Virus record (IMG/VR): IMGVR_UViG_3300010883_000210
Span: 1 to 33,229 of that record
Length of the DNA: 33,229 nt
Direction: 5' to 3' (one strand)
Source of the DNA: a virus
Shown here: piece by piece, positions 1 to 33,229 of the stretch
How the letters are laid out: each line of letters starts with the position of its first letter
Numbering within the stretch: position 1 is the stretch's first letter
Made by a program: the position numbers and the translations under genes
Notes under the pieces: model-generated
Seen by the model: only the letters and a program-made list of their open reading frames with translations
What the model was told of the DNA's origin: nothing
The model's database searches: none

Positions 1-263
1 TTATCTTTTATCTCTCCACCAATAATATCTCTATATAAATCTTCTACTTTTCTCATTGCTGCAAGGATTTTTTTGTTATCACTTGGGGTTACGGTTACAT
101 TATCCCCCTTTTCATTTTTAATTGTTTGTCCAGTAGATACCTTATCTAAACTTTTCATAGCGTTATACGCCGTTTTTAAATGGTCCTTCATCTGAAGAGA
201 ACCCTCGGTTAAACTAGTTAACTGTTTTTTAAGTTGTTTTTTTGTAAATTCTTTTTTATTCAT
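1..263 (-). CDS. Partial small hypothetical protein, C-terminus beyond window
   Basis: An open leftward frame starts at ATG 263 and reads 87 codons to the window edge without a stop, so its C-terminus is missing. The product begins MNKKEFTKKQLKKQLTSLTE and is charged, lysine-rich and probably helical. I recognise no domain. Its N-terminus resembles the short LTE-x-x-L peptide found at the start of several other proteins in this window. It lies 38 bp downstream of the helicase gene, with its own TATTTATA motif (284-277) ending 13 nt before the ATG, so it may have its own promoter. The function is unknown; the reading frame itself is fairly secure because it is open throughout and follows the promoter-like motif. 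Confidence 0.6.
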   Translation of the reverse strand, partial: MNKKEFTKKQLKKQLTSLTEGSLQMKDHLKTAYNAMKSLDKVSTGQTIKNEKGDNVTVTPSDNKKILAAMRKVEDLYRDIIGGEIKD

Positions 264-276
264 AACAATTGTTTAT

Positions 277-284
277 TATAAATA
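277..284 (-). promoter_or_regulatory. TATTTATA late-promoter-like motif
   Basis: On the minus strand this reads TATTTATAATAAAC and ends 13 nt before the ATG at 263. The first 13 bases match the element before position 7420 exactly. The orientation relative to its gene is the same as for the rightward copies. Confidence 0.5.
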
Positions 285-296
285 TAAGTAAAAGTA

Positions 297-310
297 GGTT
301 TCTACAAACC
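297..310 (-). terminator. Weak hairpin overlapping helicase stop
   Basis: On the minus strand GGTTT-GTAG-AAACC forms a 5-bp stem with a 4-nt loop that contains the TAG stop of the helicase gene, followed by TACTTTTACTT. It could be a weak intrinsic terminator separating the helicase from the next gene. The stem is short and the T run is interrupted, so this is tentative. Confidence 0.3.
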
Positions 311-2035
311 ATTAAGTATTTCACCTAAAATATCTTCTTCATTTATATTATCACCCATAACAGTATCGATAACGGATTTCTTTTTGTTAACTAATTCGTA
401 GATTGTTCTTTCTATAGTATTGTCATAAATTGGGTATATACAGGACACTTTTTTATCTTGTCCTATTCTAAATGCTCGGTCCTCACATTGGGACATATCG
501 GAAGGCACAAATGATAAGTCGTTAAATATTACCACTTCGGCTGCGGTTAAGGTTATACCCACCCCGGCTGCTTTTACATTACCTATAAAAACTTTTACCT
601 TATCATCATTTTGAAATCGGTCTACACTTTCTTGTCGGTCTTCTTTTTTCATACCACCATTAAGTATTACGGATTCTTTTTTATATTTCTCATATAAAGT
701 CATTAATGGTTGTGTGAAGTTTGTAAAAACAATGACTTTTTTATCTTGTTGTAGACATTGGTCTATTAGTTGTATAGTTTCTTTAACTTTTTCTAAAGCA
801 ATTATCTGTCTAACCTTCATTAGTTTGGCTAGTTGTATCGATAAACCACTACCCCTATGTTGTCTTTGCCAATCAAGATACTCCCCCATCTCATCTTCAT
901 ATGGTTTGGATTTCAGTTCCATATGAATCGGGGTGATTATTTTATCTGGTAAGTCTAGTACATCCTCTTTTAGTCGTCTTAATACCTTATCGTTAGTCTT
1001 ATCCCGAAGTTCCTCCAAGTTAGTAGCACCAAAAGTTAACCAGATTTTCCTATACCCCCTAAAAATTTGCTTACCATCACAGTACCGTCTAACATAGTTA
1101 ATCCAATTGTTAGCAACCCTAGAACCAACCAGTTTCAGTAAATTATAATAATTCATAGGTCTAGAAGTCATAGGGGTACCAGATAACAACCACAATCTTT
1201 CTATTTTACTTGTAATATTATTAACTAATTTAGTTCTTTGTGCTTTACCGTTGGAGATATAATGAGCCTCGTCTATTATGACCAAGTCAAACTGAGAATC
1301 TAATATTTGAGTTTTTTTATCTGAGTCCTTAGGTAATGAATGGAAATTTTTTAATATATCATAATTTATAATAACGTATTTTCCATCTTCCCATTTCTTA
1401 CCCTCCACAATACCCACCTTCCCATCACTATAATTTTCTATTTCTCTTTTCCAATTAACTTTTAAGGACGCTGGGCATATTATTAACACTTTTTTTAATT
1501 TTAGGTTTATGGTAGCCATGATAGCGGAACTGGTTTTACCTAAACCCATATCATCGGCTAGTATATATTTCTTATTAGATACTAATTTAATTATAGCTTT
1601 CTTTTGGTGTTCGAAAGGTGGTCGATGTGAAAAAACCGTGAAATCAACATCTAAATCAGGACTTTCTCTAGGCACAATTTGACTTTTTGGGACCCAGAAA
1701 GAATTAAGAGGGTGAGAATCCACCACCTTACCCCAAACATGGTAAGCTTTATCTGTTTCAGTTAAAAGTTTTTCTATCCAGATAGATTTAGGTGCTGACT
1801 TTAGGAATTTAGTAGCCATAAGTTCTTTAGATAGGTAATCATCTATTTCCATCCACAATCTTACAACCTTAGGTTTTTCATTACTATTTTTATTGATGTA
1901 CTCTACTTGGGACCTATTTAGGTTAGAACCACCACTATTAAGCATAGTGTTTTTGAGACCTATAATATAGTTATTGGCCCCATCATAATCAGTTAATAGA
2001 TTCTTAGCTTTAATTTCTGTAGGAAAATTTTCCAT
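302..2035 (-). CDS. SNF2/SF2-family DNA helicase (UvsW-role candidate)
   Basis: This 577-aa protein is an SF2 helicase or translocase of the SNF2 type, expected to hydrolyse ATP while moving on or remodelling branched DNA. Motifs appear in order: Walker A DDMGLGKT (about residues 161-168), DEAH box IIDEAH (about 253-258), motif III LSGTP (284-288), then in the second RecA lobe VIVFTNF, AAGVGITLTAA and the arginine-rich QCEDRAFRIGQDK. The RxGQ motif VI is typical of the SNF2 group, including the SMARCAL1-like fork-remodelling enzymes. The frame stays open upstream to 2119, but those 28 residues are hydrophobic and overlap the divergent gene, so I chose MENFPTEIKA at 2035. The first 130 residues show no known domain. 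In T4 a different SF2 helicase, UvsW, processes stalled forks; an equivalent role here is inference. Confidence 0.9.
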   Translation of the reverse strand: MENFPTEIKAKNLLTDYDGANNYIIGLKNTMLNSGGSNLNRSQVEYINKNSNEKPKVVRLWMEIDDYLSKELMATKFLKSAPKSIWIEKLLTETDKAYHVWGKVVDSHPLNSFWVPKSQIVPRESPDLDVDFTVFSHRPPFEHQKKAIIKLVSNKKYILADDMGLGKTSSAIMATINLKLKKVLIICPASLKVNWKREIENYSDGKVGIVEGKKWEDGKYVIINYDILKNFHSLPKDSDKKTQILDSQFDLVIIDEAHYISNGKAQRTKLVNNITSKIERLWLLSGTPMTSRPMNYYNLLKLVGSRVANNWINYVRRYCDGKQIFRGYRKIWLTFGATNLEELRDKTNDKVLRRLKEDVLDLPDKIITPIHMELKSKPYEDEMGEYLDWQRQHRGSGLSIQLAKLMKVRQIIALEKVKETIQLIDQCLQQDKKVIVFTNFTQPLMTLYEKYKKESVILNGGMKKEDRQESVDRFQNDDKVKVFIGNVKAAGVGITLTAAEVVIFNDLSFVPSDMSQCEDRAFRIGQDKKVSCIYPIYDNTIERTIYELVNKKKSVIDTVMGDNINEEDILGEILNGL

Positions 2036-2073
2036 AAGGAAATATAATAAAAAGAATAAAGGAAGACAAATGG

Positions 2074-2081
2074 TATTTATA
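2074..2081 (+). promoter_or_regulatory. TATTTATA motif between divergent genes
   Basis: TATTTATAATAAAA lies 16 nt before the ATG at 2098 and is followed by AAAGGA (2085-2090), one of the few Shine-Dalgarno-like stretches in the window. Read leftwards the same bases give TATAAATA, the classic T4 late motif, 38 nt before the helicase start. The orientation is therefore ambiguous here, although other copies support the rightward reading. Confidence 0.5.
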
Positions 2082-2097
2082 ATAAAAGGAAACCCAT

Positions 2098-2613
2098 ATG
2101 TCAAATAAAAAAATACCAATCACACGAATATCCAAATTTTTCAGTGCTGAGGATTTTTCTCTAGAACAGGATGTTGGTATGGAATGGTTACATGGTGATA
2201 TGCATTTTACAATGGTGTTGTTTCGTGTTGATAAAAAATTGTCGGATGTTGACGACGTTTATGGTGAATCGGGTGTAGAAGAAATTAGGTATAAACAACC
2301 AGTAGAGTTTAACGCTTATGTAAAAATAGACGCCCCAAATAATAAAAGTTATGGTGGTGGTTTAGTTAATCAGATGGAACCAGGAAACATGACTTTAGGT
2401 ATATACAATAAACATTTACAAGAATTAAACATTGATATAAATTATGGGGATTATATTGGTTACCCAGAAAACGAAACAACAATGAGGTATTATGTTGTAG
2501 CAAATGATGGAAGGGTAACTTCCGACATAAAACACACTATAGGTGGTTATAAAGCTTTCTACAGAACAATAGTATGTTCATGGGTTAGTGAAAATGAATT
2601 TAAAGGAATATAA
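2098..2613 (+). CDS. Probable neck or head-tail joining structural protein
   Basis: This 171-aa protein has no motif I can name with confidence. It looks like a compact beta-rich structural protein: alternating hydrophobic and charged stretches, a central NMTLGIYNKHLQELNIDINYGD segment and a final FYRTIVCSWVSENEFKG. A GDYIGY-type segment with YYVV strands is reminiscent of head-closure or tail-completion proteins. It is the first gene of a rightward unit. Its stop and the next gene's start share one base (TAATG), so the two are probably translationally coupled. The next gene resembles T4 gp15 and the sheath gene follows, which places this gene where T4-like phages keep gp13/gp14-type neck proteins. 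The role is inferred from position. Confidence 0.45.
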   Translation: MSNKKIPITRISKFFSAEDFSLEQDVGMEWLHGDMHFTMVLFRVDKKLSDVDDVYGESGVEEIRYKQPVEFNAYVKIDAPNNKSYGGGLVNQMEPGNMTLGIYNKHLQELNIDINYGDYIGYPENETTMRYYVVANDGRVTSDIKHTIGGYKAFYRTIVCSWVSENEFKGI

Positions 2614-3689
2614 TGGCGATACCTAAAAAAATAAAAAAAACACTAAATATAGCTCCAGGGCCAGTACAGGGTCATTACCCTAGTGGGTATGATGGTATTA
2701 CCACACCGAACAGAAGAGCGGAGTTAACAGATTTAATTACGGATGATGGTACATATTTACCTAAATCTATTTTACACGCTGATTTAGATAGGGGTATGTT
2801 AGATTTTGTAGAAAAACAACTAAAGACAGTAACATCTGGTAAGAAAGTTAATGTGATAGATAGGATATTAACACTACAAAGATGGGCTGAATTTTCACAA
2901 ACATGGAAATTTGCAAATCAAGATAAGAATGTAGAACTACCTTTTATTGTAGTTGTTAGACAACCTGACGTACAATACGGAACTAATCCAGCTTTACAAT
3001 ATACCATTCCAGATAGAAAACAATTTCATTACGCAAAGGTACCTACTTGGGACGGCAATAGAAAGGGGTATGACATATACACTATACCACAACCAGTACC
3101 GGTAGATATTATATATGATGTAAAAATAATTTGTAATAGGATGAGAGAGCTAAATAATTTTAATAAAGTCATACTACAAAAATTTACATCAAGGCAAGCA
3201 TATACCTTTTTAAAAGGTCACTACATCCCCATAGTTATGCAATCAATAGGTGACGAAAGTCAAATTGATACGGAGGAAAGGAGATACTACCAACAAAATT
3301 ATCAATTCCAACTACAAGGTTTTTTACTAGATGAGGAAGAGTTTGAAGTTAAACCAGCTATCACTAGAAGTTTAGTAATGTTTGGTTTTGATGAGAAAGA
3401 TAGAAAGGGTGACCCCAAAACGTTAGGTAAAAACAATAAGGATAGAGTAAAAACTAAATTGAGTTTTGTAGGGTCCGCTAATACATTTACTATAAATTAC
3501 AAATATAACGCAAATATTAGTTTGATTAGAACTAACAATGTAATAATAGATTCAGAGAAGTTTTTTGTGAATGGGATACAAATAACCACAAATGTACAGG
3601 TTAATCCAGGAGATACATTACTAATTCAAATAGTTAAACTGATACCCTCACAAGAGTCCACCGTAACAATAGAAGAGACCTTAGTCTAA
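2613..3689 (+). CDS. Probable tail terminator / sheath-stabiliser (gp15-like)
   Basis: This 358-aa protein resembles T4 gp15, which caps the tail tube and sheath and joins tail to head. The core runs from about residue 85 to 255: an AEFSQTWKFAN strand region, then PVPVDIIYDVKIICNRMRELNNFNKVILQ, then a helix with FLKGHYIPIVMQSIGDES, and finally RRYYQQNYQFQLQGFLLDEEEF. The order (P-x-x-V/I-IYD/E strand, dimer-forming helix, IP-hydrophobic strand, ERR-x-x-Y strand, Q-G-F/W with an acidic end) parallels my recollection of gp15. About 90 extra residues at the C-terminus contain repeated beta-strand-like segments and are not part of that core. The start ATG overlaps the previous stop by one base. 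A convergent small gene ends 3 bp downstream. Confidence 0.5.
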   Translation: MAIPKKIKKTLNIAPGPVQGHYPSGYDGITTPNRRAELTDLITDDGTYLPKSILHADLDRGMLDFVEKQLKTVTSGKKVNVIDRILTLQRWAEFSQTWKFANQDKNVELPFIVVVRQPDVQYGTNPALQYTIPDRKQFHYAKVPTWDGNRKGYDIYTIPQPVPVDIIYDVKIICNRMRELNNFNKVILQKFTSRQAYTFLKGHYIPIVMQSIGDESQIDTEERRYYQQNYQFQLQGFLLDEEEFEVKPAITRSLVMFGFDEKDRKGDPKTLGKNNKDRVKTKLSFVGSANTFTINYKYNANISLIRTNNVIIDSEKFFVNGIQITTNVQVNPGDTLLIQIVKLIPSQESTVTIEETLV

Positions 3690-3692
3690 TAA

Positions 3693-3860
3693 CTACTCAC
3701 CATAAATATCTTTTTTCTTAGAACACTTATCCAAAATTAAACGTTCTACAAAAGCAAACATCTTAAGTCCATGCTTATTACAATATATTTTTAGTAAAGA
3801 GTGAGTTACTGAACTTATCTTTAAATTTTTTATTTTGTTTTTTTTATCTTGTAAGGACAT
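3693..3860 (-). CDS. Small ribbon-helix-helix-like DNA-binding protein
   Basis: A 55-aa leftward frame starts at ATG 3860 and stops at TAG 3693-3695. It begins MSLQDKKNKIKNLKISSVTH. The pattern fits the ribbon-helix-helix fold: a short strand KNLKISS, helix A VTHSLLKIYCNKHGL and helix B KMFAFVERLILDK. The T-H-x-x-L-K-x-Y-C-x-K-x-G-L-K core is what many small RHH or Arc-like phage proteins show. Such proteins dimerise and bind inverted repeats, and a perfect 7-bp inverted repeat lies 32 bp upstream (3892-3924), between this gene and the sheath gene. It may repress itself and/or sheath transcription; that is inference. It could alternatively be a short structural helper, but its opposite orientation to the late genes argues for regulation. 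Confidence 0.55.
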   Translation of the reverse strand: MSLQDKKNKIKNLKISSVTHSLLKIYCNKHGLKMFAFVERLILDKCSKKKDIYGE

Positions 3861-3891
3861 TTATAAGGGTATTATTAATATAAGTAGGATA

Positions 3892-3924
3892 TAGTGTGAA
3901 AAAAGTATGAAAAATTACACACTA
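3892..3924. promoter_or_regulatory. Inverted repeat, candidate operator
   Basis: TAGTGTG (3892-3898) and CACACTA (3918-3924) are perfect 7-bp inverted arms separated by 19 bp of A-rich DNA. The pair lies between the divergent RHH-like gene and the tail sheath gene, about 50 bp upstream of the sheath TATTTATA motif. It may be an operator for the small RHH-like protein. The spacing is too wide for a tight hairpin and there is no T run, so it is not a terminator. Confidence 0.45.
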
Positions 3925-3972
3925 ACACCTAAATAACCCTTTTATTGTTAAAACTTTTGGTTTCACCCGTTA

Positions 3973-3980
3973 TATTTATA
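3973..3980 (+). promoter_or_regulatory. TATTTATA motif before tail sheath
   Basis: The motif reads GTTATATTTATAGTAGAATA and ends 40 nt before the sheath ATG. The tail tube copy (12228) also ends exactly 40 nt before its start. The leader between motif and ATG is almost entirely A/T. Confidence 0.55.
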
Positions 3981-4020
3981 GTAGAATAAAAGAATAATAA
4001 CCAATTAAAAATAATATAAT

Positions 4021-7000
4021 ATGGCAGAAGGTAATAGAGTATTTGTTTCTCCAGGGGTATATACCTCTGAGAAAGATTTAACGTTTGTAGCACAAAGTGT
4101 CGGTGTTACTACATTAGGTGTGGTGGGAGAAACCCTAAAAGGCCCAGCATTTGAACCTATATACATCCAATCATGGGATGATTACGTTACAAGATTTGGG
4201 GGAACGTCACCAGTAACATATGTTGACTCACAAATCCCAAAGTATGAAACAGGGTATATAGCGAAAGAATACCTTAGTCAATCCAACCAACTATTTGTGT
4301 CGAGAGTATTGGGTATTAGTGGTTATGATGCTGGACCATCTTGGTCTGTTAAAACTTTTGGTGCTTTAGACCCTGTTAGTTTTACAGGTACTGGTGTTAC
4401 ATCAGCTATAACTAGTGGGACTACAGTCCTACCATTCTTTATACCAATGACTGGTGCGGGTGGGACAGTAGGGACCTCAGCTTTTACTAATGATAACACA
4501 CTTAATCCTGTAGACTTTTTTAGTACTTTACCAGCAGCACTTGCTACACATTTTAATTACGAAATAGTAACACTAAATAATGGAAATACAACAACACTAA
4601 ATGATATGTTCTTAGCTTGGTTTCAAGCTAGTATAGTTTATTCTGGAGAGTCAGGGTTTCCAAACTTGAGTGGTATCTCCCCAGCACCTACAGCTTGGTA
4701 TGATGGGACAATATATCAATTTGGGTGTGTAACACCAGGGATGACAGAAATAGCAACAGCAACGACTTTTGCTTACCCAGTATCGGGTACGGGGTCAACA
4801 GTAGTTTATAACCAATTAGGTAGTGTTTGTGAAGACGCTTTATCAAACCCACAAGATAACTACCTTAATGATGCTTGGTACTATGGTTTATTTGACGCTA
4901 TTAACACTGATTGTTGTACCGGAACCACATACAGTGGAGCAAGTTTCCAACTATACAATGGAACATCAGGTGTGATTACAGAAGTAACAGGAACCTCAAG
5001 TGGGGGAACTCTTATTTATTCAGGTAGTGTCGCAATTGACTATGTTACATGGTCTGGTGTTTCCGCAATACCAGATTATGACGGATTAGTTGTCCTAACA
5101 TTAAGGTCTAGGGGATTGAGTAGTAAAGCTAGTGGAGGTCCAAACTATGATATAAGTGCAAATACAGTGGCTTTTGATTGTACTGGAAACTATTATAAGG
5201 TGTTGGAAAACCCATTCGCATCTTTTGGTATTAGTGCTAATACTAATAATGGTACGGTATATACGTTTAAAACATCTATGGATAACACTTCACAAGATTA
5301 TGTATCTAGAGTATTCGGTAGAAGTCCATTTGATAAGAAACGTGAAGAGGTACCTTTATTTGTTGAGGAAACGTACCCTAACCTACTAACTAATATTTGG
5401 AAAAAAGGTAAGGTAAGAGGACTACAGTGTTGTCTTACATACTTACCTTCAGCAAGAGAAGTTACCAACACCAACACCATAGCTTGGAACATGAGGGAAT
5501 GGGCAACACCAGAAACACCATATATAGTTTCTGAGTTACAAGGTAGTGATGTATATAGGTTATTTAAGTGTATCTCTATTTCTGACGGAAATTCAGCAAA
5601 TAGAGAGATTAAGGTATCAATAATAAACTTATCTTTTGAAAGGGGGGAGTTTGACATACTGGTAAGAGACTTCTGGGATACAGACGCAAACCCTAATGTT
5701 CTAGAGAAATATACAAGATGTAGTTTAAACCCACAACTAGTATCCTTTGTTGGTAGGAAAATAGGTACATCAACTGGTGAGTTTGAATTAAAATCTAAAT
5801 TTATTATGTTATTCCTAGCAGACGGTGTAATGGACGGTGTCTTTACCGGGTCATTGCCAGCTGGATTTGAAGGGTATCGATTCAGACCATACGCTGAATG
5901 TGCACGTAGTCCTTTCCCTATCTATAAAACAAAATATTATAAACCAGGTGATGTGGTTTTTGACCCACCATTTGGTTCTGGAGCAGCAAATAATCGTACA
6001 ATAAGTGGTGGTGATAAGGTGTCTAAAGTATATTTAGGTATTTCTGATAGTATTGGAGCTGGTTACGACACAGACTTCTTTGACTATAAGGGAGCTATCC
6101 CACCAACAATATGTACGGGAGTTGTAGGTGGTGATTGGAGTGTAATCACAAAAGGATTCCATATGGATTCCGGAGCTACTGTAGTTGTAGGTGGTAGTGG
6201 TTCATATACAGATTGGTCGGCAACCTCTTTAAACGGACAACAAATATTTGATTGTGGTGTATCCCAATTTAATCATGAACCAACACTTAGTGGGGAAGCT
6301 TACAAATCATTAAGGTCTCGTAAATTTACTGTAGCACCTTACGGTGGGTTTGATGGGTGGGACATTTATAGGAAAACAAGGTCTAACACTGATGACTATA
6401 GAATGGGTCTATCAGGGTTCTTAGCCGGAGCATGTACAAGCACAGAATTCCCAACGGCATCAGGAGCTGGTACTTTTAAGAAGATTAGTACTAGTGAAGC
6501 TAACACAGATTATTTTGCGTACCTTAGAGGTATTAATAATTTTAGTAACCCAGAAGATATAGATATTAATGTATTTACAACACCTGGTTTAGACTATGTT
6601 GATAATTTAGGGTTGGTGAATGAGGCTATAGATATGGTAGAGACAGATAGAGCAGATTCCTTATATGTTGTAACTACACCAGACTACAATATGTTTGTAC
6701 CAAATACAACTGACCAAACCAATATGATTGGGCCAGACAGCGCTGTAGATAATGTTGAGGACTCAATGATAGATTCTAACTATACAGCTACATACTATCC
6801 TTGGGTACAAGTTAGAGACGCAGCAAATAATAAACAAATCTGGATACCACCAACAGCTGATGTTATGAGAAATATCGCTTTGACTGACAATATAGCATTT
6901 CCATGGTTTGCTTCAGCTGGTTATACTAGAGGTGTTGTAAACGCAATAAAAGCTAGAAAGAAATTAACATTAGATGAGAGAGACACATTATATGTTGGTA

Positions 7001-7395
7001 GAATTAACCCTATCGCGACATTTAGTGATGTTGGTCCTATAATTTGGGGTAATAAAACTCTTCAGATAAGAGAATCGGCTCTGGATAGAATAAATGTTAG
7101 AAGACTGTTGTTACAAACTAGAAAATTAATCTCAGCTGTAGCTGTAAGGTTAATCTTTGAACAAAATGATGAAATAGTTAGACAACAATTCCTAGACCTA
7201 GTAAACCCAATACTCGATTCTATTAGGAGAGATAGAGGATTAACAGACTTTAGGGTTGTACTTTCTAATGACCCAGCAGAAATTGATAGAAATGAAATGA
7301 ACGGTAAAATATATATTAAACCAACCAGAGCGTTAGAATATATATTTGTTGAATTCCTAATTACCCCTACTGGTGCTTCTTTTGAAGACGTCTAG
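4021..7395 (+). CDS. Contractile tail sheath protein (gp18-like, expanded)
   Basis: This is the subunit of the contractile tail sheath. The N-terminus (FVSPGVYTSEKDLTFVAQSVGVTTLGVVGETLKGPAFEPIYIQSWDDYVTRFGG) is the standard sheath opening: SPGVY followed by the G-x-x-x-KGP strand and the W-x-x-F/Y-x-x-x-FG segment. The C-terminal 120 residues are also characteristic, with TLQIRESALDRINVRRLLLQTRK, a long LIFEQND helix and a final VEFLITPTGASFEDV. At 1124 aa it is much longer than T4 gp18 (659 aa). Most of the excess lies between about residues 115 and 420 and around 640-800, rich in Gly, Ser and Thr, as expected for surface-exposed decoration domains. No start competes with ATG 4021. The leader lacks a Shine-Dalgarno sequence. 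It stands alone after its own promoter-like motif, consistent with high late expression. Confidence 0.93.
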   Translation: MAEGNRVFVSPGVYTSEKDLTFVAQSVGVTTLGVVGETLKGPAFEPIYIQSWDDYVTRFGGTSPVTYVDSQIPKYETGYIAKEYLSQSNQLFVSRVLGISGYDAGPSWSVKTFGALDPVSFTGTGVTSAITSGTTVLPFFIPMTGAGGTVGTSAFTNDNTLNPVDFFSTLPAALATHFNYEIVTLNNGNTTTLNDMFLAWFQASIVYSGESGFPNLSGISPAPTAWYDGTIYQFGCVTPGMTEIATATTFAYPVSGTGSTVVYNQLGSVCEDALSNPQDNYLNDAWYYGLFDAINTDCCTGTTYSGASFQLYNGTSGVITEVTGTSSGGTLIYSGSVAIDYVTWSGVSAIPDYDGLVVLTLRSRGLSSKASGGPNYDISANTVAFDCTGNYYKVLENPFASFGISANTNNGTVYTFKTSMDNTSQDYVSRVFGRSPFDKKREEVPLFVEETYPNLLTNIWKKGKVRGLQCCLTYLPSAREVTNTNTIAWNMREWATPETPYIVSELQGSDVYRLFKCISISDGNSANREIKVSIINLSFERGEFDILVRDFWDTDANPNVLEKYTRCSLNPQLVSFVGRKIGTSTGEFELKSKFIMLFLADGVMDGVFTGSLPAGFEGYRFRPYAECARSPFPIYKTKYYKPGDVVFDPPFGSGAANNRTISGGDKVSKVYLGISDSIGAGYDTDFFDYKGAIPPTICTGVVGGDWSVITKGFHMDSGATVVVGGSGSYTDWSATSLNGQQIFDCGVSQFNHEPTLSGEAYKSLRSRKFTVAPYGGFDGWDIYRKTRSNTDDYRMGLSGFLAGACTSTEFPTASGAGTFKKISTSEANTDYFAYLRGINNFSNPEDIDINVFTTPGLDYVDNLGLVNEAIDMVETDRADSLYVVTTPDYNMFVPNTTDQTNMIGPDSAVDNVEDSMIDSNYTATYYPWVQVRDAANNKQIWIPPTADVMRNIALTDNIAFPWFASAGYTRGVVNAIKARKKLTLDERDTLYVGRINPIATFSDVGPIIWGNKTLQIRESALDRINVRRLLLQTRKLISAVAVRLIFEQNDEIVRQQFLDLVNPILDSIRRDRGLTDFRVVLSNDPAEIDRNEMNGKIYIKPTRALEYIFVEFLITPTGASFEDV

Positions 7396-7403
7396 TATTT
7401 ATA
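7396..7403 (+). promoter_or_regulatory. TATTTATA motif before 7420 gene
   Basis: GTATTTATAATAAAA begins just after the sheath stop codon and ends 16 nt before ATG 7420. It is identical over 14 bases to the copy at 2074. Confidence 0.55.
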
Positions 7404-7419
7404 ATAAAATATACTTTAA

Positions 7420-8313
7420 ATGAAATTTACTAAAAAAATATTAACAGAAAATCTATTCATACCTAGTGATAGCCCTAAGTTTTTTACCAAAGGTAAAAAA
7501 CAAAGTGTTATGATTAGTGAAGACCAATTAGATAGATTAATGAATGTAGTTAAGGGAGATTTAAACGTTGGAGAATTAGACAAGATAATAAAAGAGGCTA
7601 ATAATTTAATACGGCATGCTATCCTAAAAGAAAATTTAAACTTATCTATAGGTGACTACCAAATGATAACAGAACAATATTACACTAAAGATTCTGAGGA
7701 AGGAGCGACATACACTAAAGATTCTGGTGATGGAGCAACATACGACTTAGAGGAACAGGGTCAATACAATAGAGACCCCGGTATTGCAGCTGGTGAAGGT
7801 TTAGAAGTTGTTCTTGATGGAATTAAGAAAGCTTATGATATGATTAAAGATAGTGATACTAGAAAAAAGTTAGCTAACTCTATAACTAAATTAGGTAATT
7901 TTATGACTATAACTGCGGACGCGTTAGGGTCTGGTAGAGACCAAAGAGCTATGAAACCAGCCGAATCATTAAGAGACCCACTTCCTTATCCAGAGTTAGA
8001 TGTTAATGAAATAGCTACTGGGGATTATAAGTTAACTAAGGAAGAAACTGATTATGAAGCTGGGATGAGATATATGCATGGTGATAGAGATGATGCAGCT
8101 ATAGCTGCATATGAAAAAGGTGATAAGAAAAAAGAAACAACTGAGGTGGCAAAACCAGATTTTTTAGATTTAGATGGTGATGGAAATAAAAAAGAATCAA
8201 TGAAAAAAGCCTCAAAAGATAAGATTAAAAAAGAAAGTGTTGAGGGTAAGAACAGGTTAATTCAAGAAGACATAAGAAAAATGAAACAAATAATAAACCC
8301 AATAATAAAATAG
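7420..8313 (+). CDS. Putative virion-associated acidic protein with DxDxDG motif
   Basis: This 297-aa hydrophilic protein is of unknown function. It starts MKFTKKILTENLF, with an LTE peptide at residues 8-10, and has a second related segment MISEDQLDRLM at 31-41, close to ILTESQLKKVL at the start of the HAD protein. Residues 88-107 contain a tandem YTKDSxxGAT repeat encoded by two 30-bp units. Residues 250-259 read DLDGDGNKKE, an EF-hand or dockerin-like calcium-binding loop, within a KPDFLDLDGDGNKKE context. The C-terminal 25 residues are basic and helical. It lies between the sheath gene and another LTE-bearing gene, so it is probably made late and incorporated into virions, but that is inference. 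No enzymatic motif is visible. Confidence 0.6.
   Translation: MKFTKKILTENLFIPSDSPKFFTKGKKQSVMISEDQLDRLMNVVKGDLNVGELDKIIKEANNLIRHAILKENLNLSIGDYQMITEQYYTKDSEEGATYTKDSGDGATYDLEEQGQYNRDPGIAAGEGLEVVLDGIKKAYDMIKDSDTRKKLANSITKLGNFMTITADALGSGRDQRAMKPAESLRDPLPYPELDVNEIATGDYKLTKEETDYEAGMRYMHGDRDDAAIAAYEKGDKKKETTEVAKPDFLDLDGDGNKKESMKKASKDKIKKESVEGKNRLIQEDIRKMKQIINPIIK
7681..7740 (+). repeat. Tandem 30-bp repeat inside coding region
   Basis: Two 30-bp units (7681-7710 and 7711-7740) begin with the identical 16 bases TACACTAAAGATTCTG and diverge slightly at the end, encoding YTKDSEEGAT and YTKDSGDGAT. The frame is kept, so this is a protein-level repeat that can expand or contract. Confidence 0.8.
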
Positions 8314-8320
8314 AATTAAA

Positions 8321-9799
8321 ATGGATGAACGATTATTAACTGAAATAAATAGAAACCGTGAAATTATGGGGTTAGAAGGGTTACTAACAGAGTCGTCCGA
8401 AAAGGAAGTAATTGCGGGCATAGAAGGGGGTGTTGACGAAATAATAGAAGTCTTTAAAAAAATAGACCCAGCAGAAAGGGAAGAATTTAAAACTACTATT
8501 ATAGGGGACCTAAAAGATAAAGATATTGATGAAGTAATCATTAATAAATTAATTGAAGAATTCGATAAAATAGAAAAGGTACCTATTAAGGAACAAAGAG
8601 GAATTGGTAGGTATTTTGATTGGAGAAAATGGAGAAAGAAGACATTTTGGGGGACTGTAAGACTATTCACAGGATTTAGGAATGTAGGTAAGGGCCGGAA
8701 AAGGCATATATTTGGAAGAGGTGGTATTTCCTTCGAGAGTGGTTGGATTAAAAAAGGAAAACAAGGTTCGGACAAAAAAGTTACTAGTGTAGAAGAAGTT
8801 GATATAGACCTTCCAGAAGAGGACTGGGATGAATTTTATGAAAAGTATAATGAGAACTTCACGTCAAAAATAAAAAAAGGAAAAAAGGTTTGGACGAATG
8901 CATGGACACAGGAGGATGGAAAATACAGACCGTTTGTTATATCATCTCTTGAGGATTATTCCGAATTAAAAAGACGAGGTAGAAAAAAAGTTGATATTTA
9001 TGTAGGAAACGACCCGGAAAAAACTATAACACCTGGACCAGTTAAAGAATATCCTGATATGGAAACCGAATTTCCAGGTGAGGGACAACCATCCTCAGAT
9101 TATTTTGATGATAATGAATTTAATGTTAGTGGTGTATTTGTAGATAATTTCGCGGAATTTCTAGATAAATTAAAAGCTAAATCTTCAGAACTTCAGGTTC
9201 CAGAAGGAAAACCAGCTTTCTGGTTAAAAGCTTTAGCAGTTGAGACTTCTTGTTCTGCAATAAAAAACGGTCAATCCAGTGATGGTAAAACACGTACATG
9301 GGAACAATTAGCACAAGATAGAGCCCAAACAGGTGTAGACTATATTCTAGAACAATTACAAGCAATGGACCCACCATGTGCTGTGGGTAGTAATGGTGGT
9401 GGTCTAGAAAGTGAAATAGACATTAACGCAAAAGGAGAGAATTATGGTAAAGAATCAGCAGATGGTATTTCCTTAAATGGTACTAGTGGGGATGTGTGGG
9501 GTGACCCAAACATGTCTACGGATAAAGCCAGTTATGAGAAAAATAAATTCTTTAGGACAGCTTTTAACATAGTTATTAACACTAAGTACATAGGGAAAAA
9601 AGATAGAGAAGATGATATCATAACCTGGAGTGATAAATTAGTTGTACGACTGGTAGTACCACCAACTAAAGGATGGGGATTTGGTATGGATTGGGCTCCG
9701 TGGTTTAGACTTCCTAAACTGAAGTGGAGACCACTTGGTTTTTTAGCTGGAATGTTTGGAGCAAAGAAATATAACACTACACGCTGCCCAAACTTCTAA
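8321..9799 (+). CDS. Putative structural protein with OmpA-like domain
   Basis: This 492-aa protein starts MDERLLTEINRNREIMGLEG and carries two LTE peptides in its first 24 residues. A strongly basic, Trp-rich region follows at about 90-135 (RKWRKKTFWG, GKGRKRHIFGRG). Around residues 265-350, WLKALAVETSCSAIKNG followed by WEQLAQDRAQTGVDYILEQL resembles the OmpA-like peptidoglycan-binding fold, whose hallmark is N-x-x-LSxxRAxxVxxYL; the match is partial and the usual GHTD loop is not clear. The C-terminus is rich in Trp, Lys and Pro. It follows the 7420 gene by 7 bp, so the two are cotranscribed. A virion protein that contacts peptidoglycan is a reasonable guess. Its stop abuts the stop of the convergent CAP gene with no spacer. 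Confidence 0.55.
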   Translation: MDERLLTEINRNREIMGLEGLLTESSEKEVIAGIEGGVDEIIEVFKKIDPAEREEFKTTIIGDLKDKDIDEVIINKLIEEFDKIEKVPIKEQRGIGRYFDWRKWRKKTFWGTVRLFTGFRNVGKGRKRHIFGRGGISFESGWIKKGKQGSDKKVTSVEEVDIDLPEEDWDEFYEKYNENFTSKIKKGKKVWTNAWTQEDGKYRPFVISSLEDYSELKRRGRKKVDIYVGNDPEKTITPGPVKEYPDMETEFPGEGQPSSDYFDDNEFNVSGVFVDNFAEFLDKLKAKSSELQVPEGKPAFWLKALAVETSCSAIKNGQSSDGKTRTWEQLAQDRAQTGVDYILEQLQAMDPPCAVGSNGGGLESEIDINAKGENYGKESADGISLNGTSGDVWGDPNMSTDKASYEKNKFFRTAFNIVINTKYIGKKDREDDIITWSDKLVVRLVVPPTKGWGFGMDWAPWFRLPKLKWRPLGFLAGMFGAKKYNTTRCPNF

Positions 9800-10390
9800 T
9801 CATCTAGACTCAACAGAAGAACTTCTAACTACACCAGATATTCTACTACCGACAATAACTAGACCAAAACCAAACCATTCATGTTTTGTACTTAACAACA
9901 TGTCTGTGTGCCAATCAGAATGTACATATGCGTCGAAATAACAATCTGCTATAATTTTATTAATATCTCCATCTTCTGGTGTAATACGTGTAAAAGTCGT
10001 TACTTGGTATAGAGCGATATTTTCTGACATAGACACCCCAACACCTGTATATTTAGAAAGGTCATCATGACCCCAATTCCCAGGCTTTAATTTATAGGCA
10101 TATTGGTCAGAAATTCTAGTTAACCAAGCAGACTCTTTTACTGGTGGTTTACCATAATCAGCTCTAAACTTATTTAAGGCTTCTAATAAATAAGATTCTA
10201 TCTTTTTTTCATTTATGTTATTTAGTACATAATCTTCATTAAATGTAAAAGAACCACCATCTTTTGGTAGAGTCGTGTGACGATTACCAGAACACTCATA
10301 AGACCAAACATCAGAATATAAAGGATATTTGTGTTGTCCATATAATGTCATTGAAGCTAAAACAAGAAGAGTGATTAATATTTTTTTCAT
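9800..10390 (-). CDS. Secreted CAP/SCP-domain protein
   Basis: This 196-aa protein begins with a clear signal peptide (MKKILITLLVLASMTLYGQ) of flavobacterial style, so it should be exported by the host. From about residue 62 it matches the CAP (SCP/PR-1) fold: helix LLEALNKFRADYGKPP, then A-Y-x-x-x-x-x-x-x-WGHDD (His108), G-V-x-M-SENIA (Glu123), and the H-S-DWHTDML segment (His157, His161) with a final GFGLVIV strand. These His and Glu residues are those lining the CAP cavity. Bacterial CAP proteins have varied or unknown roles, so the effect on the host is not predictable. It is the last gene of a leftward cassette and has its own TATCTTTG promoter element about 80 bp upstream. Its stop abuts the stop of the convergent 8321-9799 gene. 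Confidence 0.8.
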   Translation of the reverse strand: MKKILITLLVLASMTLYGQHKYPLYSDVWSYECSGNRHTTLPKDGGSFTFNEDYVLNNINEKKIESYLLEALNKFRADYGKPPVKESAWLTRISDQYAYKLKPGNWGHDDLSKYTGVGVSMSENIALYQVTTFTRITPEDGDINKIIADCYFDAYVHSDWHTDMLLSTKHEWFGFGLVIVGSRISGVVRSSSVESR

Positions 10391-10406
10391 TTGATTTTAT
10401 TTATTT

Positions 10407-10416
10407 GGTTAAACAT
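10407..10416 (-). promoter_or_regulatory. Leader motif ATGTTTAACC (copy 1)
   Basis: On the minus strand ATGTTTAACC precedes the CAP gene start by 16 nt and is followed by an A/T-rich tract. The same 10-mer precedes the 10777 gene. A related GTTTAACCC lies before the exonuclease gene at 30347. Confidence 0.35.
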
Positions 10417-10471
10417 TCGGTATAATATAGTATACGAGATTAGTTGCTTAATGTTTCATATATCGACACTA

Positions 10472-10479
10472 CAAAGATA
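10472..10479 (-). promoter_or_regulatory. Bacteroidetes-type -7 element (TATCTTTG)
   Basis: On the minus strand TTATCTTTGTAGT contains TAnnTTTG, the -7 consensus of Bacteroidetes primary sigma promoters. The same 13-mer occurs at 11287-11299. No TTG is found at the expected -33 spacing here, so it is the weaker of the two. It would give the CAP gene a leader of about 75 nt. Confidence 0.5.
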
Positions 10480-10531
10480 AGGAATAAGGGTAATATTGTT
10501 GGCGTTACACTGGGCTTAGGAACTTAATATA

Positions 10532-10777
10532 CTAATCTTTATCGGATATTAATTTACCACCATTTAAGAAGATAAGAACAAATATCATTGGGGCTAGTAT
10601 AGGTGCTTTAATTATGTGGGTTATAATGTAGAATACGTACCACTTACCAGTAGGTGTTTCACCACGTCGGGACTCAAAAGATAAGTAACCACTACGAATA
10701 TCTTTTTCGTTAATTAATAAAAAGACAAACATTAATATTTGTGATACAACAAGGTAAGGTATAATATATTCTAACAT
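10532..10777 (-). CDS. Small two-helix membrane protein
   Basis: This 81-aa protein has two predicted membrane spans, about residues 4-22 (IIPYLVVSQILMFVFLL) and 48-73 (VFYIITHIIKAPILAPMIFVLIF). They are separated by a polar loop of about 25 residues containing SFESRRGETPTGKWY. There is no signal peptidase site. I recognise no family. Two spans and small size would fit a holin or antiholin, but also any small envelope protein. It is the middle gene of the leftward cassette, flanked by two genes for exported proteins, which suggests a common role at the host envelope. A 12-bp palindrome (10807-10818) and the ATGTTTAACC motif lie in its leader. Confidence 0.6.
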   Translation of the reverse strand: MLEYIIPYLVVSQILMFVFLLINEKDIRSGYLSFESRRGETPTGKWYVFYIITHIIKAPILAPMIFVLIFLNGGKLISDKD

Positions 10778-10795
10778 AATTTTATTTTTTTTAAG

Positions 10796-10818
10796 GGTTA
10801 AACATCTATATTAATATA
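10796..10818 (-). promoter_or_regulatory. Leader motif plus 12-bp palindrome
   Basis: ATGTTTAACC (minus strand, 10805-10796) lies 18 nt before the ATG at 10777. Just upstream is the perfect palindrome TATATTAATATA (10807-10818). The CAP gene leader likewise has an inverted repeat (GTATA-N6-TATAC, 10421-10436) at the same relative place. The paired arrangement suggests a shared control element, but AT-only palindromes also arise by chance. Confidence 0.3.
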
Positions 10819-10839
10819 TACGAATTATTATGTAAAAGG

Positions 10840-11286
10840 TTACTTATAATCAGGTCTAAAAGCTATAAAACCACTATAATCGGTAAAAGAATAATGTTCT
10901 TGTAGGGTAAAAATGACCATACCATTATCTTCTAAAAATAAAAATCCGTAATTACCACTATATGAATCGTATATGTTGTAAGTAATACCATAATCTTTTA
11001 TTTTGTTACTACTGACAATAACCAACTCGTAACTCTCTACTACACCAGTATTTGTGGATAGACGTTCCACATATACGTAGGATTGGTTAGTGTCTACTAA
11101 CACCGTGTTTTTGGACTCACTAAGGTTATTTATGGTTATATTAGATATGTCCGACTCGATTAACAACCCAGAATATTCCGGTAAAGAAATAGACATATTA
11201 TACGTGGTATCTAACAACTCAACTTGTTGGGAAATGGAAGTTAATGGTACTAGTAATGTTAATAATATTCTTATAATGTTTATCAT
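10840..11286 (-). CDS. Secreted or periplasmic hypothetical protein
   Basis: This 148-aa protein has an N-terminal signal peptide (MINIIRILLTLLVPLTSISQ) with likely cleavage near the SQ. The remainder is beta-strand-like (YVYVERLSTNTGVVESYELVIVSSNK, YGFLFLEDNGMVIFTLQEHY) without cysteines, and I recognise no family. It is the first gene of the leftward cassette and is preceded by the best host-type promoter in the window. The -7 element lies so close that the predicted transcript starts at or within a few bases of the ATG. The mRNA may therefore be leaderless, unless translation starts at a later codon. Together with the two downstream genes it looks like a moron cassette acting on the host envelope. 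Confidence 0.65.
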   Translation of the reverse strand: MINIIRILLTLLVPLTSISQQVELLDTTYNMSISLPEYSGLLIESDISNITINNLSESKNTVLVDTNQSYVYVERLSTNTGVVESYELVIVSSNKIKDYGITYNIYDSYSGNYGFLFLEDNGMVIFTLQEHYSFTDYSGFIAFRPDYK

Positions 11287-11290
11287 ACTA

Positions 11291-11320
11291 CAAAGATAAT
11301 AAATAAAATTGAATAAACAA
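11291..11320 (-). promoter_or_regulatory. Host-type promoter TTG-N19-TATCTTTG
   Basis: On the minus strand TTG (11320-11318) is followed by exactly 19 bases and then TATCTTTG (11298-11291). This is a full match to the Bacteroidetes primary sigma consensus (TTG at -33, TAnnTTTG at -7). The start codon of the 148-aa gene is at 11286, only 4 nt after the -7 element. It sits back to back with the rightward TATTTATA motif at 11331. Confidence 0.65.
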
Positions 11321-11330
11321 AATTAAATTG

Positions 11331-11338
11331 TATTTATA
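11331..11338 (+). promoter_or_regulatory. TATTTATA motif before HAD gene
   Basis: TTGTATTTATATTATATG: the motif ends only 4 nt before the ATG at 11343, by far the shortest spacing. If the motif works like a -10 element, the mRNA would be leaderless or would start inside the first codons. Confidence 0.45.
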
Positions 11339-11342
11339 TTAT

Positions 11343-12203
11343 ATGAAAAAAGATATTATTTTGACAGAAAGTCAATTAAAGAAAGTATTAACACTAATAA
11401 AAGAAAATATACCCAACCCAAACATAGTTCGTGCATATTCTTTTGATTGGGATGATAATATTATTAACATGCCTACCACAATAAAAATGTTAAAAAAAAC
11501 AGGTAACGAGTGGGATAGGGTTAATGTTACAACTTCAGAGTTTGCTAGAGTTAGGGACAATAAAAATTATAAATTAGATGAAGGAGCATTTGATAACTTT
11601 ATAAGTGATGACTCTTTCTTAAGTGATTTGGAGAACGGACTAGAAACCAGTTCATTTGCCCCATCATTTGATAAGTTTAAGGAAGCTCTCATGTACGCAA
11701 ACCCAATTTCAATCATTACAGCTAGGGGCCAAAGTCCAGAGGTTTTAAGAAAGGGGATGGACCTAGTAATTTCTTACACCTTTAGTGAAGAAGAACTAAA
11801 GACAATGATAGATAATATTCAACAAAGTATACCAGAGTTAGATGGTGAAGACCCTAACACTATATTAAAAACATATTTAGATAGTCAAGACTACCACCCA
11901 GTAACCTCCACCCAATTCATAGAAAAATTTGAAACTGGTAGTGACTCAGCTCTTAACCCAGAAGAAAATAAGAAAATAGCTTTAAGGGATTATGTGAGCA
12001 AAATAGTATATAAAGCTAAACAAATGGTTAATAGTGAACATAATAAATTATCTGTAGGGTTTAGTGACGATGACTTAGGTAATATAAACGCTATCATACC
12101 ATTTATAGAAAATGTTCTACAAGCAGAATTCCCTAACGTTACTTTTGTTGTGTATGACACTTCAGACGGAGGAAATAAAAAAATAACACTAAAGAAGGTA
12201 TAA
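11343..12203 (+). CDS. HAD-superfamily phosphatase-like protein
   Basis: This 286-aa protein carries the HAD hydrolase motifs: motif I FDWDDN (Asp35 and Asp37, the nucleophile and the acid/base), motif II SIITARG (about 123-129, Thr in the expected place) and motif IV VGFSDDDLGN (about 238-246, acidic pair for Mg2+). A lysine for motif III could come from the NKKIALRDYVSK stretch. The substrate is unknown; HAD enzymes dephosphorylate nucleotides, sugars or nucleic-acid ends. The frame is open upstream to a TTG at 11328, but ATG 11343 gives the N-terminus MKKDIILTESQLKKVL, which matches the LTE-x-x-L peptides in neighbouring proteins, so I prefer it. It lies in the late region just before the tail tube gene, not among nucleotide metabolism genes. 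Confidence 0.8.
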   Translation: MKKDIILTESQLKKVLTLIKENIPNPNIVRAYSFDWDDNIINMPTTIKMLKKTGNEWDRVNVTTSEFARVRDNKNYKLDEGAFDNFISDDSFLSDLENGLETSSFAPSFDKFKEALMYANPISIITARGQSPEVLRKGMDLVISYTFSEEELKTMIDNIQQSIPELDGEDPNTILKTYLDSQDYHPVTSTQFIEKFETGSDSALNPEENKKIALRDYVSKIVYKAKQMVNSEHNKLSVGFSDDDLGNINAIIPFIENVLQAEFPNVTFVVYDTSDGGNKKITLKKV

Positions 12204-12227
12204 TAATACGTTTTTTCAACCTGAGTA

Positions 12228-12235
12228 TATTTATA
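12228..12235 (+). promoter_or_regulatory. TATTTATA motif before tail tube
   Basis: GAGTATATTTATAGGTATAAC lies 40 nt before the tube ATG, the same distance as for the sheath gene. It is followed by an A-rich leader (repeated AAACAAAA) with no Shine-Dalgarno sequence. Confidence 0.55.
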
Positions 12236-12275
12236 GGTATAACAATAAAATAAACAAAAACAAAAACAAAAGAAT

Positions 12276-12764
12276 ATGGCCGATTTATTAATGAAAATGC
12301 CGATACCGTACGAACCAAAGAAAAAGAATAGGTTTATTCTAAGATTTGACTCGTCATTAGGTATTAATGAGTGGTATGTAGAGAGTACATCAAGACCACA
12401 AATAACTATAAATCCAGTTGAGGTACCATTTTTAAATACTTCCACATATGTGGCTGGTAGATTTACTTGGGGTACGATTAATGTAACGTTTAGAGACCCT
12501 ATTGGTCCTTCAGCAGCACAAGCATTAATGGAGTGGGTTAGATTACATTCAGAATCAGTAACGGGTAGAATGGGTTACGCTGCTGGATACAAAAAGAATA
12601 TAGACTTAGAAATGCTAGACCCAACAGGTGTTGTGGTGGAAAAATGGATATTACAAGGGTGTTTCTTAACTGACGTTAACTTTAATGACTTAGGTTATAG
12701 TGATGACGGTCTTGCAAATATAGCGGCTACATTACGTCCAGACCGTTGTATTTTAGTTTACTAA
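12276..12764 (+). CDS. Tail tube protein (gp19-like)
   Basis: This 162-aa protein is the subunit of the inner tail tube. Length and pattern match T4 gp19 (163 aa): KNRFILRFDSSLGINEWYVESTSRPQITINPVEVPFLN near the N-terminus, then the strand GRFTWGTINVTFRDPIGPSAAQALMEWVRLHS, then LEMLDPTGVVVEKWILQGCFLTDVNFNDLGYSDDGLANIAATLRPDRCIL at the end. The P-x-x-x-x-x-x-x-E-V/I-PFLN, W-x-x-x-x-V-x-FRD-P and W-x-L-x-GCF elements are hallmarks of contractile-tail tubes. It is expressed as a single gene between a TATTTATA motif and a strong terminator, fitting a protein needed in many copies. T4 also keeps the sheath and tube genes together, but here they are separated by about 4.9 kb. Confidence 0.93.
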   Translation: MADLLMKMPIPYEPKKKNRFILRFDSSLGINEWYVESTSRPQITINPVEVPFLNTSTYVAGRFTWGTINVTFRDPIGPSAAQALMEWVRLHSESVTGRMGYAAGYKKNIDLEMLDPTGVVVEKWILQGCFLTDVNFNDLGYSDDGLANIAATLRPDRCILVY

Positions 12765-12786
12765 CATAAAACCTTACATAGACTAT

Positions 12787-12812
12787 AAAAGTCCTCAGAC
12801 GGGGACTTTTTT
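12787..12812 (+). terminator. Intrinsic terminator after tail tube gene
   Basis: AAAAGTCC pairs with GGACTTTT across an 8-nt loop, and the 3' arm runs into T's to give six T's in a row. It lies 23 nt after the tube stop codon and is the clearest intrinsic terminator in the window. Confidence 0.8.
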
Positions 12813-12947
12813 ATGCGCTAAAACAAACTTGTTAATAACTAAAGAAAATATGGTGGGTAAATCATTTACTTTATAGATTTACTTATTCATGCTTATTGCG
12901 TAAATAATAAATTAGTTGTTTATTTTACAAATAAAACATAAACACTA

Positions 12948-12955
12948 TATTTACA
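12948..12955 (+). promoter_or_regulatory. TATTTACA variant before baseplate gene
   Basis: CTATATTTACAAATATAAAA differs from the consensus by one base and ends 29 nt before ATG 12985. A literal TATAAATA also lies directly against the ATG (12977-12984), too close to act as a -10 for this gene. The 12813-12947 stretch upstream holds no gene that I can support. Confidence 0.4.
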
Positions 12956-12984
12956 AATATAAAATGTATTTTAAATTATAAATA

Positions 12985-13746
12985 ATGCAAGAACAATTAA
13001 CAGACCCAGCAGCAGATTCTATATTACCTTATGATGTAGTAACTCTACCATCACAAGGAATATTTTATAAGGATAGAAAAAAATCAGTAAAGGTATCTTA
13101 TTTAAACGCATCTGACGAAAATTTATTAGCTTCACCATCATTAACAGAGACAGGTAAGTTAATCGACACATTATTATCTAGAAAAATTCTAGATAAAGAT
13201 ATATTATTACAAGATATGCCAGATTGTGATAAAGAAGCTATTCTAATATTCTTACGTAATACCGCGTTTGGTACAGAATATAATGTCACGGTAATTGACA
13301 GAAAGACTGAAAAGGAATTCACCACAAAAATTGACCTATCAGTTTTAAGAACAAAAGATATTACGGTAGAGTTAGATGAAAATAACGAATTCGAACACTT
13401 CCTAGAAATTTCAAAAAAGAAAGTAAGGTTAAGTTTTATATCCCCAGCTGACGAACAAGAGTTAAAAAAAATAGACGAGACACACAAAAACGACCCAATT
13501 AGTCCATATATGACTAAACAATTAGCAAAAATGCTTAAGGAGGTTGATGGTGTTAGAGACCCTATGAGTATTCACCAGTTTATACAAACAATGCCTATTA
13601 GAGATTCACAAATAATAAGAAAAGTGGTCCGTGACAATACACCAGAATTGGACTTAACAGTTAGTGTGACAACTCCGTCAAACGAGACACAACAACTGAG
13701 AATTAATTTCGGTGTAGAGTTTTTTCGTCCTTTCTACGGCATATAG
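12985..13746 (+). CDS. Baseplate hub assembly protein (gp26-like), frame-0 product
   Basis: This 253-aa protein matches the T4 base plate protein family that contains gp26 (208 aa in T4). The N-terminal part has DVVTLPSQGIFYKDRKKSVKVSYLNASDENLL, the LPS-x-G-x-x-Y and E-x-x-L signature. A middle helix follows (LIDTLLSRKILDKDILLQDMPDCDKEAILIFLRNTAFG), then the DDT-like core and a final LRINFGVEFFRPFYG. Members of this family typically end near an FFxP motif, as here. The gene lies directly upstream of the tape measure gene. A second frame, open from 13718 to 13915, continues with a plausible protein sequence, so a longer fusion made by frameshifting at the T6 run 13720-13725 is likely (next entry). 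Confidence 0.75.
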   Translation: MQEQLTDPAADSILPYDVVTLPSQGIFYKDRKKSVKVSYLNASDENLLASPSLTETGKLIDTLLSRKILDKDILLQDMPDCDKEAILIFLRNTAFGTEYNVTVIDRKTEKEFTTKIDLSVLRTKDITVELDENNEFEHFLEISKKKVRLSFISPADEQELKKIDETHKNDPISPYMTKQLAKMLKEVDGVRDPMSIHQFIQTMPIRDSQIIRKVVRDNTPELDLTVSVTTPSNETQQLRINFGVEFFRPFYGI

Positions 13747-13915
13747 GAATGCCCTATTGCAAGAGTTTTATTATCTTATGCAACACTTACATATAGCTTG
13801 GTCCGACCTATTAATAATGCCAACCTTCGAAAGAAGATTCTACGTAGATTTTTTATCTGAGGAGTTTGCCAAAAAAAGAGAGGCAATTGAAAAACAAAAT
13901 AGCCAACGTAAATAA
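13718..13915 (+). CDS. Frameshift extension or small ORF downstream of gp26-like gene
   Basis: This frame is +1 (equivalently -2) relative to the gp26-like gene. It is open from 13718, overlaps that gene by 29 nt and ends at TAA 13913-13915. The product includes AYRNALLQEFYYLMQHLHIAWSDLL and MPTFERRFYVDFLSEEFAKKRE. The W-x-D-L-x-x-MP-x-x-x-RR-F/Y-Y pattern is like the short domain following tail assembly chaperones and gp26-type proteins in other phages. No good start is available: TTG at 13757 or ATG at 13778 (45 aa), the latter cutting into the domain, and neither has an upstream ribosome-binding site. A shift at TTT TTT C would give a fusion of about 309 residues. Independent translation from 13778 or a sequence error are alternatives. 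Confidence 0.6.
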   Translation, partial: SFFVLSTAYRNALLQEFYYLMQHLHIAWSDLLIMPTFERRFYVDFLSEEFAKKREAIEKQNSQRK

Positions 13916-13924
13916 TGTTTTAAG

Positions 13925-13932
13925 TATTTATC
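13925..13932 (+). promoter_or_regulatory. TATTTATC motif before tape measure
   Basis: AGTATTTATCATTAAAGG ends 14 nt before ATG 13947. Fifteen bases (TATTTATCATTAAAG) are identical to the element before the helicase gene at 31834. Confidence 0.5.
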
Positions 13933-13946
13933 ATTAAAGGTTTATT

Positions 13947-16115
13947 ATGTTTAAATTAATCAAACAACTTATTGTTGAAGCTATTTTATCTGGTGCAAAA
14001 CCATATATCGCTTCACACCCAGAATTAGGTGTCCCATTAGGGGTGTTTAATATGAAAGATGAACCAACCTATAAAGATAGGGTAAAATCTATTAAGAGGT
14101 ATGGTAAAACAGGAAATCCCACATCACATAAATTAGCGTTATTACTTGGGGTAGTTAACCCTATACCATCTTACGCTATCACACTAAAAGACTCAAGAGG
14201 TAACGACGTGACCATGTCTCAGTTATTTGCTGATTCAGATTTTAAAGCACAACTTACCAGTGCCGGGTATTCAAAAACAGCTGCGTATGACCCAGCATCC
14301 TCAAATCAATCCACAGGAGCCTTCAAAAAATTTGAAACATTACTAAAATCTAGAATTCCTAGAGGTCAAATGAGTGCTGGTGAAGTACAAGGTATGATTA
14401 AAATGTTGAGAGAGACCGTAACACTACAGGTTAATGTAGATGGTAAAATGAATACCATCCTAGATAAATTAGCTTTAGAAGACAGTTTAAGGGTAGATAT
14501 ATCAAAATCGTTAGGAATGTCTAACGCACAACTATTTGACACCATCAGTGAATTAAATACGGCAGCTCAATCCGCTAAAGATTTTGGGATAACAGCGGAC
14601 GAACTATATGAGACATTTAAAAAGATATCACAAGAAGTTGGTAGAAATCTTAGGATACCACCACAGGTAGTTGAAAGAGCGTCACTATTAACTAAGACCT
14701 TAGACGGTTTTGATGCTGGAAATTTTGCTGCAGCTTTTGATACCGTAGGTTATAGTTTAGATGAGGCAATTGGTGGTGTGGAGGATACAGATAACGCGAT
14801 GTCCGATATTTTAGCTACGGGTAGAGGTTTTGGTGTGGTTATGGAAAGTTTTTTAGGTAATGTAAGTAAAGAACTTAAATTAGTTAATACATATGGTTTT
14901 GATAAAGGTATTGAAGGTTTAGCTAGTATGGTTGCGAGAAGTCAGTCATTAGGGTTAGAGATGAGTACTGTAACTTCACTAGCTGATAAATTCTTTGACC
15001 CTGAAGGAGCGATAGATTTTGCAGCACAAATGCAAGTAATTGGTGGAGCTGTAGGTGATTTAGGTGACCCATTTAAATTAATGTATATGGCTACTAATGA
15101 CCTAGAAGGACTACAAGATGCTATTGTGGATGTTGCCGCAGCCTCTGTAACATTTGATAAAACTAAAAATAAATTTATAATATCACCACAGGAAAGAAGA
15201 AAGTTAAAGGATATGGCGGAAGCCATGGGGATGAGTTACCAAGACTTAGCCGATACAGCTGTAAAATCCGCAAGAAGAGCACAAGTATTCTCCGAATTAG
15301 AATATGGAACCAACATGAGTGATACTGATAAGGAATTAATAGCTTCTATGGCTCAAATAGGTAAACATGGGACAGCTCAAGTTAAAATACCAGGGATAGA
15401 AGAAATGGTGGATGTAGCTAATGTAACGGATGACCAAATGAAATTATTAAGAAAGGACGGTATGACAGATAAAGATATATACCAACAACAACTTACTGTT
15501 TCAGAAAAAGCAAATCAATATTTAGCTGCTATGGACGCTGGAGTAAGAGTTATGGTTAGAAAAATGGGTGGAAACGCAGGTGATATAGAACAAGAAGGAT
15601 TTTCACAACAAATGGCTGGTGGTATGAATTTATTAGATGAAGACCAAATGAAAGACCTTATGAGTGGTGACCCAGCAAAAATGGGTGTGATGATTGGTAA
15701 GATGCAAGCAAATATGATGGACAGTACCTACAAGAATTTTGTAAAAGCACAAAAAGCTATGACAGGTAAAAATGCAAGTGTAACAGATTCGGGTGGTACA
15801 GTAACACATTACGATTTTGTAAAACCAGCGGGAGCTTCTAGCTCAGAGACACTATCTTTTGCCAAAGGAGATTTAGTTATTGGGGGTACCGATTTAGGGG
15901 TTAGTGTGGGAAGTAGAGTAAGTGAAATGTCTAAACCAACAGGTAACCAATCAGGAGGGTCGGGAGGGTCATCAGGACAAATACTACATGCTGGTACAAT
16001 AACATTGCAAGGTGGTGGCACAACAACCGATATTGATATTAATAAGTTTTTAACTAATTTATCTTCCGGTGATTGGGGTACGATAGCACAGAAAGTAAGT
16101 AATGCTAGAGGTTAA
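13947..16115 (+). CDS. Tail tape measure protein
   Basis: This 722-aa protein is the probable ruler that fixes tail length inside the tube. It is a long, mostly helical protein rich in Ala, Met, Gly and Lys, with many repeats of hydrophobic heptads (LGMSNAQLFDTISELNTAAQSAKDFGITADELYETFKKISQEVGR; GKIEGLASM-like segments; FAAQMQVIGGAVGDLGDPFKLMYMATNDLEGLQDAIVDVAAAS). A Gly/Ser-rich stretch (about residues 665-685) precedes a short C-terminal domain. It follows the gp26-like gene and its frameshift extension, the position expected after tail assembly chaperones, and precedes baseplate genes. At about 1.5 Å per residue, the usual scaling, the tail would be near 108 nm. The alternative is another large virion protein, but the context favours tape measure. 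Confidence 0.7.
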   Translation: MFKLIKQLIVEAILSGAKPYIASHPELGVPLGVFNMKDEPTYKDRVKSIKRYGKTGNPTSHKLALLLGVVNPIPSYAITLKDSRGNDVTMSQLFADSDFKAQLTSAGYSKTAAYDPASSNQSTGAFKKFETLLKSRIPRGQMSAGEVQGMIKMLRETVTLQVNVDGKMNTILDKLALEDSLRVDISKSLGMSNAQLFDTISELNTAAQSAKDFGITADELYETFKKISQEVGRNLRIPPQVVERASLLTKTLDGFDAGNFAAAFDTVGYSLDEAIGGVEDTDNAMSDILATGRGFGVVMESFLGNVSKELKLVNTYGFDKGIEGLASMVARSQSLGLEMSTVTSLADKFFDPEGAIDFAAQMQVIGGAVGDLGDPFKLMYMATNDLEGLQDAIVDVAAASVTFDKTKNKFIISPQERRKLKDMAEAMGMSYQDLADTAVKSARRAQVFSELEYGTNMSDTDKELIASMAQIGKHGTAQVKIPGIEEMVDVANVTDDQMKLLRKDGMTDKDIYQQQLTVSEKANQYLAAMDAGVRVMVRKMGGNAGDIEQEGFSQQMAGGMNLLDEDQMKDLMSGDPAKMGVMIGKMQANMMDSTYKNFVKAQKAMTGKNASVTDSGGTVTHYDFVKPAGASSSETLSFAKGDLVIGGTDLGVSVGSRVSEMSKPTGNQSGGSGGSSGQILHAGTITLQGGGTTTDIDINKFLTNLSSGDWGTIAQKVSNARG

Positions 16116-16137
16116 TAAAAATAATAAATAAAAGGTA

Positions 16138-19116
16138 ATGAATCACGATAATCTATCCGTAAAAAGTACTGAAAATTTAAGAACATTTATGTTAAGTAAA
16201 AACCTACATAGTTCTTATTTGTGGGACGGAAAACCTATTTCCCCACCTTTTGGTGTGCAAGAACCAGGAGAGCAAGTTTATGAAACATCCAGAATGCAAA
16301 ACGTACCAGACCAACCAACAGTGGGGGAAGTAGCACGTGGAGTGGCTGGAGTAGCTGGAGCTACAGTTAAATCACCACTAACAAAGTTATTTTTAGATAA
16401 TAAGTATGGACCTGCTGGTGGGTACAATGACGTACAACTAATAGACGTGACCAAAGTACTACCAAGAGAAGGGGTAGGATACGTCTCTGACAATACAATC
16501 TCCCCAAAAACATTTACATCATCCGAATATACACCAGCTGAAATATTAGAAACGGTTAACATAACTAATGGTATAGTTAACACAATGAATAGTAAAATTT
16601 TAGATGATAGTAATCTAATGGGGGTATCCAGTGGTTGGTTACGACAAAACCTAGGAGAAATACAAAAACAATACCTAAACCAAATAAGTGATGGACCTAA
16701 AGGTAACTATCTCTTTGATATAAGTGTTAGTCCAGGAAAAAAAGAATTAAAAGGAACTGACTTCCTATCTAGAATTAAGAATCAATACGATGGTAGGTCA
16801 GAATTACCAGGGGACTATTTTTATGATATATTTGTTCCAGACATAAATAGTTTAAGTAAAAATGGTATTAGTACTTCAGGTTCTTACGGCAACATAGAAG
16901 CTACAGCTAATGCAATATCAAATCTAATAACTGGAAGTAACGACATACCAAGAAATCTATCCGCTCATCCGGCACCTAGTGAAAGATTCATAGAACATAT
17001 GGGGTTTGTACAACAATCCAAACTATTTGAACTACTTAGTTATAATATCAATAGACCGGATTATTCCCGAGCTAGACTACACCAAGGAGTTTCCAAACTA
17101 ATACCGTATCAATATGTCGGTTCGAACAGCTCAAACCCATCAAAGATAGATAGTCCAGTAGGGGCTATACCATATGATGAATTCGGTAGAGAGGTAAACG
17201 CGTTAGTTTACGGACCATCAACACTAGCAAAAGAATTAGAAACGGTAGATGGTAACGCTTTATGGAAATATTATGGTTTTGGTTTAAATGGTACCTCATA
17301 TATGGATGGTGGGACCCTATCAGGTGGGTTTACTTGGATGGGTATAAATTCATTTGCGTCCACCAATGCACCACCATCTATTTTATCCACACGGTCATTT
17401 ACAATACCAAAAAGAAAAGGTGGGATATTAGATGAAACACAAAAACTTATTAACTCAGCACCATTAATGGGTGGAGCAAGAAGAAAACACGCGGGACACG
17501 CTATAGACCAAACATCTAAAGTATTTAATGATGGTTATACAGATATATCTAAAGGTTCTGGGGTAAGATATGTAGATGACGGACCTTTTGGAACTGCAGA
17601 AATGGTAACCGACTATTGTAGAACGTGGACAAAAGACAACCCATATTACAAGATGAGTAATTTACAAAGTTATAAAGGAAACACGAGAGGGATTGAAGGG
17701 TCAGTACTAACTAATACGTTTAATCTTAATATAGCACCAATGTTTGATGTTAATGTGGACACCACAAAAACGGAAAAGAATGTAAAGAAATACATGTTCT
17801 CAATTGAAAATTTAGCATGGAGAGGAACACCAGAACTATTAGAGTTACCAACTACCGAAAAAGGGCCAAATGGTGGTAGGGTAATGTGGTTCCCACCATA
17901 TGATATTAATATTGGGGATACTAATTCAGCACAATGGAATTCAGTAAGTTTTCTAGGTAGACCAGAACCAGTCTATACGTATAATTATACTGAAAGAATT
18001 GGTACATTATCATTTAAAATGATTGTAGACCACCCATCAGTTCTGAATGAGATAGCTCAAAACACATTAAAAAATACACCAACATTTATCGCGGATAAAG
18101 CAATAAATGCTTTTGTAGCTGGGTGTAAAAAGTATGATATTTATGACCTTGCAGCTGTATACCCTAATCTTTCAGTAGCTGACATAGTAACAATACAAAA
18201 TGATATTACAGATGCTACGGACCAAGAGGCGTATGAAGAGACAGGAACAGCGGGGGTTCCCGCCCCAGTAGCTCCAGCAGATGGTCCTTATTCAGAAACT
18301 ACTGACGCACCATATTATGATGCAGGAGCAACAGGTACTACTGGTAATACTGAGATGGTTACTGAGAGTGCATTAACACCACCTGGAGAGACTGAAACAG
18401 CAGAAAATTCGTCTATAATGAATAATGTTGCTGCGACAAAAGAAGTTAAAAGACTAAACACCGCAAAAATACTAGCAAAAATGTTAGGTGAAGAGAATTA
18501 TTTTAATGCCTTAAAAGAGGACGACGAGTTTATTTACGATTCATTAAAACGAAAATTAAAATATTTTCACCCATCATTCCATTCTATGACACCAGAAGGG
18601 TTAAATAATAGATTAACTTTTTTATTACAATGTACTAGACCAGGTAGAACTATGCCAACCGCAACAGAAGGTGGGGACTCAAACGTAGACGCGGAAAATA
18701 CTGCTTTTGGACCACCACCTATTTGTGTGTTAAGGGTTGGGGATTTTTACCATACTAAGATAGCTATAGATTCTGTGAGTTTTAGTTATGACCCACTAGT
18801 TTTAGACATGAATCCAGAAGGTATAGGGTTACAACCAATGATAGCTAATGTGTCTATGAACTTTAAATATATAGGTGGACAAGGTTTAGAAAAACCAGTA
18901 TCAGAATTACAAAATGCTCTTTCTAGTAATTTCTTTGCTAATACAGAAATGTACAACCCTAATAGTACCACAACATCTACATCAAACAATACAATATTTG
19001 ACGAACAAGAAATAATAAATGAACTGGAAACAGCAGCGGCTAAAGCAGCAGAACTTTCTAATACGACTAGTACAGAAGGTGGAAGTCCTGGTGGAAGTCC
19101 TGGTAGACACCCATAG
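16138..19116 (+). CDS. Large baseplate / tail-tube-proximal protein
   Basis: This 992-aa structural protein has two recognisable tube-like modules separated by linkers. The first (about 530-660) contains NLAWRGTPELLELP, VMWFPPYDINIGD and FLGRPEPVYTYNYTERIGTLSFKMIVDHPSVLN. The second (about 840-930) contains ICVLRVGDFYHTKIAIDSVSFSYDPLVLDMNPEG and MIANVSMNFKYIGGQG. Modules of this kind occur in baseplate proteins that start the tail tube, such as gp48/gp54-type initiators or LysM-linked tail proteins. Between them lies an acidic Pro/Thr/Gly-rich linker of about 60 residues; the end is a short SPGGSPGRHP tail from a 12-bp tandem repeat. It lies 22 bp after the tape measure gene and 5 bp before the next gene. 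The exact homologue is uncertain. Confidence 0.55.
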   Translation: MNHDNLSVKSTENLRTFMLSKNLHSSYLWDGKPISPPFGVQEPGEQVYETSRMQNVPDQPTVGEVARGVAGVAGATVKSPLTKLFLDNKYGPAGGYNDVQLIDVTKVLPREGVGYVSDNTISPKTFTSSEYTPAEILETVNITNGIVNTMNSKILDDSNLMGVSSGWLRQNLGEIQKQYLNQISDGPKGNYLFDISVSPGKKELKGTDFLSRIKNQYDGRSELPGDYFYDIFVPDINSLSKNGISTSGSYGNIEATANAISNLITGSNDIPRNLSAHPAPSERFIEHMGFVQQSKLFELLSYNINRPDYSRARLHQGVSKLIPYQYVGSNSSNPSKIDSPVGAIPYDEFGREVNALVYGPSTLAKELETVDGNALWKYYGFGLNGTSYMDGGTLSGGFTWMGINSFASTNAPPSILSTRSFTIPKRKGGILDETQKLINSAPLMGGARRKHAGHAIDQTSKVFNDGYTDISKGSGVRYVDDGPFGTAEMVTDYCRTWTKDNPYYKMSNLQSYKGNTRGIEGSVLTNTFNLNIAPMFDVNVDTTKTEKNVKKYMFSIENLAWRGTPELLELPTTEKGPNGGRVMWFPPYDINIGDTNSAQWNSVSFLGRPEPVYTYNYTERIGTLSFKMIVDHPSVLNEIAQNTLKNTPTFIADKAINAFVAGCKKYDIYDLAAVYPNLSVADIVTIQNDITDATDQEAYEETGTAGVPAPVAPADGPYSETTDAPYYDAGATGTTGNTEMVTESALTPPGETETAENSSIMNNVAATKEVKRLNTAKILAKMLGEENYFNALKEDDEFIYDSLKRKLKYFHPSFHSMTPEGLNNRLTFLLQCTRPGRTMPTATEGGDSNVDAENTAFGPPPICVLRVGDFYHTKIAIDSVSFSYDPLVLDMNPEGIGLQPMIANVSMNFKYIGGQGLEKPVSELQNALSSNFFANTEMYNPNSTTTSTSNNTIFDEQEIINELETAAAKAAELSNTTSTEGGSPGGSPGRHP
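19078..19101 (+). repeat. 12-bp tandem repeat at gene end
   Basis: Two exact GGTGGAAGTCCT units (19078-19089 and 19090-19101) encode the Gly-Ser-Pro tail of the preceding baseplate protein. Confidence 0.8.
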
Positions 19117-19121
19117 AAAAC

Positions 19122-20210
19122 ATGAGAAAAATTTTAAATTATAAATCACTTTTAAATAGTTTTGTAGACAAAAGCCAGTCTTATGGTTTGGATGTTAAAA
19201 ATAGGCTAAATAATTTATTTTTATATTATAATATGGGGTGTGTGGAGGAACTAATGATGTCCCGACAATTCAGTAATGGAGTGTTTGGAGCGACCAACGC
19301 TAACCTAGTGGGAATACCAAAAGAAATAATTAGTAGGGTATCCAGTTATTACACACAACTTAAGAGTGATATAAGTGGGGGCACCACAACAATACAAACC
19401 CAACTAAATTTAGTATCACCTAGAGATAGTGAAAAAGAATATATAAAATCTGTGTTAAATGAATATGCGGACCAACAACTAACCAACATCAACAGTGAAC
19501 TATTAAGTCTAATTAATAGTTTTAGGACACAACAAACCCACTTAAGTAGTGATATAGATAGACTTAATTTTATAGTTACGAATAGTTATGACGGACAATA
19601 TCTAAATAAAAATGGTGGTAGGGTGGTAGCTTTACAATTAACATCCACAACGGTTGTAACAGATTTAACTAATAATTATAATGTTAGTAATACCTATTTA
19701 AATAATTATATAACTAATTATGTTACGAGTATGTTCCCTAAAAATTATCCCGGAACTAATGAATATATTTTCTTTTCCAATATTATATACACAAATGACG
19801 TAATGTCGTTTAATTTTAGTGGGAATTATAGTACCCATTTAACAAAGTTATTACAATATAGAAATGACACACTATATAATAAACTTTTAAAAATAGACCC
19901 AAATGGGGTAAATGGGTTAACATATAAAACACAAAATAAATTTAAACCTAAATTAAATAACATAGTGATAGAATGGGTAAGGTATGATGTTAGTCTTATG
20001 TATAGTAGATTTACTGAAGGGTTAAATTTTGGTTATAATGTATTTAATGGTGAAATGAATAAATATTATAATGATTTTGATATTGGTTATACAGTAAATA
20101 GTGGGTTTACCGCTCAGAACTTAATAATCAATAATTTACGTTCCATGAATATTGGGAATGTAGATACTAGTTTTAATTATAAAACAATGAAACAATTATA
20201 TATTAGTTAA
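19122..20210 (+). CDS. Hypothetical tail/baseplate structural protein
   Basis: This 362-aa protein is rich in Asn, Tyr and Ser. I recognise no domain. The first half looks helical (IPKEIISRVSSYYTQLKSDI; YIKSVLNEYADQQLTNINSELLSLINSFRTQQTHLSSDIDRL, a probable coiled coil at about 105-150). The second half is beta-like with many NN and YN pairs, and ends in FGYNVFNGEMNKYYNDFDIGYTVNSGFTAQNLIINN. It starts 5 bp after the previous stop and ends 4 bp before the gp53-like gene, so it belongs to the baseplate operon. Long helical bundles at the N-terminus plus an Asn-rich C-terminus would fit a wedge component or short fibre, but this is a guess from position. Confidence 0.5.
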   Translation: MRKILNYKSLLNSFVDKSQSYGLDVKNRLNNLFLYYNMGCVEELMMSRQFSNGVFGATNANLVGIPKEIISRVSSYYTQLKSDISGGTTTIQTQLNLVSPRDSEKEYIKSVLNEYADQQLTNINSELLSLINSFRTQQTHLSSDIDRLNFIVTNSYDGQYLNKNGGRVVALQLTSTTVVTDLTNNYNVSNTYLNNYITNYVTSMFPKNYPGTNEYIFFSNIIYTNDVMSFNFSGNYSTHLTKLLQYRNDTLYNKLLKIDPNGVNGLTYKTQNKFKPKLNNIVIEWVRYDVSLMYSRFTEGLNFGYNVFNGEMNKYYNDFDIGYTVNSGFTAQNLIINNLRSMNIGNVDTSFNYKTMKQLYIS

Positions 20211-20214
20211 GGTT

Positions 20215-20532
20215 ATGAGTTATTATAATAGATATAGTGAGTTTGTAGTTAATGGTGATTTTATAATGGTCCCACATATAAGTCTGGTTAGAAAATCCAG
20301 TGACAGAAGAATAGTTTATAAAGTAGGTCAAACACGATTAGATAAATTATCACAACAATTCTACGACTCACCCTACTATGGATGGCTCATTATGCAAGCA
20401 AACCCCCAATACGGTGGGCAGGAATGGAATATACCCGACTCAACTATTATAACAGTACCATTTCCATTAATGCAATCACTAGAGGAATATAAATCTAACT
20501 TAGACCAATACTTCCTCTATTATGGCAGATAA
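20215..20532 (+). CDS. Baseplate wedge protein, gp53-like
   Basis: This 105-aa protein contains the core expected of T4 gp53 and the related LysM-like wedge proteins: RRIVYKVGQTRLDKLSQQFYDSPYYGWLIMQANPQYGG, in which a basic strand leads to a helix ending in an IYG/FYD-x-P-x-x-x-W-x-x-M-x-x-N motif. T4 gp53 has YYIKGS...LANAIYGNPQLYWVLLMCN at the same place. It ends in IPDSTIITVPFPLMQSLEEYKSNLDQYF. It is shorter than T4 gp53 (196 aa), so only the core is kept. In T4 this protein is a wedge component. The last 11 bases overlap the start of the giant hub gene (ATGGCAGATAA), suggesting translational coupling. Confidence 0.6.
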   Translation: MSYYNRYSEFVVNGDFIMVPHISLVRKSSDRRIVYKVGQTRLDKLSQQFYDSPYYGWLIMQANPQYGGQEWNIPDSTIITVPFPLMQSLEEYKSNLDQYFLYYGR

Positions 20533-23500
20533 ATTAAACTCTGGAGATATTGCAGTTACTCAGGTTGGTAACAATGTAGTTGTTATCGACCCAAATAAGG
20601 TTGTAGTTAACGGCCAAACTAAAGATAGGGTAGTTAATGCTGAGGATTTGATTATGTATGCTAATTTAACCGCAAACATTTCACCTAGAAGTAAATTAAT
20701 AAAAGGTGAAGGTGGTAGTGGTACAGAAGTTATTATAGATATATATGCTGGTAACTTAAATTTTTTAAAACCAGAAGGTAAAGATTTTTTAGATTCAGAC
20801 TGGACCGAAGCTTTTACAAATCCAGATGTTAATAAACAGATAAGAACGGTAGATGAGGCAGGTTCTACCATATCTAAAAGAATAGAAAATCAAACAGACT
20901 TTCAGGGGTTTGGGATAACCTCAATTTCGATAAAAATAAGTGCCTCATTCATACCAGCAGTAACAATTAATTTTACCGACATTAGAGGGAAAACTTTATT
21001 TGAACAAGCAAGGACTAACACCCCCTATACAGCTTTTTTTCATATGCCATATCCAGTCTTTATGTTATCACTAAAAGGGTTCTATGGGAAAGCGGTACAA
21101 TACCAACTAACATTACATAAATTTGTATCTAGGTTTGACCCAGCCTCTGGTGACTATCTAGTAACATGTGACTTCAAAGGAAATCATATAGCTTTATTAA
21201 GGGATGTTAACATGCATCAAGCTATAACCGCACCATACATGTACCCTACAGCAATAAATGATAGTACTGGTGGGGTTAGTTGGACTAAGGGTATGCAAGT
21301 TTTAAATGATGTATATAAGTTATATATGGATAAAGGGTTAATAGCGGACGATTTCCCAACACTCACAATAGTCCAATTAATAGAAAAAGTAAAAGGTATA
21401 GATAACGATTTGAGTCGGGTGTTTGGTGAAGCCAACCTATCACTGACTTCAGATAAATTAGAATATTTAAAAACACTGGATAAATTCAAGCAAGCAGTGA
21501 TGGGTACTGAGGGATGGGTAAACACCTACTTAGATAATAATGGAAAACGTAACATTAAAGTAAAATTACCAGCTACTAGTGAGGAGACCACCGGTAAAAC
21601 CATAACTACTATTTGTTTACCATTAAAAGGTATTAAAGCCGCTAGTGAAATAACGGACGCATCAAAACAAAAAGAAGCTAAAGAAGGTATAAGTGAAAAA
21701 GCGGAAACAGAACTAAATAGTGTTGTCGCAAAATATGTAAAACTTTTACAACAAAACCCCACATTCCGAGTTGATAGTAAAATAAAGAATGGTAAATATG
21801 CGGTCGCCACAGAGTTTTTTAATGCTGGGGTAAATCAATTTAAGAAAAATCAACTTACCGGTGCACAAACAATAGACAATACGATTGCTTTATTACCACA
21901 AGAATATAGTCCTTATTTTTGTTTTGATGGGGGCGTGGACTCATTTATGTACCAATGGACTAAAACAAAAAAAATATTTGACGGCAAAGCTAAACAGATG
22001 GAGGAGGATATGAGCGACGAGTTAAATCAAGCTTTAGAAGCGGAAATAGGTTTTAAACCTACCATAAGAAATGTTTTTGCTGTAATTCTGGCTGGTGCCG
22101 ATACTTTTTTAAGGTTACTAGACGATGTACACACAAATGCATTTGCGGAAAGAAAAAATAAAAAAAGATTAGAAGTAGCCACCGGGTCTAATGATATACC
22201 ACAGACAAATTCAGAAGATAGTAAAATTGCATTTCCATGGCCTAAATACTATATAACAAAAGAGGTATCCGAATGCAAAACTTCCTCGATACTAACTTAT
22301 ATAGGTTCGGAAGATGTTATGGATGTTTTAGATAGTGGAAATAAAAAAGTTTGGCCTGAAGTGGAGTTTGTTGAAGAATATACTAAAAGTACTAATTATA
22401 AATTTTCTTCATTTATGGCTCCAACCACAAATGACGGACTACTGAAAAATTTCACACCTATAAATAATATATTAGATTACCCACCAATAGACTCACCATA
22501 TAGTTCTTTAGACAATGTAGACGTTTGGTTTGAAATACTAGATAGAGCTCAATGTAGTATATTATATGGTAGTCTTTTAACAAGACATTCGGGGTACGCT
22601 AACATAACCACATTACCTAAAGAGGTTGGTGAGGCTATACTGGGTGAGTTAGCCTCATATGAAGGAAGAAATTTATATAACCAGATTAAAAAATTCACAT
22701 CAACAACACAAATATTTAGAGACATTAATAATCCGGTTGAATATATACACACCCTACTAAAAGAGGCAGCACCAGAAAGATATCAACTTTACCTATGGGG
22801 TGGTGTGGTTACAGGTGGGTTAGTAGGGCAATCAACATTCGGTCTACCAAAAAAAATGAATATAGATATTTTAGGTGAACAATGGAAACTTAATGATAAA
22901 GCACTTAAGATAACTAAAAAAAATGGATTTTTTGATATAGCACCACTAATATTTGGTAGTTGGCAAGCCGCTAATATGGCAAACGGGAGCTCAAATGTGG
23001 TTTCTGGTCTTGACAAGTTTTTTAGTATACACAATAATTTAACCTATAATGTTATGGGGAATAATATGTTGACAGAAACAATCAATACATTATATTTCAC
23101 CACACTAGGTACTAAAATAATTAATGAGTCTAATATTGACATAGAGGTGTTCCTCTTAGCAGCCTCACGATACTTTAAAAGGAACGAACTAAGTAACCCA
23201 AATGCTGTTGACGAATTTTATGGTGATATTATGGGTGATGGTCCGGGTGCACTAAATAATAAAAAATTAATAACAGAAGGTGAGATTGTATTAAACCCCA
23301 CACAATCTGGAATAGCTCCTAATGTGTTACCTATGGTTATGGATAACGCAAAAAATAGGTTAACCTCCATGATGAATACACCATATTTTATCAATGCTTT
23401 ACTGGACGGGGTAAATAAAGAAAAATTAAATAACCCAATACCATACAAGAAAGCCGCGTACCTTTTCCTAAACTCCTTACCACTACCAACATTTAGAGAG

Positions 23501-26500
23501 AAAGCTATGTTTGACACACAGGGACAATCTGAAAGTGGGTTACAGTTTGGTGACTACATATCACAACTTTTTAACCAAATGCCAGCGTTACACGAAGTAC
23601 CTTTATCATTATTGTTAAAAATAGGTTCAGTTTGGTGGAGATATAAAGATAGTGTAAGGTCTACAACTGGTGTGGTTGACCCTTTAACTGAAATTTGGGG
23701 TGATGTTGGTACAGTATCTACAATTTTTGGGGCAACTGGACCACAATATGTGTATGATGAGGTTGGGGGTAGTTTGTCTGCCCCATTCACTTATGTTGAA
23801 GGGGCGATAACATACGCTTATCAGTCACAACAAGCAGTTAATAATATTATGCAGGTAGGGGTATACCCAAACCTAATAGGGGCTATCCACTATATAACTA
23901 CAAATTCTACCTCGTATATCCCAGGTACTACAGCATTAAATGCTATGATTCCAGCAGCACCACTAACTATACATAATAATACAGATATATCATTTAACGC
24001 AACCAGTGACGGTACAACCGTACAGTTTTATGATGTATACCTAGAATCCACCAATATTACAAATGAAACCGAGAAGGTTAGCTTTACGAACATAGAAAGT
24101 CCATCTAAATATTATGTTTTATTTCCGTCATCTGGAGGACTTATGCAAACGGACGCTAATACATATGGAACACCTTTATATAGTAATACAGCATTACATA
24201 ATGGAGCGTGTAGATTCTTTTGGGGGATGTCTAATTATGGTTATTTTGTTAATAGGGGTGTATACAAACCTACAGCAGCGGAATATTTTAAATTAGTTGA
24301 TGTAAATAAAGACGAACAAACAGATTGGCATTTTAAAGAAGATTCATCTTATTCTAATATAGAGGAATTACGTGGTGTTTTTAACACAGAACAGTTAGAT
24401 GGGTTTGAACAGTTATTTGAAATATTTAGTAGTCCAGAAGGTAGTGGGGATGTACCATGGACCATGAAACAAGCCATAAAAGATTTCTGTGTTATTGAAG
24501 AGAGTTGGGTAGAGCAAGGAGATTTTAGTGAGAACTTTGGTACAACATTGGGAATCAGTCAATTAAAAAAGGTTAGTGTACTTCTTAATGAATTTTTACA
24601 AACAACTATACAGTACTCACACAAAACGACTACAAATCTAAATAACATATATAATAACGGTTCACTACTTCAAGACATAACATTATTTAAGACAGGAGGG
24701 CCTAATAAGGTTCAACGGTCTATGTCAAAACAGAAGGATATAGAATACGCGATAAGAGAGGAATTCGGAACCTATACCTCAAGCACAACAACAATTCCTG
24801 GCTCTGGTGGATTTTTTGTAGGTAACCCAGTAGAGTATCAGGATATGAGAATATGGGTTGGAGAGTATTTTTCACAGGGGTCAGCTCAATTTAGTATATT
24901 AGTACCCACAGATGATACTAATCCATTATATAGGTTCTTTATTGAGATTAATTATCCTAACGAAGGAATTGCTTTTAATAGTACTAACATACAAAGGTTA
25001 GCACCATTAATTAGATTATATGGTTCGTATTGTTCAGAACAAGGTTACGTTACATCACGTAAGTTTATTAATATCTTATGGGATAAATTAGGTGTATTAG
25101 ATACAAAACAAGAAGACTATATTACCGAACTAATTAAAGCCACACAAAAAAATATTAAAGATAACCCAGCAGAAATTCTTAATATAACCACACCACCAGC
25201 AACAGATGATAGGTCAGAGATAAAAGGAGACAACTTAAAGTTAAGTCTGTACAATAGTTTTAAAAAATTAAATGACAGATGGATAGCTGGGATACCAACA
25301 CTAAATAGTCAGACACTATTTGAGAAGTTTTTATTTTTGGATAAAGCAAATCGAGATATTGGAAGTGAGGCAGTTATAGACATATGGGACATAATATTAT
25401 TAGACTCCCCCTTCACCAAGAAAAATTCCAGAACCCTAACTCAGAGTGTAGATAGTTTTTTAAGTATTATATTAGCTAATAATTATTTTAATTTTATACC
25501 ATTACCATCATATATTAATTTCTTTAATTTAGAAAAAAAAGGGTTAAACACACAAAAACAAGCAAACGCCCTGTTTGGAACGTTCCAAAACGTAGACTAC
25601 CTAGACTCTAGGCCAGCTTTCCTGTGTCAGTATATTGGAAATAGTTCAACACAACTTAATGTTAAAACCAAAGATAATGGGTATACTGACGACTCATATA
25701 ATATGGGTAGAGCAACCCCAAACCCACTTAATGGTCCATCATGTGGTAATAAAGACCTATCTAATAAGGTAATGGGGTTTAATGTTGATTTTGGGATACC
25801 CAACCAGAACATTTTTGAATCCGTAACACTAGACCAAGCAGAGTATCAAAATACAGAAGAGAGTTATAAAATATTACAAGCAATGGCAGATTCTGGTGGT
25901 GGAGGAAGCACATCGATGGCATCACTATCTTTATTTAATGTATACGCGAGCCGTTCTTACACAGCAAAAATTACAATGATGGGGAATGTTACAATACAAC
26001 CAACACAATATTTTCAGTTAAGGTACTTACCTATGTTTAATGGCCCATATATGATTGTTAGTGTTGAACATAGTATAAGTCCTAATAATATAGAAACAAC
26101 ATTTGAAGGGGTTAGACAACCCTTAGCAGAATTACCAAGCATTACTGATTTGGTACAGAGAGTTAACTCCAATCTTTATCAGGCCGCAGAAAAAAGATTA
26201 AAGGAACTACCAATAGATTTGTATTATGATAATTTAAGTGCCACCCCAATGCAGTTAGCTCGTGGAGTAGCTGACAACCTATACATAGATAAAACCAGTA
26301 ACTCAACAACCCTAGCGGTCGACAATGTAATTTGGCATGATGTGTGGGATTTTCTTGAATGTTCACCAGGAGAGGATGACCCAGAAGTAACTCATTTAGG
26401 TATCGATATACTACCAAAGTCAACAATGATAGCAAAAGCATCAGGAACCGATGGTATAAAGATTTATGCTGCGATAAAGGGTAAAGTCATCAACCAAAAA

Positions 26501-26866
26501 AGAAATTGTAAACCATTACAAAAAGACGATAATTGTGGTAGTTATGGAAATTATGTAGAAATATATACCACAGTAAATAGTAATCCTGAGGATGACGGCA
26601 CATCCTACTATAAAACTAAATATGCATTTCTAAGAGAAAATGAACCAATAATCAGTCCTCCATTTATAACGGACGACGAAGCGGGAGGTCCTTGGAAGGC
26701 TGGTACCGCAACTAATCCTGGTAAAGTGATAGGTATTATGGGAAATAGTGGATTGTCTAAAGATGTACATTTACATTTTGAAATTATAAGGGGGGTAAAA
26801 AGAAACGGAAAGATAGTAGAACAATATTTATTGCCAGAAAATTTCTTACCTATATTCACAAGTTAA
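20522..26866 (+). CDS. Giant baseplate hub protein with C-terminal M23 peptidase
   Basis: At 2114 aa this is the largest protein in the window. Residues 1-240 contain hub-like strands (SISIKISASFIPAVTINFTDIRGKTLFEQ; PYPVFMLSLKGFYGKAVQYQLTLHKFVSRFDPASGDYLVTCDFKG). Residues about 1810-1880 (ARSYTAKITMMGNVTIQPTQYFQL, then FNGPYMIVSVEHSISPNNIETTFEGVR) look like gp27/late-control-D hub barrels. The C-terminus is an M23 zinc metallopeptidase with all expected residues: H1958-x3-D1962 (HLGID), GNYVEIY, GNSG and H2083-x-H2085 (HLHFE). M23 enzymes cut peptide cross-links in peptidoglycan, so this is likely the tail-tip lysin that opens the wall during infection, in place of T4's gp5 lysozyme. The middle 1500 residues are unassigned. 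Confidence 0.85.
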   Translation: MADKLNSGDIAVTQVGNNVVVIDPNKVVVNGQTKDRVVNAEDLIMYANLTANISPRSKLIKGEGGSGTEVIIDIYAGNLNFLKPEGKDFLDSDWTEAFTNPDVNKQIRTVDEAGSTISKRIENQTDFQGFGITSISIKISASFIPAVTINFTDIRGKTLFEQARTNTPYTAFFHMPYPVFMLSLKGFYGKAVQYQLTLHKFVSRFDPASGDYLVTCDFKGNHIALLRDVNMHQAITAPYMYPTAINDSTGGVSWTKGMQVLNDVYKLYMDKGLIADDFPTLTIVQLIEKVKGIDNDLSRVFGEANLSLTSDKLEYLKTLDKFKQAVMGTEGWVNTYLDNNGKRNIKVKLPATSEETTGKTITTICLPLKGIKAASEITDASKQKEAKEGISEKAETELNSVVAKYVKLLQQNPTFRVDSKIKNGKYAVATEFFNAGVNQFKKNQLTGAQTIDNTIALLPQEYSPYFCFDGGVDSFMYQWTKTKKIFDGKAKQMEEDMSDELNQALEAEIGFKPTIRNVFAVILAGADTFLRLLDDVHTNAFAERKNKKRLEVATGSNDIPQTNSEDSKIAFPWPKYYITKEVSECKTSSILTYIGSEDVMDVLDSGNKKVWPEVEFVEEYTKSTNYKFSSFMAPTTNDGLLKNFTPINNILDYPPIDSPYSSLDNVDVWFEILDRAQCSILYGSLLTRHSGYANITTLPKEVGEAILGELASYEGRNLYNQIKKFTSTTQIFRDINNPVEYIHTLLKEAAPERYQLYLWGGVVTGGLVGQSTFGLPKKMNIDILGEQWKLNDKALKITKKNGFFDIAPLIFGSWQAANMANGSSNVVSGLDKFFSIHNNLTYNVMGNNMLTETINTLYFTTLGTKIINESNIDIEVFLLAASRYFKRNELSNPNAVDEFYGDIMGDGPGALNNKKLITEGEIVLNPTQSGIAPNVLPMVMDNAKNRLTSMMNTPYFINALLDGVNKEKLNNPIPYKKAAYLFLNSLPLPTFREKAMFDTQGQSESGLQFGDYISQLFNQMPALHEVPLSLLLKIGSVWWRYKDSVRSTTGVVDPLTEIWGDVGTVSTIFGATGPQYVYDEVGGSLSAPFTYVEGAITYAYQSQQAVNNIMQVGVYPNLIGAIHYITTNSTSYIPGTTALNAMIPAAPLTIHNNTDISFNATSDGTTVQFYDVYLESTNITNETEKVSFTNIESPSKYYVLFPSSGGLMQTDANTYGTPLYSNTALHNGACRFFWGMSNYGYFVNRGVYKPTAAEYFKLVDVNKDEQTDWHFKEDSSYSNIEELRGVFNTEQLDGFEQLFEIFSSPEGSGDVPWTMKQAIKDFCVIEESWVEQGDFSENFGTTLGISQLKKVSVLLNEFLQTTIQYSHKTTTNLNNIYNNGSLLQDITLFKTGGPNKVQRSMSKQKDIEYAIREEFGTYTSSTTTIPGSGGFFVGNPVEYQDMRIWVGEYFSQGSAQFSILVPTDDTNPLYRFFIEINYPNEGIAFNSTNIQRLAPLIRLYGSYCSEQGYVTSRKFINILWDKLGVLDTKQEDYITELIKATQKNIKDNPAEILNITTPPATDDRSEIKGDNLKLSLYNSFKKLNDRWIAGIPTLNSQTLFEKFLFLDKANRDIGSEAVIDIWDIILLDSPFTKKNSRTLTQSVDSFLSIILANNYFNFIPLPSYINFFNLEKKGLNTQKQANALFGTFQNVDYLDSRPAFLCQYIGNSSTQLNVKTKDNGYTDDSYNMGRATPNPLNGPSCGNKDLSNKVMGFNVDFGIPNQNIFESVTLDQAEYQNTEESYKILQAMADSGGGGSTSMASLSLFNVYASRSYTAKITMMGNVTIQPTQYFQLRYLPMFNGPYMIVSVEHSISPNNIETTFEGVRQPLAELPSITDLVQRVNSNLYQAAEKRLKELPIDLYYDNLSATPMQLARGVADNLYIDKTSNSTTLAVDNVIWHDVWDFLECSPGEDDPEVTHLGIDILPKSTMIAKASGTDGIKIYAAIKGKVINQKRNCKPLQKDDNCGSYGNYVEIYTTVNSNPEDDGTSYYKTKYAFLRENEPIISPPFITDDEAGGPWKAGTATNPGKVIGIMGNSGLSKDVHLHFEIIRGVKRNGKIVEQYLLPENFLPIFTS

Positions 26867-26898
26867 TGGTAAAAATTGACTATTATTGATTTAATTGA

Positions 26899-26906
26899 TA
26901 TTTATA
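26899..26906 (+). promoter_or_regulatory. TATTTATA motif before 26928 gene
   Basis: TTGATATTTATATAATATAAAA ends 21 nt before ATG 26928. A TTGACT (26876-26881) lies 17 bp upstream and TATAAT overlaps downstream (26905-26910), so a sigma70-like reading is also possible, but -35/-10 spacing with TATAAT would be 23 bp. Confidence 0.5.
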
Positions 26907-26927
26907 TAATATAAAAACACAATTATT

Positions 26928-27167
26928 ATGATTACAGAACAACTAAAACAAACATTAAGTAATTTTTTAGGTAAAAAAACAGACAATATTGTTGAGAATG
27001 GAACTAATGATGGGGGACAACAAGTATGTGACCTAGATACTGGAATTTGTTATACTGTCCGAACTAGAGATGGTTTAATAGAAAGAGTAGAAAACAGTGT
27101 TAGAGTAAATAGGAAAGTACAAGTGGAGTCACCATCAGGAAAAGTAAAACAACTATTAAATGGATAA
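26928..27167 (+). CDS. Small hypothetical protein with LTE-like N-terminus
   Basis: This 79-aa protein begins MITEQLKQTLSNFLGKK, a variant of the LTE-x-x-L peptide, followed by a short beta-rich domain (CDLDTGICYTVRTRDGLIERVENSVRVNRKVQVESPSGKVKQLL). Two Cys in CDLDTGIC could form a disulfide or bind a metal, but there is no second pair. I recognise no family. It overlaps the next gene by 8 nt (ATGGATAA), so the two are coupled. It lies between the hub gene and the replication block and has its own promoter-like motif. The frame is convincing because of the overlap and motif; the function is unknown. Confidence 0.55.
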   Translation: MITEQLKQTLSNFLGKKTDNIVENGTNDGGQQVCDLDTGICYTVRTRDGLIERVENSVRVNRKVQVESPSGKVKQLLNG

Positions 27168-27945
27168 TATTAAAGAAGAACTATTAAAAGAATTACTCAG
27201 ATTTAAGGAAATTGGGCGTAACTCCGATAATCTTACCGAACAACTTATTGGTGGTGGTTCAGGGTTTGTGGATGACCAAGGTCAGTCAAATACCCTAACA
27301 AAGTTTAGTAGTCGCCAAAAAGAAATGGTGGAACAAGATATAGACTTAGACGCACCAGAAGCAATCCCCACTGACCCAGAAGAAGAAATGGGAGACATGG
27401 AAACAGAAGAAATCCCTATGGACCTAGAAGATGAAGAGGTTGATACAGGAACCGAAGAAGAAATTGATATTAATATTGACGACACAGCACCTGAAGATTC
27501 TACAGAACTTGACATTACAGACCTTGTTACTAAACAAGATGAGGTAAATGCAGAAATTGAAGGTCAAAAAGATATACTTTCTAAAAATACAGAAAGTTTA
27601 GACGATTTAATGACAAAATTATCAGAGTTAGAAAACCACCTAACATCAATGGACGGTATGATGGCTAAAATAGACAACCTAGAAGATAAACTAGAAGAAT
27701 ATAGACCTAGAACACCACAAGAACAACAACAAACCAGAAGAAAATACGATAGTGGACCATTTAGTAATAGTCTGAGTGATTTTTTTAACGACAAAGAAGA
27801 AGGGTTTGTTGAGTCGGGGAAAAAACAATACATCTTAACAAAAGATGATGTAGAAAATTATAGTGATGCGGACATCAAAAAAAGTTTTGCTGACCCTGAA
27901 GAAGAGGAAGAACCAGCTAGAAACGACTACAGAGGAATAAAGTAA
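27160..27945 (+). CDS. Acidic coiled-coil protein of unknown function
   Basis: This 261-aa protein starts MDNIKEELLKELLRFKEIGR with NLTEQL at 24-29. Residues 55-120 are extremely acidic (runs of PEEEMGDMETEEIPMDLEDEEVD), then LDDLMTKLSELENHLTSMDGMMAKIDNLEDKLEEY (about 145-180) is a clear coiled coil. A short basic stretch follows, and the end is acidic again with EEEEEPARNDYRG. This composition suits a scaffold/prohead-core protein, an internal virion protein, or a DNA-mimic, but none is shown by a motif. It is coupled to the 26928 gene by an 8-nt overlap. No enzymatic residues are visible. Confidence 0.5.
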   Translation: MDNIKEELLKELLRFKEIGRNSDNLTEQLIGGGSGFVDDQGQSNTLTKFSSRQKEMVEQDIDLDAPEAIPTDPEEEMGDMETEEIPMDLEDEEVDTGTEEEIDINIDDTAPEDSTELDITDLVTKQDEVNAEIEGQKDILSKNTESLDDLMTKLSELENHLTSMDGMMAKIDNLEDKLEEYRPRTPQEQQQTRRKYDSGPFSNSLSDFFNDKEEGFVESGKKQYILTKDDVENYSDADIKKSFADPEEEEEPARNDYRGIK

Positions 27946-27987
27946 AATAACCCAATCTTTATTTGACAACTACAAACAATATTCATA

Positions 27988-27995
27988 TATTTATA
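27988..27995 (+). promoter_or_regulatory. TATTTATA motif before SSB gene
   Basis: CATATATTTATATAG ends 37 nt before ATG 28033. A perfect TTGACA (27963-27968) lies 17 bp before TATATT (27986-27991), so this is the one promoter that would also fit a standard sigma70 pattern. Confidence 0.5.
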
Positions 27996-27998
27996 TAG

Positions 27999-28032
27999 AA
28001 ATTAATTAATTAATTATTAAAAAATAAAATTT
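27999..28032 (+). promoter_or_regulatory. A/T-only leader, candidate SSB autoregulatory operator
   Basis: All 34 bases before the SSB start codon are A or T, including a (TTAA)n run. T4 gene 32 mRNA has an unstructured A/U-rich leader that gp32 binds to stop its own translation. A similar role here is inference from composition. Confidence 0.4.
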
Positions 28033-28899
28033 ATGAGTAATAGTTTAGACGCGGTTTTAGCTCAATACGAGAAAAACAAACAAAGTGGGGGTTCCACAAA
28101 ACCACAAATGACATCAGAAGAAAGAATGAAACAATATCTTTCCATAATGTTACCAAAAGGAACAAAGCAAGGAGAAAAAAGAATTAGAATAGTACCGACA
28201 CAAGACGGTAGTTCACCTTTTAAAGAAGTATTTTTCCACAATATACAAGTTCAAGGAAGATGGCAAAAACTTTATGACCCAGGAAAAGACTCAGCAGGTA
28301 AACCATCCGGGGAAAGAAGTCCACTAAATGAAGTTGAAGAAGCTTTAAGATTAGCTGGTGATGCACAATCAAAAGAATTAGCACGTTCTTATCGTTCACA
28401 AAAATTTTACATTGTAAAGGTTGTAGATAGAGATAATGAGGAGGATGGCGTTAAATTTTGGAGATTTAAACATAATTGGAAAGGAAATGGCCCAATAGAT
28501 AAGATTATACCTATTTGGAGAAATAAAGGAGATGTTACAGACATCAATGAAGGGAGAGATTTAATATTAATACTTCAAACCCTTCCATTACCAGGAGGTA
28601 GAGGTGAATACACAACAGTATCTTCAGTTATGTACGAAGACCCAGGTAAATTATCTGAAGACCAAACTCAAACAAAAGAGTGGACTGAAGACGAAAGAAC
28701 CTGGAAAGACGTATACTCACAAAAACCAATTGAGTACCTAGAAGCTATTTCTAAAGGTTTGGACCCAGTATGGGATTCAGAGTTAAAGAAATATGTTTAT
28801 GACGACCCTAACGCGGTAAAAAATACTACAGACACAACAGTTTTAGGTAGTACTGACCCACAAGCAAACGACCCACAATCCGAAGATTTACCATTTTAA
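28033..28899 (+). CDS. Single-stranded DNA-binding protein (gp32-like)
   Basis: This 288-aa protein is the likely replication/recombination SSB. The pattern follows T4 gp32: an N-terminal cooperative-binding region, the LPKGTKQGEKRIRIVP strand, SPFKEVFFHNIQVQG, KFYIVKVVDRDNEEDGVKFWRFKHNWK, and VTDINEGRDLILILQ. It contains no cysteine, so the gp32 zinc site (one His, three Cys) is absent; the equivalent stretch is about 65-95. The acidic C-terminus ends in SEDLPF, closely resembling the DDDIPF tip of bacterial SSB, which recruits partner proteins. An A/T-only leader precedes the gene, suggesting autoregulation. It is the first gene of the replication block, 10 bp before uvsX. Confidence 0.8.
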   Translation: MSNSLDAVLAQYEKNKQSGGSTKPQMTSEERMKQYLSIMLPKGTKQGEKRIRIVPTQDGSSPFKEVFFHNIQVQGRWQKLYDPGKDSAGKPSGERSPLNEVEEALRLAGDAQSKELARSYRSQKFYIVKVVDRDNEEDGVKFWRFKHNWKGNGPIDKIIPIWRNKGDVTDINEGRDLILILQTLPLPGGRGEYTTVSSVMYEDPGKLSEDQTQTKEWTEDERTWKDVYSQKPIEYLEAISKGLDPVWDSELKKYVYDDPNAVKNTTDTTVLGSTDPQANDPQSEDLPF

Positions 28900-28908
28900 T
28901 TAAAGATT

Positions 28909-29913
28909 ATGGCATTGAAAAAAAGAACATTTTCAGAACTGAAAGACAAGTTTTCAAAGAAAGCTAACTTTAAACCAGAAAGATTTTTTGATTTAGGGAA
29001 AGCTTTTCTTGATGCTACCGGATTACCAGGACCAGCAATGGGACATTTACAAATGTTTCTTGGTCATTCAGACACCGGTAAAACTACAGCTTTAATAAAG
29101 GCAGCGGTTGATGCACAAAATAAAGGAATTTTACCAGTATTGATTATTACCGAACAAAAATGGGGTTTTGAACATGCTAAACTTTTGGGTTTTGATTGTG
29201 AAGAAGTTGTAGACCAAACTACTGGTGAAATAGATTGGGATGGATTTTTTCTATTTAATAACGACTTTCAGTACATAGAACAAATTACTGACTACATAAA
29301 TGAATTATTAGACGCACAAGAGAAAGGTGAAATTGAGTATGATTTATTATTTATGTGGGACTCAGTTGGTTCAGTACCATGTAAAATGACTTTTGATGGG
29401 AAAGGGGGTAAAATGCATAACGCAGCAACCCTTGCTGATAAAATTGGTATGGGGCTAAACCAAAGAATAGGTAAATCAAGAAGACAAGATTCAAAATATA
29501 CAAACACACTAGTTGTGGTAAACCAACCATGGGTAGAATTACCAGATAACCCATTTGGACAACCAAAAATTAAGGCAAAAGGTGGAGAATCTTTATGGTT
29601 AAACTCTACTTTAGTTTTTAGGTTCGGGAACCAAAAAAATGCTGGTACAACAAATATTTCTGCTGTTAAAGATAAAAGAAAAGTAAAATTTGCCACTAGA
29701 ACAAAAATAACCATTATGAAAAATCACGTAAATGGTTTAGGTTATGAGGATGGTAAGATTTTAATAACACCACATGGATTTGTTTCAGGTAGAGAACCAG
29801 TAGAAGAGAAAAAATCAATTGAAAAATATAAACAAGAATACTCCACATTTTGGACTGACCAATTGGGGTCCGGTGGGGAATTCGACTTAAAAATAGAAAA
29901 AGAAAATGACTAA
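28909..29913 (+). CDS. uvsX: UvsX/RecA-like recombinase
   Basis: This 334-aa protein is a RecA-family strand-exchange ATPase. Walker A is GHSDTGKTT (52-60), Walker B YDLLFMWDS (144-152), and an LVVVNQPW segment with loop residues (ADKIGMGLNQRIGKSRRQD) lies between Walker B and the L2 region (NQPWVELPDNPFG). Length is close to T4 UvsX (391 aa) but with a shorter C-terminus. The order SSB-UvsX-FKBP-exonuclease-helicase makes this a recombination-dependent replication block. The N-terminus MALKKRTFSELKDKFSKK is the oligomerisation segment. It overlaps the FKBP gene by 8 nt (ATGACTAA), so the two are coupled. UvsX versus another phage RecA cannot be decided by eye, but a recombinase is secure. 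Confidence 0.85.
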   Translation: MALKKRTFSELKDKFSKKANFKPERFFDLGKAFLDATGLPGPAMGHLQMFLGHSDTGKTTALIKAAVDAQNKGILPVLIITEQKWGFEHAKLLGFDCEEVVDQTTGEIDWDGFFLFNNDFQYIEQITDYINELLDAQEKGEIEYDLLFMWDSVGSVPCKMTFDGKGGKMHNAATLADKIGMGLNQRIGKSRRQDSKYTNTLVVVNQPWVELPDNPFGQPKIKAKGGESLWLNSTLVFRFGNQKNAGTTNISAVKDKRKVKFATRTKITIMKNHVNGLGYEDGKILITPHGFVSGREPVEEKKSIEKYKQEYSTFWTDQLGSGGEFDLKIEKEND

Positions 29914-30340
29914 ATTAAAAACAGGAGACAAAGTAAAAATACATTATATCGGTACCCTTAAAGAAGGTGAAGTGTTTGATAGTTCTAGAGATAGAGAACA
30001 ACCATTAGAGTTTGTTATTGATGATGGTAACCTTATTAAAGGATTTAATGATTCAGTAAAAGAAATGGTAGTTGGTGATACTAAAAAAATATCTTTGGTA
30101 ACAGAAGAAGCGTACGGCAAGTATATCGATGAAGCTGTTATCGAAGTCCTAAAAAGTGAATTCCCACCAGAAATGAAATTTGAACTTAAAGGGTTTGTAC
30201 AAGGGCAAGATGACAAAAAAAGACCAATACAAGGACAGATAATAAAAATAGAGGAAGAAAAGATAACTCTAGATATGAACCATCCCCTAGCAGGTGAAGA
30301 TTTAAATTTTGAAATTGAATTGTTAGAAGTAGTAAAGTAA
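29906..30340 (+). CDS. SlyD-like FKBP peptidyl-prolyl isomerase
   Basis: This 144-aa protein is an FKBP-type peptidyl-prolyl cis-trans isomerase of the SlyD subtype. KTGDKVKIHYIGTLKEGEVFDSSRDREQPLEFVIDDGNLIKGFNDSVKEMVVGDTKKI is the FKBP core, interrupted by an IF (insert-in-flap) chaperone domain (about 70-120), then DMNHPLAGEDLNFEIELLEV closes the core. The NHPLAG-x-x-L-x-F motif is a SlyD hallmark. The His/Cys-rich nickel tail of E. coli SlyD is missing; the protein stops right after the core. Such an enzyme could help fold virion or replication proteins. It overlaps uvsX by 8 nt, so it is expressed with recombination genes. SlyD-like proteins are rare in phages as far as I know. Confidence 0.88.
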   Translation: MTKLKTGDKVKIHYIGTLKEGEVFDSSRDREQPLEFVIDDGNLIKGFNDSVKEMVVGDTKKISLVTEEAYGKYIDEAVIEVLKSEFPPEMKFELKGFVQGQDDKKRPIQGQIIKIEEEKITLDMNHPLAGEDLNFEIELLEVVK

Positions 30341-30363
30341 AAAATTGTTTAACCCTTTAAAAA
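30340..30363 (+). promoter_or_regulatory. Leader with GTTTAACCC motif before exonuclease
   Basis: AATTGTTTAACCCTTTAAAA lies just before the exonuclease start. GTTTAACCCTT is also present in the leader of the 10777 gene. TTTAACCCTTTAAA could form a small hairpin. No TATTTATA motif is present. An ATG at 30363 is out of frame with the exonuclease and stops after ten codons. Confidence 0.3.
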
Positions 30364-30369
30364 TGTGTT

Positions 30370-31386
30370 TTGATACGAACATTATTAGTTGACGGAAATT
30401 CCTTATTAAGTACAGGTTTTCATGGTATAAAAAATATGTATAATGGTACAGACCACATAGGTGGTTTGTATCATTTTTTAAACACCCTCAGAAAACACAT
30501 TGATGGTTATCTTATAACAAAGGTAGTTGTGTTTTGGGATGGCAAAGAAAATACCCACCCACGACTTAAACTATACCCAGATTACAAGTTAAATAGAAGA
30601 TTAAAAAATAAATCGGAAGATGAAGTACATTCCTATGCGCGCCAAAAATTACGGACACAAGAATACCTAGAAGAACTTTATGTTAGACAAGCTGTGTTCG
30701 ATAAATGTGAAGCGGACGATTGTCTAGGGTACTACTGTAAAAAATCCCGAGAGGAGGAAATTATTATTCTTACATCAGACAGAGACTTACTACAGTTAAT
30801 TTCTACTAATGTGTCGTTATATATATTATCCTTAGGTAAGTTATTTAAGTGTGGGGATAAGGTACCCTTAAATGGTATTAACATACCATCTACTAATGTT
30901 AGAGTAGTTAAAACTATTTGTGGTGATTCTTCAGATAATATATATGGTATAAAAATGGTTGGTATAAAATCATTAATAAAAATAAAACCTGAAATACTAG
31001 AAGAAGAAGTGACCCTAAAAGAGGTTATAGATACTATTAATTTAAAAGATAAACTTACCCAGAAAGAAAAAAACATAGTAGAAGGGATAACACAAAAACA
31101 ACAACCAACCATAGAAAATAAACACATACTGGATGTAAACTACAATATAATAGGTATAGGGAAACAATTTTTAACAGAAGAAGCAATAAACGGAGTAAGA
31201 GAATTATCAAAAGAAGCTATAGACCCGAAAGGTAGACATTGGAAAAATGCTTTGGACTTGATGATGTCAGATGGTTTACTTAATATTTTACCTAAGAAAG
31301 ATGATTCTTGGGTGGACTTTGTAAGGCCATTTTTAAGATTAACAAGAATAGAAAAAGATTTTTATAAAAATAAAAAAAATGATTAA
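30370..31386 (+). CDS. 5'-3' exonuclease (T4 RNase H/FEN-like)
   Basis: This 338-aa protein belongs to the 5'-nuclease (PIN/FEN) family to which T4 RNase H (305 aa) belongs. Acidic residues expected to bind two metal ions lie in LLVDGNSLLSTGFHG (Asp8), KVVVFWDGKENTHPRLKLYPDYKLNRR, CEADDCLGYYC (about 113-123), ILTSDRDLLQL and ICGDSSDNIYGIKMVGIKSL, the last being the helix-hairpin-helix region. It removes RNA primers or flaps during lagging-strand synthesis. The only in-frame start near the domain is a TTG at 30370: a TAA lies at 30358 and the two nearby ATG codons are out of frame. TTG starts are weak, so expression may be limited. It overlaps the next gene by 8 nt. Confidence 0.85.
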   Translation: MIRTLLVDGNSLLSTGFHGIKNMYNGTDHIGGLYHFLNTLRKHIDGYLITKVVVFWDGKENTHPRLKLYPDYKLNRRLKNKSEDEVHSYARQKLRTQEYLEELYVRQAVFDKCEADDCLGYYCKKSREEEIIILTSDRDLLQLISTNVSLYILSLGKLFKCGDKVPLNGINIPSTNVRVVKTICGDSSDNIYGIKMVGIKSLIKIKPEILEEEVTLKEVIDTINLKDKLTQKEKNIVEGITQKQQPTIENKHILDVNYNIIGIGKQFLTEEAINGVRELSKEAIDPKGRHWKNALDLMMSDGLLNILPKKDDSWVDFVRPFLRLTRIEKDFYKNKKND

Positions 31387-31831
31387 AATGAAACAAACAA
31401 TAGATAACACACAAAAGTGTGAATTAGTATTAAAATTAGAAGACAACATAGTATGCCAAAGATATTTTACTGTAAGAAATTTTAATCCTGTATCAACCAG
31501 TTCTTTAGAACTACACCATAATATTACTGACCTAGTTAGTGAATTTGAACACGATTTAAGATGGAGAACATTACTGTTGTTAGATGGTAACTACAGAAAT
31601 AATAGTGTAGATTTAGATACGAAAGAAGAGTATTTTACGTTAACAATTAATAAGGGAAGTAAAACAATATACACTAGAAGCTTCAGAGCGGACATATACC
31701 CACCAAAAGTAAGATTTACAGTAGATATTAGACCACAAATATTTTCTATTCTACGAGACTTAACACAAATACTATCCCAGAAAAAAGTTACAACACACTA
31801 CCAAGATTATAATTTAATTACTAGTTTGTAA
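31379..31831 (+). CDS. Hypothetical protein between exonuclease and helicase
   Basis: This 150-aa protein has no motif I recognise. It starts MIKMKQTIDNTQKCELVLKL (an alternative ATG lies at 31388) and shows mostly beta strands with charged turns (NIVCQRYFTVRNFN; LRWRTLLLLDGNY; FRADIYPPKVRFTVDIRPQIF). It overlaps the exonuclease gene by 8 nt (ATGATTAA) and ends 27 bp before the DnaB-like helicase, so it is made with replication proteins. In T4 the loader gp59 lies in the replication cluster, but gp59 is helical and this does not resemble it. A replication accessory role is inferred from position only. Confidence 0.55.
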   Translation: MIKMKQTIDNTQKCELVLKLEDNIVCQRYFTVRNFNPVSTSSLELHHNITDLVSEFEHDLRWRTLLLLDGNYRNNSVDLDTKEEYFTLTINKGSKTIYTRSFRADIYPPKVRFTVDIRPQIFSILRDLTQILSQKKVTTHYQDYNLITSL

Positions 31832-31833
31832 GA

Positions 31834-31841
31834 TATTTATC
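31834..31841 (+). promoter_or_regulatory. TATTTATC motif before replicative helicase
   Basis: AGATATTTATCATTAAAGAAATT ends 17 nt before ATG 31859. Fifteen bases (TATTTATCATTAAAG) are identical to the element before the tape measure gene. It begins just after the stop of the preceding gene. Confidence 0.5.
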
Positions 31842-31858
31842 ATTAAAGAAATTAACAT

Positions 31859-33229
31859 ATGAATGACAATAAAAATTTTGGATACCTAGGACACACATTC
31901 CAATTAAAACTACTAAACTTAATAATAACTGACAATACCTTCTTTAGGTTGATTATAGACGCTATATTAGCAAAGTACTTCGACAACCAATACTTTAAAT
32001 TAGTTATGCAGTTAATTAAAGAATATTATGAGAAATACGAAACCTCACCTTCATTTGACGCGTTAGACCAATTAACTAGAATAGAAATTTCTTCTGAAAT
32101 GGCAAGAAAAAATATATTTGATATGTTAAAAGAAATTAAAGAGGCTTCTTTTGAGGACCATTTATTCGTTAAAGAGAAGTCTGTTAAGTTCTGTAAACAA
32201 CAAGAACTTAAAAAAGCTATTCGTAAAGTAGAAAATATAATGGAGAAAGGTGATTTTGAAAGTTATGATAAATGTGAAGAATATATTAGGGAAGCTATTA
32301 CAATAGGTGATGGGGATACAGGTAGTTTTGAAATCTTTACAGAACTAGATAAATTATTGGATGAAGACTATAGACACCCAATCCCAACAGGCATAGACGG
32401 ATTAGACAATATTCTAAATGGTGGGTTAGCTAAAGGTGAGATTGGTGTTGTGTTAGCCCCAACCGGGGTTGGTAAAACAACTATGTTAACCAGATTCGCT
32501 AACACAGCTTTTAATATGGGATATAATGTACTTCAGATATTTTTTGAAGACAATCCAAAAATAATACAAAGAAAACATTTTACGTGTTGGACCGGCATAG
32601 TTAATGATGAGTTAAGTAATCATAAAGAAACTGTTTTAGATAAAGCGGATGAAATGAAAAAAACTGGAGGAAGACTAATCCTAAAAAAATTACCATCGGA
32701 TGAAATGACTATACTACAGATTAAAAACCAAGTAAGAAAAATTACATCAGAAGGTGTTAAATTAGATATGATTTTAATTGATTATATTGATTGTATCTTA
32801 CCAGACAGAGCTTTTAATGATGAATGGAAGGGTGAAGGTTCTGTTATGAGAAAATTTGAAGGTATGTGTAGTGAATTAAATCTAGTAGGTTGGACCGCCA
32901 CACAAGGTAATAGAACCTCTATAAGTTCTGAGGTTGTAACCACAGACATGATGGGTGGGTCAATTAAAAAAGCTCAAGTTGGTCACGTAATTATATCAGT
33001 CGCAAAAACCCTACAACAAAAAGAATTAGGTCTAGCTACCATAGCTATAGTAAAGTCTAGACTAGGTAGAGATGGTGTTATATTTGAAAATTGTAAATTT
33101 GATAATGGTACATTAGAAATAGACACAGACACTACACAAACATTCCTAGGTTTCGAGGAAGACAAAACACAAAGGAACCGAGAAAGAGTCACTCAAGCAC
33201 TACAGAGAAGACAACAAGTAATAAATAAA
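31859..33229 (+). CDS. Replicative DNA helicase, DnaB/gp41-like (3' partial)
   Basis: A frame of 457 codons starts at ATG 31859 and runs off the window with no stop, so only the C-terminus is missing; T4 gp41 is 475 aa, so little is lost. The first 160 residues form the helical N-terminal domain of the DnaB type. The RecA-like motor has Walker A APTGVGKTT (200-208), IFFEDN (227-232) in the place of the DnaB catalytic-glutamate strand, Walker B MILIDYIDCI (304-313), WTATQGNR, and the GGSIKKAQVGHVIISV region near the arginine finger. It unwinds DNA 5'-3' at the fork and loads primase. It has its own TATTTATC motif, although it lies just downstream of the exonuclease unit. Confidence 0.9.
   Translation, partial: MNDNKNFGYLGHTFQLKLLNLIITDNTFFRLIIDAILAKYFDNQYFKLVMQLIKEYYEKYETSPSFDALDQLTRIEISSEMARKNIFDMLKEIKEASFEDHLFVKEKSVKFCKQQELKKAIRKVENIMEKGDFESYDKCEEYIREAITIGDGDTGSFEIFTELDKLLDEDYRHPIPTGIDGLDNILNGGLAKGEIGVVLAPTGVGKTTMLTRFANTAFNMGYNVLQIFFEDNPKIIQRKHFTCWTGIVNDELSNHKETVLDKADEMKKTGGRLILKKLPSDEMTILQIKNQVRKITSEGVKLDMILIDYIDCILPDRAFNDEWKGEGSVMRKFEGMCSELNLVGWTATQGNRTSISSEVVTTDMMGGSIKKAQVGHVIISVAKTLQQKELGLATIAIVKSRLGRDGVIFENCKFDNGTLEIDTDTTQTFLGFEEDKTQRNRERVTQALQRRQQVINK

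Follow-up and report, generated by a model that had tools for sequence, protein, structure and literature searches.

The gp26-like gene of the virus IMGVR_UViG_3300010883_000210 very likely encodes two proteins, namely a short tail assembly chaperone that ends at the zero-frame stop codon and a long one produced by a +1 frameshift. The window analyzed here is the whole stretch of 33,229 nucleotides. Comparison with related loci shows that the arrangement is real and conserved and indicates that it is very probably a programmed +1 frameshift, and homology suggests that the two products correspond to the short/long pair of tail assembly chaperones (TAC-N/TAC-NC). The features of the locus are the following:

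4021-7395, tail sheath, in the same tail module as the tail tube gene and the gp26-like ORF
12276..12764, + strand, tail tube gene, upstream neighbor (PHROG 4542 tail tube, E=9.3e-32)
12985..13746, + strand, gp26-like gene, predicted short chaperone form (TAC-N, 253 aa; PHROG 150, Pfam T4_baseplate, AlphaFold model)
13711..13719, + strand, purine-rich stretch GGTGTAGAG, immediately 5' of the T run (Gly/Glu codon conservation in near relatives)
13720..13728, + strand, predicted shift site TTT TTT CGT (UUU_UUU_CGN; conserved in relatives)
13727..13915, + strand, +1 frame coding extension (TAC-C), starting from GTC and ending in LSEEFAKKREAIEKQNSQRK (PHROG 634, profile match, codon-position pattern, helical model)
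13744..13746, + strand, zero-frame stop codon TAG (read from the sequence)
13947..16115, + strand, likely tape measure gene, downstream neighbor, 722 aa (position; weak BLASTP match)

Gene order around the gp26-like locus

The gp26-like ORF ends in the zero frame with GAG TTT TTT CGT CCT TTC TAC GGC ATA TAG, the T6 run occupying positions 13720-13725. The +1 frame is open at 13718-13912 (65 codons, stop codon at 13913-13915) and overlaps the gp26-like ORF by 29 nt. A preliminary description of this DNA had placed the zero-frame stop at 13746, the second frame from 13718 and a T6 run in the overlap, and these coordinates proved exact on re-reading. It had also located the gene just before the tape measure gene, which agrees with our analysis: the gp26-like gene lies between the tail tube gene, directly upstream, and the likely tape measure gene downstream, the tape measure side being weakly supported in the window. 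The ORF at 13947-16115 had no significant family match in PHROG and Pfam scans, and it was weakly matched by BLASTP (E=2.7e-4) to the large protein that follows the extension in Microcystis phage Mel-JY01. A tape measure is annotated downstream in phages immuto and LIS04.

Other parts of the window were also inspected. Of the 1124-aa tail sheath, only the final ~300 residues are matched by known sheath families, leaving ~800 N-terminal residues unexplained. An ORF of 2114 aa at 20522-26866, in which a segment close to the C-terminus weakly resembles endolysin/peptidase, likely encodes a giant component of the baseplate or hub. After the tail module (28033-31386), genes for a gp32-like single-strand binding protein, a UvsX-like recombinase and a 5'-3' exonuclease were found, which is in keeping with a T4-like core.

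Conservation of the +1 arrangement

Viral contigs were searched with the gp26-like protein, which yielded 80 loci, and with the extension, which yielded 56. All 56 extension-bearing loci and 46 loci of gp26 relatives place the extension at +1, with an overlap across the stop codon of the gp26-like ORF. Flavobacterium phage immuto and Microcystis phage Mel-JY01, both isolates, have the arrangement seen in the window, and searches with their proteins provided a distant set of 160 further loci; the relation was +1 in 156/156 of those with enough flank, one locus from a WOR-3 bacterial chromosome included. Overall, 250 of 250 related loci (146 after near-duplicate removal) combined a T-rich junction with a second frame at +1 to the first. 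The idea of a sequencing or assembly error, or of a decaying pseudogene, has the homopolymer as its only point in favor. It is contradicted by the recurrence of the frame relation in ~250 loci and in the isolates Mel-JY01 and immuto, as well as by purifying selection on the extension, and we regard it as already refuted by comparison, its probability being practically nil. The T run is identical in independent contigs, which speaks against the miscounted T considered in the preliminary description.

The WOR-3 locus deserves a separate remark. It is found in the 2.85-Mb chromosome of this candidate division (L307; CP070664.1, 2761461-2772258), where a gp26-like gene lies between a tube-like gene and a long one resembling tape measures, and has GAG TTT TTT TGG CCT as its +1 site. 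Candidates for its origin are a T4-like prophage, a tail-like particle and a mis-binned phage.

Coding signal of the extension

A set of 65 non-redundant near relatives (<95% nucleotide identity) was used for closer comparison. Beyond the zero-frame stop, differences among 32 disjoint pairs fell on codon positions 1, 2 and 3 of the +1 frame at 15%, 8% and 29%, a pattern that points to a translated +1 frame and to purifying selection on the extension. The suggestion that a coherent C-terminal domain is reached by programmed frameshifting is thus borne out as regards the conserved frame and the coding pattern past the stop.

The extension could alternatively be a separate small gene, translated by coupled re-initiation from a start of its own (TTG at 13757, or the ATG within YYLM at 13778). 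An ATG is present at extension codon 18 in 29/65 near relatives and a TTG at codon 11 in 26/65, and the records of Mel-JY01 and immuto annotate small separate ORFs at the extension. However, no start codon position is common to the 65 near relatives, 26 of which have no ATG or GTG within the first 20 codons, while six contain no start-like codon at all within the first 30 extension codons; a distinct gene with a start codon shared among these relatives was looked for and not found. Furthermore, conservation of the extension (F-[FY]-x-L-S) already sets in at the shift site, 5' of every candidate start, and a separate gene would leave the invariance of TTT unaccounted for. We thus consider re-initiation very improbable and return to the frameshift.

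Conservation of the probable shift site

Across the 65 near relatives the first and second Phe codons (F1 and F2) are TTT in 65/65 and the following Arg codon is CGN in 65/65, with T, G, A or C at its third base. Elsewhere CGN is infrequent, accounting for 50 of the 322 Arg codons in the window and for 3/64 at another conserved Arg column. Further out, the TTT TTT CGN junction of the window's group gives way to TTT TTT TGG, TTT CTT TGG or TTT CTA TGG. In full, the sites of distant relatives read TTT TTT TGG CCT, TTT CTT TGG CCT, TTT CTA TGG CCT and TTT TTT TAY CCT, and CTT TTT TGG was seen once. Re-pairing from CTT to TTT at +1 is known from prfB.

The codons 3' of F1 are read in both frames, so their invariance is no proof of slippage, and part of the invariance of the site is explained by the bases after F1 being also coded in the +1 frame by the extension. 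The third base of F1, on the other hand, is free of constraint from the extension frame. Of the 146 representatives, 145 have TTT as their first Phe codon, one has CTT and none has TTC (a count that ignores phylogeny), and TTC makes up 23% of the other Phe codons in the same genes. With 32 disjoint pairs among the near relatives, the conservation of F1 has a P of only about 10^-2.2. The 8-mer TTTTTTCG occurs once in the window against 1.69 occurrences expected by chance; by itself it is unremarkable, and it is conservation that carries the evidence.

Direction of the proposed shift

At the window site TTT TTT CGT both +1 and -2 re-pairing are possible, and the preliminary description had left the shift as "+1/-2". 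In a Mu-like -2 shift the P-site tRNA-Phe would move back two bases within T6 (from 13723-25 to 13721-23), one extra Phe would be incorporated (EFFFVLS), and the predicted junction peptide would be INFGVEFFFVLSTAYR, that for +1 being INFGVEFFVLSTAYR. The T6 run offers perfect -2 re-pairing, which would also account for TTT rather than TTC at F1, and phage Mu does use -2 (PMC5009743). The relatives, however, do not fit such a shift. TTT CTT is found in 24/146 representatives and TTT CTA in 2/146, and these sites allow a cognate +1 slip and no cognate -2 one (-2 re-pairing is at best near-cognate in TTT CTT and nonexistent in TTT CTA). Similarly, AAC TTT CTA TTC in jumbo phage LR756508 and GAA TTC TTT CGT CCC in Streptococcus phage GXN1 permit a cognate +1 slip and no -2 pairing. 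The homopolymer needed for Mu-type re-pairing, present in the window, is hence absent from the 26/146 representatives with CTT or CTA, from LR756508 and from GXN1, yet the frame relation is unchanged. In addition, a +1 shift gives the same residue spacing over the junction throughout (GVEFFVLSTAY in the window and GVNFFGLSNEY, GVSFFGLTPEY and DANFYSLPSDY in relatives), whereas under -2 it would be off by one. A -2 shift is therefore improbable in our view. Given that a frameshift occurs, we are strongly confident that a +1 slip on either of the tandem UUU codons is the shared mechanism, since this is the direction in which loci with TTT CTT, TTT CTA or TTC TTT CGT re-pair exclusively, or at least far better. 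The frame register and the T6 site of the earlier proposal stand, and its -2 direction does not. An extension in the -1 frame at an X_XXY_YYZ heptamer, as in lambda, was absent from the clade, all members of which have it at +1.

The members without a T run also bear on transcriptional slippage, by which mRNAs one base shorter would be made at T6. Many members do have a run of T6-T7; T6 is short, though, and loci with TTT CTT, TTT CTA or TTC TTT CGT keep the arrangement, so that slippage of the polymerase is to be given even less credence than a separate gene. As regards which codon would slip in the +1 frameshift, LR756508 and the loci L157 and L179 require F1. GXN1 has UUU_CGU with TTC as the upstream Phe codon, and hence the second Phe codon must slip there; the window is compatible with either. 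The UUU_CGN type of site (P-site UUU, then C, with CGN as the A-site codon) is kept in 65/65 near relatives and in GXN1, and CGN is replaced by UGG or UAY in more distant relatives.

Under the mechanism that we propose, most ribosomes would terminate at 13744-13746 and release the 253-aa short form. In a minority, peptidyl-tRNA-Phe on one of the tandem UUU codons (13720-13725) would slip forward by one base, either from UUU to UUU (13720-22) or from UUU to the better-pairing UUC (13723-25), probably assisted by slow decoding of the codon that follows (CGN in the window, UGG in most relatives). Reading would then continue in the +1 frame to 13915 and give a 309-aa fusion containing INFGVEFFVLSTAYR. 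As for lambda gpG/gpGT, and as proposed for T4 gp26/gp51, the short and long forms may coat the tape measure protein, recruit tail tube subunits and leave.

Possible stimulators

No conserved RNA structure was detected around the site (consensus fold energy of -0.21 kcal/mol, zero compensatory pairs), and single-sequence folds at the site were unremarkable, with z-scores from -1.0 to +1.2. A stimulatory RNA structure was thus dropped as a candidate, there being no conserved or unusual fold. The purine stretch before the T run may be a Shine-Dalgarno-like stimulator. In many relatives it reads GGGGTGGAG or GGGGTTGAG; among the 65 near relatives its Gly codon is GGG in 43, with 2 synonymous differences against 11.3 expected, and its Glu codon is GAG in 53. 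This GGG..GAG conservation is absent in more distant relatives. Most genes in the window lack Shine-Dalgarno sequences.

Identity of the two products

The gp26-like part matches the baseplate hub family PHROG 150 (E=7.2e-10) and, over residues 30-247, Pfam T4_baseplate (31.0 bits, cut-off 24.5). The extension matches PHROG 634, baseplate hub assembly catalyst (E=0.0045), at the C-terminal profile positions 70-119. Its profile was also matched to the C-termini of cyanophage and T4 gp51 (79.8%, E=1.5e-5), a weak match whose position is consistent. These weak profile matches suggest a remote relationship between the extension and the C-terminal part of T4 gp51. The family profile did not match the single sequences of T4 gp26 and gp51, a comparison of single sequence with profile being too weak, and the relation of the two T4 proteins was settled by Pfam and PHROG scans: T4 gp51 carries T4_baseplate over residues 1-201 and PHROG 634 over 147-246, and T4 gp26 carries, of these two families, only T4_baseplate. 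The unshifted product would accordingly be the counterpart of gp26, and the shifted product that of gp51, since the N part belongs to T4_baseplate and the extension matches PHROG 634 and gp51 C-termini. This assignment is in line with published work (Vladimirov, Gautam and Davidson, 2022, Virology 566:9, as cited in PMC10885494 and PMC12846349), in which the tail assembly chaperones of T4 were identified as gp26 and gp51.

The two parts of the fused product were modelled separately. The N part was predicted by AlphaFold with a pLDDT of 89, and the extension was predicted as three helices with a pLDDT of 93.8. When the N-part model was compared with solved structures, three chains scored above background; one of them was 2ob9, a tail assembly chaperone of HK97 (Z 5.8 over 94 residues, rmsd 4.2 A; Foldseek E 2.5), with a score in the grey zone, so an HK97-like fold of the N part is suggestive only. 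A PDB sequence search with the profiles of the gp26-like part and the extension retrieved no relative.

Other solutions among T4-like phages

In cyanophages DSL-LC02 and Syn19 and in Aeromonas phage phiAS5, a gp51-type tail is encoded at -1, with GAT/AGT TTT TTC GCN stop as the site. This is the standard T_TTT_TTC heptamer, and it occupies the same place as the +1 site. As in the window, the last codons of the gp26-like gene overlap the gp51-type tail in another frame at a T-rich site; the frame, however, is -1 instead of +1. Poly-T -1 signals in T4-like phages have been described (PMC12846349). Frameshifting in T4-like gp26/gp51 is thus not itself new. The earlier view that a frameshift at gp26 would be noteworthy in such a phage has to be qualified, given the -1 heptamer in the two cyanophages and phiAS5 and the publication of the chaperone pair (Vladimirov et al., 2022, as cited in PMC10885494 and PMC12846349).

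In T4 the two forms are encoded by separate genes on opposite strands, in contrast to the single gene with a predicted frameshift in the window; what the two systems would share is a gp26-like domain in both forms (proposed TAC-N/TAC-NC) and a gp51-type C-terminal tail in the long one. The abstract of the Vladimirov work reportedly states that several T4-like groups have kept frameshifting and that the T4 group uses two genes. From the sequences it appears that T4-like phages employ two genes, a -1 shift or, as predicted for the window's clade, a +1 shift. Both T4 proteins have been listed as hub assembly chaperones (PMC3004832).

Two loci outside this scheme were also noted. In the 595-kb phage LR756511 (L141, 3663-3932) the extension is in the -1 frame and lies ~28 codons downstream of a T_TTT_TTC heptamer, so that shift site and conserved extension are far apart; it was considered as a counter-example to +1 and set aside as a -1 solution outside the clade. 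In Pseudomonas phage QdP_Psa3 (L140, 3600-3868) a distant gp26-like gene ends with GAC TTC TTT CCC TAA and has a +1 extension; CCC_TAA being a known type of +1 site, this locus may hold another shift solution.

Comparison with known frameshift systems

The preliminary description had compared the site with that of phage Mu (G6 followed by CGA), a parallel that turned out to be superficial. The closest motif is UUU_CGN, a +1 site in eukaryotic viruses (Firth et al., PMC3498833; Nibert et al., PMC5052127), used by influenza A PA-X and plant amalgaviruses. All four CGN codons are used there too, with no obvious stimulatory structure and with UUU to UUC re-pairing (PMC3498833, PMC5052127). These systems differ in that they involve eukaryotic ribosomes, RNA viruses and unrelated proteins, and in that the window's clade has tandem UUU codons and, in most of its distant members, UGG in place of CGN. 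A wider UUU_C class of +1 sites has been predicted (Firth et al., PMC3498833).

Regarding gene organization, lambda gpG/gpGT, P2 E/E' and Mu 41/42 likewise comprise a short and a frameshifted long form encoded between the tail tube and tape measure genes. The lambda and P2 sites are -1 and that of Mu is -2, and their sequence families differ from the one in the window. Tailed phages are known to use -1, -2 or +1 in their tail chaperone genes (Atkins et al., PMC5009743). A +1 shift is very likely used for the tail chaperone of the haloarchaeal myovirus HSTV-2 (PMC5009743), which, however, is an archaeal virus.

Implications for T4-like phages

As far as checked, the +1 variant on UUU_C/UUU_U, including UUU_CGN, in T4-like gp26 appears to be new. 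Isolated relatives of the clade have Flavobacterium, Microcystis, Streptococcus and Listeria as hosts. On balance we lean toward the view that a large, mostly uncultured T4-like clade uses a dedicated bacterial class of +1 site, tandem UUU followed by CGN or UGG, as a prokaryotic counterpart of the influenza/amalgavirus UUU_CGN, and that chaperones of one family have switched among -1, +1 and separate genes with both products kept.

In current annotation the extension is either missed, as in immuto, or labelled a separate hypothetical gene, as in Mel-JY01. If our reading is true, it would supply a conserved bacterial example for the poorly characterized UUU_C class of +1 sites and would support T4 gp51 being a long chaperone and not a "catalyst". 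The same chaperone pair would then be made by at least three routes, namely two genes in T4, a -1 slip in cyanophages and phiAS5 and a +1 slip in the window's clade, offering a natural series for asking why the ratio of short to long form matters.
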